From the NCBI GenBank assembly GCA_905339165.1, contig CAJPFH010000006.1, forward strand, positions 124,001-188,000: DNA of 64,000 nt, in the 5' to 3' direction. Shown here piece by piece: positions 1 to 64,000 of this stretch (its first letter is position 1; every line of letters starts with the position of its first letter). The DNA is from Flavobacteriales bacterium (GTDB lineage: Bacteria; Bacteroidota; Bacteroidia; Flavobacteriales_E; Vicingaceae). A model generated the notes under the pieces. The model did no database searches. It was not told the origin of the DNA and saw nothing but the letters and a program-made list of their open reading frames with translations. A program made the position numbers and the translations under genes.

Positions 1-1452
1 CTCTCTACCCTTGTTGAACAAATTAAAATCATAGAAAAAGAAGATAGCTTACAGAAAGTAGCCAGATTAAGCGATAAAGAGAGAGATAAAATTATAAAAG
101 AACTAATACAAAAAGCAAAAGACGAAGAAGCAAAAAAACAAAAAGAACAAAACAGCAACGATATTGTAAACGATTACAATCAAAACAAACAACAAGAAAA
201 TAATGCCGGAGGAGGTTCTGTGAAATGGTATTTTTACAACCCTACTACCCGAGGGTTTGGTTTCAGCGATTTTAAAAAACGATGGGGAAACAGGCCATTA
301 GAAGACAATTGGAGACGATCTAACAAAGGCTCGGTAGGCGTGTTTGATGAAAATGGAAACCTTATTGTAAAACAAGACTCCGCTAAAAAGGAGAGCGATG
401 AAAACGAACTTTTTTCCGAAGAATACTATTTAAAAAATCTCCCATTCAATGATTCTTCTTTACTTGCATCACATGGTCGTATTTGCGAGGCTCTATACAC
501 ACTAGGGGGCATATACAAAGAAAGTTTTAACGATGTTCCTCGTGCCATAGAAACATTCGAACGCCTAGCAGCAACCTACGACACCAGCCAACACATTGCA
601 TCTACTTACTATCAACTTTTCAGATTACATCAGGCAAATAAAGACAACCAACGTGCCGAGTATTACAAAAATCTGATTCTCGAAAAATTTCCATATTCCG
701 ATTACGCTCGTTTGGTAAACGATCCAAATTATCTTAAAAACACAAGAGAAAACCAAAAAAGAGTAGAAAACTACTACGATATTGTGTACGACCTTTTTAA
801 TAAAGAAGATTATAAAACCGTAATTGTGCGCTGCGAAAAATCGAAAGAAATCTTTGGGCCGCATCACATCGAAAATAAATTCGATTTCTTAAAAACCTTG
901 TCTATAGGATATACCACCCCTGTGGATACATTTAAGAAAGCACTCGAAATTTTTATTGCCAATTATCCGGCCGCTGAAGAAAAACCTTTGGCTCAAAAAA
1001 TATTAGACAACATCAATAAAAAAATAGCAGAAAACAAACCAAACGATGCCAACCCCGATAATAAAAAAGATGAAGATATTCCAGCCTATGTTTTCGATCC
1101 CAACAAAGAACATTACTTTGTTTTACTGATACCTTCGGATAAGGATCTAAACAAAGCCAAAATAGAATTATCTAATTTTAATTCGGCCTATTTTGGACTA
1201 AAAAAACTTCTGCTGAACAGTATGCTGTTAAACGATTTTTATCAAATTATTACAGTAAAAATATTTAAAAATATGGCCGATGCCCAAGATTACTATAAAG
1301 CCATAAGCTTGAATGAAAAAGAACTAAAAGAAATAAAATCGAATGCCTACGAGTATTTTATTTTTTCGTCAGAAAACTTCTCGCTTTTTTACCAAAATAA
1401 AAACACCGATTACTACCGCCAATTTTTTATGATGAATTATGCCGGTAAGTAA
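1..1452 (+). CDS. PorW/SprE-like TPR protein of the type IX secretion/gliding system, 5' end missing
   Basis: The reading frame is open from base 1, so the gene starts upstream of the window and only about 483 C-terminal residues are seen. The first 60 or so residues are a charged, lysine- and glutamine-rich helix, followed by a Gly-rich turn and a segment WYFYNP...RRWGNRPLEDNWRRSNK that I recognise from the PorW/SprE family, an outer-membrane-associated TPR lipoprotein needed for type IX secretion and gliding. Helical TPR-like repeats follow (for example ALYTLGGIYKESFNDVPRAI). The C-terminal third resembles the small ferredoxin-like domain of that family. The N-terminal lipoprotein signal and most TPRs would lie outside the window. 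The family call rests on the conserved WYFYNP/RRWG block; role is inferred. Confidence 0.75.
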   Translation, partial: LSTLVEQIKIIEKEDSLQKVARLSDKERDKIIKELIQKAKDEEAKKQKEQNSNDIVNDYNQNKQQENNAGGGSVKWYFYNPTTRGFGFSDFKKRWGNRPLEDNWRRSNKGSVGVFDENGNLIVKQDSAKKESDENELFSEEYYLKNLPFNDSSLLASHGRICEALYTLGGIYKESFNDVPRAIETFERLAATYDTSQHIASTYYQLFRLHQANKDNQRAEYYKNLILEKFPYSDYARLVNDPNYLKNTRENQKRVENYYDIVYDLFNKEDYKTVIVRCEKSKEIFGPHHIENKFDFLKTLSIGYTTPVDTFKKALEIFIANYPAAEEKPLAQKILDNINKKIAENKPNDANPDNKKDEDIPAYVFDPNKEHYFVLLIPSDKDLNKAKIELSNFNSAYFGLKKLLLNSMLLNDFYQIITVKIFKNMADAQDYYKAISLNEKELKEIKSNAYEYFIFSSENFSLFYQNKNTDYYRQFFMMNYAGK

Positions 1453-1495
1453 CTTTTTTTGTTTCTCATCACAAACAACTAAATAAAAAATGGCG

Positions 1496-1503
1496 TAGGT
1501 TTG
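1496..1503 (+). promoter_or_regulatory. Bacteroidota -7 promoter element (TAGGTTTG) for pepP
   Basis: TAGGTTTG fits the Bacteroidota -7 consensus TAnnTTTG and lies 11 bases before the pepP ATG at 1515, implying a leader of only a few bases. No clear -33 element was found at the usual spacing. Confidence 0.5.
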
Positions 1504-1514
1504 TAAAAAAAACC

Positions 1515-2807
1515 ATGCGTTATTTGCCAATACCTGCCGATTTATTTACAGAAAACAGAAAAAAATTTATTCAAAAATTGCTTCCTGCTTCGTTGGCTGT
1601 TTTTAACAGCAATGATATAATGCCTACCAATGCCGATGGAACCATGCCTTTTAGGCAAAATAACGATTTGTTTTGGCTGTCAGGTATCGATCAAGAAGAA
1701 ACCATTTTACTGCTCTTTCCCAATTGTAAAAACGAACAGCATCGTGAAGTATTGTTTGTACGCGAAACCAACGAAACCATAGCTATTTGGGAAGGTGAAA
1801 AATTAACCAAACAAAAAGCCACCGAAGTTTCCGGAATAAAAACGGTTTATTGGCTTTCGCAGTTTCATCAGGTATTTTCGGCATTAATGTTTGAATGTAA
1901 AAATGTGTATTTGAATACCAACGAACATACGAGGGCTGTGGTGGAAGTTGAAACACGCGATGCACGCTTTATTAAATGGTGCAAGGAAAAATTCCCTACA
2001 CACATATACCAACGTAGTGCACCCATTATGCACGAATTAAGAGCCATTAAATCACTTACCGAAATTGAACTGATTAAAACCGCTTGCCAGATTACTGAAA
2101 AAGGGTTTCGTAGATTATTAAAATTTATTAAACCCGGAGTAACCGAATACGAAATCGAAGCAGAATTAATTCACGAATTTATCCGTAACCGTTCACGTGG
2201 TTTTGCTTACACACCAATTATTGCTTCGGGTTTCAACGCTTGTGTGCTGCATTATATAGAAAACAATAAAACGTGCAAAGACGGAGAGGTAATTTTACTC
2301 GATGTTGCTGCAGAATATGCAAACTATGCATCGGATTTAACTCGATGTTTACCTGTAAATGGCACCTTTACCAAGCGACAAAAAGACGTGTACAATGCGG
2401 TACTCCGTGTAATGAAGCAGGCCACACAAATGCTTGTCCCCGGCACTTTTATAGATGAATATCATAAAGAAGTTGGGAAAATAATGGAAAGTGAATTAAT
2501 AGGTTTAGGCTTGTTAGATAAGCATGAGGTAGCAAAACAAAATCCAGATGCACCACTATATAAAAAATATTTTATGCACGGCACTTCTCATTTTATGGGG
2601 CTCGATGTACATGATGTAGGTTTTCGTAACGAACCCATTAAAGCAGGCATGGTGTTTACCTGTGAACCTGGTATTTACATACGGGAAGAAAACCTGGGAA
2701 TACGTTTAGAGAACGATATTTTAGTTACCGATTCTAAACCTATCGATCTCATGTGCAATATCCCCATTGAGGCCGATGAAATAGAAACCTTAATGCATGA
2801 AAACTAA
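1515..2807 (+). CDS. pepP: Xaa-Pro aminopeptidase (M24 family, aminopeptidase P)
   Basis: A metallopeptidase that removes an N-terminal residue ahead of proline; cytoplasmic. At 430 residues it has the usual length. The N-terminal creatinase-like domain (about 1-170) contains FRQNNDLFWLSGI. The pita-bread catalytic domain carries the five metal ligands expected of M24: D262 (LLDVAAEY), D273 (ASDLTR), H355 (MHGTSHFMG), E384 (CEPGIYI) and E399 (RLENDI). The stop overlaps the next gene by 11 bases, so the two are probably co-transcribed. A TAGGTTTG promoter element lies just upstream. Family assignment is firm; substrate preference is not visible. Confidence 0.93.
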   Translation: MRYLPIPADLFTENRKKFIQKLLPASLAVFNSNDIMPTNADGTMPFRQNNDLFWLSGIDQEETILLLFPNCKNEQHREVLFVRETNETIAIWEGEKLTKQKATEVSGIKTVYWLSQFHQVFSALMFECKNVYLNTNEHTRAVVEVETRDARFIKWCKEKFPTHIYQRSAPIMHELRAIKSLTEIELIKTACQITEKGFRRLLKFIKPGVTEYEIEAELIHEFIRNRSRGFAYTPIIASGFNACVLHYIENNKTCKDGEVILLDVAAEYANYASDLTRCLPVNGTFTKRQKDVYNAVLRVMKQATQMLVPGTFIDEYHKEVGKIMESELIGLGLLDKHEVAKQNPDAPLYKKYFMHGTSHFMGLDVHDVGFRNEPIKAGMVFTCEPGIYIREENLGIRLENDILVTDSKPIDLMCNIPIEADEIETLMHEN

Positions 2808-3612
2808 TTTCCCTGAAAGTTTTATACCCGATAAAGCCTTTTTGTTTAAGGGAGTACCGGTGTATTTTACCGACAGAGGAAGTGGGCCGGCAGTAGTATT
2901 GTTACATGGATTTTTAGAAAGCAAAGAAATTTGGAATGATTTTGCCGAGGCCCTTGCTTCAACCAACAGAGTTCTTTGTATCGATTTGCCAGGACATGGC
3001 AAAACAGGTTGTTTAAGCTATGTACATTCTATGGAATTAATGGCCGAAGCAGTTTATTTAATAGTAAAAAAACTACGCATTAAGCGATGCAAATTGGTAG
3101 GACATTCTATGGGAGGCTATGTGGCACTCGCTTTTGCTGAAGCAAATCCCGAAATGGTTACAGGTCTTTGTTTGTTCCATTCTACTGCGCGTGCCGATAC
3201 CGAACCTAAAAAAACAGATCGTAACCGAGCCATTCAGGTGGTTAAAAAAAATCCATCGCTTTTTATAAAAGAAGTGATTCCTAATTTGTTTTATACCACC
3301 AAGCAAAAACCCTTGAAACGACTTATTGCCAAAACCATTGCCATTGCATTAAAAACTCCAAAACAAGGTATCATAGCCGCATTAGAAGGCATGAAAATAC
3401 GTTTGGAACGAGAACTGATTATACGTTTTGCCCCTTACCCTGTATTATTTATAATTGGCAAACAGGATAAAATTATTCCCTACGAGGGTTTGTTTGAACA
3501 AGCAGCATTGCCGGAAAATAGCAAAACGGTTGTGGTAAATTGCGGACACATGGGTTTTTACGAAGCTCCTGAAAAAACTCTTGCGGCAGTAGAAGAGTTT
3601 GTAAAGGAGTAA
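2797..3612 (+). CDS. alpha/beta-fold hydrolase
   Basis: A 271-residue alpha/beta hydrolase with no signal peptide, so cytoplasmic. The oxyanion HG motif (LLHGFLESKEIW), the nucleophile elbow GHSMGG with S104, an acid D224 (GKQDKIIP) and H251 (NCGHMGFYEAP) form a complete catalytic triad. The ATG lies inside the end of pepP and the gene is probably translated from the same mRNA. The family spans esterases, lipases, C-C hydrolases and haloperoxidases, and nothing here identifies the substrate. Confidence 0.85.
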   Translation: MKTNFPESFIPDKAFLFKGVPVYFTDRGSGPAVVLLHGFLESKEIWNDFAEALASTNRVLCIDLPGHGKTGCLSYVHSMELMAEAVYLIVKKLRIKRCKLVGHSMGGYVALAFAEANPEMVTGLCLFHSTARADTEPKKTDRNRAIQVVKKNPSLFIKEVIPNLFYTTKQKPLKRLIAKTIAIALKTPKQGIIAALEGMKIRLERELIIRFAPYPVLFIIGKQDKIIPYEGLFEQAALPENSKTVVVNCGHMGFYEAPEKTLAAVEEFVKE

Positions 3613-3628
3613 TACAATCGGCACTTGT

Positions 3629-4195
3629 TTATTTTTTAATTTTCAAAAGCATTTTCTTTACCGATTTATATATTCCTGCAGTTAATGTTTCGGTGTATTG
3701 GTTTTGTGTGAGCAAAACGACTTCGGCAGATAACTCGGGATACTTTTGTGCAGTTTTAATTAGAGATTTTAATGCGTAAAACCGAACCGATGGTTGGTGA
3801 TTTACTTCGACCCAAATAGTAGCACAATGGCTATACAACAGTCCTTCTAGCTTTTCAGGGATATTCATTTTTTCTAAAATCTTTAATATCTCTCTTTTTT
3901 GATTGTCTTTAATTTTTGGTAAAATACAAATAAAACTTTTAACATGCTTTTGTATTCGCGAGTCATTTTTTTTCATGCAACCCCATAAAAGCCAAGCAGC
4001 CCGCCACGAGTAAGGCGGTTTGTGGGCAAGAGATAATTTTATCGCTTCCTCAAAACTGTTAGCATGTTGGTTTATGTAAAAAATCATTTCTTTTTTATGA
4101 GAATGTGTCAGCACTTTTTCAAAAATGGTTTCCTTTCGTTTTAAAGGAGATTTTTTATTTTTTTTACTTGCTACACTTTTCATTAAAAAAGTCAA
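3629..4195 (-). CDS. hypothetical HEAT-repeat-like protein
   Basis: I do not recognise a named family. The 188-residue protein has a lysine-rich N-terminus (about 1-30) and is then all-helical, with paired amphipathic helices and segments such as YSWRAAWLLWGCM and QPSVRFYALKSLIKTA that look like HEAT/ARM-type repeats. There is no signal peptide or membrane segment, so it is probably a cytoplasmic scaffold. Its start overlaps the stop of the upstream gene by 4 bases (ATGA type), indicating coupling with the 134-residue hypothetical and perhaps the serine hydrolase. Its 3' end faces the alpha/beta hydrolase. Confidence 0.6.
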   Translation of the reverse strand: MTFLMKSVASKKNKKSPLKRKETIFEKVLTHSHKKEMIFYINQHANSFEEAIKLSLAHKPPYSWRAAWLLWGCMKKNDSRIQKHVKSFICILPKIKDNQKREILKILEKMNIPEKLEGLLYSHCATIWVEVNHQPSVRFYALKSLIKTAQKYPELSAEVVLLTQNQYTETLTAGIYKSVKKMLLKIKK

Positions 4196-4596
4196 ATAAT
4201 CAATACTCCTCTTTTCTTAATCAACGGAATGTCTGTAAAAAAACTTTCACAAATAGATTCGGCTAAGAAAACATATTTTTTATCGTACAAGGTATTGTTG
4301 TAAAAAAAGCTTACCCAATATTCGTTATTCAACGCAAAAACTTCTTCAATGATAGGTTCAATTTTTGAATAGCTTTTAGCTGGCAGAGTTTGTATAAAAT
4401 GTCTTAATACAGAAGTGTTTCTTTGTTCGTTGTTTATGAATCCATATCCTTTCGAAGAAATAATAACTCCTTCAATGTCTGTTTCGCGTAAGTTCAATAA
4501 ATAAACATTCCAAACTTTTTCATTTTCTTCGTTCTGTTCAGGCACAATGGCTACAGCAATATTTTCTACTATCGGAGGGGTAATTTCCTTTTTCAT
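4192..4596 (-). CDS. conserved Bacteroidota hypothetical protein
   Basis: A 134-residue cytoplasmic protein with no domain I can name. It alternates predicted strands and helices: an N-terminal strand set (NIAVAIVPE, VWNVYLLNL), a glycine-containing loop (SSKGYGF) and a C-terminal pair YWVSFFYNNTLYDKKYVF. Similar short proteins in Bacteroidota have been mislabelled as phenylalanyl-tRNA synthetase alpha subunit; nothing here supports a synthetase. It overlaps its neighbours by 4 bases on both sides (4192-4195 and 4593-4596), so it is translationally coupled in a leftward operon with the serine hydrolase upstream. Confidence 0.65.
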   Translation of the reverse strand: MKKEITPPIVENIAVAIVPEQNEENEKVWNVYLLNLRETDIEGVIISSKGYGFINNEQRNTSVLRHFIQTLPAKSYSKIEPIIEEVFALNNEYWVSFFYNNTLYDKKYVFLAESICESFFTDIPLIKKRGVLII

Positions 4597-5750
4597 TTAG
4601 CAATAGAAAAGGCTGTATTCAGGTATTCATAAATTTCAGAAGGATGCCCATTTATATACTCATCGCTGCGTTTTTTGCCCAAACGTACAATGATTAAATT
4701 TTCATTAGGAATAACAAAAATATATTGTCCCTTTATTCCTCTAGCAAAATAAATAGGTTTGTTTTGATAGGTTGTCAACCAAAGTTGATATCCGTAAAAA
4801 TCTACTGTTTGCCCCAATGCATCGGGAGTGTTTACCGGTTGATAAGCTTGAATCATAAAATCTTTAGGTATAATTTCTTTTCCGTTCCACCGGCCGGTAT
4901 CGAGTAATAATTTTCCGATACGGGCAAAATCGCGGGCATTACTGTAAAAACAGCAATATGCTTTTATGGTTCCTTGATTGTCCTTACTCCAAAAGGCGGG
5001 TTGTTCGGATCCTATGGGTTTCCAGATTTTTTCTTCAAAATATTTACTTATCGGCATTCCGCTTACTCTTTCAATAATGTAGGAGAGCAGCAGAGTATTT
5101 CCTCCTTGGTAATAAAAGGTACTTCCGGGTTTTAAAACCGACCGGTAGGTAAAGCTTAGCTCTTTAATATTTTTACCATAATAAACTTTTGCCATAAAGC
5201 CAAGAGGGTGGTCGTAGCTTTCATCAAAATTAATTCCGGCTGTCATATTTAGTAAGTGGTGTAAGGTAATCTCTTTGGCAAAAGAGCCTTTTAATTCGGG
5301 TAAATAACGAATAGCTTTATCATTTACATTTTTTATTTTACCTTCTTTAATAGCTACACCAACAGCTAAAGCGGTAAATGTTTTGGCTACAGAAAAAGAA
5401 TTGGTGTGCGAATGTTCATTGTATTTTTCCCAATATTTTTCGAAAACAATAGAATCATTTTTAATGACTAGGAAAGCAGCTGTTTGGTTTTTAGAAAATA
5501 TGTTTTCTTGTTCTGCTGTAAGTTGGTATGTGTTATATGTTTTAGAAACATTCCATGGTGTTGGAGTATTGGTTTTAATGGTATCGAAATCGAATTTTTG
5601 GTATTCGTCTATACTTGGACCGGATTGTCCTACTAAATATGTGCTGGCAATAGCTTTATATAAGTGTGTGTTGCCACTTAGGTACAAGGTAATGTGTAGG
5701 AGAGTTGCAATGATGAGCAGTGCAAGAAATATTTTTTTTAATGTTTTCAC
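4593..5750 (-). CDS. serine hydrolase, beta-lactamase class C / NylB-like family
   Basis: A 385-residue protein with one N-terminal hydrophobic segment (about 6-24), giving a membrane anchor or uncleaved signal. The penicillin-binding-like fold is shown by the SxxK motif S120-VA-K123 (FSVAKTF) and a second-motif tyrosine in FYYQGGN (about 213-218) followed by the LLSYIIERVSG helix typical of PF00144. The family includes esterases, peptidases and 6-aminohexanoate hydrolases; true beta-lactamase activity is not implied. The third-motif region near the C-terminus (FARGIKGQYIFVIP) is more like esterase/NylB than AmpC. It abuts lipB and overlaps the next hypothetical by 4 bases. Confidence 0.8.
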   Translation of the reverse strand: MKTLKKIFLALLIIATLLHITLYLSGNTHLYKAIASTYLVGQSGPSIDEYQKFDFDTIKTNTPTPWNVSKTYNTYQLTAEQENIFSKNQTAAFLVIKNDSIVFEKYWEKYNEHSHTNSFSVAKTFTALAVGVAIKEGKIKNVNDKAIRYLPELKGSFAKEITLHHLLNMTAGINFDESYDHPLGFMAKVYYGKNIKELSFTYRSVLKPGSTFYYQGGNTLLLSYIIERVSGMPISKYFEEKIWKPIGSEQPAFWSKDNQGTIKAYCCFYSNARDFARIGKLLLDTGRWNGKEIIPKDFMIQAYQPVNTPDALGQTVDFYGYQLWLTTYQNKPIYFARGIKGQYIFVIPNENLIIVRLGKKRSDEYINGHPSEIYEYLNTAFSIAK

Positions 5751-6451
5751 TATGCTGCTTGTACTTTAAAAAGGGAACAGAAGTGTTTTTTTATTTTTTC
5801 TTTTATCTCATTTGTGTTTACTTCTTTGCCAAGTTCCTGTTGTAAAGAAGTTACTTTTTTATTGTTTATACCACAGGGTATAATGTGCCCGAAGTAAGAT
5901 AAATCTGTGTTTACGTTAAGGGCAAATCCGTGCATGGTAACCCAACGGCTACAACGAACTCCCATGGCACAAATTTTTCGGGCTTTAAGAGGTTGGTCTG
6001 CGTCAAGCCATACACCGGTATAGCCTTCATATCTTCCGGCAGTTATATTATACTCGGCTAGGGTTAAAATAATAGTTTCTTCGAGATAGCGAAGATAGCG
6101 ATGTATGTCGGTAAAAAAATGGTCTAAATCTAAAATAGGATAACCTACTATTTGTCCCGGACCGTGGTAGGTAATATCTCCTCCACGGTTAATGGCATAA
6201 TAAGAAGCCTGATGTTTTTTTAACTCCTCTTGATTAATAAGCAGGTTTGAAAAATCTCCTGATTTTCCGAGTGTATAAACGTGAGGGTGTTCGCAAAACA
6301 GAAAATAATTTTTGGTAGCAATTGAAGTTTCCGGATGGTTTCTGTTGTTTATTTTTGTATCAAGAGTTTCCTTAAAAAGCGTTTCTTGATAGTCCCAAGC
6401 TTCTTTGTAATCAATAAAACCTAATTCTTTAAAAATAATTTCGGATTTCAA
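5750..6451 (-). CDS. lipB: octanoyl-(acyl-carrier-protein):protein octanoyltransferase
   Basis: LipB transfers octanoyl from ACP to lipoyl domains, the first step of lipoate assembly. At 233 residues it has the family length. The signature RGGDITYHGPGQIVGYPILD (about 89-108), K159 in RKICAMGVR and the acyl-accepting C193 in IIPCGINNK are all present. The start is a TTG that overlaps the TGA of the upstream isomerase (TTGA), so translation is probably coupled. Possible clients in this window are GcvH (K63) and OdhB (K43). lipA is not in view. Confidence 0.94.
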   Translation of the reverse strand: MKSEIIFKELGFIDYKEAWDYQETLFKETLDTKINNRNHPETSIATKNYFLFCEHPHVYTLGKSGDFSNLLINQEELKKHQASYYAINRGGDITYHGPGQIVGYPILDLDHFFTDIHRYLRYLEETIILTLAEYNITAGRYEGYTGVWLDADQPLKARKICAMGVRCSRWVTMHGFALNVNTDLSYFGHIIPCGINNKKVTSLQQELGKEVNTNEIKEKIKKHFCSLFKVQAA

Positions 6452-7440
6452 AATTTAGATAATTCTCCTTTCAAAAAATCTATTACTTGTATTTCTTCTG
6501 CATCAATATTTCTTTTTTCGGCTAACAGAACCGAAACAAAGTCGAGCAAATGAACGGTGTATAAAATACGTTCCAGAGGAGTGCTTCCTTTTGTCCATAC
6601 TTCGGTTACCGAAGAGGCTTTTGGTAAAATTATTTCTTTGCAAATGTCTATACGTTTGGCGGTACGAGTGTAATCGTTTTCATTGCGAATAAAAAGTACC
6701 GCCAGATTTTTATTTTCGTGTTTCCAGCCCACTAGTTCGTTGTGGTTCATTTCGGGAAGTATGTGGTGCCAAGCCAACATTTTTGCATTCTCGTTTAACT
6801 GTTGACGAAAACGAATTAATACGGCTTCGAAAGAAGTTTCAGCATACAAAACCGGAATTTTATTTAACAGAATCTTGCTTAATCTTTCTGCTTCGTTTTG
6901 TATTTTTTCCTTTTCGTTTTGCAAAAAAGAGATTGCTTTTTCAACTTCAGAAAGATACCTGGAAGAGGTAATACGGTAGTGCGATAAAATGGTAAAAAGC
7001 TGGGGAAAGGAGTACCCAAAGGCTGCTCTTGGAGGGATTCCTCCAGGTATTTGAATAAAAGGCAGTCTTTTTTCTATTGCCATCTCAATGAGTTTTCCTC
7101 CTGAGGATAAGCAAACTACTTCGGCACCTTTTTTTAATGATTGGTCAACGGCATCAAGTGTTTCTTCGGTATCGCCCGAATAAGAGGAGGCTATGACCAG
7201 CGAGTTATGGTTTACAAAAGCTGGAATAGTATAGTCCTTGCACACATGAAAGGGAACAGTTGCTTCGGTATTTGCTAATTGCGATACAATGCTTCCACCA
7301 ATACCCGACCCTCCCATACCACAAATAAGTACATTAGAAAACAATTTACCAGAAGCGGGAAGGGTAGATTTTTTTCCTATAAGAACAGCCTCTTTTAGGT
7401 GTTGAGGAAAAGCTTCTGTAAGTTCTCGTATGCTGCTCAT
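6448..7440 (-). CDS. bifunctional phosphoglucose/phosphomannose isomerase
   Basis: A 330-residue SIS-domain protein of the PGI/PMI family. The N-terminal SIS domain carries ICGMGGSGIGGS (about 38-49) and SSYSGDTEETL, both sugar-phosphate binding signatures. The central EMNHNELVGW segment holds the catalytic glutamate/histidine region typical of bifunctional PGI/PMI enzymes, and the C-terminal SIS domain has the short HLLDFVSVLLAE helix. It would interconvert glucose-6-P or mannose-6-P with fructose-6-P. A CAAATTTA (plus-strand) element at 7445-7452 resembles a -7 box but sits almost on the ATG, so its use as a promoter is doubtful. Confidence 0.85.
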   Translation of the reverse strand: MSSIRELTEAFPQHLKEAVLIGKKSTLPASGKLFSNVLICGMGGSGIGGSIVSQLANTEATVPFHVCKDYTIPAFVNHNSLVIASSYSGDTEETLDAVDQSLKKGAEVVCLSSGGKLIEMAIEKRLPFIQIPGGIPPRAAFGYSFPQLFTILSHYRITSSRYLSEVEKAISFLQNEKEKIQNEAERLSKILLNKIPVLYAETSFEAVLIRFRQQLNENAKMLAWHHILPEMNHNELVGWKHENKNLAVLFIRNENDYTRTAKRIDICKEIILPKASSVTEVWTKGSTPLERILYTVHLLDFVSVLLAEKRNIDAEEIQVIDFLKGELSKF

Positions 7441-7570
7441 TTTACAAATTTAAAAGGTTTGTAAAAGTAAGTATTTTATCAGAAATTTTTTTTTATCTTC
7501 CAATAAAAAACAAGCGGATATCTGTTTTACAGGTGTTAATTTTCAGCAATTTACAAAGAATAATATTTTG

Positions 7571-7578
7571 TACTTTTG
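7571..7578 (+). promoter_or_regulatory. -7 promoter element (TACTTTTG) for dxs
   Basis: TACTTTTG matches TAnnTTTG and lies 26 bases before the dxs ATG, between divergent genes. A leader of about 20 bases would result. Confidence 0.5.
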
Positions 7579-7603
7579 TGCCTTGCTTCAATAAGCATTC
7601 AAT

Positions 7604-9541
7604 ATGAAGGAATATAAAGCTGGAGTTTTACTGGAAAAAATAAACACCCCTTCCGATTTGCGTAAGCTGAGCGAAGAAGAGTTACCTCAAGTATGTGAAG
7701 AACTTAGACAGTTTATTATTGATGTAGTATCCGAAAAAGGAGGGCATTTCGGAGCAAGTTTAGGAGTGGTAGAGCTTACGGTAGCTATACATTACATATT
7801 TAATACTCCATACGACCAATTGGTATGGGATGTGGGGCATCAGGCATACGGGCACAAAATATTAACCGGACGAAGAAAAAATTTTCATACAAACCGCATT
7901 TATAAGGGGCTTAGCGGATTTCCAAAACGGAGCGAAAGCGAGTATGATACTTTTGGAGTAGGTCATTCTTCTACCTCTATTTCGGCCGCTTTGGGAATGG
8001 CTTTTGCATCGAAACTAAATAAGCAATCCGAACGTCAACACATTGCTGTAATTGGCGATGGAGCTATGACAGCCGGTCTTGCTTTTGAAGCCTTAAACCA
8101 TGGAGGAGCTGCAAATACGAATTTGTTGGTTATCTTAAATGATAATTGCATGTCTATCGACCCTAATGTTGGGGCATTAAAGGAATATCTAGCAGATATA
8201 ACCACATCACACACTTATAACAAGCTAAAAGAAGAAGTATGGCACCTTTTGGGTCGTTTTAGTCATTTTGGTCCTAACATACAAGCTATCGTTCAGAAAG
8301 TAGAAAACAGCGTTAAATCAGCGGTATTAAAGCAAGGAAATTTGTTTGAGGCTATGAATTTTCGGTACTTTGGCCCTATTGACGGGCACGATGTAAACCA
8401 CATGGTAAAAGTATTGAATGATTTAAAAGATATTCCCGGTCCCAAAATTTTACATTGCATAACTAAAAAAGGAAAAGGCTACCAACCTGCTGAAGAAGGA
8501 GACCCCACTCAGTGGCATGCTCCGGGAGTATTTAACAAGGATACAGGAGAAATAATAAAGGTTATACCTAAAAGTCCTCAACCTCCCAAATACCAAGATG
8601 TTTTTGGGCACACCATTGTAGAATTAGCCGAGAAAAATGAAAAAATTTTAGGCATTACACCTGCTATGCCTTCTGGTAGTTCGCTAAACATAATGATGCA
8701 GGCCATGCCTAATAGGGCCTTTGATGTAGGTATTGCCGAACAACATGCTGTAACTTTTTCGGCAGGACTTGCCACGCAAGGATTTATTCCATTTTGCAAC
8801 ATCTATTCTTCTTTTATTCAACGAGCCTACGATCAGGTAATACATGATGTGGCGCTGCAAAATTTACATGTTGTTTTTTGTTTAGATAGAGCCGGTTTAG
8901 CCGGTGCCGATGGCCCCACACATCATGGAACATACGATATTGCCTTTATGCGGTGTATTCCCAATCTGATTGTTTCGGCTCCGCTGAATGAAGAAGAACT
9001 GAGAAATTTAATGTATACCGCCCAGTTAGAAAGTACCAAAGCTCCTTTTGTAATTCGCTACCCAAGAGGAGAGGGTGTTATGCCTAACTGGAAAACCCCA
9101 TTTAAAAAAATTACCTTAGGAACTGGCAGAAGAGTTGCTAATGGTAATGATATAGCCATTCTATCTATTGGACATATTGGCAATTATGTTACAAAAGCCA
9201 TTGAAAAATTGAAGCAAGAGGGAATTAGTGCTGCACATTACGATATGCGATTTGTTAAACCTATAGACGAGGTATTATTGCATGAAGTATTCGGTAAATT
9301 TAACAAAGTAATAACCATCGAAGATGGATGTTTAATGGGAGGCATGGGTTCGGCTGTATTAGAATTTATGGCAGCAAATGGGTATCATGCTCAAGTTAAA
9401 ATGATGGGTTTACCCGATAAATACATAGAACACGGTTCACAGATTGAATTACATACGGAATGTGGTATTCACCCCGAAGGTGTTGTTTTAACCGCAAAAG
9501 AAATGGTAGAAGGGGAAATTAATAAACAAGTTTCTGCATAA
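7604..9541 (+). CDS. dxs: 1-deoxy-D-xylulose-5-phosphate synthase
   Basis: Dxs condenses pyruvate and glyceraldehyde-3-phosphate in the first step of the MEP isoprenoid pathway using thiamine diphosphate. The 645-residue length is normal. Visible motifs are VGHQAYGHKILTGR (catalytic histidines), GVGHSSTSISAALGMA, the TPP-binding IGDGAMTAGLAFEALNH, DGPTHHGTYDIAFMR in the pyrimidine domain, and a C-terminal transketolase domain with EDGCLMGGMGSAV. It stands alone between divergent and convergent neighbours with its own TACTTTTG promoter element. Confidence 0.97.
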   Translation: MKEYKAGVLLEKINTPSDLRKLSEEELPQVCEELRQFIIDVVSEKGGHFGASLGVVELTVAIHYIFNTPYDQLVWDVGHQAYGHKILTGRRKNFHTNRIYKGLSGFPKRSESEYDTFGVGHSSTSISAALGMAFASKLNKQSERQHIAVIGDGAMTAGLAFEALNHGGAANTNLLVILNDNCMSIDPNVGALKEYLADITTSHTYNKLKEEVWHLLGRFSHFGPNIQAIVQKVENSVKSAVLKQGNLFEAMNFRYFGPIDGHDVNHMVKVLNDLKDIPGPKILHCITKKGKGYQPAEEGDPTQWHAPGVFNKDTGEIIKVIPKSPQPPKYQDVFGHTIVELAEKNEKILGITPAMPSGSSLNIMMQAMPNRAFDVGIAEQHAVTFSAGLATQGFIPFCNIYSSFIQRAYDQVIHDVALQNLHVVFCLDRAGLAGADGPTHHGTYDIAFMRCIPNLIVSAPLNEEELRNLMYTAQLESTKAPFVIRYPRGEGVMPNWKTPFKKITLGTGRRVANGNDIAILSIGHIGNYVTKAIEKLKQEGISAAHYDMRFVKPIDEVLLHEVFGKFNKVITIEDGCLMGGMGSAVLEFMAANGYHAQVKMMGLPDKYIEHGSQIELHTECGIHPEGVVLTAKEMVEGEINKQVSA

Positions 9542-9548
9542 CACACCA

Positions 9549-9567
9549 ATAGGTTGACAGAACCTAT
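9549..9567. terminator. short hairpin after dxs
   Basis: ATAGGTT and AACCTAT form a perfect 7-bp stem around a 5-base loop 8 bases beyond the dxs stop. There is no clear T-tract, so it is at best a weak terminator between the convergent dxs and SprB-repeat genes. Confidence 0.35.
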
Positions 9568-9620
9568 CTGAGAAAGAATCTAAAATACTTTAAATTAAAT
9601 TTGTATATAGCTTTGTTGCG

Positions 9621-12600
9621 TTACCTTAACAAAGTAACATGTCCAATAAAGTTGTGATGCAGGTTTTTGTCTTTTTCCCAAACACTTGCTTTCCAAACAT
9701 AAACGGCACTATTCGCTACTTTTCCATTTTTGGCGATACCATTCCAACCTTGATTCAGGTCAGTAGTTTCCCAGATAAGTTCACCCCAACGGTCAAAAAT
9801 CTGTAAAAGGTATCTTTCAGTATCTATGCCAATACCCTTTGCAAAAAACACTTCATTTAAATGATCTTCGTCTATGGTAAATGCACTCGGAACAAAGTAG
9901 GTAAATGAACCATCAACTTTTACAAATTTGGTAATAGTATCGCAGCAGCCATAAGTGTTGCATACAGTAAGGAGAACTCCGTATTTACCAGGTTCTGTGT
10001 ATGTGTGTACCTCGTTATACTGGGTTGAGGTGTATCCATCGGCAAAATTCCAAAAGGCGGTATTGGCTCCATCAGAGGTATTTGTGAAAGTAATTTCGGC
10101 AGAATAGATATCGGTGCGGAATGGTGAGGGAAAAAAGTCGGCTATGGGAACAGGATAAACTGTTATTAAATTGGTTTTAGTAATGGAATTTTTACATCCA
10201 TTGCTGTCTGTAACCATTAATGTAACAGAATATGATCCGGCCTTGGAGTAACAATAACTTGGCATAAACCCTGTCCCGTTTCCACTATCTCCAAACGACC
10301 ATGAGTAGGAATCGCTCGTGGTTGCACTTAAAAAGTTAACACAAACGGGAGCACATCCATTTGTTGTGTCTACTGTAAAGTCTGCAATTGGTAATGGATT
10401 TACCGTAACGAGGGCTACCGCGTTATCGGTGCATCCGTTGGCATCGGTAACAGTAACTGAGTACTGACCGGAAGAAGCAGCATTAAACTGAATAGTTGCA
10501 GTATTTTGTCCACCGGGATTCCAAATGTAGAAGTAATTTCCACTTCCTCCAGATGCTTGTGCCGAAAGACTTACATTATCTCCCAAGCAAACACTAATGG
10601 CATCAGGGATAATAGAAACAGAAAGTACAGGTGGTTCTGTAATAACAATTACAGCAGAATCTACACATCCGGCAGAGTCGGTAACAACAATGTTGTATAT
10701 TCCGGCAGGCAGATTAGTTTCTGTAGGATTTGTTCCTCCTGAGCTCCAATTGTAAGTAAAAGGAGAGGTTCCTCCGTTTAAAGTAACCCCGGCCGAACCA
10801 TTACTACCACCAAAGCAAGAAACATGATTTATTACGTATGAATTTATGCTAAATGAATTTGAAAAAGGAACAAAAACAGTGGCAGTTTCTACACACCCGT
10901 TGGAATCAGTAACTGTAACGATGTATGAGCCCGTTGCCAATCCTATTGCAGTGGGAGTGGTTTGAATAGGGTTTGAATTCCACGAATAAGTGTAGGAGCC
11001 TGTTCCTCCGGTAGCGTTTACCGTGGCTGTGCCAATTTGCTGTCCGCAGATAGCAGGCGTTGCACTTGTGTTTAATACGATAGCTGAAGGTTCTGTAATA
11101 ACAACAGAGGCGGTGGCAATACACCCGTTGGCATCAGTAACGGTAACGGTGTAATTGCCGGGTGGTAAACCCGTAGCAGTTTGTGTAGTTTGCACTGGTA
11201 TACTATTCCAAGAATATGTGTAGCTTGGAGTACCTCCTCCAATAGTAACAGTGGCCGTGCCGTTATTAAAACCAAAACAAGTAACATTGTTATAAGAATT
11301 AATGTTGGCTGTTAAAACGGGAGGTTCAGAAATACTTACAGACGCGGTAACAGAACACCCGTTGGCGTCTGTAACGGTAACGGTGTAATTGCCGGGAGGT
11401 AAACCTGTGGCGGTTTGTGTGGTTTGTACCGGTACACTATTCCATGAATAAGTATAATTTGGCGTACCTCCTCCTGAGATAACAGTTGCTGTACCGTTGT
11501 TTAACCCGAAACAAGTAACACTCGTAAACTGGTTAATAGAAGCGGTTAACAAAGGAGGTTCTGTTATTGTAACATTTGCTGAAACGAAACACCCATTGGC
11601 ATCTGTAACTGTAACCGTATAGTTGCCGGCAGGTAAGCCTGCAGCGGTTTGAGTAGTTTGTACAGGGTTAGAGTTCCAAAGATATGTAAACGGAGCAGTG
11701 CCACTAGGGTTTGCTGTGGCAGTACCATTCATTCCTCCAAAGCAACTTACATTTGTTACAATGGTTGTTGTGGTAGGCAATGGGTTAACAACTACAGTAG
11801 CATAGGCGGTGTCTTTATTTCCCACACTATCAGTGGCAATTACCTGATAAGTAGTGGTATTGGGTGGGCAAACCACATGAGGCCCAGGACCAACGCCAAT
11901 ATTGGGTGTCCATGCATAAGTAACCGGCCCTGAATTTCCGGTTGTAGTAGCGGTAATGCTACCGCAAGAACCTGCACAAATTGTATCGTTGTTTACGCTC
12001 GTTGTAATACCGCAAGGGATAATATTAACAAGTATTGTATCGGAATCGGAATAACATTGGTAATTCACAATTAGTGTAACAATAAAACTTCCTGCTCCTG
12101 TAAAAATATGGGAGGGGTTATTAAGATTTGAAAAATTATTTACTCCGCTTCCCGGGTCTCCAAAATTCCAAGAAACCGATTGAGGAGTCCCGGAACCTGT
12201 ACAACTAGGGGGAGGGGTAACAAAGCTAAAAGTGGCTTCATAGCAATTATTCATGTTAATGGTTGCCGAAACAGTGGGTGGGAAAATACTAAAATAGCTA
12301 GCCGGAAAATTTGGTAAGCCCCCTAAACATTGGGTTCCTCCAGGAAGCATGATGGTGTTATCTACGTAACCACAGCCTACGCCTAATGTATTTGGGTTAT
12401 TTATTCGGGCAATACTATTGGCAAAAATTCGTGCGTGATATATTTTATTATCAGGTCCTAATTGAAGTGCTCCAGCCCAACCATTTGGTGAAGTGCCAAT
12501 TTGTGTTTTTGAAGCCACAATAGCCCCCGGAGAACCGGCACACATATTAAATTGGTAAATAATACAAGGTTGAGATTGGTTTGTATAAAGTCTGGATCCA

Positions 12601-13409
12601 TCGGGTGAAAATTCTACGCCATACGCATAAGGATGAATTCCCATGTTTAATGGGTTCGATACTACTCCTGTGGTATTATTAAAATCAAATAACTCTACAA
12701 AACCTTGGGCAGGGCTTCCTCCTTGAGAATAGCGTGTGGCCATAGCTAATTTATTTCCATCGTGTGATGCTTTTAAATAGCCGATTGCATTGGCGGTGCT
12801 ACCTGAACTTACAGAGCCAACAGCACTAACTATTGGTATAGGGTTTACTCCGGCTGCTGTTAGCAAATACACTCTAAATTCATTTGAACCCCAATGATGT
12901 GTAATAATCCAATAATCTATATTGTTGCAGTGTTTTACTGCTGTAATTCTTTCGGTACAAGGGGCATACATTAATACATTTTTTGTGCCGGTAACTCCTC
13001 CCAAGCCTCCGTTCAAACTCATATCTATAATTGAATATCGGTAGCTTCCACCCGGAGGTAACCCTGCTGTAAATACAAAATATTCTGTGGCACTTCCGGG
13101 TCGTTTTACTACAATAGCAGACTGTGTAGAAGAGGGGTCGCCCATTAAACCATTTCCATTAGCCATTACTGCATGTGTGGCATTTCTTACTGTTAACCCA
13201 TCGGTATAAAACATCAAATTGCCTGCTCCGTTAGAGGCTGTGGCAACTCCTTCCATCGTATTGAGCATGCCTCCTAAAACGGCAACGGGTGGGCCAAACG
13301 GAAAATTTAACCCGGCATTTTGACCGAAATACCACCAGTTAGCTTCTCCTTGACTAAAAACATTTCCTGCAGCAAAAAGGAATAGTAGGGCAAATAAATT
13401 TTTTTTCAT
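9621..13409 (-). CDS. SprB-repeat/PKD-domain adhesin-like protein with type B T9SS sorting domain
   Basis: A 1262-residue cell-surface protein. A signal peptide (MKKNLFALLFLFAAGNVFSQ) is followed by a beta-propeller-like N-terminal half (about 20-375; ANWWYFGQNAGLNF onward), a PKD-like domain with WNFGDPGSG (about 415), then five to six tandem SprB repeats of about 76-78 residues with cores like CFGLNNGTATV and GNYTVTVTDANGC. Two further PKD domains (YSWSFGDSGNG, AFWNFADGYTS) precede a C-terminal domain FVPSAFTIDEDHLNEVF ... IFDRWGELIWE that matches type B (gliding-motility C-terminal) sorting signals. Secretion by T9SS and a role in adhesion or gliding are inferred from family knowledge. Many cysteines occur in the repeats. 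Confidence 0.88.
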   Translation of the reverse strand: MKKNLFALLFLFAAGNVFSQGEANWWYFGQNAGLNFPFGPPVAVLGGMLNTMEGVATASNGAGNLMFYTDGLTVRNATHAVMANGNGLMGDPSSTQSAIVVKRPGSATEYFVFTAGLPPGGSYRYSIIDMSLNGGLGGVTGTKNVLMYAPCTERITAVKHCNNIDYWIITHHWGSNEFRVYLLTAAGVNPIPIVSAVGSVSSGSTANAIGYLKASHDGNKLAMATRYSQGGSPAQGFVELFDFNNTTGVVSNPLNMGIHPYAYGVEFSPDGSRLYTNQSQPCIIYQFNMCAGSPGAIVASKTQIGTSPNGWAGALQLGPDNKIYHARIFANSIARINNPNTLGVGCGYVDNTIMLPGGTQCLGGLPNFPASYFSIFPPTVSATINMNNCYEATFSFVTPPPSCTGSGTPQSVSWNFGDPGSGVNNFSNLNNPSHIFTGAGSFIVTLIVNYQCYSDSDTILVNIIPCGITTSVNNDTICAGSCGSITATTTGNSGPVTYAWTPNIGVGPGPHVVCPPNTTTYQVIATDSVGNKDTAYATVVVNPLPTTTTIVTNVSCFGGMNGTATANPSGTAPFTYLWNSNPVQTTQTAAGLPAGNYTVTVTDANGCFVSANVTITEPPLLTASINQFTSVTCFGLNNGTATVISGGGTPNYTYSWNSVPVQTTQTATGLPPGNYTVTVTDANGCSVTASVSISEPPVLTANINSYNNVTCFGFNNGTATVTIGGGTPSYTYSWNSIPVQTTQTATGLPPGNYTVTVTDANGCIATASVVITEPSAIVLNTSATPAICGQQIGTATVNATGGTGSYTYSWNSNPIQTTPTAIGLATGSYIVTVTDSNGCVETATVFVPFSNSFSINSYVINHVSCFGGSNGSAGVTLNGGTSPFTYNWSSGGTNPTETNLPAGIYNIVVTDSAGCVDSAVIVITEPPVLSVSIIPDAISVCLGDNVSLSAQASGGSGNYFYIWNPGGQNTATIQFNAASSGQYSVTVTDANGCTDNAVALVTVNPLPIADFTVDTTNGCAPVCVNFLSATTSDSYSWSFGDSGNGTGFMPSYCYSKAGSYSVTLMVTDSNGCKNSITKTNLITVYPVPIADFFPSPFRTDIYSAEITFTNTSDGANTAFWNFADGYTSTQYNEVHTYTEPGKYGVLLTVCNTYGCCDTITKFVKVDGSFTYFVPSAFTIDEDHLNEVFFAKGIGIDTERYLLQIFDRWGELIWETTDLNQGWNGIAKNGKVANSAVYVWKASVWEKDKNLHHNFIGHVTLLR
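10620..11770 (-). repeat. tandem SprB coding repeats, period 228-234 bp
   Basis: The marker cacccgttgg-type sequence recurs at 10894, 11122, 11356 and 11590, with a more diverged copy near 10660, giving spacings of 228, 234 and 234 bases. The two units beginning at 11122 and 11356 are nearly identical by eye. The array lies inside the coding frame and its unit length is a multiple of three, so unit gain or loss would keep the frame. Confidence 0.85.
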
Positions 13410-13470
13410 TAGGTAATTTTTACGTACGTAAGACGAGAATACGCATATTGGTTGCCATAAAGGTAAATAA

Positions 13471-13500
13471 AAAAGCCCACCTTGAATAAGATGGGCTTTT
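13471..13500. terminator. intrinsic terminator (AAAAGCCCA stem)
   Basis: AAAAGCCCA and TGGGCTTTT form a 9-bp stem around a 12-base loop, followed by T-rich sequence on both strands. It lies just downstream of the leftward tonB-like gene and in front of the SprB gene, so it mainly ends the tonB transcript. Confidence 0.8.
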
Positions 13501-13515
13501 TTATTAAAATATTTT

Positions 13516-14229
13516 TTATTTCAGACTGAATTTAATAGGAATAGAATAGCGAACCTGAACGCTTTTTCCGCGTTGTTTACCGGGGGTAAAATCAGGTAAT
13601 GTTTTAACCATACGAACAGCTTCGTCATCTAAAGCTTTACCTCCTGCTACTCCTCTCAATACTTCTACATTAGAAACTTTTCCGTTTTTATCTACTACAA
13701 AAGAAACGAATACTTGCCCTTGTATTCCAGCTTCTTTAGCCATTTGAGGGTACTTCATAACTTTTCCGAGGTGTTCAAAAATTTTTCTTTGTGTACAATT
13801 TGATTTAGCTTGCTCATCTTTTTCTTTTTCGCAACCTCCAAGTGTGGGCATATTTTCAACGATAGTAAAAATTTCTTCTTCAACAATTTCTTCGGCCTGT
13901 TGCTCTATTACCTGTACTTCGGTTTTTTGGTCGGCTTCAGAATCTTGAATTTGTTTTTCTTCTTTTAATTCTTTATCGTCTTCTACAATTTGAATGATTT
14001 CTTGTACCTGCGGAGGAGGAGGAGGTGGTGGTGGCGTATTTTGTTCTGTTATTGGGATTAATTCATCTTCTAATTCAACTTGTACCATTCCTAAATCAGT
14101 TACTCCTCCTTCTGAAGTTTTCCAATTAATCATAATGTAAATAATGAGCAATGATGCGGCAAGACCTGCTAACATGAAGGTGCTTTTGCTTCTTTCTAAA
14201 TCTACTGTAGGATTTTTTTTCAGTTCCAT
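13516..14229 (-). CDS. energy transducer TonB family protein
   Basis: TonB couples the proton-motive force across the inner membrane to outer-membrane receptors. The 237-residue protein has a cytoplasmic N-terminus, one transmembrane helix (about 18-36, STFMLAGLAASLLIIYIMI), a periplasmic linker with seven consecutive prolines (about 66-73) and an acidic stretch rich in Glu and Gln, then a TonB C-terminal domain (about 155-237) with YPQMAKEAGIQGQVFVSF and DDEAVRMVKTLPDFTPGK. It is monocistronic with a strong terminator. No exbB/exbD or receptor is adjacent, so its partner receptor cannot be told. Confidence 0.9.
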   Translation of the reverse strand: MELKKNPTVDLERSKSTFMLAGLAASLLIIYIMINWKTSEGGVTDLGMVQVELEDELIPITEQNTPPPPPPPPQVQEIIQIVEDDKELKEEKQIQDSEADQKTEVQVIEQQAEEIVEEEIFTIVENMPTLGGCEKEKDEQAKSNCTQRKIFEHLGKVMKYPQMAKEAGIQGQVFVSFVVDKNGKVSNVEVLRGVAGGKALDDEAVRMVKTLPDFTPGKQRGKSVQVRYSIPIKFSLK

Positions 14230-14316
14230 AAAATTCTTTTTTGGAGGTTATAAAATTAGTATTTTTTTAGGAAGATGCGAACTTTTTACAAATTCCATAC
14301 GCACAGAATAAAAAAA

Positions 14317-14712
14317 TTAACCGTAAAATAATTTAGTTGCTGAAAGTCCAAGTAAAATACCTACGGTATTAGCCAAAATGTCTTTAACTTCTCCGGTACG
14401 GCTTGTAATAAAAAATTCTTGTATTAATTCTATTACTACTCCATAAATGGACATTACCACAAATGAAATGATTAAGAGAGTAATAGATGCAGCAAAGGGG
14501 TAGAAAACAAAAATAAATCTTCCCCCAAAAAACGACAATACGAGATAAAACATTGCATGCACAAATAAATCGAATCCGGAAAAAGGAACTTCAGGCAACT
14601 TATTTCCAGGCAAAAAACTTAGCACAAGTATAACAACCGCCCAAAGTAGGGGCGGGCAATAGTACCTGCTGGAAAATGAGTTACTTGCCAATAAGTGCTT
14701 TATAGTCGGCAA
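14317..14712 (-). CDS. VanZ-like family membrane protein
   Basis: A 131-residue protein with about four transmembrane helices ([61 protein letters not shown]). The pattern SFLPG ... DLFVHAMFY and [28 protein letters not shown] is the conserved core of VanZ-like proteins. The biochemical role of the family is not established, although VanZ itself affects teicoplanin resistance. The ORF starts 32 bases inside gcvH, so the two are likely co-transcribed; the exact start is uncertain because no later methionine precedes the first helix. Confidence 0.8.
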
Positions 14713-15061
14713 CAGATAAGAGTGAATTTGCCTGGCTACTATCGGATACTTTTATTTTAACCATCCAGCCTTTTCCATAAGGATCTTGGTTTACCAATTC
14801 AGGATTTGCATCTAATTGGTCATTTTTTTCAAGCACTTCTCCGCTTATAGGAAGAAATAAATCTGAAACGGTTTTAACAGCTTCTACTGTGCCAAATACC
14901 GCATCTTTATCAATGGAATCGCCAACAGTTGTGATATCAACATAAACGATATCGCCCAATTCGCTTTGAGCAAAATCTGTAATACCTACATAAGCAGTTT
15001 CGCCTTCTATTTTAATCCACTCATGGTCTTTGGTGTACTTTAAGTTTTCTGGAAAATTCAT
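14681..15061 (-). CDS. gcvH: glycine cleavage system H protein
   Basis: The lipoyl carrier of the glycine cleavage complex, shuttling the aminomethyl group between the P, T and L proteins. The 126-residue length is standard. [11 protein letters not shown] near the start and [15 protein letters not shown] with lipoyl-lysine K63 are diagnostic, and the C-terminal [10 protein letters not shown]-type block appears as [13 protein letters not shown]. LipB for its lipoylation is encoded at 5750-6451. A TAnnTTTG-type promoter element lies 26 bases upstream. gcvP and gcvT are not in the window. Confidence 0.96.
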
Positions 15062-15086
15062 GTTTTTTTATTTAGTTTTTGGTGGT

Positions 15087-15094
15087 CAAATATA
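15087..15094 (-). promoter_or_regulatory. -7 promoter element for gcvH
   Basis: The plus strand reads CAAATATA, i.e. TATATTTG on the coding strand, matching TAnnTTTG, 26 bases upstream of the gcvH start. Confidence 0.5.
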
Positions 15095-15161
15095 CGAATA
15101 TAGAGCAGAGAAAAAAGCGTTTTTTTATTATTAGGTATATTCTTTATTTATTCGAAAAAAC

Positions 15162-17372
15162 TTATTCTTTCATGAGTTTTCTAACATATTGTGTATCTCC
15201 AATTTGCAGTTTTACAAAATACATTCCCGGTACAACTTCAGACAGATTTAATTCCAAAATCTCTTGACTTTGAGAATAGTTAAAAGTTCTTTTCAAAACC
15301 TGTTTTCCTGTCAAATTAATTAGTTGAAGTTGAATTGGAGTGTTTGTGATGAAAGGGATTTCAATAAAAACGCTTTGGTTTGCAGGGTTTGGGAAAAGAA
15401 TAAAGTTTTCGATTTCTGTTTTTGGAACAGAGGGAACGGAAGTAATCCAATGGCAGGCTCCGGGCAGGTTGGCATCTATCCAATTAGCACGATTAATCAA
15501 CCAGTTTTTTAGGTATTGGATTTCATCTGCATAATTATTTCCTATGTAGTTATTAGGCCATACCCAAGTTCCAAATATTGGCCAACGCTGAAAGTTTCGT
15601 TGCTGTGCTTGACTAAGGTATGTGGCCATAGAATCTATAAAGGCGGCAATGCTGTCGTTATGCCAAATGCCTTGCCTGCGGTAATTCCAGTGGCATCGGG
15701 TTTCGTTTACAAAAGCGGTGTCTGTAATTAGTTTGTTCCACCAAAATGGAATTAAATAAGAATCTCCGTTGCAAACGGAATTAAAATTATATGCCCACCC
15801 GGTGGTGGTACCACCTGCACAGTAATTGGCATTGCCAAGAGCAATATTATAATCCCAAACAGGGCCAATAAAAATTCGGCCGTTCCCGTATTTGTTTATT
15901 TTGTTTTTATGCAAAAAGGTGCTGAGGCGGTAACCATCTACGTTTTTTGTAAGCTCGTTTACCAGAAAGTAATTGATAAAGGAACCCCATTCGGCATATT
16001 TTTTCCATCCAGTATTGGGGTTATCGAAGTTGGGCGAGTTGAGTGCTTTTTCGAAGCTATCTACATACATTTTAATGTATGTTTTTTGCACAGGGAGTAG
16101 TTCAATTTCTTTTGGGTCGTGGAACTGGAAATTAATTTTTTGATTAGAAGATGCGTTGGGAGGGCTAAAGGGCGATTGCCATCCGGGGCTGCTATTCCCT
16201 GTGTATTTATCTATTTTAAAGAGGTATCCTCCTGTAAGTTGCTTACCGGTAGTGTCATCAGGATTAAGTTTTGAAATATTTACTCTGTTCTCATCTCGTT
16301 TCATTTTTTCGGTAAGAACATACACTCCTTTATAATCGCCATTAATTACTACTTCGCAAAAGCGAACACGAGGGGCGTAGTTTCCAAGTATGGTCGCCCA
16401 CGAGTAGGTAAGATAGTTTCGCATAAGTGATTTATCAGAATAAGGGCCGTGCAACACCCAATCGTTTTCAGCTGGCATACCAAGCAGTGGAGTATTAAGA
16501 GCATTGCCTAATAGATTGGTGGTTTCCACACTATACCCTTTTTTAGGAAAGGATTGTGAAGAGGAGCCTCTTATTTGAATATTTATTTTTCCATTATAAT
16601 TATTGTAGGGGCCATTAACATTATTTGATTGCCCGATTCCATTATCAACAATTCCCATATCAGCTATTACATCAAACTGGTCTATTATAGTCTGCCCGTT
16701 GGTTTCTATAACAATAATGGGCAGATTAGAAGTAATGAAATTGAGAGGAGGAGTAAACCAATTGGGCGTAGGTCCGTAATTGCTGCTGTTATCGGTAATT
16801 CCAAGGTGTAAAAAAGGAATAGAGGATAAGTCGGAGGAACCAATATTGTCGTTGTGAGTTTGAATAGCAAGTACGTTGGTACCCGGAAGCAGTAAACCAG
16901 CCAAGGTGTTTTTATTTATAATAAAATCATCAGGCTTGCCACCTTGGTACATCTGTGCTTCGTGTAATCCTGCAGATGTTTGGTTGTAGGGAGGAGGAGT
17001 GCCGGGAGTTCCAATGTTGGCACGGGCTATTTCAACTCCATTGAGGTAGGCTACAAAAGCATCATCATAATCCATAGATAAAACAGCTTGTGCAATTTTA
17101 GAGGTGTCCGAGATGTTGAATTCTATACGCATATATACACTAACAGTGTTGGTAATAACGGTAGAATCATCGTTATCGCCATAACCAATTCCCGCTTTTC
17201 CGGTGTTCCACCCGGAGGTGTTAAATCCTAAATTTTTCCAATTGGCTGAAGGTTCTGTATTTGGCAGCAAATACGTCCATAGCTGAGGGGCGTAAACTAC
17301 CGTTTCCCAGTGATTGATATTTTGAGAAAAACTTAAAAAAGGAATAAAAAAAAGGAATAATATTTTTTTCAT
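15162..17372 (-). CDS. CotH kinase family protein with type A T9SS sorting domain
   Basis: A 736-residue secreted protein: signal peptide MKKILFLFFIPFLSFSQ, a beta-sandwich N-terminal region (about 20-195) and a CotH domain (about 215-600). CotH marks include IQIRGSSSQSFPKKGYSVE, WVLHGPYSDKSLMRNYLTY and the metal-binding VWDYNIALGNANY (the GPVWDYN motif). Known CotH proteins are atypical protein kinases, for example on spore-coat CotB; a kinase role here is inference. The C-terminal 80 residues (FILFPNPANQSVFIEIP ... PGMYFVKLQIGDTQYVRKLMKE) are a type A T9SS sorting domain. Monocistronic on present evidence. Confidence 0.88.
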   Translation of the reverse strand: MKKILFLFFIPFLSFSQNINHWETVVYAPQLWTYLLPNTEPSANWKNLGFNTSGWNTGKAGIGYGDNDDSTVITNTVSVYMRIEFNISDTSKIAQAVLSMDYDDAFVAYLNGVEIARANIGTPGTPPPYNQTSAGLHEAQMYQGGKPDDFIINKNTLAGLLLPGTNVLAIQTHNDNIGSSDLSSIPFLHLGITDNSSNYGPTPNWFTPPLNFITSNLPIIVIETNGQTIIDQFDVIADMGIVDNGIGQSNNVNGPYNNYNGKINIQIRGSSSQSFPKKGYSVETTNLLGNALNTPLLGMPAENDWVLHGPYSDKSLMRNYLTYSWATILGNYAPRVRFCEVVINGDYKGVYVLTEKMKRDENRVNISKLNPDDTTGKQLTGGYLFKIDKYTGNSSPGWQSPFSPPNASSNQKINFQFHDPKEIELLPVQKTYIKMYVDSFEKALNSPNFDNPNTGWKKYAEWGSFINYFLVNELTKNVDGYRLSTFLHKNKINKYGNGRIFIGPVWDYNIALGNANYCAGGTTTGWAYNFNSVCNGDSYLIPFWWNKLITDTAFVNETRCHWNYRRQGIWHNDSIAAFIDSMATYLSQAQQRNFQRWPIFGTWVWPNNYIGNNYADEIQYLKNWLINRANWIDANLPGACHWITSVPSVPKTEIENFILFPNPANQSVFIEIPFITNTPIQLQLINLTGKQVLKRTFNYSQSQEILELNLSEVVPGMYFVKLQIGDTQYVRKLMKE

Positions 17373-17521
17373 CTGAATGTAAATTTTGAATTGCGAATAT
17401 TAAATTGATGTTAAATGTATTAAAAAAGTATTACCAAAATAAAATTGTAATAAATATTTTGCAGAGTAAATAATGCTGTTTTTTGTAAAAGAAAACTCGA
17501 GTAAGCTATAGCTAACAGAAA

Positions 17522-18718
17522 ATGAAGGGTAACTATTTATTACAACTCATTGCTTTAATAGTATTTGTACAGATAGGCTATACACAACAGCTAGATAGTG
17601 TTGTTAATAATTCTATTGTGTTGGAAATGGAAGCGGTGGGAGGCTATGTAGTGCCGAATTACCCCAATTACCCTGCTCATAACCCGATAATAGGTATATG
17701 GGGCAGTATTGGGAAAGTTCATTATCGCTCTTTGTTTTCATCTCATTACAATTATCCTCAAACGGGTATTAGTGTAGGGTATATCTATTTAGGGAATACT
17801 GAAATTTTTGGGCAACAATTTTTCTTGATGCCCTATTTGTCTTTAAATACTTCGCAAAAAAAGGTACACTCTTGGTGGTTTCGCTTTGGTTTAGGGGCGG
17901 CTTATTTTAGTACTTTCTACGATTCCGTTGCTAATCCGGATAATGTGGCCATCGGCTCCTCCTTTACCTGGGCATTTCAGGCGGCATTGCATAAAAAATG
18001 GTATTTGAGTAAAACCAGTAATTTAAAAATAGGAGGACATTATTTACACGCTTCCAACGGGCATACACAACTTCCAAATTTTGGGTTAAATTCTGCGGCC
18101 GTTTCAGTAGCTATGGAGTTTTTTTTTAATAAAAATAATTATTTACAAAATCCGATTAAAAAAGAAAAGAAACAACACAAGAAACAATGGTTTGTGCAGG
18201 CAACGCAAGGAGTGGGATTTCATGAACTGGGAGCCACGGCACATCCAATTGGAGGGCCTAAAAAAGAGGTTTTTTCAACCGCTGTTTCAACAGGGCTTAT
18301 TTTTTCGAATCATATAAAATTACGCAGCGGATTTACGTATCGTTTTTACAAGCAGTATTACGATGATATTCGTAAAAATAATTTACACCCATATATAGAG
18401 AATCCCAAAGCCTCTGCATCGAATGTGTATTATTTTATTGGCAGCGAGTTCTTGTTTGGACATATAAGTATAGACGTGGAAGGAGGATTAAATTTACATA
18501 AACCATATTTTAATTATTTTTACCCTTATTACGAAAACAGCAGCCACTTCGATTTCTGGCTTAAGAAATTATTTTGTACACAATTAGGCTTAAATGGCTA
18601 TGCGTTAAACACCCAAAAGTTTCAGCGTTTCAATGTTTTTGCCGGAATACATTTGTATGCCAATTTTGGGCAAGCCGATTTTACCGGAGCAATAGTGGGC
18701 ACAGTAATAAAACTATAG
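17522..18718 (+). CDS. acyloxyacyl hydrolase / PagL-like lipid A deacylase
   Basis: A 398-residue protein with a signal peptide (MKGNYLLQLIALIVFVQIGYTQ) and alternating aromatic beta strands typical of an outer-membrane barrel. The segment HYLHASNGHTQLPNFGLN (about 178-195) matches the PagL signature in which His and Ser of HxSN are catalytic for removal of the 3-O acyl chain of lipid A. The protein is about twice the length of PagL; a second barrel-like half (about 220-398) follows a lysine-rich linker (KKEKKQHKKQ). Activity on this organism's lipid A is inferred. It is followed by rbfA with its own promoter. Confidence 0.72.
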   Translation: MKGNYLLQLIALIVFVQIGYTQQLDSVVNNSIVLEMEAVGGYVVPNYPNYPAHNPIIGIWGSIGKVHYRSLFSSHYNYPQTGISVGYIYLGNTEIFGQQFFLMPYLSLNTSQKKVHSWWFRFGLGAAYFSTFYDSVANPDNVAIGSSFTWAFQAALHKKWYLSKTSNLKIGGHYLHASNGHTQLPNFGLNSAAVSVAMEFFFNKNNYLQNPIKKEKKQHKKQWFVQATQGVGFHELGATAHPIGGPKKEVFSTAVSTGLIFSNHIKLRSGFTYRFYKQYYDDIRKNNLHPYIENPKASASNVYYFIGSEFLFGHISIDVEGGLNLHKPYFNYFYPYYENSSHFDFWLKKLFCTQLGLNGYALNTQKFQRFNVFAGIHLYANFGQADFTGAIVGTVIKL

Positions 18719-18778
18719 GTTTCAAACTTTCATTTTTTATAAACACAACTCATTCTGAAAGAAACGGGCATTATTCCA

Positions 18779-18786
18779 TATCTTTG
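18779..18786 (+). promoter_or_regulatory. -7 promoter element (TATCTTTG) for rbfA
   Basis: TATCTTTG matches TAnnTTTG and ends 8 bases before the ATG at 18795. Transcription would begin about 18790, which excludes the alternative upstream GTG at 18786 and helps fix the rbfA start. Confidence 0.55.
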
Positions 18787-18794
18787 TGGCTATT

Positions 18795-19133
18795 ATGAGC
18801 AGTATTCGACAACAAAAAGTAGCGAGGCTTTTACAACGCGACTTGTCTGAAATTTTTTTAAAACTCCGAAATACGCACTTAGAAGGATGTATGGTTTCTG
18901 TTACCATGGTTCGCATAAGTCCTGATTTATCCTATGCAAAAATTTACTGCAGTTTGTTTGGGTCTGCCCTTCCTCAGCATTATTTAGAGTGCATACAAGC
19001 TAACAAAAACATTGTACGTAAAGAATTAGGCATAAGGGTAAAAAAACAATTGCGTATTGTGCCCGAGCTCGATTTTTACATTGACGATTCCATTGAATAT
19101 GCCTCAAAAATTGATGAACTTCTCAAAAAATAA
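18795..19133 (+). CDS. rbfA: 30S ribosome-binding factor RbfA
   Basis: RbfA is a KH-fold factor for 16S rRNA maturation in the 30S subunit, important in the cold. The 112-residue product (MSSIRQQKVARLLQRDLSEIF) shows the family start RQQKVA.LLQ.ELS, the VTMVRISPDLSYAKIYCS strand-helix core and the conserved end LRIVPELDFYIDDSIEYASKIDELL. I chose the ATG at 18795 over the in-frame GTG at 18786 because the promoter element overlaps the GTG. The permease gene follows after 15 bases, probably in the same transcript. Confidence 0.92.
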   Translation: MSSIRQQKVARLLQRDLSEIFLKLRNTHLEGCMVSVTMVRISPDLSYAKIYCSLFGSALPQHYLECIQANKNIVRKELGIRVKKQLRIVPELDFYIDDSIEYASKIDELLKK

Positions 19134-19148
19134 AATTCTTTTAGCTGT

Positions 19149-20369
19149 TTGAAACTTGCGTTCTACATAGCAAAGCGTTATTTGTTTGCCAAAAAATCGC
19201 AAAATGTGATTACGGTTATTTCTAGAATTTCGGTAGTAGGAGTAGCCATAGGTTCTTTGGCATTAGTGGTAGTGCTTTCAGCATTTAACGGGTTACAAAA
19301 TTTAGTAGAGTCGTTGTATGCTTCTTTTGATCCCGATATTCGAATAACGGCAACTCTGGGAAAATCCTTTCCGTACGATTCTTTTCCCACTGAAAAAATA
19401 AAAAAAATAAAAGGAGTAAAATACATTACTAAAACCATTGAAGAAACGGCTTTGCTCAAATTTGAAGATAAACAAACCCTGGCTACCATTAAGGGCGTAG
19501 AAAATGAGTTTACCAAAATGAGCGGATTGGATTCGATGATGGTAGAAGGAAAACTTATTTTAAAAGACGCAGATAATGAATTTTGCGTGTTAGGATATGG
19601 TATTGCCAATGCCCTACAGATGAAGTTTAACGGATTTTCTAAGCCTATTTGGGTTTATGTGCCTAAACGAAGCAAAAGCGTTTCCTTTAATCCCGACCAA
19701 GCTTTTCATAAACGCAATATTTTAACAGCCGGTATTTTTTCGGTTAACCCTGATTTTGATACTAAATACACATTGGTTCCATTTGAGTTTGCTGCACAAC
19801 TGCTGCAATTTGAAAATAAAGCCACAGCCATAGAAATTGGAGCCCCAAAAAACACCGACTTAGAGAAACTTAAAAACGAAATACAATCAATTGTGGGAAC
19901 GAATTATACCGTTCAAACACGGTATCAAATAAACGAACTGATTTACAAAACGAACAAAACCGAAAAATGGGTTACCTTTTTAATTCTAACATTTATTTTG
20001 GTTATTGCCGCTTTTAATATCATTAGCTCGCTTACCATGCTTATTATAGATAAAACCAAAGACATATGGATTTTAAAATGTTTAGGAGCAAGCAAAAATT
20101 TAGTTAGGCTTATTTTTTTTACAGAAGGCATATTTATAAATTTATTGGGTGCATTAACCGGAATAGTAATAGGTACAGTTATTTGCCTTCTTCAGCAACA
20201 TGTGGGTTTGTTACGACTAGAAGGAAGCATAGTGGAATATTATCCGGTACATATAGTACCCATCGATTTTCTATACATTTTTATAACAGTATTTTCCATT
20301 GGTCTTTTTGCATCGTGGTATCCTGTGCGGGTGCTTACCCAAAAATATCATACACTTGGTAAAAATTAA
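19149..20369 (+). CDS. FtsX-like ABC transporter permease (LolC/LolE type)
   Basis: A 406-residue inner-membrane permease with the four-helix MacB/FtsX topology: one helix at about 22-48 (ISVVGVAIGSLALVVVLSAFNG), a large periplasmic domain (about 50-270) and three C-terminal helices (WVTFLILTFILVIAAFNIISS, LIFFTEGIFINLLGALTGIVIG, VPIDFLYIFITVFSIGLFASW). The first residues FYIAKRYLFAKKSQNVITVIS are the usual N-terminus of LolC/E homologues in Bacteroidota and show that translation starts at a TTG codon. Lipoprotein release from the inner membrane is the likely job; no LolD-type ATPase is adjacent. Confidence 0.85.
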   Translation: MKLAFYIAKRYLFAKKSQNVITVISRISVVGVAIGSLALVVVLSAFNGLQNLVESLYASFDPDIRITATLGKSFPYDSFPTEKIKKIKGVKYITKTIEETALLKFEDKQTLATIKGVENEFTKMSGLDSMMVEGKLILKDADNEFCVLGYGIANALQMKFNGFSKPIWVYVPKRSKSVSFNPDQAFHKRNILTAGIFSVNPDFDTKYTLVPFEFAAQLLQFENKATAIEIGAPKNTDLEKLKNEIQSIVGTNYTVQTRYQINELIYKTNKTEKWVTFLILTFILVIAAFNIISSLTMLIIDKTKDIWILKCLGASKNLVRLIFFTEGIFINLLGALTGIVIGTVICLLQQHVGLLRLEGSIVEYYPVHIVPIDFLYIFITVFSIGLFASWYPVRVLTQKYHTLGKN

Positions 20370-20408
20370 TTTTGTACATGGGGTATAAATTTTTTATACC
20401 TTTATGCT

Positions 20409-21812
20409 GTGATTTTGAGCAAAATAATAGAGAACGCTATTTTTGAAGGCGATAAACAAACCCCCGATGAGTATAGAAAGGGGAAGTTTTTTATTCTGTC
20501 AATGGGTATTCTGTTTTTTTTATCTATTGTTTCCATACCCTATTACTTCGATTCGCAATTTAATTTCGACCCACTTCTAAAAAAGTTCTACTTGTTAACC
20601 ATGGTGCTTTTTTTAGCCATTTTTTTTATTTATCCAAAATACGGGCATAGAATCCTTTTAGCCAATATTTATTTTGTAATAACTTTCTTATTAAATGCTT
20701 ACGGTACTTATAAAAATGGAGGAATTTATTCTCCCGATAATTTTTCTGGAATTGTAATTATTATATTTATATTTTTAGTTGCAAATAGGCTCTCTGGTTA
20801 TATTTGGGCTGTTGTACACATACTTCTTTTCTCATTCTACTATTATGTTGATGCAAATAATTGGGCTGATTTTAAAGCTGCGTTGGAAGTTATGCCAAAC
20901 CATTATTTTTTCGGTTCTCTGGTATTTGGTTTAGTATTCGGAACAATCATTATTCATTTGCACGAAAACAGTAAAGAATCTTATCTGAAAGAACTAGCTA
21001 AATCAAAGGCAGATTTAGAAGATCAAAAAAAGATGTTAGAGATGCAAAAAGAAGATATTGTTTCCTCTATACAATATGCCCGTAGAATTCAAAATGCTAT
21101 TTTACCGCAAGAAGATACCATATACCGAAATATTCCTCTTTCATTTATTTTGTATAAACCTCGAGATATTGTAAGTGGCGATTTTTTTTGGTTTCATGAA
21201 ATAGATGGCAACAACTATATTATTGTATGTGCCGATTGCACAGGGCATGGAGTACCCGGAGCATTAATGACAGTAATTGGAAGTAATTTGTTAACACAAA
21301 TTATTACAGAAAACAGGTTATACCAACCCGCAGCCATATTACAAGAATTAGATGTGCGAATTTCTACAACCCTGAAACAGCACAAATTAAAAGAGGAATA
21401 TGTACATGATGGGATGGATTTAGCAATGCTAAAAGTAGATAAACAAAAAAAAGAATTTACATACACTAGTGCCAAACGCCCCGCCATTTTTATCAGAGAT
21501 AAACAATTACAAGAATTTAAAGGAAGTAAATGTTCCTTAGGAGGGTTTCGACAGGGAGAAAAAAAGTTTGAAGAAATCAATATAAATTATTTGGAAGATG
21601 ATGTAATATATCTATTTACCGATGGATATATAGATCAGTTTGGAGGTTCAGATAATAAAAAGTTTATGATTAAAAGATTTAGAGAACTATTGTTGAAAAT
21701 ACATACCAAACAAATGCACGAACAAAAACAGATAGCTGAGCATACTATAAACGAATGGATTGGCAATAATGAACAAACCGATGACATTGCGTTAATCGGC
21801 ATTCGGTTTTAA
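20409..21812 (+). CDS. membrane PP2C/SpoIIE-type serine/threonine phosphatase
   Basis: A 467-residue signalling protein. Six hydrophobic helices occupy about 25-190, followed by a short coiled coil (about 193-220, KELAKSKADLEDQKKMLEMQ) and a SpoIIE-type phosphatase domain (about 222-467). Metal-binding motifs are present: SGDFFWF, CADCTGHGVPGALM (the DxxGHG site), DGMDLAMLKVD and LFTDGYIDQFGG with a closing TDDIALIGIRF. Such proteins often act on anti-sigma factor antagonists or chemotaxis-like partners; none is nearby. The start is GTG 20409 or the TTG at 20415; a TTTG (20371) and TATACCTTTA promoter-like pair just upstream slightly favours the later codon. Confidence 0.86.
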   Translation: MILSKIIENAIFEGDKQTPDEYRKGKFFILSMGILFFLSIVSIPYYFDSQFNFDPLLKKFYLLTMVLFLAIFFIYPKYGHRILLANIYFVITFLLNAYGTYKNGGIYSPDNFSGIVIIIFIFLVANRLSGYIWAVVHILLFSFYYYVDANNWADFKAALEVMPNHYFFGSLVFGLVFGTIIIHLHENSKESYLKELAKSKADLEDQKKMLEMQKEDIVSSIQYARRIQNAILPQEDTIYRNIPLSFILYKPRDIVSGDFFWFHEIDGNNYIIVCADCTGHGVPGALMTVIGSNLLTQIITENRLYQPAAILQELDVRISTTLKQHKLKEEYVHDGMDLAMLKVDKQKKEFTYTSAKRPAIFIRDKQLQEFKGSKCSLGGFRQGEKKFEEININYLEDDVIYLFTDGYIDQFGGSDNKKFMIKRFRELLLKIHTKQMHEQKQIAEHTINEWIGNNEQTDDIALIGIRF

Positions 21813-21820
21813 AACCGAAT
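21801..21820. terminator. bidirectional terminator palindrome between phosphatase and atpG
   Basis: ATTCGGTTTTAAAACCGAAT is a perfect 20-base palindrome. It contains the phosphatase stop codon and directly abuts the atpG stop codon, so one structure would end both convergent transcripts. Confidence 0.7.
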
Positions 21821-22693
21821 TTAATTCAATGCTTCCGCTCCGGCTACAATTTCTAAAATTTCGCCCGTAATAGCCGCTTGTCGAGCTTTATTGTAGTGCA
21901 GTTTCAGTTCATTTATTAAATCCGAAGCATTATCGGTTGCCTTGTGCATGGCCGTCATTCGTGCACCATGTTCGGCTGCATTTGAGTCTAAAATAGCTTT
22001 ATAAAATTGTGTTTTTAAAGATTTAGGAATTAAATCTTGAACAATTCCCTTTTTATCTGGCTCAAAAATATAATCATTGTTCGATTTAGACTTTGTATTC
22101 GGAGGCAATACAGGTAAAAATTGTTCGGTAGTAAGCACTTGCGTGGCTGCATTTTTAAACTGATTGTAAACAAGCACAACCTTGTCAAACTGTTTATTTA
22201 CAAAGGCTTCCATAACTGCCTGTGCTACCGGAGCCACTTCTTGAAAAGTTAAATTATCGTAAAGTTTTCCAAGTTGTTTGGGCAAAGTTGTACCCTTGAT
22301 ATGATAGTCTGTTTTTCTATAAAAGTCTTCGGCCTTTTTACCAACGGAAAGTATAGTTATGGTTTTCCCTTTATACTCCTCGCGTATCAGTTTATTTACT
22401 TGTTTTAACACGTTGGCATTAAATCCTCCGCATAATCCTCTGTTGGAAGTAATGGCCACAATTAATATACTTTTTATTTCTCTTTGTTGAGAATAAATGC
22501 CTTCATTATTTTCTAAGCTGGCACTTAAATTCTCCAGAATCTCTTTCAGTTTTGAAGCATACGGACGCATACGTATAATGGCATCTTGTGCTTTTTTAAG
22601 TTTGGCAGCAGAAACCATTTTCATGGCAGAAGTTATTTGCCTGGTAGATTGTACCGAGGTGATTCTGTTGCGTATTTCTTTTAAGTTGGCCAT
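21821..22693 (-). CDS. atpG: ATP synthase F1 gamma subunit
   Basis: The central rotor shaft of F1. The 290-residue protein opens with MANLKEIRNRITSVQSTRQITSAMKMVSAAKLKKAQ, the diagnostic N-terminal helix, contains ITSNRGLCGGFNANV in the globular domain, and closes with AEHGARMTAMHKATDNA and the C-terminal shaft helix. It is last in the leftward atpBEFHAG run, 6 bases after atpA. Confidence 0.97.
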   Translation of the reverse strand: MANLKEIRNRITSVQSTRQITSAMKMVSAAKLKKAQDAIIRMRPYASKLKEILENLSASLENNEGIYSQQREIKSILIVAITSNRGLCGGFNANVLKQVNKLIREEYKGKTITILSVGKKAEDFYRKTDYHIKGTTLPKQLGKLYDNLTFQEVAPVAQAVMEAFVNKQFDKVVLVYNQFKNAATQVLTTEQFLPVLPPNTKSKSNNDYIFEPDKKGIVQDLIPKSLKTQFYKAILDSNAAEHGARMTAMHKATDNASDLINELKLHYNKARQAAITGEILEIVAGAEALN

Positions 22694-22699
22694 TATTAT

Positions 22700-24280
22700 T
22701 TATTGCTTGTATTTTAACGCTACTTCTGAGCCTGCTTTTTCTAGTATAGAAGTAATGGACTCATCAATCTTTCCGGCTTTGATTTGATTCAATGTTTCTT
22801 TGTGGCTTACCTCCAGAAGAGATAGATAATCTTTCTCAAATTCACGAACCTTATTTGTTGGAACATTTCTTAAAAGTCCCCTTGTTCCTAAATAGATAAT
22901 TGCTACTTGTTTTTCAACGGTTAGAGGCGAGAATTGCCCTTGTTTTAATACTTCTACGTTACGTGCTCCTTTTTCTAATACGGCTTTTGTAGCGGCATCT
23001 AAATCGGAACCAAATTTCGAAAAAGCTTCCAATTCACGGAATTGTGCTTGGTCTAATTTCAAGGTGCCAGCTACTTTTTTCATAGATTTTATTTGTGCAT
23101 TACCTCCTACGCGAGATACAGAAATACCCACGTTAATAGCAGGGCGAACACCGGCATTAAATAAATTCGATTCTAAAAATATTTGCCCGTCAGTAATAGA
23201 AATTACATTAGTAGGAATATATGCCGACACGTCTCCTGCTTGTGTTTCAATAATGGGTAGTGCGGTTAGCGAACCTCCTCCTTTCACAATGGGTTTAAGA
23301 GAATCAGGGAGGTCGTTCATTTGTGCCGCAATTTTATCATCATTAATAACTTTTGCAGCTCTTTCAAGCAAACGAGAGTGGAGGTAAAATACATCTCCGG
23401 GGTATGCCTCACGGCCTGGAGGCCTGCGAAGCAGCAGAGAAACCTCGCGGTATGCTACAGCTTGTTTAGAAAGGTCATCATACACAATAAGTGCAGGGCG
23501 ACCTGTATCTCTAAAATATTCGCCAATAGCAGCACCGGCAAACGGCGCGTAGAACTGCATAGGAGCGGGTTCCGAGGCAGAAGCTGCTACCACCACAGTG
23601 TAGGCCATAGCTCCGTTATCTTCAAGTGTTTTTACAATTTGTGCAACGGTAGAGCCTTTTTGACCTATGGCAACGTAAATACAGAATACAGGTTTTCCGG
23701 CATCGTAAAATTCTTTTTGATTGATGATGGTATCTATTGCTACGGCTGTTTTTCCTGTTTGGCGGTCACCAATGATTAACTCTCGTTGTCCGCGTCCAAT
23801 AGGTATCATGGCGTCAATGGCTTTTATACCTGTTTGCAGAGGTTCGTTTACCGGTTGACGAAAAATAACCCCGGGAGCTTTTCTTTCTAAAGGCATTTCG
23901 TACGTCTCGCCTGTAATAGGACCTTTTCCGTCAATAGGGTTTCCTAAGGTATCAATTACTCTTCCAACAACTCCTTCTCCAACGCGAATAGACGCAATTC
24001 TTCCGGTACGTTTTACGGTAGCGCCTTCTTTTATTCCGTTAGAGGAGCCTAATAGTACAGCACCAACATTGTCTTCTTCCAAATTTAATACGATTGCGTT
24101 TAATCCGTTTTCGAATTCAATTAATTCTCCGGATTGTACATTGTTTAATCCGTATATACGTGCAATACCATCACCAACTTGCAACACACTACCTACTTCT
24201 TCTAGTTCTGATTCGGATTTAAAGCCGGCTAATTGTTGACGTAAAATTGCGGATACTTCTGCGGGTTTAACTTCTGCCAT
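22700..24280 (-). CDS. atpA: ATP synthase F1 alpha subunit
   Basis: Non-catalytic nucleotide-binding subunit of the F1 hexamer. At 526 residues it carries the Walker [15 protein letters not shown] (about 171-184), the arginine finger region [17 protein letters not shown], and the beta-barrel N-terminal domain ([16 protein letters not shown]). The catalytic beta partner is not in this operon; in Bacteroidota atpD and atpC usually sit at a separate locus. Lies between atpH and atpG with short gaps. Confidence 0.98.
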
Positions 24281-24301
24281 TTCTTTTTCTTTTTTAAATT
24301 T

Positions 24302-24862
24302 TTAATATTCTTTAATGTAAGGATTTTTACTGAATTCTTTTTGTAGGTCGTTTATTTTTCTGCGAATGCTTTCGTCTACTTGTTTATCGCCAACACGTAA
24401 AATCATTCCGCCAATAATGGCTGAATCTACTTTTTCTATTAGTTCTAAATTATTGTTGTTTATGGTTTTTTTAATGGAGGCCAAAATAGTTTTTCTCAGA
24501 TTTTCATCTATTGGAACTGCGGTAGTAATATAGGCTGTATCTATGTGTTTTAATGTTTTATATTGAGCATTAAAACTGCTTGCAATATTTTGTAAAATCA
24601 CCTCGCGTTTTTTACGTGCAATGATTTTAATAAAGGAGAAAGAAACCGCAGAAATATTTTTTTCGAAAATTTCTGAAAGGATGGAAATTTTCTTATCGGT
24701 TTTAATAATGGGGCTTTTCAGCAACAAAAGAAGCGGTTTATTTTCAGAAATCACTTTCTCTATAAAGTGCATATCTTTTGCTACTTGTTCAAGGCAATTT
24801 TGTTCTACTGCAAGAGAAAGCAGCGATTTTGCATAGCGAGATGAAACGCGAATATCGGCCAT
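24302..24862 (-). CDS. atpH: ATP synthase F1 delta subunit
   Basis: The peripheral-stalk subunit joining b to the top of F1. The 186-residue protein begins RVSSRYAKSLLSLAVEQN (family start YAkALfelA) and ends with the strand VDSAIIGGMILRVGDKQVDESIRRKINDLQ, which is the conserved C-terminal motif of OSCP/delta. It fits between atpF and atpA as expected. Confidence 0.95.
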   Translation of the reverse strand: MADIRVSSRYAKSLLSLAVEQNCLEQVAKDMHFIEKVISENKPLLLLLKSPIIKTDKKISILSEIFEKNISAVSFSFIKIIARKKREVILQNIASSFNAQYKTLKHIDTAYITTAVPIDENLRKTILASIKKTINNNNLELIEKVDSAIIGGMILRVGDKQVDESIRRKINDLQKEFSKNPYIKEY

Positions 24863-24868
24863 TGTTTA

Positions 24869-25357
24869 TTAATTCAGGTTTACGTCTTTCACTAAGTTAT
24901 CAATTATTTTTTTCTGTTTGTCTTCGTCCGAAAGTTGTTGCTTTAGGATTTTTTCAGCAATTTCAATAGACAATACAGCCACCTGATTTTTTAATTCTGT
25001 AACGGCTGCCATTTTTTCGTTGTGAATACTTTCTCTAGCCATTGCAATTATCTTTTCGGCCTCTTCAGAAGCTTTTCCTTTTGCGGTGGAAATAACTAAT
25101 TCTTTTGCTTCGCGAGCTTCTTTTAAAATTTTATCGCGTTCTATACGTGCCTCATTTAAAAGTTTTTCGTTAGAGCTTTGCAAATTTTCCATTTCTTTTT
25201 TTGCGTTTTCAGCGGCACGCAATGCGAGTTCAATGGATTCTTCTCTTTCTTGTATGGCTTTTAATATGGGTTTCCATGCAAATTTGCCAAGAATGAAAAG
25301 CACTGTAAGGAAAGCGATGCTTGTCCAAATAATAGTTCCGATACTTACTGATAACAT
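24869..25357 (-). CDS. atpF: ATP synthase Fo b subunit
   Basis: Peripheral stalk subunit. A single N-terminal membrane helix (about 5-24, IGTIIWTSIAFLTVLFILGKFAW) is followed by the conserved KPILKAIQEREESI and a long charged coiled coil to the end, 162 residues in all. A strong hairpin separates it from atpE upstream, which may lower its expression relative to the c subunit. Confidence 0.96.
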   Translation of the reverse strand: MLSVSIGTIIWTSIAFLTVLFILGKFAWKPILKAIQEREESIELALRAAENAKKEMENLQSSNEKLLNEARIERDKILKEAREAKELVISTAKGKASEEAEKIIAMARESIHNEKMAAVTELKNQVAVLSIEIAEKILKQQLSDEDKQKKIIDNLVKDVNLN

Positions 25358-25388
25358 ATCTGTTAATTTTGTTTAGTAATGAAATAAA

Positions 25389-25421
25389 CCGAAAACTTTA
25401 ACCAACCGTTAAAGTTTTCGG
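25389..25421 (-). promoter_or_regulatory. 14-bp perfect hairpin between atpE and atpF
   Basis: CCGAAAACTTTAAC and GTTAAAGTTTTCGG form a perfect 14-bp stem with a 5-base loop, placed just after the atpE stop and 32 bases before the atpF start. There is no long T-tract after it on the transcribed strand, so partial termination or protection of the atpE 3' end is more likely than full termination. This could raise the c-subunit dose relative to b. Confidence 0.7.
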
Positions 25422-25431
25422 AAAAGTGTTT

Positions 25432-25689
<258 letters not shown>

Positions 25690-25710
25690 TTAGGGTTAAT
25701 AAAAACATAA

Positions 25711-26811
25711 TTAATGGTGAGCTTCTTCTACTGCTGAGCCAAAATAAATGGCAGCTAACAGGGTAAAAACATAGGCCTGTAAAAAAGCGACCAACAATTC
25801 AATAAAGTTCATAAAAATCATAAAAAACAGGGAGCCCACCCCTACTCCATAGCCGGCTGTAGCACTTTGTTCTCCGAATATAAAGATTAAACATACAAAG
25901 GCAAGAATAATAATATGTCCTGCGGTAATGTTGGCTGTTAAACGTACCATTAAAACAAGAGGTTTAATAAAAATGCCGGCTATTTCAATAGGTACAAGAA
26001 TAAATTTAATAGGAAGCGGTATTCCGGGAGGCCATAATAAATGCCCCCAATAGTGTTTGTTGCCATTTATAGAGGTAATTACAAAAACTACGGTGGCCAA
26101 TACGGCAGTAACACTGAGAGTGCCTGTAATGTTTAATCCACCCAAAAAGGGAATTAATCCTAAAATATTACAAGTCCATATAAAAAAGAAAATGGTTAAC
26201 AAGAAAGGCATAAAAAGATGGTATTTATGTCCTATTGAAGGTTTTGCCACTTCATCGCGAATAAAGAGTATAAGGGGTTCCATGAAAGATTGAAGGCCTT
26301 TTGGTGCTTTGTTTACATTTTTTTTGTAGGCCTTAGCTACCGATAAAAATACAAGGGTAACAATGAGTAGGGCAAATAGTAGGCCGGCCGTATTTTTTGT
26401 TATAGATAAATCGATAGTAACAGCTTGATTGGTGGGGTGTCCGTGTTCATCAAAATCTAACTCCCCCTGTTCGTTGGTGTAATATATTTTTTCATGAAAT
26501 AAGGCGAATCCATTATGTTCAAAGTATTCGATGTTTTTTATTTGATTCTCATGGACGGAGATTGCGGCCGTTTTTTTATTGTGATAGAAATGCGATGAGC
26601 AAAAGACTTCAAACCCCTTTTCAGATTTAAGTATTACGGGTAAATAAATGGCAAAATCTCCAATAATGTGGATTTCGTGTGCATCTTGAATATGGTGCAT
26701 AATCATTTCTCCGGCATTAAATTTACCTTCCGAATTTCCGGAAGCAAAACCGGAAAAAGAAGAAAACAGTAGCATAAAAAGTGCACTTAAACCTGCGAAA
26801 AACTTTGTCAT
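25711..26811 (-). CDS. atpB: ATP synthase Fo a subunit with N-terminal extension
   Basis: The stator channel subunit. The 366-residue protein is longer than the E. coli form because it has a signal-peptide-like start (about 1-23) and a roughly 110-residue extracytoplasmic region (DAHEIHIIGDFAIYLPVIL) typical of Bacteroidota a subunits. The membrane core contains the essential arginine in LVLMVRLTANITAGHII and the C-terminal AYVFTLLAAIYFGSAVEEAHH. It has its own promoter-like element in the 131-base gap upstream. Confidence 0.95.
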   Translation of the reverse strand: MTKFFAGLSALFMLLFSSFSGFASGNSEGKFNAGEMIMHHIQDAHEIHIIGDFAIYLPVILKSEKGFEVFCSSHFYHNKKTAAISVHENQIKNIEYFEHNGFALFHEKIYYTNEQGELDFDEHGHPTNQAVTIDLSITKNTAGLLFALLIVTLVFLSVAKAYKKNVNKAPKGLQSFMEPLILFIRDEVAKPSIGHKYHLFMPFLLTIFFFIWTCNILGLIPFLGGLNITGTLSVTAVLATVVFVITSINGNKHYWGHLLWPPGIPLPIKFILVPIEIAGIFIKPLVLMVRLTANITAGHIIILAFVCLIFIFGEQSATAGYGVGVGSLFFMIFMNFIELLVAFLQAYVFTLLAAIYFGSAVEEAHH

Positions 26812-26861
26812 TCCTTTAGTTGCGTTAAATATTATAGTAATATGGTTTAAAAAAACCGTGG

Positions 26862-26869
26862 CAAAAGTA
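26862..26869 (-). promoter_or_regulatory. -7 promoter element for atpB
   Basis: The plus strand reads CAAAAGTA, i.e. TACTTTTG on the coding strand, 51 bases upstream of atpB within the only sizeable gap of the operon. It would allow atpBEFHAG to be transcribed apart from the bactofilin/atpZ group. Confidence 0.5.
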
Positions 26870-26942
26870 TATAATTAACACTTACTTAAGCAAGATTTTT
26901 TTACTGATTTTTAACAGGTATGCTTCTACTCGCTGAATGGCT

Positions 26943-27332
26943 TTAGACGGCCGATGAATCTTGGTTTTTTATCGCTTTAATACTGGCCCATACTTGTAAT
27001 ATAAAATATGATATGTAACCAAAAAGAAAAACAATGGCGATGGGTTTTAATAAATCTTTATGAGTGAGAATAAGTGCCACTAAAAAGAGAAGAGCCGAAA
27101 ACATTTTAATTCCAAATACAGCCATAAATACAGTAATAAAAGTTGTGGGCTTTTTGGCTGCAGCTTTTGCCAGAACAAAGTAGGTAATAAGATTTAAACC
27201 TAAAAGAAAGGAATAAATAGATATAAATACGAAGCTGAAAGAGATGTTTAAATACGAAAACACAAATAAATTAATAGTTAAAAGAATGGCAGTTATGGTG
27301 CTTATACCGATAAGATATGTAGACAATTTCAT
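26943..27332 (-). CDS. four-helix membrane protein of the ATP synthase locus (AtpI/AtpR-like)
   Basis: A 129-residue protein made almost wholly of four transmembrane helices (about 5-27, 31-53, 63-90, 95-117) with a lysine-rich loop AKAAAKKPT. Its size, topology and place between atpZ and atpB suggest an AtpI-like assembly or ion-supply factor for the c ring, but I see no signature motif, so the role is inferred from context. It starts 6 bases after atpZ ends. Confidence 0.65.
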   Translation of the reverse strand: MKLSTYLIGISTITAILLTINLFVFSYLNISFSFVFISIYSFLLGLNLITYFVLAKAAAKKPTTFITVFMAVFGIKMFSALLFLVALILTHKDLLKPIAIVFLFGYISYFILQVWASIKAIKNQDSSAV

Positions 27333-27338
27333 GTGTAT

Positions 27339-27545
27339 TTATTTTGTATGCGATGTGTCTTTTATTACAATATAAATAGCCAACGATACCGAAATAATGG
27401 AAAGAATAAGCGTAAATGCCGGAAAAGATAAGTTTAGTTTTTCGTCTATTTTTTTACCCCCATACACCCCGGCTAAAATGACTAGAGCCATTTTACTGGC
27501 CATAGAGGTGTATTTGTAAAAATCGTTAGGCTGATTTTTCTTCAA
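27339..27545 (-). CDS. AtpZ/AtpI family protein
   Basis: A 68-residue protein with two membrane helices. ASKMALVILAGVYGGKKIDEKL followed by FPAFTLILSIISVSLAIYIVIKD is the AtpZ/AtpI (PF09527) pattern with the G.Y.GKKIDEKL loop. Members act with AtpI as a magnesium/calcium channel or c-ring assembly helper. Its start lies 20 bases inside the bactofilin gene. Confidence 0.8.
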   Translation of the reverse strand: MKKNQPNDFYKYTSMASKMALVILAGVYGGKKIDEKLNLSFPAFTLILSIISVSLAIYIVIKDTSHTK

Positions 27546-27948
27546 GTAATGCAGACTTATTGGAAGTTTCTGTGGTAACTGATTTTTCCATTCCTTTTAC
27601 CACTGCACCCATGCGGCAGTTTCCTGTAAAATTAGCACCGGGTTCAATGGCAATTTTGGAGGTAAAAATATCGCCATTGATATTGGCTGTGCTGCGTAAT
27701 TGCAATAGCTCTTTTACCGAAATTTTTGCTTTAAGGTTGCCCGAAATATCGGCACTTTTGCAAAGTATTTCGCCTTCTATAATTCCGCTTTCTCCCACTA
27801 CCAATTTCCCCTCGCAAGTAAGGCTGCCTTTTAAAATACCATCGATACGAATATCTCCGTTTGTACGAATATTTCCTTCTATGTGTGTGCCGTTTCTAAG
27901 TATATTGATAGAAACCAAATCGTTTTCTTTACGTGCCATAATGTTCAT
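27526..27948 (-). CDS. bactofilin (polymer-forming cytoskeletal protein)
   Basis: A 140-residue bactofilin. The beta-helical core (about 17-115) is built of short hydrophobic rungs such as GTHIEGNIRTNGDIRIDGILKG and ANINGDIFTSKIAIEPGANFTG, with disordered ends. Bactofilins self-assemble without nucleotide into filaments that position wall enzymes. The gene leads the ATP synthase operon and overlaps atpZ by 20 bases. Translation may start at the first ATG (27948) or at the third residue-downstream ATG (27939, MARKENDL). Confidence 0.88.
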   Translation of the reverse strand: MNIMARKENDLVSINILRNGTHIEGNIRTNGDIRIDGILKGSLTCEGKLVVGESGIIEGEILCKSADISGNLKAKISVKELLQLRSTANINGDIFTSKIAIEPGANFTGNCRMGAVVKGMEKSVTTETSNKSALLEEKSA

Positions 27949-27980
27949 TTTTGAGCGTATTTTGATATTACTAAGAACTA

Positions 27981-27988
27981 CAAAGATA
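27981..27988 (-). promoter_or_regulatory. -7 promoter element for the bactofilin-atp operon
   Basis: The plus strand reads CAAAGATA, i.e. TATCTTTG on the coding strand, 33 bases upstream of the bactofilin start. Confidence 0.5.
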
Positions 27989-28027
27989 GAAAAAGTGGTA
28001 ATATATGTTGATAATGGATACTAAAAC

Positions 28028-30907
28028 TCAAAAAACAATAAGGTTTTTATTGTAAACGGTTTTATCAGATTTTATGGAAATTAAGTAGGTTCCTGATTTT
28101 AAGTTAATAGCAAGAGAGTTTATGCTATTTTGTTGTAGGGGTTTTTGAAGCACAATATTTCCTAATAAGTCAAAAATTTCTAAGGTATAATTGGTTTTTA
28201 TTTCGTTTTCAATTTTAATAAACAGATTATCTTGTGGTGATATTGGATTAGGATATACAGTTATGTTTTTCTCGAAACTTAAAAATTCTTCAACCGAGTT
28301 ACAATAGTCAACAATTAAACTATCGGTTGTAGAGTGGTCGCAACCAAAACTATCAGAATAATAATAGGTAACAAAGTGTTTGCCAACGGGCGACATAGAA
28401 GAATAAAATTTATTACCATACATATTTCCTGTACTTGTAAAAATTCCTTCTTCTGGCGACCCGTAAAACTCTACGGTTTGTTGTTTACAAAGTGTATCCG
28501 GTAATCCAGAAATACTGGTTTGGGGAGTTTTGCTTATAGTGTAAGCATTTTGTAATTCGTCAGATTGGTATATAGGATTTGAAGAAACAACTCTAAAATT
28601 GTATAAATCAGAAGGCACCATACTGTTACTTAAAACAACATGAAAAGTGTCTGAATTTGTGCTATAAATAGTGTCTAAATTTAGAAAATCGTTATAACTG
28701 CCTTTTTTACTTGATAGTTGAAGTATAAATGCGTTAGTAGAATCAAATACACAAGAGGTAAAAAAAGGTAAAACGAGTGTATCTGGAGTACAAAATTTGG
28801 GTTTTTGCAATTCAATTTTTATAGAGTCGGAACCGGATAACTTAATTACCGATAAGTAAGGGGAATGTGAATAGCTAATACTAGCATAACTTCCGCCTAA
28901 AATTAATTTATTAGCAACAAAAGAAATATCGTTTACTTTGTTATCCGGATTGAGTGCTCTCGATAATATTTTTCCTTCACCATCAAGTTCGACATAGTTA
29001 ATTCTAAAGGAATTTTTTAATGAAAAATTTCCTGCAGCACAAATGCGACCATTTGCTATTTTTAATCTTAAAAAATAACTTGCTCCGGGGTCAAAAAAAC
29101 TGTTTAGATTAAAATTTGTTAGTGTATTACTTGATAATTTAAATGTGGCAAGACCTATTCTTTCTACATTATTTACATAAGTAAAAGAACCTGCTAAATA
29201 AAGGGTATCGTTATTTATGGCCATATCAAACAATGCCCAATTTTTAATATGTATAGGTAGCGGTATTAAATTACCTGTTTGAAGATGAAAAGCAGCAATA
29301 TGCCCAATTGGTAACCCGTTTATAGTATCAAAGTAGCCACCAACAAACAAAGTGTCTTTATAAATTAATATTTTCGTAACCCCGTTGTTTATGGAATGAT
29401 TCCATCCAAAGAGTACTCCGGTAGAAGTATCTACAACGGTTAATTTACTTTGATTAATACCGTTTACATTTGATATCCATCCTCCCATGTAAACCGAGTC
29501 GTTTATCACAGAAATAGTATTTATGCCACCTACAACTAAGGGGTTCCAAGCGGTTAACGCGAGTGTGTTTAATTCAAATGCACAACTGTTATTTCTAGAA
29601 ATGCCATTTACAGACGTAAAAGCTCCTCCAATAAAAAGTTTTTTACCATCAACATAAATGACATTAACAGTGCCGTTAATGTTTGGATTCCATGGCAATA
29701 ATTCTCCGGTATTTAAATCTAATGCAACAATCCCCTTTCTGAATTGAGTTCCATAAGAGGCAAATGCTCCACCCAAAAATAACAGAGTATCAAATTTCGT
29801 AAGGCAAAAAACGGCATTACTCAAAGAGGGGGTTGAAAAATTAAAATTACCATAAAGGGTATCTACCATTGCAAAATTTTTTTGACTAATTCCATTTACA
29901 TCATTGAAGGTTCCTCCAATAACCACCTTATTATTTAATTCAGTGATAGAATAAACCGTATTATTTATTATTGGATTCCATGAACTAATATTTTCGTTAA
30001 TAAAACTTGCTGCATTTTTCCTATTAAAGCCACTAACATTGGTAAAATTGCCTCCAATATATACTTTGTTCCCTGCAATTTCTATGGTTCTAACTATTCC
30101 ATTAGGGTTGGGATTCCAAATACTAACATTTCCAACTGAATCTATTTTTGCTAGATTCTGCTTATTTATTTGGTTAATTATACTAAACTGTCCGCCAATC
30201 AATAAATTATTTCCGTCTATTTTTATTGTATAAATATTTCCATTTGCTCCTTTTCCATTTAAAATGTTTCCGGTTTGTTTATCAAGTATGGCAAATTTGT
30301 TTACCGGAGTATAATTAATACTACTGAAGGCCCCCCCTATGTACATTCTACTCCCTAAAATAGCTAAGGAGTGTATATTATTGTTTATAATAAGTTGTAA
30401 ATTATTTGCAATGCCTAATTGAGTATCTAAAGCAGCTAGTTTATATCTTGTTTTTGTGCCTATGTAAGAAAAGTCGCCTCCTACATAAAGTGTGGCTCCG
30501 TCTAAAAACATGGTTCTAATAATTCCGTTGGAATTTGGATTCCAACTATGAAGAGTACCGTCACTATTAATTCTTGCAATATTATTTCTTATTTGATGCC
30601 CTATTACTGTAAAATTACCTCCAATATACCATCCGCCATTATTATCCGGTATAGCACAATATACATCGCCATTGGGTCGTAAAAAGGTATTTTTTATGTT
30701 AAAAGAGCCTGTATCTAGCAAGGCTAAATAGGGTAAATTTTGTCCAACTTCGGTAAAACTACCTGCTATATATAGTCTTTGGTTAAAGGTATCAGCTTCT
30801 AGTACTTTAATTTCTCCATTTGGTACCCACCAATTAGTTTTAAAATTTTGTGAAAAAATATTTATCACAAAGAGAGTACATAGTATTGTTGTGAAAAAAT
30901 GTTTCAT
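28028..30907 (-). CDS. secreted beta-propeller-like repeat protein with type A T9SS sorting domain
   Basis: About 959 residues. I chose the start MKHFFTTILCTLFVINIFSQ because it gives a clean signal peptide; an ATG four codons upstream (30919) is also possible. Roughly a dozen repeats of 45-50 residues follow, each with a core like LYVGGDFSYIG, YIGGNFTNVSG or LFIGGAFTSVNG, often followed by WNP; these resemble delta-60/kelch-like propeller blades. The C-terminal part (about 880-959) with VYPNPISPQDNLFIKI and SGTYLISIKSDKTVYNKNLIVF is a type A T9SS sorting domain. The function is unknown. The gene is alone between rseP and the bactofilin operon. Confidence 0.82.
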   Translation of the reverse strand: MKHFFTTILCTLFVINIFSQNFKTNWWVPNGEIKVLEADTFNQRLYIAGSFTEVGQNLPYLALLDTGSFNIKNTFLRPNGDVYCAIPDNNGGWYIGGNFTVIGHQIRNNIARINSDGTLHSWNPNSNGIIRTMFLDGATLYVGGDFSYIGTKTRYKLAALDTQLGIANNLQLIINNNIHSLAILGSRMYIGGAFSSINYTPVNKFAILDKQTGNILNGKGANGNIYTIKIDGNNLLIGGQFSIINQINKQNLAKIDSVGNVSIWNPNPNGIVRTIEIAGNKVYIGGNFTNVSGFNRKNAASFINENISSWNPIINNTVYSITELNNKVVIGGTFNDVNGISQKNFAMVDTLYGNFNFSTPSLSNAVFCLTKFDTLLFLGGAFASYGTQFRKGIVALDLNTGELLPWNPNINGTVNVIYVDGKKLFIGGAFTSVNGISRNNSCAFELNTLALTAWNPLVVGGINTISVINDSVYMGGWISNVNGINQSKLTVVDTSTGVLFGWNHSINNGVTKILIYKDTLFVGGYFDTINGLPIGHIAAFHLQTGNLIPLPIHIKNWALFDMAINNDTLYLAGSFTYVNNVERIGLATFKLSSNTLTNFNLNSFFDPGASYFLRLKIANGRICAAGNFSLKNSFRINYVELDGEGKILSRALNPDNKVNDISFVANKLILGGSYASISYSHSPYLSVIKLSGSDSIKIELQKPKFCTPDTLVLPFFTSCVFDSTNAFILQLSSKKGSYNDFLNLDTIYSTNSDTFHVVLSNSMVPSDLYNFRVVSSNPIYQSDELQNAYTISKTPQTSISGLPDTLCKQQTVEFYGSPEEGIFTSTGNMYGNKFYSSMSPVGKHFVTYYYSDSFGCDHSTTDSLIVDYCNSVEEFLSFEKNITVYPNPISPQDNLFIKIENEIKTNYTLEIFDLLGNIVLQKPLQQNSINSLAINLKSGTYLISIKSDKTVYNKNLIVF

Positions 30908-31017
30908 GGTATGGTACATTTTCTTTCGAAGGTAAGCAAATAGTACAACTAATAAATACCAATTATATAGTTGGAACGACCATTAATATATTGAAAAGAG
31001 ATTTTTGTTTTACCCCT

Positions 31018-32319
31018 TTATTTAAATAGTTTCAATATATCGTTTCCGTTGGCATATAACAACAGTCCTAACAATAAAATCATTCCTGCCATTTGGGCGT
31101 ATTCCATAAATTTTTCGTTGGGTTTACGACCGGTTATAATTTCATAAGTCAGAAACATAACATGTCCTCCGTCTAAGGCGGGTATAGGTAGCAAATTCAT
31201 GATGGCCAGCACTATGGAAAGAAAAGCTGTAAAAAGCCAAAAGCGTTGCCAGTCCCACTCACTGCCAAATTGCTTTCCGATAGAAATAAATCCACCCACC
31301 GATTCGGGCGATTTGGAGATGAGTTTCATTTGCTTAATGTAGCTATCAAATGTTTCGTAGCCTTTTTTGGCACCTGCCGGAAAAGATTCCAACAGCCCGT
31401 ATTTTTCGGTCTTTACATCTAGCTGCAAACTGATGTCTTGCACCGCAAAACCTAAGGTGCCTTTATCCGATACGGTTACTTTTGGTAGTAGTAGAGTATC
31501 ATTATTTCGTAATACGGAAATGATTACTTCGCTGTTTTTATGAGCTTGCAGGTAAGTAACTACGCTGTGAAAAAAAGGAGTAGGCTCGTTGTTTAATGCA
31601 AGAATTCTGTCGTTAGGTTCCATGCCGGCTTTAGAAGCGGGTGTTCCTGCTATTACCTCTTGTACTATAGGCAAAAACGCAGGTTCAATTAATGTTTTTT
31701 GGTGTTTAATAAGTTTTCCTATCAATGTTTCTGGAATAGTAATGTTTAGTATTTCTCCATTACGTTCAACCTGAATGCTTCTGGCATTATTTAAAATAAT
31801 TTCCAAAGGAATGTAGTTGAACTTATCTACTACTTTGTTTTCTACCGAAATAATTTTATCTCCATCTCGCAGACCAATTTCCATTGCTAAAGAATCGGCA
31901 TGGATGCCGTATTTAACTCCACTAGTGGGAATATATTCTTGCCCCCAAACAAACAAAACCATGGCATATATGAAAATACCTAAAATAGCATTTACAGTAA
32001 CGCCACCCAACATTATAATTAGGCGTTGCCAGGCCGGTTTAGAACGAAATTCCCAAGGTTGGGGTTCTTTTTTCATTTGTTCTTTGTCCATGCTTTCGTC
32101 TATCATTCCGGAAATTTTTACATATCCGCCTAAGGGCAGCCAGCCTATACCGTATTCGGTATCGCCTTTTTTAAATTTAAAAAGAGAAAACCAGGGATCG
32201 AAGAAAAGATAAAATTTTTCTACGCGGGTTTTAAACAAACGAGCAGGAATAAAGTGCCCTAATTCATGTAAAACAACCAAGATGGATAAACTTAGAATTA
32301 ATTGTGCAGTTTGTATCAA
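31018..32319 (-). CDS. rseP: RIP metalloprotease RseP (site-2 protease)
   Basis: An inner-membrane zinc protease that cleaves membrane-bound anti-sigma factors and signal peptide remnants. The 433-residue protein has the zinc motif HELGH at 18-22 in the first helix, a third ligand region NLLPIPALDGGHVMFL (D383), two periplasmic PDZ-like segments (about 125-195 and 205-285, GTPASKAGMEPNDRILALN) and C-terminal membrane helices. It is not linked here to its usual neighbours dxr or the Omp85 genes. Confidence 0.94.
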   Translation of the reverse strand: MIQTAQLILSLSILVVLHELGHFIPARLFKTRVEKFYLFFDPWFSLFKFKKGDTEYGIGWLPLGGYVKISGMIDESMDKEQMKKEPQPWEFRSKPAWQRLIIMLGGVTVNAILGIFIYAMVLFVWGQEYIPTSGVKYGIHADSLAMEIGLRDGDKIISVENKVVDKFNYIPLEIILNNARSIQVERNGEILNITIPETLIGKLIKHQKTLIEPAFLPIVQEVIAGTPASKAGMEPNDRILALNNEPTPFFHSVVTYLQAHKNSEVIISVLRNNDTLLLPKVTVSDKGTLGFAVQDISLQLDVKTEKYGLLESFPAGAKKGYETFDSYIKQMKLISKSPESVGGFISIGKQFGSEWDWQRFWLFTAFLSIVLAIMNLLPIPALDGGHVMFLTYEIITGRKPNEKFMEYAQMAGMILLLGLLLYANGNDILKLFK

Positions 32320-32495
32320 TTTAATAGGTTTTAATAAGGCTGCGAAGTTACAGATTTTATTATGGCAAAGAAAAAATCGTTTATTACAAAAACTCTGTAC
32401 TTAACAGAATTTAACGAATAGGGTTAGGGAATGTAATAAAAAAATCGGTTCGATTAAAAATTTGAATTTTCAATGTTATTACAGAGCTAGAGTAA

Positions 32496-32630
32496 ATCAT
32501 TTCGGCAACAACAATACTGATTATACTAATTTCGATTTTTGCTTGTAAAAAGGATTTAAACAAAGGCAAGGAACCGTTTACTCCTATTCTTAAATTTCAT
32601 TGCAGAACTAAATTGTGCGGCTTGTTATAA
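32496..32630 (+). pseudogene. possible remnant of a lipoprotein gene
   Basis: An open stretch with no start codon (a TAA lies directly before it) reads ATTILIILISIFACKKDL, a convincing lipoprotein signal with lipobox FAC and a KKD tail, then stops after 44 codons. The absence of any ATG, GTG or TTG and the early stop suggest a decayed gene. It lies in the 557-base gap between rseP and the GNAT gene. Confidence 0.4.
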
Positions 32631-32795
32631 GAGTAAAAAATACCCGTATGCAACTTCTCTGGGTACTAATTTTATTAATTACTGAATTAAATTTTTAATT
32701 TAGTTTCATGCATTAGAAAGTTAATAAGTAGGTAAGTTTGGAGGGCTTGTTCTGGTTTATGTGCTTCCTGCCATAATAAAAATTGAAGTAGAAGA

Positions 32796-32885
32796 ATGTG
32801 TAGAATAATACTTATACTAATTATATTTTTAGGCAAATCCCTTTCGGTTTTAGCACAAAAAACAGAGAAAATAACACTACCCTAG
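32796..32885 (+). pseudogene. possible 5' remnant of a secreted-protein gene (signal peptide only)
   Basis: ATG at 32796 begins a 29-codon frame with a good signal peptide (MCRIILILIIFLGKSLSVLA, then QKTEK) that ends at TAG inside the 3' end of the opposing GNAT gene. Only an export signal is left, as if the body was lost at a deletion junction. The remaining sequence between 32320 and 32876 shows no other feature. Confidence 0.4.
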
Positions 32886-33449
32886 CCTTTTTACAAAAAT
32901 TTTAGCATTGCATTCACAGGGAATTTTTTTGCAAGCGGCACAATAATATTTTTTTTGAATGCTATCTTCCTTCCAGTATTTTTTTAGTTCGGTATGCAAA
33001 TGAAATCCGTATTTAACCAATACATGCTCCATGCTGCATTGCCTGTTTTTTACCCATGCTACAGAAAGTGCTGTATCGACAAGCGGTTCGTATTGTTCTT
33101 GTGTAAATTTTACTAAAAGATTTGCAATGCCTTTTTTCTGAAATTCTTTTGAAACAACTGTATGTGCGCGATATAAAATAGTATTACTGTTTTTTAATAA
33201 ATCTTCAAATAAATTTTTATGATTAACTGCGTACTGCATTATAAATTCCTTTTTGGGTAAAACCCGAACCACAGAAAAACCTACAGTTTCTTTGTTTAAT
33301 ACAGCTTGTGTACAATAGGTATTGCCTAGTTGTAAATAGTTTTTCAGCGTTTCTTCGCTTAGGTAATGGGTTCCCAGTTCATGGTTGGCTAGGGCTACTA
33401 TAGCCGAAACATTTTCTTCTTTCAGGGGTTGAAATATAATTTCTTTCAT
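32877..33449 (-). CDS. GNAT-family N-acetyltransferase with C-terminal cysteine cluster
   Basis: About 190 residues from MKEIIFQPLKEENV; an earlier ATG at 33482 adds 11 residues but does not fit the usual GNAT start. The acetyl-CoA site is seen in HTVVSKEFQKKGIANLLVKF (the Q/RxxGxG/A loop as QKKGIA). Beta strands before it (TVGFSVVRVL, EFIMQYAV) fit the fold. The C-terminal 25 residues hold YYCAACKKIPCECNAKIF, with four cysteines spaced CxxCxxxxCxC, a likely metal site not usual in simple GNATs. Substrate unknown. Confidence 0.72.
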   Translation of the reverse strand: MKEIIFQPLKEENVSAIVALANHELGTHYLSEETLKNYLQLGNTYCTQAVLNKETVGFSVVRVLPKKEFIMQYAVNHKNLFEDLLKNSNTILYRAHTVVSKEFQKKGIANLLVKFTQEQYEPLVDTALSVAWVKNRQCSMEHVLVKYGFHLHTELKKYWKEDSIQKKYYCAACKKIPCECNAKIFVKRLG

Positions 33450-33573
33450 AACCAAAACGCTGAATAACCAACGGATATTCACTAAAAAAAAGCTATAATC
33501 TTTTTACAAATTTTCAAAAAAATCTTTCGATAATCTACTATAAAAAGGGAGGAACTATTGAATTTTAATAGAA

Positions 33574-34812
33574 TTACAAATTTAATAAAACTTCATCAGG
33601 AGTTTTTCCGCCAAAGATAATATGAGCCGGATTTTCTATCATCTCTTTAACCTTGTACAGAAAGCCAACGGATTCTTTACCATCTATAATACGATGGTCG
33701 TACGAAAGAGCAAGGTACATAATAGGGCGTATTTCTACTTTTCCGTTAAGGGCTACCGGCCTATCTACAATATTGTGTAAACCTAGTATGGCACTTTGTG
33801 GAGGATTAATAATGGGGGTAGATAACATAGATCCAAACACTCCTCCGTTGGTAATGGTAAACGTGCCTCCGCTCATTTCTTCCAAGTTCAGTTTTCCATC
33901 GCGGGCTTTGGTGGCCAAATTTTTTATTTCGGTTTCTATTTGTGCTAAAGACATTTGTTCGGCATTTCGTAATACCGGAACCATTAAACCTTTGGGTGCC
34001 GAAACGGCAATACCCACATCAGCGTAATCGTGAAAAACCATTTCCTCTCCATCTATATATGCGTTTACAGCCGGAAAAAGATGCAATGCTTCGCAAACGG
34101 CTTTGGTAAAAAACGACATGAATCCAAGAGTTACTCCGTGTTTTTCTTTAAAAGCATCTTTGTATTTATTTCTAAGTTGTATTACATGGTACATATCTAC
34201 TTCGTTGAAAGTAGTGAGCATGGCGGTTTCGTTTTTAACAGCTACCAAGCGTTGCGATATTTTTTTTCGCAGCATGCTCATTTTTTCGCGTTTTTCATTT
34301 CGAGAGCCACCCCAAGTGCTTACAGCCGATGTGTTGGTACCTGCTGCCATGTATAAAATAACATCTTGCTTGGTTATACGGCCACCGGGGCCTGTTCCGT
34401 TCAGGTTCGATGAAGGAATATTTTTTTCTTCTATCATTTTTTTTGCGGCAGGCGATGCATGTCCTTGTGCGTAGCTGCTTGCAGAGGCTGTAGTGTTTAC
34501 GGTTTCTTGCTTAGTTTCAGCTTTTGTTTCTTGTGCTGTTTTTAAGGCAGGTTCTTTTTTCTTTACAGGAGCTTTTGCCGAGGTATCTATGGTGCACACG
34601 GTACTTCCTACGCTTACGGTTTCTCCTGCCTGCACAAGTATGTTTACTGAACCGGATTCTTCGGCAGTGAGTTCTAAGGTGGCTTTGTCGGAATCTATTT
34701 CGGCCATTACTTGGTCTTTTTCTACGTAATCGCCACTGGCAACCAACCAATTTGCTATTTGAACTTCCGATATAGATTCGCCCGGACTAGGTACTTTTAT
34801 TTCTTTAACCAT
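33574..34812 (-). CDS. odhB: 2-oxoglutarate dehydrogenase E2, dihydrolipoyl succinyltransferase
   Basis: The E2 core of the 2-oxoglutarate dehydrogenase complex of the TCA cycle. The 412-residue protein has one lipoyl domain with K43 ([11 protein letters not shown]), a linker rich in Lys, Thr and Ala, a peripheral-subunit binding domain (about 120-155, [14 protein letters not shown] ... [11 protein letters not shown]) and a catalytic domain ending with [12 protein letters not shown] (H373, D377). It follows odhA after 9 bases, so E1 and E2 are co-expressed. The E3 lipoamide dehydrogenase is elsewhere. Confidence 0.95.
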
Positions 34813-34821
34813 ACTGCTTTT

Positions 34822-37563
34822 TTAAGTGGTTTTTATTTTTTTGTTTACAGAAAATGCATAGTCAAAAACCGTAGTTAGCAATTTATTTTGCCTTGTGGCA
34901 TGTGCCTTATACGAGCCTGTGGCGGGGCTTCCGCTAGCGGGTAATGTTATTGGAATTAAATCTTTTTTAGGAAACATTCTGTTTACATGCAGCCATGCTC
35001 CCATATTTTCGGGTTCTTCTTGTACCCATAAAAATTTGGTTGAGGAAGAGTACTTTTTTAATATGAGTTCCACTTGTTTTTGAGGAAAAGGATAAAGTTG
35101 TTCTATACGAACAAGGGCTAAATTTTTGATAGAAAGCGATTCTCTTTTTTCTGCCAATTCGTAGTAAATTTTTCCGGTACAGAAGGCTATTACATCTGTG
35201 TTTTTGGGGTTTACAAACTCATCGTCTATTACTTCTTTAAACCCTCCTTTGGTAAAATCAGAAACAGGCGAGAGGCATTTGGGGTGTCGGAGTAAACTTT
35301 TTGGAGTAAAGACAATGAGAGGTTTTCTAAAATCCTGAATGAGTTGTCTTCTTAGTAAATGAAAAAAATTAGCAGGGGTGGTACAATTTGCTATCAGCAT
35401 ATTGTTTTCGGCACAGTTAATTAAAAAGCGTTCCATTCTTGCACTGGAGTGTTCGGCTCCTTGCCCTTCGTATCCGTGCGGAAGCAACATCACTAATCCA
35501 TTAAAGGTATTCCATTTTTCTTCGGCACTGGAAATAAACTGATCTATAATAATTTGTGCACCGTTAAAAAAATCGCCAAACTGTGCTTCCCAAACGGTAA
35601 GGGTTTTGGGCGAATTCATTGCGTAGCCGTATTCGTAGCCTAATACACCATACTCTGAAAGCAATGAGTTGTAAATGTAAAATGGAGCCTGTGCAGGGGC
35701 AATGTTTGCTAAAGGAATATATTCTTCTTCTGAATCTTCTACTTTAACTACAGCATGTCTGTGCGAAAAGGTACCTCTCTCTACATCTTGTCCCGAAATG
35801 CGTACGACAAATCCCTGATGAAGCAAACTGGCATAAGCCATTAATTCACCCATAGCCCAGTCTAGCAGGTTGGTTTCAGTAAGCATTTTAGAGCGGTCTT
35901 CAAAAAGCCGTATGGATTTATTGAAGAATTTTTTATTGGCGGGAAGAATAGTAAGAACATGGCCCAGCATTTTAAATTCTTTTTCGGAAATAGCTGTTTC
36001 GGGCGATTTTTCGAAATCTGAATCTTTTGCTTTACGAATATTTTTCCAAGTGTTTTCCAGAAAAGAGGGAATACTTGCTTTATCTATGTTTTTGGCTTCT
36101 TCTAACTTTTTTTGAAGCAGATGATTAAATTCTTTTTCAATTTTTTTTCCTTCTTCTTGGGTTAAAATATTTTCTTGAACCAAGCGATTTAAATAAATTT
36201 CGCTTGCATTGGGGTGTTTTGCAATAGCTTTGTACAGCAGGGGTTGTGTAAAGCGAGGCTCGTCTCCCTCGTTATGTCCGTATTTACGATAACATAAGAG
36301 GTCTATAAAAACATCGCGGTTAAAATGCTGTCTAAATTCGAGTGCTATTTTTACGGTTTGGCAAACAGCCTCTACATCATCTCCGTTTACGTGGAATACC
36401 GGAGAAAGCGTAACTTTAGCTACATCGGTGCAATAGGTACTGGAGCGTCCATCGGTGTAATTGGTGGTAAAACCTACCTGATTGTTGATGACAATATGTA
36501 CGGTACCTCCGGTTTGATACCCTTTTAGTTTCGACATTTGGATTACCTCGTACACAATACCCTGAGCAGCAATGGCTGCATCTCCGTGTATAAGAACAGG
36601 TACAGTTTGGTTAAAATGGTTGTGGTGTGCATCAATTTTGGCCCGGGCCATTCCTTCTACTATTGCATTTACAGCTTCCAAATGCGAGGGGTTAGGGGAG
36701 AGGGTTAAATTTACCACGTTGCCCGTTTTTGTTTTGATGGAGCAAGAATAACCTAAGTGGTATTTTACATCACCATCAAAAAAATGGTCTTCATATTCTT
36801 TTCCTTCAAATTCGCTAAAAATGTTTTCGTAGGGTTTATTAAAAATAGTGGCCAACACATTTAGCCTTCCGCGGTGTGCCATGCCTACAATAAACTCGTT
36901 AATTCCTATGTTAGAGCCCTGTTCGACAAGGGTGTCCAGTGCCGGAATAAGGGTTTCGCCTCCTTCTAAAGAGAAGCGTTTTTGACCTACAAATTTTTTA
37001 TGTAAAAATTGTTCAAATGTGGCAGCCTGGTTTAGTTTTTTAAAAATATGTTTTTTGTCTTCTTCTGAAAATGTTGGACGGTTTTTCAGTTCTATTTTAT
37101 TACGCAACCAATTTACCGTTTCAGGGTTGCGCATATACAAGTACTCTATTCCAATAGATTGGCAGTAGGTAAGTTCTAAGTGGCTTATAATTTCAGAAAG
37201 GGTAGCGGCTCCTATTCCTACCTCATTTCCTGCCTGAAAAACCGTATTTAAGTCGTTAGCCTCTAGTCCAAAATTTTCAATGGCCAGTGTAGGAGCGTAT
37301 TTTCTCCGTTCGCGTACCGGATTGGTTTTGGTAAACAAGTGCCCTCTTGAACGGTAGGCATTTATAAGCGTAATTACATTAAATTCTTTTTGAAAGTTAG
37401 AGGGGATATTGCCTGTTGTTTCAAAGTTTTTACGGGCAAATTCAAAACCACCAAAAAAATCTTTCCAGCTATTATCAACTGATTGAGGGTTTGCTAAGTA
37501 TTGTTTAAACAGCGTGTCTATGCTCTCCGGGTCGGCATTGCTTAAAAACGAAAATTTATCCAT
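34822..37563 (-). CDS. odhA: 2-oxoglutarate dehydrogenase E1
   Basis: Thiamine-dependent decarboxylase of the 2-oxoglutarate dehydrogenase complex, 913 residues. Recognisable blocks are the N-terminal FLSNADPESIDTLFKQYLANP, GMAHRGRLNVLATIFNKPY, PVLIHGDAAIAAQGIVYE (thiamine site), HRHAVVKVEDSEE and LLPHGYEGQGAEHSSARMERFL in the pyrimidine domain. Presence of this NAD-linked complex indicates a full oxidative TCA cycle. It does not make reduced ferredoxin, unlike the 2-oxoglutarate:ferredoxin oxidoreductase that feeds benzoyl-CoA reductase in Thauera. Confidence 0.97.
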   Translation of the reverse strand: MDKFSFLSNADPESIDTLFKQYLANPQSVDNSWKDFFGGFEFARKNFETTGNIPSNFQKEFNVITLINAYRSRGHLFTKTNPVRERRKYAPTLAIENFGLEANDLNTVFQAGNEVGIGAATLSEIISHLELTYCQSIGIEYLYMRNPETVNWLRNKIELKNRPTFSEEDKKHIFKKLNQAATFEQFLHKKFVGQKRFSLEGGETLIPALDTLVEQGSNIGINEFIVGMAHRGRLNVLATIFNKPYENIFSEFEGKEYEDHFFDGDVKYHLGYSCSIKTKTGNVVNLTLSPNPSHLEAVNAIVEGMARAKIDAHHNHFNQTVPVLIHGDAAIAAQGIVYEVIQMSKLKGYQTGGTVHIVINNQVGFTTNYTDGRSSTYCTDVAKVTLSPVFHVNGDDVEAVCQTVKIALEFRQHFNRDVFIDLLCYRKYGHNEGDEPRFTQPLLYKAIAKHPNASEIYLNRLVQENILTQEEGKKIEKEFNHLLQKKLEEAKNIDKASIPSFLENTWKNIRKAKDSDFEKSPETAISEKEFKMLGHVLTILPANKKFFNKSIRLFEDRSKMLTETNLLDWAMGELMAYASLLHQGFVVRISGQDVERGTFSHRHAVVKVEDSEEEYIPLANIAPAQAPFYIYNSLLSEYGVLGYEYGYAMNSPKTLTVWEAQFGDFFNGAQIIIDQFISSAEEKWNTFNGLVMLLPHGYEGQGAEHSSARMERFLINCAENNMLIANCTTPANFFHLLRRQLIQDFRKPLIVFTPKSLLRHPKCLSPVSDFTKGGFKEVIDDEFVNPKNTDVIAFCTGKIYYELAEKRESLSIKNLALVRIEQLYPFPQKQVELILKKYSSSTKFLWVQEEPENMGAWLHVNRMFPKKDLIPITLPASGSPATGSYKAHATRQNKLLTTVFDYAFSVNKKIKTT

Positions 37564-37637
37564 TGAAATCGCTTAATGAAGTGGGCTACAAAATAAAGAA
37601 ATATTTAACCAAAAAATATGATGAGTGTCCAAGTGAG

Positions 37638-37814
37638 ATGTTAGTCGTTTATTTTGCTTTAAACAAACCATGTTGCTATTTGTTTGCATTTATCGACAGA
37701 TTTCTGTTTCATAAAAACAGGTTTCCAATAAATGTTGGTTTTATTTTATTGCTTTACGGTTCGTTAAAATTGTTTTTACATATTTTCGCACACAGAAAAA
37801 GGTATATTATTTAA
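37638..37814 (+). CDS. small hypothetical membrane protein (doubtful)
   Basis: A possible 58-residue product with a hydrophobic helix (INVGFILLLYGSLKLFLHIF). The frame is open back to a TTG at 37563, but that codon coincides with the odhA start, so I use the internal ATG. Its stop overlaps the norC-like ATG in a TAATG arrangement, which is the main reason to consider it real. No family was recognised and it may be only intergenic sequence. Confidence 0.3.
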   Translation: MLVVYFALNKPCCYLFAFIDRFLFHKNRFPINVGFILLLYGSLKLFLHIFAHRKRYII

Positions 37815-38260
37815 TGAGTCCCAACCCCAACCCCAACCCCAACATAAAAGGTAACAGATTGGTAATTACATTACTAGTTTGTATGTTTATTATCTATAAT
37901 ATTTTTGTTTACATCGGAGCTCAACCCAAGGAAATGCCCATAATGAGTGAAAAAGCTATTAAAGGGCAACAACTTTATCAGGATCATAATTGTACGGCCT
38001 GCCATCAACTTTACGGATTAGGAGGGTATTTGGGTCCTGACCTTACCAATGTAATTTCTGCAACCGGAAAAGGAGAAATGTATGTAAAATCTTTTTTAAA
38101 CAGCGGAGTAAAATCCATGCCCAAATTCAATTTTACCGAAGAGGAAAAAGAGGCCATCGTAGAATATTTGTCGGAAGTAGATAAAACAGGTTATTTCCCT
38201 AATTACGAAGCCGAAAAAAAACCAAACGGTTGGGTAAAAATTAAAACCAAACACAAATGA
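37814..38260 (+). CDS. membrane-anchored cytochrome c, NorC-like
   Basis: A 148-residue monohaem cytochrome c with an N-terminal membrane anchor (about 16-35, LVITLLVCMFIIYNIFVYIG), the haem site CTACH (about 61-65) within GQQLYQDHNCTACHQLYGLGGYLGPDLTN and an axial methionine in SGVKSMPKFNFT. The layout fits NorC, which feeds electrons to NorB. The N-terminus carries a Pro-Asn repeat encoded by four CCCAAC hexamers. It overlaps the next gene by 4 bases, confirming the pair. Confidence 0.8.
   Translation: MSPNPNPNPNIKGNRLVITLLVCMFIIYNIFVYIGAQPKEMPIMSEKAIKGQQLYQDHNCTACHQLYGLGGYLGPDLTNVISATGKGEMYVKSFLNSGVKSMPKFNFTEEEKEAIVEYLSEVDKTGYFPNYEAEKKPNGWVKIKTKHK
37824..37847 (+). repeat. four tandem CCCAAC hexamers within norC-like gene
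   Basis: Four copies of a six-base unit encode Pro-Asn repeats ahead of the membrane anchor. Changes in copy number would keep the reading frame. Confidence 0.8.
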
Positions 38261-39588
38261 AGAGAATAAGTTTACTTTTTATTGCAATGGCTTTATTGGC
38301 ATTGTTGACGGGTGCAATGTTTGGTGTGCTGGCGGGTATACAGTATATTTTTCCCGAATTTTTAAAAGAAACAATGGCTTTTAATAAGATGCGACCTTTC
38401 CATGTAAGCACCGTAGTGGGTTGGATTATTTTGTGTGCAACAGGAGGCATCTATTATTATTTGCAAGAGGAACTAAACACTACGCTCTATTCTTCCAGAT
38501 TACTTAAGATGCATTTTATCGTTTTTGTGGTTTGTGCTATTGCGGTTTACATCTCTTTTGCTACCGGCAAGATGGGCGGAAGGGAGTATATGGAGTATTT
38601 CCCACTCATTACATTACCCATTTTAATAGGCTGGATTTTATTTGGCATAAATTATTTTAAAACCACATTAAAGCAAATACAAAACTGGCCGGTTTATTTA
38701 TGGATGTGGGGAACTGGAATTGTATTTATGACGTACCATTTTACCGAAGCTCATTTTTGGCTTATCCCTTATTTCCGCGAAAATTTTATTAAAGATTTTG
38801 CCGTGCAGTGGAAATCGTATGGCTCTTTTGTGGGCTCTTGGAATATGTTAGTTTACGGAACATCGGTTTTTTTAATGGCCAAGGTAAAAGGAAACGAATC
38901 GGTGGCTCGTGGTAAAAAGGCTTTCTTCTTCTATTTTTTGGGCTTGTTTAATTTAATGTTGGGTTGGGCTCACCATTCTTATATTGTACCCACCGTTCCG
39001 TGGATAAGGTATTTAGCTTACGGAGTAAGTATGACGGAGTGGATTATCTTTTTTTCCATACTCCGCGATTGGAAAAAAATGCTTTCTGCTGATGAAAAAT
39101 TAAAAAACAATTTATCCTATCAATTTTTGGTTTCAACCGAATTTTGGGTTTGCATTAATTTATTCATAGCCCTTCTTATTTCTATTCCTTACATCAACTA
39201 TTATACGCATGGCACACATATTACTGTTTTGCATAGTATGGGAACTACTATTGGCATTAATACTTCCATTCTGCTTGCTTCGGTTATATTCATTGTGAAT
39301 AGAGCCATGCCACAGGTTACAGAACAGTTTAAAAAACAAATTCTTTCGGGTTTTTGGATTCTGAATATTTCTTTATTTGTTTTTCTATGTAGCCTTTTGT
39401 GGAGCGGAATAAAAAGAAGTATTTGGATGTATTTTAGTGAAAACCCAGTTCCGTTTGGTAGTATGCAAGAGGATCTTCAGTCGGTTATGTACGTATTTCT
39501 GCTTTCGGGATTAGGAATTTTAACAGGGCTACTTTTCGTTGCTTTTCCTTTGCTCAAAAGAGGAATACTTCCTCTAACTAAGAAATAA
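38257..39588 (+). CDS. divergent NorB/CcoN-like haem-copper oxidase subunit I
   Basis: A 443-residue polytopic protein with about 12 membrane helices, the size of NorB. Kept residues are H49 (RPFHVSTVVGW, low-spin haem ligand), the HH pair H239-H240 (WAHHSYIVPT, two of the FeB/CuB ligands) and H326 (VLHSM, high-spin haem ligand). By eye, the helix VI position equal to NorB His207 is Y188 (or G189 by CcoN alignment), Glu211 is V192, and the second low-spin haem histidine is M328. Nitric oxide reduction is therefore uncertain, and it may be a separate haem-copper subfamily. Paired with the cytochrome c upstream. Confidence 0.75.
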   Translation: MKRISLLFIAMALLALLTGAMFGVLAGIQYIFPEFLKETMAFNKMRPFHVSTVVGWIILCATGGIYYYLQEELNTTLYSSRLLKMHFIVFVVCAIAVYISFATGKMGGREYMEYFPLITLPILIGWILFGINYFKTTLKQIQNWPVYLWMWGTGIVFMTYHFTEAHFWLIPYFRENFIKDFAVQWKSYGSFVGSWNMLVYGTSVFLMAKVKGNESVARGKKAFFFYFLGLFNLMLGWAHHSYIVPTVPWIRYLAYGVSMTEWIIFFSILRDWKKMLSADEKLKNNLSYQFLVSTEFWVCINLFIALLISIPYINYYTHGTHITVLHSMGTTIGINTSILLASVIFIVNRAMPQVTEQFKKQILSGFWILNISLFVFLCSLLWSGIKRSIWMYFSENPVPFGSMQEDLQSVMYVFLLSGLGILTGLLFVAFPLLKRGILPLTKK

Positions 39589-39708
39589 AAGTATCTATTT
39601 GTATGAATTGAACAGGATTTAGTGAATATTAAGTTTTTCACATAATAAATCAACAGATAAAATTTTTGTACCTTGGCGTCCGTTAATTTAAAAAAAGAAT
39701 AAAAGTCA

Positions 39709-40332
39709 TTGAAAAAAATAACCACTATACTACTTCTTGTTTTTTTTGTAGCTATACTAAAGGCACAAACCCCTCTTTCTCTTTATGGAATAGATGTTTT
39801 AAAAACAGAAATAACAAAGAAAGACGTAGCATGGGAATCGGGTTTCGAGAATAACCAGTTGGTATATAAACAAGCTTTGAGCGAGGGACTACCCTTAGCC
39901 TCCGTACTAAAAACGACTGATAATGAATACCAATTTAAAACCGACCGAGGGAACTACGAAAATATGGGAGAGCGTTTTCAGTTGGTGTACAATTATCTTT
40001 TCGAAAAATTTGGTAACCCTAGTTTAATTGAAACAGCCGAAGGAGGATACTTGCGAGATGCCCGCCTGAAAAGAAAAGAAAACGGAGAAGTTTATTTTTT
40101 AATTCCGGAATGGGATTGGGATAAAAACCAGGCCATGGAGGATAAAGGAGAGGAACTATCGGCTCATGCGGCCTATAGAAAAATTTCCTTTTATAAAGAT
40201 TTTGTAAAGTGCGAGTGGGACGTAATGCAAAAATACGGAGTAATAATTCGCGTTCACTGGCAACGAAGCGGCATTGTTTTATCGGTACATAATTATAGCG
40301 GAGCTGAAGAAGCTTCTAAAAAGAAGCCTTAA
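39709..40332 (+). CDS. secreted hypothetical protein
   Basis: A 207-residue protein beginning at a TTG (MKKITTILLLVFFVAILKAQ is a clear signal peptide ending AQ). The mature part has no family I recognise: mixed alpha/beta with aromatic-rich segments (ERFQLVYNYLFEKFGNPS, FLIPEWDWDKNQ, VKCEWDVMQKYGVIIRVHW) and one cysteine. It is likely periplasmic. It ends 9 bases from the end of the convergent dch gene with no visible terminator. Confidence 0.65.
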   Translation: MKKITTILLLVFFVAILKAQTPLSLYGIDVLKTEITKKDVAWESGFENNQLVYKQALSEGLPLASVLKTTDNEYQFKTDRGNYENMGERFQLVYNYLFEKFGNPSLIETAEGGYLRDARLKRKENGEVYFLIPEWDWDKNQAMEDKGEELSAHAAYRKISFYKDFVKCEWDVMQKYGVIIRVHWQRSGIVLSVHNYSGAEEASKKKP

Positions 40333-40341
40333 TCAATTCGT

Positions 40342-41115
40342 TTATTTATTTTTCCAATCGGGTTTTCTTTTTTCCAAAAAAGCGTTTATGCCTTCGTTGG
40401 CATCTTCTGTATTCATTAATTGATTTACGTACATATACTCTAACTGCGGAAGAAAATTACTGAGGATATGGTTAAATTTAATACGCGAAGCTTTTACGGC
40501 AAACCTTAGTGATGAAGCACTTTTGGGAAGTATATGCTGTTCTATCCACGCATTGGTTTCGGTATCCAGTGCATTTTTATCATGAAACAATTCATTAATT
40601 AACCCCATGTTTTTTGCTTCTTCGGCAGAAACCGATTTGCCTGTAAGCAATAATTCTTCGGCACGAGATAATCCTATTTTTTCGGGTAAAATAATAGAAG
40701 CCGGAGGGGGAAAAACACCCAACACAATTTCGGGTTGACCAAATTTTGCAGTGGTATCAGCAAAAATCTGGTTACACATGATGGCCAATTCCATACCACC
40801 GCCTAAACATTGTCCGCTCACTTTTGCAAGGGTTGGAATAGCCATATCCCTCAGCGAATAAAAAAGTTGATGAAAGCCACGCAACATGGTTGCGGCCATG
40901 TCTTTTTGGTGTTCTTCTACACTGGCTCCAAACGAAAAATGTTTTCCTGCTCCTTCAAAAATAATCAGTTTTAAGTTTTCGTTTTTAGCAAATTCGTTGA
41001 ACTGTTGTTGTATCTCTTCCATCATTACATGGTCGAGTACATTGCCTTTTCCATCGTCTAAAATAATTTGAGCAACAGAATCATTGTGTGTATAGTTGAG
41101 TTTTATTTTTTCCAT
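40342..41115 (-). CDS. dch: cyclohexa-1,5-diene-1-carbonyl-CoA hydratase
   Basis: Adds water to the dienoyl-CoA made by benzoyl-CoA reductase, giving 6-hydroxycyclohex-1-ene-1-carbonyl-CoA. The 257-residue crotonase-fold protein matches the Thauera enzyme in length and in features that set Dch apart from ordinary enoyl-CoA hydratases: FSFGASVEEHQ (61-70), GQCLGGGMELAIMCNQIFAD (oxyanion hole, 101-120) and GQPEIVLGVFPPPAS (126-140). It follows oah by 3 bases, so the two are one transcript. Assignment rests on motifs plus pathway context. Confidence 0.9.
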   Translation of the reverse strand: MEKIKLNYTHNDSVAQIILDDGKGNVLDHVMMEEIQQQFNEFAKNENLKLIIFEGAGKHFSFGASVEEHQKDMAATMLRGFHQLFYSLRDMAIPTLAKVSGQCLGGGMELAIMCNQIFADTTAKFGQPEIVLGVFPPPASIILPEKIGLSRAEELLLTGKSVSAEEAKNMGLINELFHDKNALDTETNAWIEQHILPKSASSLRFAVKASRIKFNHILSNFLPQLEYMYVNQLMNTEDANEGINAFLEKRKPDWKNK

Positions 41116-41118
41116 TTT

Positions 41119-42222
41119 TTATGCTTTAGCGGCTTTAAACTGGGGAGAAATGGCACGGTGCATTTCATCGTTCCATTCTTTGCCTTGTGCCAGTAACTGA
41201 CGAAGTTTTACAAAATCAATTTCACGGTCGTTTTTCGGCCCTTCGTTAAAGGCTCGGAAACCTGCTTTAGCTTCCGTCATCATGTTTAGTGCTAACCATT
41301 CGCGGCTGCTTTCCTTGTTCATATCCCAATGTTCCAGTTTTTTCTTACGAACCTCTGTTAGTGTTTTGTGCAGGCAATTTGGGAAGGTGTGTAATAGTTT
41401 TGCAATTAAATGATTTACGGTTTCATCTAATTTCGATAAATCTACAACTCCTTTTGCCATTAGTTCTTTTCCTTTTGCCAGTTCTTCTCCTGTTTTCATG
41501 GCTCCAAAAATAACTCTGCCGTATTCATCGGCATATTTATCAATGTTTACTAAAGGGTTTGCAATAAATTTTCCATCAACTTTTAATGCGGGAGCAATAT
41601 CTGTAATTAACCCAATATTCAAAGCCTGATGAGCTGTCCATGGTTCACAAAGAGTTAATGATGCCATGGCTCTTTCTACTCCAATGTATAGGTGTAAAAA
41701 ATCGGTTGCTCCGCCAATGGCAGCACTACCGTGTTTGGGGCCGGCTTGTCCAAAGCGAGCCAAATCGGAAGCTACCGTAAAGTCGCAAGCCATTCCAATT
41801 TCTTGTCCTCCGCCAATTCTCATTCCGTTAACCCGCGAAATAACCGGTTTTTCGCATTTTAGAATGGCCGAAACCATATCGTTGAACAAACGCATGTATT
41901 GTGAGTATTCTTGTGGGTTTCCTGAATAGTACTCTGCGTACTCTTTTGTATTGCCTCCGGTACAAAAGGCTTTATCTTCTACTCCGGTAAATACAACGGC
42001 TACCACACTTCTGTCGTTAGAGGCTTCACCAAAGGCTAAAATAATTTCTTTTACTGCTTTGGTGGTGTATGAGTTGTATTGCTTTGGATTATTTAAAATA
42101 ATCCATGCATTGTAAAGTTCTTCAACAGGTTTTCCATCGGTGTTAATGCATGGGCGTTTTTCATAAATAATATCGGTGTATTGGTAACCTTCTATCAGGT
42201 TGTGGTTTTTTAATGAATTCAT
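41119..42222 (-). CDS. oah: 6-oxocyclohex-1-ene-1-carbonyl-CoA hydrolase (ring-opening)
   Basis: Hydrates and hydrolytically opens the alicyclic ring to 3-hydroxypimelyl-CoA; the gene (also bamA) is the standard marker for anaerobic aromatic degradation. The 367-residue length fits. Diagnostic blocks are AWIILNNPKQYNSYTTKAVK (39-58), FTGVEDKAFCTGGNTKEYAE (78-97), VNGMRIGGGQEIGMACDF (131-148) and RFGQAGPKHGSAAIGGATDF (156-175). The gene heads a two-gene unit with dch. A terminator and the palindrome ATGATTGGTATCAT lie upstream, so it has its own promoter. Confidence 0.95.
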   Translation of the reverse strand: MNSLKNHNLIEGYQYTDIIYEKRPCINTDGKPVEELYNAWIILNNPKQYNSYTTKAVKEIILAFGEASNDRSVVAVVFTGVEDKAFCTGGNTKEYAEYYSGNPQEYSQYMRLFNDMVSAILKCEKPVISRVNGMRIGGGQEIGMACDFTVASDLARFGQAGPKHGSAAIGGATDFLHLYIGVERAMASLTLCEPWTAHQALNIGLITDIAPALKVDGKFIANPLVNIDKYADEYGRVIFGAMKTGEELAKGKELMAKGVVDLSKLDETVNHLIAKLLHTFPNCLHKTLTEVRKKKLEHWDMNKESSREWLALNMMTEAKAGFRAFNEGPKNDREIDFVKLRQLLAQGKEWNDEMHRAISPQFKAAKA

Positions 42223-42277
42223 AAAATTTTCTTTTTTTGAGTGCTCTCAAAATTGAGCATTGATAGGAGTAAAAAAC

Positions 42278-42291
42278 ATGATTGGTATCAT
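42278..42291. promoter_or_regulatory. palindrome ATGATTGGTATCAT, candidate operator of oah-dch
   Basis: An ATGAT/ATCAT inverted repeat with a 4-base centre, 55 bases upstream of oah. The same element with one changed centre base (ATGATTTGTATCAT), sharing also the following AAA, occurs upstream of bcrC at 61844-61857. The pairing with both transcription units of the pathway suggests a common regulator. Confidence 0.5.
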
Positions 42292-42305
42292 AAATTGAAT
42301 AAGCA

Positions 42306-42338
42306 AAAAGCTCGTTTTCCAACAGAAAACGAGCTTTT
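42306..42338 (-). terminator. strong intrinsic terminator upstream of oah
   Basis: AAAAGCTCGTTTTC and GAAAACGAGCTTTT form a perfect 14-bp stem with a 5-base loop; on the leftward strand it is followed by a T-run. It ends transcripts coming from the insert (or formerly had) before the oah promoter region. Confidence 0.8.
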
Positions 42339-42416
42339 GTAAAGAATATAAATTCTTCTTATTGAGTGAGTAGTTTAAAGGTTTTATACTCTGTTAAGGT
42401 GGTTGTTTACAACACT

Positions 42417-42505
42417 AGTACAGAACGCTTATTGTATTTGTGTTCGAGGGTGTTTTAAACACTTCGTTTATTTTACTCATCGGAAAAGTTTGTACAAAAT
42501 CTTTG
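42417..42505 (-). pseudogene. decayed duplicate of the had 3' end
   Basis: These 89 bases match the last part of the intact had gene (45724-45813) at about 79 of 90 positions, in the same orientation. The reading frame begins like the intact protein (KDFVQTFPMSKINEVFK) but a one-base deletion then shifts it to TPSNTNTISVLY and a stop. Homology ends abruptly on the right at about 42506. It marks the former junction of had with the oah region. Confidence 0.85.
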
Positions 42506-42563
42506 GTTTACGCTCGGGTTAGTTTCTACAGTCAAAAGGAGAAAAATAGAATATAGAATTTGA

Positions 42564-44114
42564 CTACTCTTTTACAAATCGTAATACGTGGGCATTATTC
42601 TTTTTTTGTAAATGCAACACATACAAACCAGAGGGCAATGCTTGTACACTTATTGGTTCTCCTGTATAAATACCTGTACATACAATTTGTCCGTTGATGT
42701 TTACTATACTATAAGGTGTAATATCGGTAATGTTTTTAAGCAGAAGATTTGTGTTGGTTGGATTAGGGTAACACATAGGTTTCTCATTTTTATACGGTAA
42801 TGTATTTGTAAACACCATATTACCATTGCCGTCCAATTTAATGATTAATGCTTTTGTTATATCCTTCTGATTATAATTGAACAAAGAAGTGTCTTTAGTC
42901 ATCACTCCTATTAACACTCCTCCATCTAAAGTTGTTTTCATACAAGTTACATAATAATCTACAGAATCACCGCCAATTATTTTTTGCCAAATAATTGTTC
43001 CGTTTGTGTCGGTCTTTACTACACATATTTTTATATTCCGATTATTGTTTATACAGATACCGTACATATTATCGCAATTATAGGTGCCTGCATAAAGAAT
43101 CTTTCCGTCATTACTGATATCTAAGGAATTGTAATAGGCGGGCATTTTACTAATTGAAGCATGATAAAATGGATATTGTAACATTTTATTTGCTTTTAAA
43201 TTTCCGTTCAGCATTATAATGCCCATATTACTGTAATCTTGATTATTCGGATATGTCCCATTTGTATGCACAGACAGGAGAGAAGTAGAGTCATCATAAA
43301 TTAATGCATGCCTAGGAAGAGAAGCAAACCACTCCGTTTGAAATCCTGAAAGATTTTCCTGAAATAAAATTGTATCAGTGGACTGAATGGTAAAATCATC
43401 TTTCTTGATTGGCACAGCAAATGAGTAGTAAATAAGAGTATCAAAAAAAGGAGGATTGTAATCAATGTTATTTAAACCGGTAATGTAGAGATATTTAGAG
43501 GAAGGAATATGGAGTAACTTTGGCAGAGAGATATCCTTATCAAAAGATACATGAGGAAAACTATCTATAAAAAGAGGTTGCAATGAATTATCCAAAAGCA
43601 GGCATAAGTCATAATCTGTTGACATATTGACGGAATCAAATTTCCACCCCGCATATATTAGTGTGTCTGTGTTGTATGACATAAAATCATAGGGAATATG
43701 TACTTGGGTAGGCGTGTACAATTCGAATGTTGCTATAATTTGTAAATCGCTATCTATTTTATAAAATACAGTAGAGAATTCCTTCGGAAGGGGTGTGTTT
43801 TTTAAAAGTTTCCCTCCCATAGCAAATAAAAAATTATCTTTTGAGAATACACTGATAAGGCGAACAGAATCTAGTTTTATGGCATTAATAATATTACCAT
43901 TTGAATTAATTTTACTCAAATAGGAGTGAGCAAAATCAATACTAGTATCCATCTCTGTATGGTTGAAAAAATAAAAACCATTAATCTCAGTAAATGCATG
44001 GGGAATATTATACTTATTAATTTCTCCTGTTTCTAGTATAAAACCTTGAGCATTTGTCAATAGACATGGTAGGCAAAACAAAATGCTCAGTATTTTCTGT
44101 ACAACTTTATACAT
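42564..44114 (-). CDS. secreted protein with type A T9SS sorting domain
   Basis: A 516-residue protein with a signal peptide (about 1-22, ILSILFCLPCLLTNAQG) and a middle part of repeated strand-rich units (YLYITGLNNIDY, DGKILYAGTYNCD, DGGVLIGVMTKD) resembling a propeller of the WD40/delta-60 kind. The end (PMCYPNPTNTNLLLKN ... GLYVLHLQKKNNAHVLRFVKE) is a type A T9SS sorting domain. No function is recognised. Its start overlaps the stop of the upstream lipoprotein gene by one base, so the two form a pair within the insert between the had copies. Confidence 0.78.
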   Translation of the reverse strand: MYKVVQKILSILFCLPCLLTNAQGFILETGEINKYNIPHAFTEINGFYFFNHTEMDTSIDFAHSYLSKINSNGNIINAIKLDSVRLISVFSKDNFLFAMGGKLLKNTPLPKEFSTVFYKIDSDLQIIATFELYTPTQVHIPYDFMSYNTDTLIYAGWKFDSVNMSTDYDLCLLLDNSLQPLFIDSFPHVSFDKDISLPKLLHIPSSKYLYITGLNNIDYNPPFFDTLIYYSFAVPIKKDDFTIQSTDTILFQENLSGFQTEWFASLPRHALIYDDSTSLLSVHTNGTYPNNQDYSNMGIIMLNGNLKANKMLQYPFYHASISKMPAYYNSLDISNDGKILYAGTYNCDNMYGICINNNRNIKICVVKTDTNGTIIWQKIIGGDSVDYYVTCMKTTLDGGVLIGVMTKDTSLFNYNQKDITKALIIKLDGNGNMVFTNTLPYKNEKPMCYPNPTNTNLLLKNITDITPYSIVNINGQIVCTGIYTGEPISVQALPSGLYVLHLQKKNNAHVLRFVKE

Positions 44115-45205
44115 TAATTATAGTTTGGATTGTTAACAGGTATAGCCGATGTCCATCTGAATACATTGTAGTATCTATAGTTAGATGGATAACACCCATA
44201 CACACTTTGTTGAGACGATGTATTTTGAATTGATCCTAAATCTATACTCAATAAATATGCACCCATAACCTTTCTTGGATAATAAGTTGTTTGCCAACTA
44301 GAAAGATAACCTTTGAGTCCATTTAATGATTGATTGAGTTGATTATAGTTAAGAGTAATATTACTTGTATAACTCCACAACCATTTTAAATTGTTTGATC
44401 CGAAGTAGTCAGGAGTTGTGTATCCGGGACAAACTGTGTTTGTGTGATCAATAATACTAACCCACCAAAGTGTATTTGGAGTTGGTTTTGGAGGATGGTA
44501 CTTAAAATTGGTGTAATAAACTGCATATAGTGGTGGATAAGTAAAATAATGTGTTAACTTCTTCTGAATATTATAAGCACTAGATGATGGACCATCATAA
44601 GCATCATACAAAATATAACTATCACCCGGCCCAAAATCAGTAGGTTCAAAATTGGGTTCCAAAATAGGAGCGTATGTAATTATTTCTACATGCATTTTAA
44701 ATAAATCATCAGAAACATCTTCGTCTACTTCTACGTCAATGGCATAAAAAAGGTTTGTGTTGTTATTCATAACATCTGTAATGGCTGAAGCAATAGAATC
44801 ATAACAATAAAAAATATTATGTGGGCGAGCGTAAAACTCACCCATAGTGTTTCTTCCGCCAAGAGGTATGTAAAAAATATATTTAGATGTTTCTACGCTA
44901 TCAACGGTATATTGTTGGGCAGGAGTATTAGCACGGTTTGCAGAAGCCTCAAGTGTCCAAACAACTTCTTCTATAAGCATGGTATCCCAAGTTGGCAAAA
45001 TAGTATTTTCCATATAGTTTGTAAAATCCACATCAAAACTATCTAAAAGATTATTAATACTCTCGTCTCTTTCTGGTGGTGAAAAACGAGCATTCGCATT
45101 TTCGGAGGTGTGCTGGGGTTTAATAAAATTTTCTTTTTTTTCTTTTTTACAGGCAAAAACGCACAGCAAAGCTATACAAATAGTAGGAATAATGAAATTT
45201 TTCAT
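44114..45205 (-). CDS. hypothetical lipoprotein
   Basis: A 363-residue protein with a lipoprotein signal: MKNFIIPTICIALLCVFAC followed by KKEKKEN, lipid on C19. The mature part is rich in Asn, Tyr and Thr with aromatic strands (HYFTYPPLYAVYYTNFKYH, LWWVSIIDHTNTVCPGY), no domain I recognise. It is coupled with the T9SS protein downstream (one-base overlap), suggesting a surface pair. Base composition seems somewhat more AT-rich than in the bcr genes on either side, in keeping with an insert. Confidence 0.68.
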   Translation of the reverse strand: MKNFIIPTICIALLCVFACKKEKKENFIKPQHTSENANARFSPPERDESINNLLDSFDVDFTNYMENTILPTWDTMLIEEVVWTLEASANRANTPAQQYTVDSVETSKYIFYIPLGGRNTMGEFYARPHNIFYCYDSIASAITDVMNNNTNLFYAIDVEVDEDVSDDLFKMHVEIITYAPILEPNFEPTDFGPGDSYILYDAYDGPSSSAYNIQKKLTHYFTYPPLYAVYYTNFKYHPPKPTPNTLWWVSIIDHTNTVCPGYTTPDYFGSNNLKWLWSYTSNITLNYNQLNQSLNGLKGYLSSWQTTYYPRKVMGAYLLSIDLGSIQNTSSQQSVYGCYPSNYRYYNVFRWTSAIPVNNPNYN

Positions 45206-45292
45206 AAATTGAGTTTTAGAGTTTAAATAGTCTATAAGAACAAAAGGAAGAAAAAATCAAATGACTTATATTTACTATTTCGGATTTTTATT

Positions 45293-45300
45293 TACTTTTG
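45293..45300 (+). promoter_or_regulatory. -7 promoter element (TACTTTTG) for the XRE regulator gene
   Basis: TACTTTTG matches TAnnTTTG and lies 19 bases before the ATG at 45319. Confidence 0.55.
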
Positions 45301-45318
45301 CGGTAAAAATATTTACTT

Positions 45319-45711
45319 ATGGAAAAAATAGAAATACCCGAAAGACTACATAAAATAATCAACAAAATAAAAGAGGCAAGAAAAAACAAGGGTTTCTCGC
45401 ATGAGTATATTGCGGAAGAGTTAGGAATCAGTGTTTCTGCTTATAATAAGATAGAAAGGCAGGAAACAAAACTAACACTTGAACGCCTGTTTCAGTTACA
45501 AGTCATACTAGAGATGCCTTTGGAAGAATTATTGGATTTAAAAGTCGAAAATGTATATAATCAACATATTACCGACCAAGCAGTAGGGCATCAGCAGATT
45601 GAAAATTTATATCAGGAAAATAAAGAAATAACTGAAAAATTAATTGAGGCGTATAAGGAGCAAATAACTTATTTGCGACAACGACTTCTATCAACAGAGA
45701 AACATGGCTAA
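45319..45711 (+). CDS. XRE-family helix-turn-helix regulator
   Basis: A 130-residue DNA-binding protein. The Cro/C1-type HTH occupies about 10-72 (IKEARKNKGFSHEYIAEELGISVSAYNKIERQETKLTLERL with the recognition helix SVSAYNKIE), followed by a coiled-coil tail (about 85-130, HQQIENLYQENKEITEKL), probably for dimerisation. It lies in the insert, divergent from the lipoprotein pair, and its stop overlaps the convergent had stop by 4 bases. It lacks the shikimate-kinase-like domain of BzdR, the XRE regulator of benzoate genes in Azoarcus. A role in bcr control is possible but equally it may serve only the insert. Confidence 0.85.
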   Translation: MEKIEIPERLHKIINKIKEARKNKGFSHEYIAEELGISVSAYNKIERQETKLTLERLFQLQVILEMPLEELLDLKVENVYNQHITDQAVGHQQIENLYQENKEITEKLIEAYKEQITYLRQRLLSTEKHG

Positions 45712-46769
45712 TAATCAGGTACCAGTACAGAGCGTTTATCGTATTTGTGTTCCAAAGTATTTTTAAACACCTCGTTTATTTTACTCATCGGAAAGGTTTG
45801 TACAAAATCCTTGATGTTCAGTTTTCCGGAAGCAATTAGTTCCACCACTTCGGGGTATAGTTCGGGTTTGCAGCCCCAGGTGCCAATAAGTTTTGCATCG
45901 AAAGCCATCAGGTTGCTTAAACGAACCTCGAGTTTGTTCATGGTAAAACCTACAATGCTTAAGGTAGAGGTAAAAGTAATGAGGTTAAAGGCTAATTCCT
46001 GACCGGGTGCAGTACCCGAAAATTCAAAAATTTTCCAACCATATTTTGAGGTGCCTAGCTGTTTGGCAATTTCTTTTACTTTATTTTTTATTTCCTTTAG
46101 GTCCAAACCTTTTGAATTAAGGGTAGCATCTACTCCGTTCTTTTTAGCGGCCTCTAATTTGGCATCGTTAATATCAATTGCCAACACTTTTGCCCCCATA
46201 ATGTTGGCTATTAAGGCACCATATACGCCCACTCCTCCTACGCCAATGCAAATGGCTAAATCGTTTTTTTCTAATTCTGATTTTTTAATTACTTGGTAAG
46301 GCGTAGAAATGGCATCGGCTATAACGGCTAGCTCTTCCAGTTTGTAGTTAGATAAAACAGCATCGGGTACTACACACAAATATTGGTGTGGCACCACAAT
46401 GTGCGAAGCAAACCCTCCGTGAAAATCGTTACCGGGCATAAGCTGATGTTGGCACATATTGCTTCGGCCTTTATTGCATAATTCGCAGTTTCCGCAAGGA
46501 AGAACGGCCGGAATAATTACATTTTTCCCTTTCAGGTGTGCCGGGCCTTCTACAACGGTTCCGCTAATTTCGTGGCCTAAGGTAAGCGGAAAATCTTTTT
46601 TTGTACGAACCCCATCGTGCCAAAAACTAAGGTCGGTATGGCATACCCCACAACCGGCTACTTTTATCAAGGCTTCGTTTTCCGATACGGTGGGTAAGGA
46701 ATTTTCTACTTTAACAAATTCGGCCTTTAATGCAGTAGCTTGCCATTGATAGATTTTTGAAATGCTCAT
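45708..46769 (-). CDS. had: 6-hydroxycyclohex-1-ene-1-carbonyl-CoA dehydrogenase
   Basis: Oxidises the Dch product to 6-oxocyclohex-1-ene-1-carbonyl-CoA with NAD. The 353-residue protein is a medium-chain zinc alcohol dehydrogenase: catalytic zinc residues C43 (GCGVCHTD) and H66-E67, structural zinc cysteines C92, C95, C98 and C106 (CGNCELCNKGRSNMC), and the NAD loop GVGGVGVYGA (about 176-185). FWHDGVRTKKDFPLTLGHEI resembles known Had proteins. The specific substrate is inferred from clustering with dch and oah. It is the last gene of the bcr operon; its 3' end overlaps the XRE gene and a broken copy of it lies near oah. Confidence 0.87.
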   Translation of the reverse strand: MSISKIYQWQATALKAEFVKVENSLPTVSENEALIKVAGCGVCHTDLSFWHDGVRTKKDFPLTLGHEISGTVVEGPAHLKGKNVIIPAVLPCGNCELCNKGRSNMCQHQLMPGNDFHGGFASHIVVPHQYLCVVPDAVLSNYKLEELAVIADAISTPYQVIKKSELEKNDLAICIGVGGVGVYGALIANIMGAKVLAIDINDAKLEAAKKNGVDATLNSKGLDLKEIKNKVKEIAKQLGTSKYGWKIFEFSGTAPGQELAFNLITFTSTLSIVGFTMNKLEVRLSNLMAFDAKLIGTWGCKPELYPEVVELIASGKLNIKDFVQTFPMSKINEVFKNTLEHKYDKRSVLVPDY

Positions 46770-46787
46770 GTTGTATTTTTATTTAAC

Positions 46788-48605
46788 TTACTGGGCAGGA
46801 ACAAGATGCCACGTTACTGTTTTCAGTTTGGCTTCTAAATGGAGAAGGTCAGTTTTAAAAGAGGAAATAATTTTTTCCGATTCTTCTTTCATTTCCGGAA
46901 TCAAATTTTTGTAGTATTCTATACCTGAAAACAGATTTTCTTTAAAACTTGCAAAATAACTGGCTTCTTTAGGAGTAGCGGGTTCTAACAGGTTTTTAAT
47001 AAGATTTTTCAGATAGTTAATGTAGAGTTCCAACTCCTTAATAAACATATGTGGCCTGTAAGCATCGTTAAGCAAATTAATTCTGCCATAAATATGGTCA
47101 ACCATTTCTTGCAAACTGGCTATTTTGCTAAAGTAAGCAATGTTTGGCCCGGGGCAGATAGAAATTTTATTTTCTGCTTTAATGGTTGTTATTTGATAAT
47201 TTATTTTTACCGAGTTACCCAGTCCGTTGCAAATACACTCTTTGTTTGTAATTTTTCTGAACTCTATCTCATGTCTTTCCGGTGGCAATTTTTTGCTGTC
47301 TAATTCTGCTAATTTTAATTTCTGATATTGGCGAGAAGCTGTGCAAATAGGCATTTCTGTAAATTCCGTATTAAATTCCAGATACCTGTTAGGGCAAGAA
47401 CTTCCCGGTTTTCCTGCAGCAATTCTTTCTTCTTTTTCTACTTCAATAGAATTCCCCCTAATGGAATTAAAAGGAACTCCTAGTGGAGAAACCTCACTTA
47501 AAAACACATCTTTTTCGGTGGCTTTACAAAGTAGTTGCAGTGTTTCTTCGTCTACGTTGGTAACCTCCGGAACTAATAAAAAGGGAGTACCCCAGCCCAC
47601 AGAGTCTACGTTATAATAACGAATTAAAAACTCGTGTTCGGTAGCGGTTCCTACTCCTCCCTGAACGGTAATATTGGTAGATAAGGGCGAAGAGGTATGG
47701 TTTTTACCTTCTCGGATCCAAGCTTCCTTACACATTTCGGAGAGTTCTTTTACCAACTCATCTTTTTTGTTTTTAAACTCTTCCAATATAGGTCCCAGTA
47801 AATATCCGTCCGAAGCAAAGGCATGTCCTCCGCAGTTTAAACCCGATTCAATTCGATATTCCGAAACCCAAATGCCTTTTTTGGCAAACATTTTTCCTTG
47901 AATTAATGCCGAGCGATAATCACTAACTTTTAGAATAATTTTCTTTTTTAGTTCTCCGTTCTCATCGGGGAAGAAGTCGGGAAAGTTAGCAGTGTATGTA
48001 TATAGTCTGGGATTCATTCCTGCTGAATAAACTAATGACGCATTGAGTGTGCTATTGGCAAAACCTCTTAAGGCTGCGTGTGCATCATTGTATTCTACAG
48101 GTAATATTTCCTTGTTAGCGTTGTAATTTGGGCTATCCAACTTGGTCATAATGTTTACATCAATAGTACCGGCTTTTATGGTGTTTAAAATGTAATGAAG
48201 AATCTCTTTTTTTTCTTCATTGCCGGAAGATGCAACATATTTTTCGTAGGCTTTTTTAAGAGGAGAATGATTGGGAAGTAGGGAGAAATATTTTTTTGCT
48301 TTTTCTCCACCGTTCTCAATAGAATTAACCACCTCCTTAAACTCTAAATCTACTATTTTAGCAATAATATTGAGGTATGCAGTAATTCTTTTTGCTCTAA
48401 AATCTTCTTCTTTATTTGTAATTTCCTCGTAAGGGAAATTATATTTTTTACAGTAATAGGCACTCAATCGTTCAAGCAATTTATCGTCTCCCAACGAAAG
48501 AACAGAAGAAATACCTAGCGGAGCAACCTTTACGGGAGTATCAATCGAAAAGGCTATTCCCATAACAGGGATATGGAATGTGTGGGCTGTTTGTGTTGGG
48601 TTCAT
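46788..48605 (-). CDS. conserved protein of unknown function, flavin TIM-barrel-like with cysteine cluster
   Basis: A 605-residue cytoplasmic protein without a name I can support. Segments HIPVMGIAFSIDTPVKVAPLGI near the start, GLNCGGHAFASDGYLLGP and TVQGGVGTATEHEFLIRYY (about 310-345) look like the phosphate/flavin-binding loops of nitronate-monooxygenase or IMPDH-type TIM barrels. Cysteines in SSCPNRY, MPICTAS, ECICNGLG and SICPGPN (about 405-500) could hold an iron-sulfur cluster, and the last 100 residues are helical. It lies between the thiolase and had with gaps of 12 and 18 bases, so it belongs to the operon. A redox role, perhaps in supplying electrons, is speculative. Confidence 0.6.
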   Translation of the reverse strand: MNPTQTAHTFHIPVMGIAFSIDTPVKVAPLGISSVLSLGDDKLLERLSAYYCKKYNFPYEEITNKEEDFRAKRITAYLNIIAKIVDLEFKEVVNSIENGGEKAKKYFSLLPNHSPLKKAYEKYVASSGNEEKKEILHYILNTIKAGTIDVNIMTKLDSPNYNANKEILPVEYNDAHAALRGFANSTLNASLVYSAGMNPRLYTYTANFPDFFPDENGELKKKIILKVSDYRSALIQGKMFAKKGIWVSEYRIESGLNCGGHAFASDGYLLGPILEEFKNKKDELVKELSEMCKEAWIREGKNHTSSPLSTNITVQGGVGTATEHEFLIRYYNVDSVGWGTPFLLVPEVTNVDEETLQLLCKATEKDVFLSEVSPLGVPFNSIRGNSIEVEKEERIAAGKPGSSCPNRYLEFNTEFTEMPICTASRQYQKLKLAELDSKKLPPERHEIEFRKITNKECICNGLGNSVKINYQITTIKAENKISICPGPNIAYFSKIASLQEMVDHIYGRINLLNDAYRPHMFIKELELYINYLKNLIKNLLEPATPKEASYFASFKENLFSGIEYYKNLIPEMKEESEKIISSFKTDLLHLEAKLKTVTWHLVPAQ

Positions 48606-48617
48606 TTTTATGTTAAG

Positions 48618-49871
48618 TTAAATATTTTCAAAAAGTATGGCGGTGCCTTGTCCACCACCAATACAAGCTGAAGCAATACCGTACTTAACATTTCTTGCTT
48701 TCATTTCTCTCGATAGGGTTAAAGACAACCGTGTTCCGGTGGCTGCTAAGGGGTGACCCAAAGCAATTGCTCCACCATTTACATTGCAAATATCCCTATT
48801 TAATTTGAGTTCTCGTTCACAACCGATAAATTGTGCCGCAAAAGCCTCATTTATTTCTATTAAACCGATGTCTGAAAGGCTTAACCCTGCTATTTCTAAG
48901 ACTAATTTTATGGCGGGTACGGGTCCTAAACCCATTACTCTTGGGTCTATGGCACTGGTAGCAGATGCAACAATTCTTGAAAGCGGTTTTAGGCCTTTTG
49001 TTTTTACAAAATCACCACTTGCCACAACGACAGAAGCAGCCCCATCAACAATGCCGCTAGAGTTAGCCGCTGTTTGAACGCCATCTCTGGCAAATACAGA
49101 AGGTAGTTTGCTCATGGCATCTAAATCGGCAGGGCGCACATTTTCGTCTGTACAGAAATCTACGGCATGTTTAGGTAATTTTACTTTTCTGGTAATTAAA
49201 CCATCAATAGCAAATTCGGCCGAATTCATTTTCACTACTTCTCCATCAAAAAAACCTCTTTTTTGAGCTGCTAAATATTTATCGATAGATTGTTTGGCGA
49301 AAATATTGGCATCTTCTTTTGTAATACCATGTTTTTGGGCCACATTTTCGGCTGTACAGCCCATTGGCACAGCAGCCGTATCGTTTAAGGCTTCCCAAAG
49401 CATGTCTTTAAAATCAATTTTTCCGAGAGCGTAACCCATTCTGTTCCCAAAGCTAACAGTAGGAGAAAGAGTCATGTTTTCAGTTCCTCCGCATAAGGCG
49501 GTTTGTGCTTTTCCAAGTGTAATTTGTTCGGCACCGGCAATAATAGTTTCAAAGCCTGAGCCGCAAATACGTTGAAGCATTACAGCCGGAATACCTTCCG
49601 GAATACCCGAAAATAAGCCTATATGGCGAGGTAAAAAGTAAGCATCGGCAGCACTTTGTCCAATATTGGCATACATCACCTGGTCAATGTCTTCTCCTTT
49701 CATTCCTGATTTTTCTATGGCAGCACGAGTAGCATAAATACCTAAATCGGTAGGAGAAACATTTCCCAATGTTCCGCAGAGTTTACCAAAAGGAGTTCTT
49801 GCTCCATTTACAAGATAAATATTGTCATAAGCTATTCCAAATCCTTTTTTCTTGTCGTGAAATCCTTTCAT
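48618..49871 (-). CDS. thiolase (acetyl-CoA acyltransferase)
   Basis: A 417-residue thiolase with a full catalytic set: nucleophile C103 (QRICGSG), INEAFAAQF, H373 (GGAIALGHP) and C403 (ACIGGGQG). In this operon the likely reaction is cleavage of 3-oxopimelyl-CoA to glutaryl-CoA and acetyl-CoA after ring opening, but acetoacetyl-CoA or other substrates cannot be excluded. The N-terminus is about 14 residues longer than most thiolases (MKGFHDKKKGFGIAYD). It starts 2 bases after the fusion gene ends. Confidence 0.88.
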   Translation of the reverse strand: MKGFHDKKKGFGIAYDNIYLVNGARTPFGKLCGTLGNVSPTDLGIYATRAAIEKSGMKGEDIDQVMYANIGQSAADAYFLPRHIGLFSGIPEGIPAVMLQRICGSGFETIIAGAEQITLGKAQTALCGGTENMTLSPTVSFGNRMGYALGKIDFKDMLWEALNDTAAVPMGCTAENVAQKHGITKEDANIFAKQSIDKYLAAQKRGFFDGEVVKMNSAEFAIDGLITRKVKLPKHAVDFCTDENVRPADLDAMSKLPSVFARDGVQTAANSSGIVDGAASVVVASGDFVKTKGLKPLSRIVASATSAIDPRVMGLGPVPAIKLVLEIAGLSLSDIGLIEINEAFAAQFIGCERELKLNRDICNVNGGAIALGHPLAATGTRLSLTLSREMKARNVKYGIASACIGGGQGTAILFENI

Positions 49872-49873
49872 AA

Positions 49874-51724
49874 TTACGTTGTTTTTTTAAGTGGTTTTAT
49901 TTCTTTTTTTGTATGGGAATGTATTTTAGAAAAATGTTGCATGGCAATAATGGCCGCACCAAAAGAAACGATGTGTTGCGGTGCCTCAATTATTTTAATG
50001 TCTTTATTAAATTTTTCGTTTAATAAATCTTTTAGGTAGGGGTGGTGGGCAATTACTCCACCAATCATGTAGGTTGGGATGCCCGGGTCGAGCCTCATTT
50101 TTGCCACTTTGTTGGCAATGGAGTTGTAAATTCCTCTAGAAATATCTTCGGGTTTCATGCCATCAAAAATCCAATTCATGATTTCTGTTTTGGCAAAAAC
50201 GGTACAGAAACTGTTGAGCTCTTTATCGTATTTAGAGAGGGAGGCTAAGCTGCTCATATCGGAAATATTGATTCCGGCACGTTCGGCAATTTCGGCTAAA
50301 AAAGAACCGGTTCCGGCAGCACACTTATCATTCATGTAAAAATTTTCTACGTTATTGTCTTTGTCGCAACGAATAATTTTTATGTCTTCACCTCCGATGT
50401 CAATAATATTTTTTTCTCCGGTATAGAAAAATGAAACTCCGGCTGCGGCACAGTTTATTTCGGTTTTTACGATGTCGGTTTCTGTAAAGTGTTTTCTTCC
50501 GTAGCCTGTGGCACAACTGTATTTAATATTGAAATTAGACGAAATAGCGGCCATAACATTTTTAAATGACTGCTTGTCGTTAGTCATGGTGGGTAAAAAA
50601 TAACGGAAAACAGCATTTCCTTTATCGTTTGTAACGGTAAATTTAGCATAAGCCGAGCCGAGGTCTATTCCTAAAAAGCAATGAGTATGTTTGTAAGAAC
50701 CGGCTGTGGCTTTGTTTACTAAGCCCTTTTCTAAAATTATTTTGTTTACATCGCCAGCCGCTCCCGGAATACGAGAAATAATATTTTTATTGGTCATGGC
50801 TTTTACCATGTTGGTAAACGCAAGATTTAGCGATGTTCTGATGTAATGTTTACGACCGTATTCTACAATTTTTCCATTAAAATAATCTATTTCGGTGGGC
50901 CGATTATTGATTAAATCTACGGCTAGCGAAGGAAAGTGGTCGCCCCCTTTTTTGAGATATCGTAAACATTGGCGAAGAAAATCATCGGGAAAACGTATTT
51001 TTTCGGCTTCGGCAACTTCGATGCCTTCGTTGATGACTTGTTCAATTAACTCAACCGTATCGGGGTCGCTCATAGCTTCGGCCATTGTTAAACGACTTAC
51101 ACCGCATAGGGCACTAAGTGATGCGTTAAGTATGGTTTTTTCCCATGTGCGTTTGAGTAGTTCAAAAGAGTCAATGGCTTTGGTTTCTAGATTTACGGAA
51201 CTTAGTAAATCGGCTATTTCTTTTGCTTTTTCTGTACGTGCATCGTTTATAGAGCCAATGTAGTTGGGTGGTGTAAAGAAGGTAACTTTTGTAAGGTTAG
51301 GGGCAACAGTGTTTCCGGCAAAATTAATAACCAAACGCATCGTTTTACTTTCGCCAAAACCGGCTACCAGTAATTGTTCTACATCTATTCCGTTTTGAGC
51401 AGAAACAACGGTTAGTTTTTCGGTATTTAGTATTTCGGCTTGTTTAACGGCAGCAGGTGTGTGATTTGATTTTAATGCAAAAAATAAATAGTCGGCATCC
51501 CAGCCTTCAAGCTCCGAAATCGATTGACAAACTTTAGTAAACTTAGCTTTTGCTTGGATTACATTTTCTAATACCAGTCCTTCGTTTTTTATTTTATTGG
51601 CTTTGGTTTCGTTAGCTTCGCAGAGGGCTACTTCACAACCGGCTTCCTGAAGTTTTACGGCCAATATCATTCCTACCGGCCCAAGACCGATGATGGCTGC
51701 TTTTGTTTTATTTTTTTCGGCCAT
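49874..51724 (-). CDS. fusion of ketopantoate-reductase-like domain and BcrA/BcrD-type activase
   Basis: A 616-residue two-domain protein. Residues 1-325 are a ketopantoate reductase family (ApbA/PanE) module: Rossmann loop GLGPVGMILAV (13-23) and catalytic-type residues K196 and N200 in WEKTILNASLSALCG, with E279 in TEIDYFNG; the second Asn of PanE is S204. Residues 347-600 are a BadF/BadG/BcrA/BcrD ATPase: phosphate loop GIDLGSAYAKF, IDIGGEDIKII, iron-sulfur cysteines C468 (CAAGTG) and C507 (SFCTVFA), and adenosine loop IGGVIA. Activases drive electrons into dehydratase or reductase partners using ATP. The gene starts on the stop of the BcrB-like gene (TAATG), so the two proteins probably work together. 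Domain calls are firm; the joint function is unknown. Confidence 0.88.
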   Translation of the reverse strand: MAEKNKTKAAIIGLGPVGMILAVKLQEAGCEVALCEANETKANKIKNEGLVLENVIQAKAKFTKVCQSISELEGWDADYLFFALKSNHTPAAVKQAEILNTEKLTVVSAQNGIDVEQLLVAGFGESKTMRLVINFAGNTVAPNLTKVTFFTPPNYIGSINDARTEKAKEIADLLSSVNLETKAIDSFELLKRTWEKTILNASLSALCGVSRLTMAEAMSDPDTVELIEQVINEGIEVAEAEKIRFPDDFLRQCLRYLKKGGDHFPSLAVDLINNRPTEIDYFNGKIVEYGRKHYIRTSLNLAFTNMVKAMTNKNIISRIPGAAGDVNKIILEKGLVNKATAGSYKHTHCFLGIDLGSAYAKFTVTNDKGNAVFRYFLPTMTNDKQSFKNVMAAISSNFNIKYSCATGYGRKHFTETDIVKTEINCAAAGVSFFYTGEKNIIDIGGEDIKIIRCDKDNNVENFYMNDKCAAGTGSFLAEIAERAGINISDMSSLASLSKYDKELNSFCTVFAKTEIMNWIFDGMKPEDISRGIYNSIANKVAKMRLDPGIPTYMIGGVIAHHPYLKDLLNEKFNKDIKIIEAPQHIVSFGAAIIAMQHFSKIHSHTKKEIKPLKKTT

Positions 51725-52941
51725 TAGTTTAATATTTTATTTTCTTCCAATTGTTCTAGAAAAGTTTCTATTTTAGTTATGCTTTGCCCTTCGCTAAAGA
51801 AACGCAAATCGCACAAATCGCCTTCAACCACTAAAGCGGGAACTCCTGTTATTTCTCTTAGTCGTTGTGGCATACCAAACTTTGCATTGGAATTATTAAA
51901 ACAAGTTTTAGTGTCGTGGTACACAATGCCGTCAATGCTATATTCTTTAAACCAGTCGGTCAGCATTTTCATTTTTGCTTTTTCGCTTCGGTTGATAAAG
52001 ATTTCGGTATAAGCTCTTGCCGTAGAGTTCCAAGGGTCGTTTTCATCAAATTTATCGAATACCCAACTGCTGCAATAAGTTGAAGCAACAACGGCTGCAC
52101 CGTTAGAGGTAAACAAATCGCTGAGCATTCTTAGTTTTCCCCAAATGGGCATTCCTTCCCAAAAAATTCTGGTTTTTGCTTGTGGTAAAAAACCAATGTT
52201 GTTTTTTACGTTTTCTTCTAATTCAGTAAGTAGTTCAGTATAATAATCTTTGGCTTCTTGTGTTCCTCTAAGTACTACAATAGGACCCATGTGTATGGTG
52301 CCATCAAAAAAGCTGATAGGGGCATTCATAACAGTTGATGTTTTCAGTACTTTTTGCCAAAGTAAAGTGGCTTCTTTGCTTAAGCGAACGGTTTCTTTAA
52401 ATTTATTTTCATCAAATTTTTGCCCACTTACTTGTTCGCAAATCGGAATCATGTTTTTGAATTGTTTTACCACCAAATCTACTTCATCTTGAGTTACTTC
52501 ATCTACATGACGTGGAGGCATTATTCCCATAATGGGGCAGTTAAACTCATCAGCAAAAAACTGAAACCAATCTTGCACTTCTCGGCACTGGTTGGTGTTG
52601 TAGGCTATTAAATCGGGTGTTGGATGTCCACTTAATCCATAATGAGCCTGTAGAGGCGTTTCTTTTTTTAGGTAAGAACCTATGTCGGCAGTGGTATAAG
52701 AACAAACATGACCGGAGTATCCACATTTTATTGCTTCAGGAATAAAATCCATAGCGGTGCGGGTTGCTCCTAATAAAGCTCCATGGTTTTCCGGAAAATA
52801 AACCTCAAAACCAAAAGAACGCAACAACTCGGCAGGGCCAACACTTGTACACCAAGCAATCTTTTTTTTGCCTGTTTCTAATGAGCGGAAATAATTACCC
52901 ATTAGTTCTTTCATTTTATCGGTAGCTTTTATTTTGTACAT
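51724..52941 (-). CDS. 2-hydroxyacyl-CoA dehydratase / BcrB-like subunit, unpaired
   Basis: A 405-residue member of the HgdB/FldB/BcrB-BcrC family (PF06050). Its end (KTCFNNSNAKFGMPQRL, then VPALVVEGDLCDLRFFSEGQ) parallels the BcrB end, and C80 in GHVCSYTTADIGSYL aligns with the BcrB cysteine in SEDVCTYVKCDVG; other cysteines in TYCSSW and KTCFNN could complete an iron-sulfur site. Family enzymes are normally heterodimers, but no second subunit is adjacent; the neighbour is the activase fusion, joined by a one-base overlap. It could be a second reductase/dehydratase or could swap into the Bcr complex. It overlaps the ligase gene by 13 bases. Confidence 0.85.
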   Translation of the reverse strand: MYKIKATDKMKELMGNYFRSLETGKKKIAWCTSVGPAELLRSFGFEVYFPENHGALLGATRTAMDFIPEAIKCGYSGHVCSYTTADIGSYLKKETPLQAHYGLSGHPTPDLIAYNTNQCREVQDWFQFFADEFNCPIMGIMPPRHVDEVTQDEVDLVVKQFKNMIPICEQVSGQKFDENKFKETVRLSKEATLLWQKVLKTSTVMNAPISFFDGTIHMGPIVVLRGTQEAKDYYTELLTELEENVKNNIGFLPQAKTRIFWEGMPIWGKLRMLSDLFTSNGAAVVASTYCSSWVFDKFDENDPWNSTARAYTEIFINRSEKAKMKMLTDWFKEYSIDGIVYHDTKTCFNNSNAKFGMPQRLREITGVPALVVEGDLCDLRFFSEGQSITKIETFLEQLEENKILN

Positions 52942-54671
52942 CTTGAATTCAATTTGTTGGGTTCTAATTCAATTATATAAACTTCTTCTTCCACAGGAAC
53001 ATTTTCGCCATACATGTTAAGCAGGTGTTTTTTATATCGTTCCACTACATTTTTGGGAGCTACTTTCATAGAGGGAGTGAGTGTATTGTTGTCTAACGAA
53101 AGCTCGTCTAGAATGATTGCTGCCGATTTTACTTTGGCAAACTTTTGACCAATACTATCGTTTGCCATTGCTAAGCAACCGGTAAGGCATTTCCCCAACT
53201 CGTTTAAGTTGCGTGGGCAAAAACAACCCTCTTCGGGCGATAGCTGATAATCGGGTTTTTCAAGCAGTTTCTTATTCGGAAAAATAAGAGCTACAGGGTG
53301 TTCTTCTCCGCTTCCGGAAACCACAGCGTACTGAACGTAGTGGCATTTTAGTTCGATGGCTTTTTCCAAATCGGAGGGAATTACTTTTTCTCCGTTCGAT
53401 AGTTTGAAGATGCGATCTTTTCTTGAAATAAGTTTTAAACCGTTTTCTGTTATTTCTCCTACATCGCCTGTTCTGTACCAACCATCTTCGGTAAAAACAT
53501 CTTTGTTGGCTTCCTCATTTTTATAATACTTCAACATAATATTGGGTCCCTTTACCTGAATTTCATCGTCATCGGCAATACGAATGCTTACTCCTGGTAT
53601 TGGCTTTCCAACAACTCCTGTTTTGCGTTTAAGTGTTGGGTCGGTAAGGGTGCAACAGGGAGAGGTTTCGGTTAAGCCCCACCCTTCAATTACCTTTATA
53701 TGGTGTTTTTCAAATTCGTTGGAGAGTTTTTCGGGCAATGCGGCAGCAGCAGTAAAAATAAATTTCAGTCCGGAATTAAAAAAAATATCTTCGGCTTCTT
53801 TGCTTTCGCGGGTTAATTCGTACAAAGCCTGATACACTTTCGGTACACTGAAAAAAACCGTTGGCTTTACTTTTTTCCAGTTTTCGAAAATCATATTGGG
53901 GTCTTTGCCGTAACTGCTTTCTAAATGAAATGTGGCTCCGTTGTATAAGGCAGAAAAAAGTTCGAAAATACCTCCAAAACTATGGTGCCAAGGTAAATAA
54001 GAGAGAAAGCGATCGGTTTCGTTTATATCCCACATTTTTTCTAAAGCAGCTTGTTGCGAAAGAATGTTTTTGTGCATGAGTTGTACACACTTAGGAATAC
54101 CCATGGTTCCAGAGGTGTACATATTTAGGCACACTTCATTGGGTTGGGCCTCGGTTTTCAGCGAAATAAATTCCGAGGTGGGTTTTAGTAAATCGGAAAA
54201 TGGATGAAGATTTTTAAAAGAAGGATAGGTTTTATTATCGAAAGTCCAGCTGTTTTTCAACTTGAGCGTTGGGCTAATTTGCTCTACTTGTGTTTCGCCC
54301 GCTACAAACAGATAGGAGGCATCGGAATGGGTAATGAGTAATTCGGCTGTTTCTTTTTTAAAGTTGGCAAAAATAGGCACAGCTATTCCTCCTGAAGCCA
54401 TAATAGCCAATTCGGTCTGCAGCATATTAAGCGAATTGCGGGAAAAAAGAACGGCTTTTTCCCCTTCTTTAAATCCTGCCTTTTTTAAATGAGTAGCAAT
54501 GGTTAGAATATTCTTGTATAATTGCTCCCAGGTTATTCCTTCGTATTCTCCGTTATTATTTTTTTCGCTGTAAACTATTTTTTTTGCAAAACGCTTTGCA
54601 TTGCATTCCAACAGCGAAGCGATATTGGGCATCATTTCACCCATAGATTGATTAGATTCTAAGAGTTTCAT
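52929..54671 (-). CDS. AMP-forming acyl-CoA ligase (long-chain acyl-CoA synthetase type)
   Basis: A 580-residue adenylate-forming ligase. ITWEQLYKNI, NMYTSGTMGIPKC (the P-loop), GWGLTETSPCCTL, YRTGDVGE and KDRIFKLSNGEKVIPSDLE mark the family, and LTPSMKVAPKN holds the expected C-terminal lysine. The pattern is nearer to long-chain acyl-CoA synthetases than to benzoate-CoA ligase, though position in the bcr operon suggests activation of an aromatic or alicyclic acid. Near the C-terminus an unusual segment contains four cysteines (C483, C485, C495, C499), a possible metal or iron-sulfur site. The start overlaps the stop of the secreted-protein gene by 4 bases. Confidence 0.85.
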   Translation of the reverse strand: MKLLESNQSMGEMMPNIASLLECNAKRFAKKIVYSEKNNNGEYEGITWEQLYKNILTIATHLKKAGFKEGEKAVLFSRNSLNMLQTELAIMASGGIAVPIFANFKKETAELLITHSDASYLFVAGETQVEQISPTLKLKNSWTFDNKTYPSFKNLHPFSDLLKPTSEFISLKTEAQPNEVCLNMYTSGTMGIPKCVQLMHKNILSQQAALEKMWDINETDRFLSYLPWHHSFGGIFELFSALYNGATFHLESSYGKDPNMIFENWKKVKPTVFFSVPKVYQALYELTRESKEAEDIFFNSGLKFIFTAAAALPEKLSNEFEKHHIKVIEGWGLTETSPCCTLTDPTLKRKTGVVGKPIPGVSIRIADDDEIQVKGPNIMLKYYKNEEANKDVFTEDGWYRTGDVGEITENGLKLISRKDRIFKLSNGEKVIPSDLEKAIELKCHYVQYAVVSGSGEEHPVALIFPNKKLLEKPDYQLSPEEGCFCPRNLNELGKCLTGCLAMANDSIGQKFAKVKSAAIILDELSLDNNTLTPSMKVAPKNVVERYKKHLLNMYGENVPVEEEVYIIELEPNKLNSRCTK

Positions 54672-55783
54672 TTTTCAGAAATAATAAGTTTTCCCGTTGC
54701 TGTTTCGTTTTTATAATTGGTTACGAGATATAAATAAATTCCTTCAGATAAATTTTTGTTCAGATAAATTTCAGATGAAGAATAAGTTTGTCTTTCTATT
54801 TCTCTTCCGCTCGCATCGAAAAGAGAGAAAGTATAGGGTTTGTTTTGCCAAAATGTGTTGGATATTTCCATTTTAAATTGCCCCGAATTAGGATTGGGAT
54901 ATGCCGCTATACTTTTCTTTTTTGCAGTTTCTTCTTTAGTTTCTAAAGGAAATTTTTGCTTGTAATACTCGACTGATTTTACTGTATTGTTTTTATTAGC
55001 ATGAACTACACACACCGGATAGGTAACTGTATTGGATAAGAACATATAATTATTCAGTGTGTCCCGAAACAATTCTAAAGCATAAACCGGATTGCCATTT
55101 AAAAATGCGTACACACTGTCTACGGTTACTAAAAGTTCGTGTACTCTTACCACATCGGAGTATGTTGCTGAGGGTAGTGTTAAATCTCCAAAGGCATCGG
55201 TACTCAATGTTTTTTGAATATTTTTTACATACAGTGTATCTGCATTTGCGGGGTTTGCATTTAACCATAGTTCCCAACGAGCAGCGTTATTAAAAATAGA
55301 ACCAAGCGTAGAGGGGGTTCCAATTAATAACTCTTTGGGAGCATACGTTACATTTTTATTAGCGTATAAGCCATTGTCGGAGCGGAAGCCAATCACCCAA
55401 AAACCATTGTTTTCTCTTTGCCAAAACATATATCCATTGTTCATGCCTTGTGTACCTACGGGAGCACCACCGTGAAATCCGCTGTATAGAGCAGCCGGTC
55501 CGTAAGTAAAATGGGTAGAGGAAGGAAAGTTTCCGGCATAAGGTGTTTTGTTGGTACTATCGTACGAAGGTACGCGCTGGTAGTGGTTAAGCAAATTGGC
55601 ATAATTCCACGATTGTGGCGTACCACTTGGCGAGCCTAAATTAACAGCTGTGAGAGTATCGTTGGCTATAAGATACGTAAATCCGGCTTCAGGCAAGTCG
55701 TTTTCGGTAATGGTAATCTGTGCACATACAGAAAAAACGAAGCCGAAAAAAAAAATAGAAATTAGATATTTTATGTTTTTCAT
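54668..55783 (-). CDS. secreted protein with type A T9SS sorting domain inside the bcr operon
   Basis: A 371-residue protein with signal peptide (IKYLISIFFFGFVFSVCAQ), a strand-rich body without a known domain (NLGSPSGTPQSWNYANL, GYMFWQRENNGFWVIGFRSDN) and a type A T9SS sorting end (SIAAYPNPNSGQFKMEI ... EGIYLYLVTNYKNETATGKLIISEK). It is flanked by bcrD (20-base gap) and the ligase (4-base overlap), so it is made with the pathway enzymes. A surface role in binding the substrate or cells to it is speculation. Confidence 0.78.
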   Translation of the reverse strand: MKNIKYLISIFFFGFVFSVCAQITITENDLPEAGFTYLIANDTLTAVNLGSPSGTPQSWNYANLLNHYQRVPSYDSTNKTPYAGNFPSSTHFTYGPAALYSGFHGGAPVGTQGMNNGYMFWQRENNGFWVIGFRSDNGLYANKNVTYAPKELLIGTPSTLGSIFNNAARWELWLNANPANADTLYVKNIQKTLSTDAFGDLTLPSATYSDVVRVHELLVTVDSVYAFLNGNPVYALELFRDTLNNYMFLSNTVTYPVCVVHANKNNTVKSVEYYKQKFPLETKEETAKKKSIAAYPNPNSGQFKMEISNTFWQNKPYTFSLFDASGREIERQTYSSSEIYLNKNLSEGIYLYLVTNYKNETATGKLIISEK

Positions 55784-55803
55784 ATCTGAAAAATTTCAAT
55801 TAC

Positions 55804-56658
55804 TTAGGCTACAATAGAGGCCTCTTTTTCCTTTAATTTAAAATACCTATATCCGCCCCAAAGAGCAGCTCCGATAGCACCGGAGTAAATAGCATTAGGA
55901 TGAGAAATGAATGTTAGAGGATTTTTGGTATCTACCGCAAGTTCTTCAATGGCTTGTATCATTCCTGCATTCATACCCATACCACCTACCAGTACAATGG
56001 GCGATTCGGCTTTAAGTGAGCTTAATAATTTAACTACTCGCTGTGCAATAGATATATTGATTCCTTTTACAATATTGGGAGTAGAAAGCCCTTTTGAAAC
56101 TAGGTTAATTACATCGGTTTCGGCTAATACGGCACAGATTCCAGAAGGAACTTCAGGGTTATCGGCTTGTAAAGAAATTTCGCCCACCTCTTCAATAGCT
56201 AAACCAAGATATCTGGAAATATTTTCTATAAACTGCCCGGAACCGGAGGCACATTGCCCGGTCATTTTATAATCTATTACTTTTCCTCTACTGTCAACTT
56301 TAATGGCTCTAACGTACAGAGCACCCATATCTACTACGGTTTTAGCATCGGGAGCAAAGTAAATTCCACCGCGGGCATGGCAGGTCATACTGTAAAAATG
56401 GCCTGTTTTTTTCTCTACCATTTCGCCTTCACCGGTAGAAGCAAGGTAGGCAATATCTTTGTCGTAGTTTAGTTTATTTCTTTCCAGCAGCATATCTACG
56501 GCATCTACTACTACGTCTTTAGGGTCTCTTTTTCTTATTTTTTCAGTTTGTTTATCGAGTAGTTTATGATCTCCGTTTTCCTGATTGTATTCCATTAATA
56601 CAGCTTTTACGTAGCTTCCGCCAACGTCAACTCCCATGGTATAAATTTCTTTTTTCAT
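55804..56658 (-). CDS. bcrD: benzoyl-CoA reductase subunit D (ATPase/activase)
   Basis: One of two ATP-hydrolysing subunits of class I benzoyl-CoA reductase. The 284-residue length equals that of Thauera BcrD. TGHFYSMTCHARGGIYFAPDA (85-105), MGALYVRAIKVDSRGKV, KMTGQCASGSGQFIENISRYLG with C136, and ICAVLAETDVINLVSKGLS with C175 are close to BcrD/BadG sequences I know. DVGGSYVKAV (11-20) is the phosphate loop. C136 and C175 are the expected ligands of the cluster bridging to BcrA. Separated from bcrA by the saccharopine-dehydrogenase-like gene. Confidence 0.93.
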   Translation of the reverse strand: MKKEIYTMGVDVGGSYVKAVLMEYNQENGDHKLLDKQTEKIRKRDPKDVVVDAVDMLLERNKLNYDKDIAYLASTGEGEMVEKKTGHFYSMTCHARGGIYFAPDAKTVVDMGALYVRAIKVDSRGKVIDYKMTGQCASGSGQFIENISRYLGLAIEEVGEISLQADNPEVPSGICAVLAETDVINLVSKGLSTPNIVKGINISIAQRVVKLLSSLKAESPIVLVGGMGMNAGMIQAIEELAVDTKNPLTFISHPNAIYSGAIGAALWGGYRYFKLKEKEASIVA

Positions 56659-56665
56659 CTGATTT

Positions 56666-57811
56666 TTATTTTGCGTTAGTTATTTCTTTTTTTAAATGTA
56701 TATTTCTTTCTTCTAAATATTTTATAACGTACTCAAAACTGTCGTTATCTTCGCCCAAGTATTCGGGTGGGCAGATTCCTTTTCTGCTAAAAAGTTTTTC
56801 CATAAACAAACCAACTGCTGCTGTGCAGGTATATCCGGTGGTACGGGCCATAGAGGTGGTTTGTGTTTCTATTTCCATTTCATCATACAGGGTATAACAT
56901 ATTTCTTCTTTTTTATTTTTAAGGGTTACCCGCATAATGGTAAAATCGGTTTCCCCTTTGTTTAATTTCCATTTCGGAAACAAAAGTTTTGAGGTAAAAT
57001 CTATCGGTGCAATATGTGTTCCGTTGATGTCTATTTTTTCTTTATTGAAAAAGCCGGTTTCTCTTAGTACTTTCATAAGTGCAATATGTCCAGGAAAGCG
57101 TAGGGTTTTTTCTTTCATGTTGGGAACATGGGGCATAGTATCTGCAAGAGATCGCAGGCCATCGGTGTTGAATGATTCTAGGGTGCCTACGTTGTCGAAA
57201 TGAATGTATTCGGCATCGCTTAATGCTTCGCGAACAATTAATTTGCCGTTTTCGATGTAGCGTGCCGGACGGATATATTCTTCTATTACATCAATGGGAG
57301 AAAAAACGGCTTTATACTCGTAAGGCCACTCTCTTACTTTGGGCAGGCCGCCCACTAAACATTCATAAAAATGTAAAGATTCTTGTGCGTTATGATGTCC
57401 TGCTAAGATGTTACATAAGCCTGGTGCTACACCACAATCTACAATGGCGGTAACATTATTTTTTTTGGCTAAGGCATCGAGTTCCAACGCATTTTCGGGG
57501 AAGAACGAAATATCTACCACGTTTTTCCCTGCTTCAATGATGGTTTTTAATGTTTCAAAACCCATGAATCCGGGTACTGCACACACCACCAGTTCGTAGG
57601 GAGTTATAAGTTTTTTGAGAGTTTCTTTATCGGAAAAATTGCTTTGAGTGGTTTTTATGTTGTGTTTTTCAGAAAGTTCGTTTAATGAGGGGAAATGAAT
57701 ATCGGCACAAGTTACATCGAACCTTTTGTGGAGGTCGATTGCAATGGTACGACCAATTAATCCTGTTCCTAATACAATTACCTTGCTCATTTTTTTTATT
57801 TTACTCTTCAC
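56666..57811 (-). CDS. saccharopine-dehydrogenase-like NAD(P)-binding protein
   Basis: A 381-residue protein with an N-terminal Rossmann fold (VIVLGTGLIGRTIAIDLHKRF, about 11-31) and the family block VVDCGVAPGLCNILAGHH, as in saccharopine dehydrogenase and lysine 6-dehydrogenase. Translation may start at the first ATG or at MSKVIVLG seven residues later (57790). The gene overlaps the end of bcrA by 11 bases and ends 8 bases before bcrD, so it is inside the reductase gene set. No step in the known benzoyl-CoA pathway needs such an enzyme. A link to amino-acid catabolism or to NAD(P)H-driven electron supply is open. Confidence 0.8.
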   Translation of the reverse strand: MKSKIKKMSKVIVLGTGLIGRTIAIDLHKRFDVTCADIHFPSLNELSEKHNIKTTQSNFSDKETLKKLITPYELVVCAVPGFMGFETLKTIIEAGKNVVDISFFPENALELDALAKKNNVTAIVDCGVAPGLCNILAGHHNAQESLHFYECLVGGLPKVREWPYEYKAVFSPIDVIEEYIRPARYIENGKLIVREALSDAEYIHFDNVGTLESFNTDGLRSLADTMPHVPNMKEKTLRFPGHIALMKVLRETGFFNKEKIDINGTHIAPIDFTSKLLFPKWKLNKGETDFTIMRVTLKNKKEEICYTLYDEMEIETQTTSMARTTGYTCTAAVGLFMEKLFSRKGICPPEYLGEDNDSFEYVIKYLEERNIHLKKEITNAK

Positions 57812-59219
57812 TGGTTACTTTCGATTGTTTTTGGCTAGGTAAGTCGGCACTGATGTTTCTTCTTGCGAACATAGCTCCACCTAAGGCTCCCATAAAAATA
57901 GAATCGGTATGTATGTTCATGGTTACCTCTCCGTACGAATCGGTTACCATTTGTTTTACATACTTAAGTACGGCTTCGTTTCTTGCTACACCTCCGGTAA
58001 ATGTAAATTCGTTTTTAACACCACCTGAGCGGGCAATTAACGACATGGCTCGTTGTACAATGGCTTTATGTAAGCCGGCCAAAATATTGGGGCGTTCCTC
58101 TCCGTTATGCAGCAGTTCTTTTACTTCGGCTCCGGCAAACACGGTACAGGTAGAGCAAATGGTGGTTTCTTTAGTGGCTTTATTGGCCTCCGGACCTAAT
58201 TCATTTAGGGATAAGCCAAACTCATCGGCAATATATCCCAAATAACGACCGCAACCTGCCGCACATCGGTCGTTCATGTGAAAACTAGTAACTAATCCGT
58301 GGCTATCTACCTGAATGGCTTTGGTATCTTGCCCTCCAATATCTAGAACGGTTCTAGTATTTGGAAATACAGCATGTGCCCCAAAAGCATGACAAAGAAT
58401 TTCTGATTTAATACAATCCTCTGGAAATGGCAATAAAGCTCTGCCGTAGCCTGTTCCTACCATTTTGGCAATATGAATTTCTTCGTTGGCAATATCTTCT
58501 ATGTGTTGGCGTAAGGTATATTCTACATTTTTGTAGTTATTTTTAATGGCGTTTAATTCGGCATAATACCAGTCTTCTTTGCTTCCGTCTTCTTGTTCAT
58601 CGGCTAAGCCTTTATACTTTTCATCAAGTATTCTCATGGATTCGAGAACAAGTTCTTTAAAATTGTATTGAACCATTTCGTTTTCAATGGGTGTAATGCT
58701 TTTATCGAAGGCAAGCATTAGGGGTTCGTAGTATTCGGCTCCTTTTTGAGCTACTTCGGCATTATACCTTTCACTTACGATATCGCGGAAAAATTGATTT
58801 TTTGAACCTAAATCTTCGTTGATAAAACCGTGGCGAATTTGTGGGCGAATGGTTTCAATTATTTCGTGCAGTTTTTCTAAAATATTCTTTTTATTTTCGT
58901 ACGAAAAATCGGTTACGGTTTTTTCCAACATTTTCTCCATACTATCCATTCTGCGTTTGAACTGACCGTATTGAAAAACATTGCGGAGGTCTTGCATGTA
59001 TTTCTTAAATTCGGGCTTAGTTACATCTTCTCCAATTTTTCGTTGTAGTAAATTAAATCGTGCATCGTATATGGCTTCTTCGCGGGCAATGTCGGCAGCC
59101 ACTTTGTAGTTGGCTCTTGTGTTGGTAATTCCTCGGCCCACGATTTCGTCTTTTTCATTTATAATTACGGCCTTAGAAGTGGTGGAACCTAGGTCGATTC
59201 CTAAATAGTATTTTTTCAT
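57801..59219 (-). CDS. bcrA: benzoyl-CoA reductase subunit A (ATPase/activase)
   Basis: The larger ATPase subunit of class I benzoyl-CoA reductase. The 472-residue protein has the phosphate loop GIDLGSTTSKAV (7-18), a long helical insertion (about 50-235) that marks the Bcr/Bad subtype rather than the shorter Bzd subtype, VLDIGGQDTKAIQVDSHG, NDRCAAGCGRYLGYIADEFG with C319 and C323, CSTCTVFAGAEV with C355 and C358, and FTGGVARNEAVLKY. It is about 35 residues longer than Thauera BcrA, mostly in the insertion. It follows bcrB by 34 bases. Confidence 0.94.
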   Translation of the reverse strand: MKKYYLGIDLGSTTSKAVIINEKDEIVGRGITNTRANYKVAADIAREEAIYDARFNLLQRKIGEDVTKPEFKKYMQDLRNVFQYGQFKRRMDSMEKMLEKTVTDFSYENKKNILEKLHEIIETIRPQIRHGFINEDLGSKNQFFRDIVSERYNAEVAQKGAEYYEPLMLAFDKSITPIENEMVQYNFKELVLESMRILDEKYKGLADEQEDGSKEDWYYAELNAIKNNYKNVEYTLRQHIEDIANEEIHIAKMVGTGYGRALLPFPEDCIKSEILCHAFGAHAVFPNTRTVLDIGGQDTKAIQVDSHGLVTSFHMNDRCAAGCGRYLGYIADEFGLSLNELGPEANKATKETTICSTCTVFAGAEVKELLHNGEERPNILAGLHKAIVQRAMSLIARSGGVKNEFTFTGGVARNEAVLKYVKQMVTDSYGEVTMNIHTDSIFMGALGGAMFARRNISADLPSQKQSKVTSEE

Positions 59220-59253
59220 TTTGTTTCGATTTAGTAGTTACAATTACAGAAGG

Positions 59254-60540
59254 TTAGGCCTCTTGTTTTTCTATTATTTTACGTTGTGCCAGCATTTGAA
59301 AGTATGATTCTAAGCGATTTTTGATATTTGAATACGAGAAGTAGCGAGGGTCTACTAAATCGGATTCGATAAATCCTACAGGAACTTCCAAACGATCTTC
59401 AATTTCTCTCATCATAGCCAACTGGCCTGCAGAAAAGGAGTTGCAACTTTTTATAGAGTTTGTAACATATCCATCTGCCTGATAATCTTCGATACATTTA
59501 GAAAGCAAATCGATGCGTTGTGGAATATTTAAATTAGTGTAACAGTTCATGCAATATTCTGCGAGTGCTTCGAGGGGGCGTTCGGGGTCGTGCCTCCATC
59601 CTAAATCGTAAACGCCACCAACTTTGGTGTAAGAAGAGGCTACAATTACAGCTCCCATATCGTAGAATATTTTCCAGAATTCGCGAAAGTTGGTCCAGTT
59701 GGGCGGCCCTTCTACTACTAAGCGATATTTCTCTTCTTTCATTTCGCCTTCGGGGGTAATGGGTCCTAGGCCTAAGCGAATTCGTTCCTGAATTTCTGAG
59801 TATAATTCTTTGTAATATTCTACTGCTTCGGGAGTGCCTCTAAAACCAATATTAATAGGGCCAATGTAGTAAACCCCTGCAAAATAGGCATCGATAGGAG
59901 AGGGTTTGTGTTTGGTAGTATCAAAAATTTTGGTAATCCAATCTTCGGCTTCTTTAGATAGTGCAAGTATTTTTTTAAGTTTTGCTTCATCGTATTTTAT
60001 GCCGGTTACTTCTTCCATTTGCGGAATTACCTCTTCCTTAAATTGTTTTACCATGTACTGTACCATTTCAGGAGTCATTTTAGCATTTTCCTGATAGGGG
60101 GTATGAATCATAATTACCTTGGCATTGGGGTACTCCCGTTTTAGTGTTTCAAACCATTTCATAAAGGTAAAACAGCCGGTATAGCTCAGAAGTAAAATAT
60201 CCGGTTCCGGAAGTTTTTCTCCTGTAGGGCCTATATTTCCTTTCATCATCATACCCACATCACATTTTACGTAGGTGCATACATCTTCGGAATGGGCGTG
60301 TTTTTCGGCTTCTTTAATGTAGGCAGCCGATTTTTTGCGCATGGCACTTTGCAATGCGTTTATTTCAGGATAAACCGGTAACATATCAAAAGTTCGAATA
60401 AGTTCGGAAAGGTTTCCCGGCACAAAGGTGTAGCACACCTTTTTACCCAACTCCTTTGCCTTGCCTAAATCGTTAAATAAGCCTTCTACCATCTCCTTTT
60501 GGAGAATCATACTTTTTTCTTTTTGTGCTTCTTGCGACAT
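59254..60540 (-). CDS. bcrB: benzoyl-CoA reductase subunit B
   Basis: One half of the substrate-reducing module that holds an iron-sulfur cluster and binds benzoyl-CoA. The 428-residue length fits Thauera BcrB. Family marks are KVCYTFVPGNLSELIRTFD, SEDVCTYVKCDVGMMMKGN (about 84-102), LSYTGCFTFMKWFE, YIGPINIGFRGTPEAVEYY, and IKSCNSFSAGQLAMMREIE ... GFIESDLVDPRYFS. Cysteines in these motifs are candidate cluster ligands. It lies 32 bases after bcrC. Confidence 0.94.
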   Translation of the reverse strand: MSQEAQKEKSMILQKEMVEGLFNDLGKAKELGKKVCYTFVPGNLSELIRTFDMLPVYPEINALQSAMRKKSAAYIKEAEKHAHSEDVCTYVKCDVGMMMKGNIGPTGEKLPEPDILLLSYTGCFTFMKWFETLKREYPNAKVIMIHTPYQENAKMTPEMVQYMVKQFKEEVIPQMEEVTGIKYDEAKLKKILALSKEAEDWITKIFDTTKHKPSPIDAYFAGVYYIGPINIGFRGTPEAVEYYKELYSEIQERIRLGLGPITPEGEMKEEKYRLVVEGPPNWTNFREFWKIFYDMGAVIVASSYTKVGGVYDLGWRHDPERPLEALAEYCMNCYTNLNIPQRIDLLSKCIEDYQADGYVTNSIKSCNSFSAGQLAMMREIEDRLEVPVGFIESDLVDPRYFSYSNIKNRLESYFQMLAQRKIIEKQEA

Positions 60541-60572
60541 AGTTTCTCTATTTTAAATAGTTGTGAAATTTT

Positions 60573-61766
60573 TTATTTTACTGAAACAGGTTCATCTTCC
60601 CAAAGTTTGATGGAATCGGAAAATGCACCTACCTGTTCTTTAATTACTTTAAATTGGTTTATATTTTCGCTGTATTGAAAAGAGATATACCGAATGCCCA
60701 TTTTATCAAATGCATTCTGAAAGATGGGTGCATCAAGTAAGCTTGGGTCGCAGAAACTTGCCGAAGCAAAAATAACCCCATCAGCCCCTCTGTTTTTTAC
60801 AATTTTTGCCAAGCGAAATTCTTTAGGGTTGTGTACATCGTATATAGAAGATGAATACTGACTGTGTGTAATGTATGCGTTGGCAATGGCTTCTAGAGGG
60901 TTTTCTGCTTTGGTATCAATATCTTTTAAAATCATTCTAGAGCCAAGCATATAATCATCATCTACTACATAACATCCTGCTTCCTCAATGGCTCTGATGA
61001 GACCAATGGCCGGCTGTTCGCAAAATGCACCAGAAATAACTACTTTTACTTTATCCTGAGGGGTGCCAATATCTTGTTTTATGTGTTCGCATACTTGCTC
61101 TAATAGGGCATTATGTTCTTCTACCGGAATAACGGTTCCTGCGCGTATAATATGGTATACATCTTCTATGCTTAATCGCCAAGGATAATCTTGACGAACA
61201 GTATAGATATACTCAATCAATTGTCTGTTTTTATTATACAAATCAATAGAATGATTCAATTTTTCGGGTGAAACTTCAATTCCGTTTATTTCTTTAATAT
61301 AATGCAGCACGTGTTGCATTTCTTGCTGATAAAAAACACCGCCAATTTGTGGCAAAAAGTTTTGAGGGAAATCCATGTATTTTATGAATTTGCCTAATTT
61401 ATGTTGTTTAAAAATACCGGAAAGGTTACGAATTACATCGCATATAGAGGGAAAAATAAATCCATCGAAATGGTCGAGGTGTTTATCAAGAGCCAGTTCC
61501 ATAATACTACGAGGAATGTGGCATATATAAGATTGGTAATAAGCGTCTCCTTTAATGATTTGTTTTCTGTCGCCTCCTCCAAATATTGCTACAGGCAAAC
61601 CTCCGGCTGCATGAATAATTTCGCGTGGAAAATAAATAGGCATATATCCTACAATAACCCTTCCTGCTTGTGCATCTTTCCACTTTTTCGCACGTGTAAA
61701 ATTCAGGTCGAACGACAACTCTTTACACTCGTTAATGATTTCCTGAAGATTCCTTAGTTTTGTCAT
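60573..61766 (-). CDS. bcrC: benzoyl-CoA reductase subunit C
   Basis: The other half of the reducing module, and the first gene of the operon. The 397-residue protein contains VIVGYMPIYFPREIIHAAGG, YICHIPRSIMELAL, DGFIFPSICDVIRNLSGI and VVISGAFCEQPAIGLIRAIEEAGCYVVDDD, matching BcrC/BadD closely. It stands divergent from the SDR gene across 144 bases holding the palindrome shared with the oah upstream region. Confidence 0.94.
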   Translation of the reverse strand: MTKLRNLQEIINECKELSFDLNFTRAKKWKDAQAGRVIVGYMPIYFPREIIHAAGGLPVAIFGGGDRKQIIKGDAYYQSYICHIPRSIMELALDKHLDHFDGFIFPSICDVIRNLSGIFKQHKLGKFIKYMDFPQNFLPQIGGVFYQQEMQHVLHYIKEINGIEVSPEKLNHSIDLYNKNRQLIEYIYTVRQDYPWRLSIEDVYHIIRAGTVIPVEEHNALLEQVCEHIKQDIGTPQDKVKVVISGAFCEQPAIGLIRAIEEAGCYVVDDDYMLGSRMILKDIDTKAENPLEAIANAYITHSQYSSSIYDVHNPKEFRLAKIVKNRGADGVIFASASFCDPSLLDAPIFQNAFDKMGIRYISFQYSENINQFKVIKEQVGAFSDSIKLWEDEPVSVK

Positions 61767-61843
61767 GAATTTTTTTTTAATGAGTTTCTAAAACAATGTT
61801 TTTTATTTTGCCACTAAACTCCGCTATAAATCATGTATAAACA

Positions 61844-61857
61844 ATGATTTGTATCAT
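61844..61857. promoter_or_regulatory. palindrome ATGATTTGTATCAT, candidate operator of the bcr operon
   Basis: An ATGAT/ATCAT inverted repeat in the bcrC-SDR divergent region, 77 bases upstream of bcrC and 53 bases upstream of the SDR start. A further ATCAT half-site occurs at 61830-61834, so AAATCAT and ATGATTT also form a larger hairpin-like pair. The element recurs upstream of oah at 42278-42291. No clear TAnnTTTG box was found for either divergent gene. Confidence 0.5.
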
Positions 61858-61910
61858 AAAAAAATCGGCAGAATCTTATAAAATTGAACAAATAAAAATC
61901 GTGTAATATA

Positions 61911-62636
61911 ATGGAAAACAAAAATATAGCCTTAGTAACCGGGGCTTCAAAAGGAATAGGTTTGGCTATTACAAAACGACTGATTATAGAAGGTTTTTTT
62001 GTGGTAATGGCCGATATAGATGAAAACAAAGAAATGCGAAACCATGAAAATACCTCATTCATAAAAACCAATGTAGCTCAAGAAGAAGATGTAAAAACAC
62101 TTTTTAATACGATTAAAGCAAGGTTTAAAAAATTAGATTTATTGGTTAATAATGCCGGTATTGTGAGAGATAATTTAATTGGCAATATGCCTCTTGCCGA
62201 TTTTAACTTGGTACTAGATATAAATTTAAAAGGTGTATGGATGATGTGTAAAGAGGCCTCCGAACTAATGAAAGAAAACAATAAAGGAAGAATTGTAAAT
62301 ATCACTTCAAGGGCATGGCTTGGCAATAGAGGTCAAACCAATTATTCGGCATCAAAAGCCGGAGTAGTAGGATTAACTAGAGCCTTAGCATTAGAATTAG
62401 GCAAATACAATATTTTGGTAAATGCCATTGCTCCCGGATTGATAGATACTCCTTTAACACAAGCTTTGCGAAAAGACGTACTAGATAAACTAATTGCAGC
62501 ACAACCTACCAAAACTATGGGGCTGCCCGATGATATTGCCAATGCGGTAGCCTTTTTAGGCTCGTACCAAACCCAATTTATTACCGGACAAACCCTTTAC
62601 GTAGATGGAGGAAAAAGTATCGGAAGCAATATGTAA
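61911..62636 (+). CDS. short-chain dehydrogenase/reductase, FabG-like
   Basis: A 241-residue classical SDR: cofactor loop TGASKGIG (10-17), LVNNAG (78-83), catalytic S133, Y145 and K149 (YSASK), and the end FITGQTLYVDGG. It resembles FabG and acetoacetyl-CoA reductases. Divergent from bcrC and sharing the palindrome region, it might act as a hydroxyacyl-CoA dehydrogenase for 3-hydroxypimelyl-CoA, but a fatty-acid role is equally possible on sequence alone. Confidence 0.85.
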   Translation: MENKNIALVTGASKGIGLAITKRLIIEGFFVVMADIDENKEMRNHENTSFIKTNVAQEEDVKTLFNTIKARFKKLDLLVNNAGIVRDNLIGNMPLADFNLVLDINLKGVWMMCKEASELMKENNKGRIVNITSRAWLGNRGQTNYSASKAGVVGLTRALALELGKYNILVNAIAPGLIDTPLTQALRKDVLDKLIAAQPTKTMGLPDDIANAVAFLGSYQTQFITGQTLYVDGGKSIGSNM

Positions 62637-62658
62637 CGATTTAACCAACTTATACCTT

Positions 62659-63123
62659 ATGATTGAAGAACTAAACCCCGCCAGCGAAAGCAGCAAAGAA
62701 ATGATAGAAGAAACTTTTAAATTTTGGTTTACAAGTAACCACCATATTCGTAGCCCTTTTCCGGAATACATACACGACAAATTGAAGACCGAGGGTACAG
62801 AAAAATTTTGGCACTGGGCTCTTAACCTAAAACCCGAAGCCGAAAAAGAACTGAACGAAGAAATAATAGCCGAAAGACTAGAAGAAATAATTTTTGAAAC
62901 AGCACTTAAATTAGTGCTTACTGAAGATGAGAAAATTACCATTCGCTACCCCTTTCTACCAAGAATTGGAGATACGATTAATGCAAAAGATACTAACGAA
63001 GCAAGTAATGTTGTAGACCGTTGGATTGTAAAAGAAGGCGATAACGAATACCTAAAGGTTACGCTTTCCAATAACACCACAAACGAAAAATGGGAAACCA
63101 AATTTGAACTAATGCCCTCGTAA
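62659..63123 (+). CDS. hypothetical cytoplasmic protein
   Basis: A 154-residue acidic protein (MIEELNPASESSKEM) without a recognised domain. The frame is open upstream to a GTG/TTG-type codon near 62605 inside the SDR gene, but the ATG at 62659 gives no overlap and follows a TATACCTTAT promoter-like stretch. The N-terminal half is helical (SKEMIEETFKFWFTSNHH, FWHWALNLKPEAEKEL), the C-terminal half strand-rich (EKITIRYPFLPRIGDTI, EYLKVTLSNNTT). Function unknown. Confidence 0.62.
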   Translation: MIEELNPASESSKEMIEETFKFWFTSNHHIRSPFPEYIHDKLKTEGTEKFWHWALNLKPEAEKELNEEIIAERLEEIIFETALKLVLTEDEKITIRYPFLPRIGDTINAKDTNEASNVVDRWIVKEGDNEYLKVTLSNNTTNEKWETKFELMPS

Positions 63124-63138
63124 TTTGTTTGGCTGATT

Positions 63139-64000
63139 ATGAATCAAAACAAGATAGAGTTAATGGCTCCGGCCGGTTCGTTCGAATCGTTAACGGCAGC
63201 TATACAAGCGGGTGCTAATGCCGTTTACTTTGGCATTGAACAGCTTAATATGCGAGCTCGTTCTTCAAACAATTTTACCATAGAAGATCTAAAAAAAATT
63301 GTAGAAATCGGTAATAAAAATAAGGTAAACACCTACCTTACTATCAATACTATTTTGTACGACCACGATATTGCATTAATGAAAACCATTATTGATGCGG
63401 CAAAAGAAAGTGGTGTTACAGCAATAATAGCGTCCGATCCGGCTGTTATGAATTATGCCCTTAAAAAGGGAGTAAAAGTTCACATCTCTACACAAACCAA
63501 TATTTCGAATATTGATGGAGTAGAATTTTATTCAACTTTTGGCGATGTAATGGTGTTGGCTCGAGAATTAAGTTTAATGCAGGTAGCCGAAATAGTTCGT
63601 GAAATAAAACGCAGAAATATTACCGGACCCTCAGGACACTTGGTACGAGTTGAAGTTTTTGTTCATGGGGCTTTATGCATGGCTGTTTCAGGAAAGTGTT
63701 ATTTAAGTTTACACTCTCATTTTGCATCGGCCAATCGTGGTGCCTGTATTCAAAACTGCCGCAGAAACTATATTGTAACCGATAAAGAAGAAGGTATTGA
63801 ATTTGAAATAGACAATGAATACATCATGTCGGCCAAAGATTTATGTACTATTGATTTTATTGACGAAATTATAAAAGCCGGAGTTTCTATTTTTAAAATT
63901 GAAGGACGTGGACGCTCTGCCGATTACGTTTACACCACAACAAAGTGCTATCGAGAAGCCATTGAGGCATACGATAACGGAGCCTATACCAAAGAAAAAG
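63139..64000 (+). CDS. peptidase U32 family protein, 3' end missing
   Basis: The frame opens at ATG 63139 (MNQNKIELMAPAGSFESL) and runs off the window after 287 codons. AGANAVYFGIEQLNMRARS, EVFVHGALCMAVSGKCYLS and RGACIQNCRRNY with the cysteines of the U32 signature, then KIEGRGRSADYVY, identify the U32/RlhA-TrhP group. Members such as TrhP act in tRNA U34 hydroxylation and RlhA in 23S rRNA; others are called collagenase-like. Four cysteines likely hold an iron-sulfur cluster. Which subgroup this is cannot be settled from the partial sequence. Confidence 0.88.
   Translation, partial: MNQNKIELMAPAGSFESLTAAIQAGANAVYFGIEQLNMRARSSNNFTIEDLKKIVEIGNKNKVNTYLTINTILYDHDIALMKTIIDAAKESGVTAIIASDPAVMNYALKKGVKVHISTQTNISNIDGVEFYSTFGDVMVLARELSLMQVAEIVREIKRRNITGPSGHLVRVEVFVHGALCMAVSGKCYLSLHSHFASANRGACIQNCRRNYIVTDKEEGIEFEIDNEYIMSAKDLCTIDFIDEIIKAGVSIFKIEGRGRSADYVYTTTKCYREAIEAYDNGAYTKEK

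Follow-up and report, generated by a model that had tools for sequence, protein, structure and literature searches.

Genomic islands that sit at the 3′ end of a protein-coding gene, guaA for example, bring in cargo genes, restore the end of that gene and carry an integrase. The e14 element also carries an integrase of its own. It is a 15 kb prophage of Escherichia coli that gives icd a new 3′ end, with a 163-bp copy, icd′, left behind (PMC6379469). Here we describe a locus, found in the 64 kb stretch of DNA that we analysed (the window), which resembles e14 and phage 21 at icd: it too looks like an integration at the 3′ end of a metabolic gene, with a supplied tail and a displaced fragment that persists as a direct repeat (PMC6379469). 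Unlike the prophage e14, the present insert is 3.3 kb long, lies on a contig without an integrase, hosts no phage genes and is fixed in two species. It also differs from the guaA-type islands, in that the gene beside the seemingly restored end is a convergent XRE regulator.

The window lies on contig C6 of a 3.16 Mb genome in 136 contigs. It hosts an anaerobic aromatic-ring pathway of the benzoate type, whose genes run along the minus strand in the order thiolase, a 605-aa gene (46788-48605, no Pfam or NCBIfam match), had, the insert, oah and dch. The had gene (45708..46769, minus strand), which encodes 6-hydroxycyclohex-1-ene-1-carbonyl-CoA dehydrogenase, is complete (TIGR03201, 450 bits against a cut-off of 339), and its product ends in the canonical VLVPDY; a comparison of tails gave VLVPDF in most relatives. 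On the far side of the insert is oah (41119..42222, minus strand; TIGR03200, 602 bits against a cut-off of 464), which encodes 6-oxocyclohex-1-ene-1-carbonyl-CoA hydratase and is the ancestral neighbour of had, as judged by the adjacency of the two in relatives. The locus shows a catabolic operon split by surface-protein DNA with the interrupted enzyme kept, and the old gene end remains as a scar open to comparison across species. On its own, this had-tail scar is a modest finding.

From the had side, the insert consists of an XRE regulator, a lipoprotein and a T9SS-exported protein, followed by an orphan had tail. These are the three genes that the original prediction had named, and our searches bear it out. 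The regulator (45319..45711, plus strand) matches HTH_3/XRE (PF01381, E 1e-12) and has a coiled tail. The 363-aa lipoprotein (44114..45205, minus strand) belongs to a rare family and gave no family match; its structural model was too poor (pLDDT 40) for a fold to be proposed. The 516-aa T9SS-exported protein (42564..44114, minus strand; TIGR04183, PF18962) has a type A sorting domain at its C-terminus (TIGR04183, E 4e-10, 39.6 bits against a cut-off of 23). As in T9SS cargo of this type, the sorting domain is C-terminal in both species that host the insert. The protein differs from the usual cargo in its divergent body, which is beta-rich and propeller-like in a model of low confidence, and in being encoded together with a rare lipoprotein and a regulator.

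The insert is bracketed exactly by direct repeats. As had been claimed from the letters of the window, the 3′ end of had is repeated on the same strand with a frameshifting one-base deletion: when the window is compared with itself using BLASTN, 42414-42505 pairs with 45721-45813 over 93 columns (87.1% identity, E 1.3e-24). The intact copy (45721..45813, minus strand) covers codons 320-350 of had. The orphan (42413..42505, minus strand), at a distance of 3.3 kb from the intact had, covers the same codons with one base deleted and has no had body attached. The local alignment of the two has 11 substitutions and a one-base gap; over 93 codon columns there are 12 substitutions and the missing base. 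With its frame restored the orphan reads KDFVQTFPMSKINEVFxNTLEHKYNKRSVLV, and the intact copy has D for N. The upstream edge of the repeat, at codon 320, is sharp, and the similarity extends no further into had: no had sequence upstream of this codon was found beside the orphan when the window was aligned with itself. Downstream the orphan finishes at codon 350 of 353, and the canonical PDF/PDY end is missing from it. No tRNA or Rfam family was found at the borders of the insert. The only further direct repeats detected by the self-comparison of the 64 kb are internal ones of a single long gene at 10.9-11.7 kb; these (10869-11727) are inside a 1262-aa surface-type protein.

A comparison with relatives shows that this is a gain. 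Among 76 relatives with both had and oah on the fetched contig, the two genes are within 250 bp of each other (median 28) in 63, which provides the empty sites that the original prediction had anticipated. The insert is present only in the sister species (L032, G001), a Flavobacteriales MAG and the nearest named relative, with the same XRE/had and T9SS/orphan-tail junctions; the flanks of the two species have about 93-96% identity. The genus is sampled by two genomes, both of which carry it. Since the insert and both of its junctions are common to these two species and absent in the relatives, it goes back to a single gain, older than the separation of the two species.

In the remaining 13 of the 76, unrelated genes of 0.7-1.8 kb lie between had and oah (L033, L041, L046, L056, L069, L072, L075, L081, L085, L099, L101, L104 and L110). 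These are independent gains in other Bacteroidota, some of them of a single gene (L033, L041, L046, L069, L085, L101 and others), and several are of T9SS or outer-membrane proteins. They are similar to the present insert in that they use the same junction and often bring exported proteins, and they differ from it in lacking a copy of the had tail beside oah. In fact no such copy was found on the oah side in any of the 76 relatives; one match alone exceeds the shuffled controls, a marginal one of 32 bases in L069, directly after had. Two other loci deserve a mention. In L195 (G173), had appears broken mid-gene by a short frame-shifting deletion and is about 1.2 kb from oah. In L042, a 140-bp intergenic repeat (11044-11183 and 12304-12441, 87% identity) follows both had and oah, and extends the had reading frame with SPTPSEGE.

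What kind of copy is the orphan? Relative to the had of its own genome, 10 of the 12 substitutions are at third codon positions (binomial p 5e-4) and 11 of the 12 changes are synonymous, leaving a single residue change. Relative to the sister's had, third positions account for 7 of 8 substitutions (binomial p 3e-3). As nearly all of the differences between the tails are synonymous, it follows that both were still coding as they drifted apart, and the orphan is probably what remains of a second had that worked, rather than a local duplicate that has decayed. The earlier description of the orphan as decayed is accurate for the one-base deletion, but is otherwise too strong for a copy that has changed in this way. 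The orphan is nearest to the had of this genus (8-12 differences of 92 bases, compared with at least 17 for any other had), therefore the second had would have been a close allele and not a distant gene. The repeat is short, however, and its 93 bases offer limited information on this.

These figures bear directly on the alternative that the original prediction had offered, a local partial duplication: a copy of the last 31 codons of had would have arisen along with the insertion of the module, and would have decayed since. It is the simplest event, and it fits both the proximity of the orphan to the had of its own genus and the single difference between the orphan's first 51 bases and the sister's had. 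That said, it does not lead us to expect so synonymous a set of changes. Neutral decay after a local duplication predicts about 7-10 changes at first and second positions, and 1 is seen; the probability of this is 0.0005-0.007 if half of the third-position changes fell on the orphan branch and 0.02-0.08 if only 30% did, so that the strength of the test hinges on how these changes are shared between the two branches. Furthermore, 8-12 of 92 bases separate the orphan from had, a greater divergence than that between the had genes of the two species (27 of 1059). The full alignment of the copies, at 12 substitutions and one gap, hence points away from a local duplicate, and we consider this alternative unlikely. 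Taken as a whole, the orphan and the insert look like the scar of acquired DNA rather than of a simple local duplication.

A second functional had, and with it the synonymous divergence, would also result from a tandem duplication of the whole gene in the ancestor of the genus, if the module then took the place of the second copy except for its tail. We regard this as improbable, since none of the fetched loci has two adjacent full had genes and nothing of had upstream of codon 320 is left beside the orphan.

The explanation that we tentatively prefer is a replacement of the had tail. The module, one regulator and two exported surface proteins, would have come into the genus together with a had 3′ end, and one crossover, somewhere in the final ~90 bases of had, would have placed it in the chromosome. 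The resident had body would have received the incoming tail, which would now form the intact end beside the XRE gene; the old tail of the resident would have been displaced to the far side of the module, beside oah, where it would have turned non-coding and lost one base. Both the single crossover and the assignment of the resident tail are inferred. A now lost integrase, an integrase acting in trans or general recombination are candidate routes. A single crossover of an incoming tail gives precisely the layout seen, with an intact gene, cargo and an old tail. The mostly synonymous tail differences count in its favour, as simple local duplication and decay does not predict them. It is weakened by the lack of a canonical PDF end on the orphan, whose 3′ edge may therefore not be a natural gene end, by a contig without an integrase, by the absence of the had tail from phage, plasmid and viral sets, and by there being no other orphan among the 395 genomes of the class that were searched.

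Where along the tail might such a crossover have occurred? Against the sister's had, the orphan differs at 1 of its first 51 bases and at 7 of its last 42 (Fisher 0.02). With the breakpoint left free this unevenness is not significant (permutation p 0.07-0.33), and we have dropped the crossover point that it seemed to indicate.

The evidence for a mobile element is mixed. The original prediction had reported no integrase or transposase, and this holds on a larger scale: no tyrosine recombinase was found in the insert or on its contig, no IS copies were found at the insert borders, and the genome has no IS3-type transposase of the kind seen at the border in the sister species. Four tyrosine recombinases are present in the genome, on contigs C12, C14, C18 and C28. 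Searches for the had tail in viral contigs, phages and plasmids found none. Of 395 genomes of the class, 50 have had, and a search of all 395 brought up no further orphan of its tail. The idea of an element that integrates at the 3′ end of a gene and restores its tail is therefore partly supported, by the insertion, the empty sites and the synonymous pattern, but an integrase and a free element were not found, and we do not class the insert as an integrative element.

With no integrase on the contig, no had tail in the phage, plasmid and viral sets and no other orphan, allelic import is a serious rival to the replacement of the tail, although we think it doubtful. The had-XRE-lipoprotein-T9SS segment of a related lineage would have replaced the resident had, by homologous exchange upstream, and would have been joined by chance microhomology inside the resident tail, leaving the orphan. 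This accounts for the synonymous divergence without an integrase. The 13 relatives with other genes and no repeats between had and oah suggest that simple gain is common here, and the upstream edge of the orphan has CAAAG in common with the sister's had. The 605-aa gene is also consistent with an import: among the fetched pathway loci it is beside had only in this genus, with relatives in 117 of 395 genomes of the class, thus both sides of had have been rearranged in this genus. On the other hand, an import requires one non-homologous junction although oah offered homology, and it predicts an even divergence along the orphan, compared with the weak trend that is seen. The 605-aa gene might conceivably have arrived with the insert as one block, though it is a common gene in the class.

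The two copies of the insert have evolved in a mosaic fashion. Beyond the insert, the DNA of the two species is about 89-100% identical. Within it, identity is 88-100% for the XRE gene and the front half of the lipoprotein gene, with 73% for the intergenic stretch between them. Identity then drops abruptly over a block of about 1.9 kb (42650..44600), to 43-62% at the nucleotide level (77% in the last stretch), and climbs back to about 80% at the T9SS sorting domain, which in the sister's protein scores just below the Pfam cut-off. The lipoprotein is accordingly near-identical in its N-terminal half and divergent in its C-terminal half. Surface proteins that are exchanged or that diversify fast give this kind of mosaic. 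As the two species have the ends in common and differ over the 1.9 kb core, one might imagine an integrase-less exchange site for surface-protein modules, with fixed ends and a middle swapped between lineages, which we think is a long shot. The fixed ends of such a site would be the XRE gene with the first lipoprotein half on one side, and the T9SS sorting domain with the had tail on the other.

The sister species has also changed at the orphan itself. Its tail is cut after about 50 bases, where it runs into the C-terminal end of an IS3-type transposase (PF13683, E 1e-12; L032 14231-14440), and the left arm of a terminator found in our window has been lost. No other copy of this transposase end was found in either genome. 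We read the relic as a later event, an IS insertion with a deletion, once the two species were separate.

The arrangement of the insert has a logic of its own. The XRE gene is convergent with had, their stop codons overlapping by 4 bp, and divergent from the lipoprotein gene, with an AT-rich (21% GC) intergenic region between (45206..45318) that is likely to be a shared promoter/operator region for the two. The T9SS gene overlaps the lipoprotein stop by one base. A strong intrinsic terminator with a 15-bp stem (42306..42338, minus strand, z -4.8) lies 3′ of the orphan tail, so the lipoprotein-T9SS unit appears to stop before oah, which would then need a start of its own. The module is probably a self-regulated surface-protein unit, in which the XRE regulator controls the divergent lipoprotein-T9SS pair and the terminator shields oah from the transcription of the module.

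The insert has no other copies in its own genome, and the trio of genes was not found elsewhere with other gene ends, as it had been proposed it might be. Only the lipoprotein-T9SS pair recurs, in one genome (G007), where it adjoins pyrG, without the XRE gene or had, and no direct repeats flank it. Among the genomes searched, the lipoprotein family is limited to this genus, G007 and one marginal match. It was not found in viral contigs or plasmids, nor were relatives of the T9SS protein found in viral contigs. A phage-repressor role for the XRE protein was rejected, with weak, short matches only in phage records and PHROGs and none in viral contigs, as was a role in a defence system, for which we found generic HTH matches only.

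The relatives of the XRE regulator tell us more about its usual company. They form a small group. In all 15 loci the regulator gene and a neighbour stand head to head, and a signal peptide is predicted for 10 of these 15 neighbours, compared with 9% of pathway-locus genes under the same predictor, a rough home-made rule. For the six closest relatives all of the neighbours have one. If this pairing with genes for secreted proteins holds, it offers an easy way to look for surface modules in Bacteroidota that are regulated and variable. Head-to-head arrangements with secreted or lipoprotein genes can be seen in L136, L137, L138, L139 and L167-L178, and G006 has three XRE pairs, one of which faces at least four tandem T9SS-type genes.
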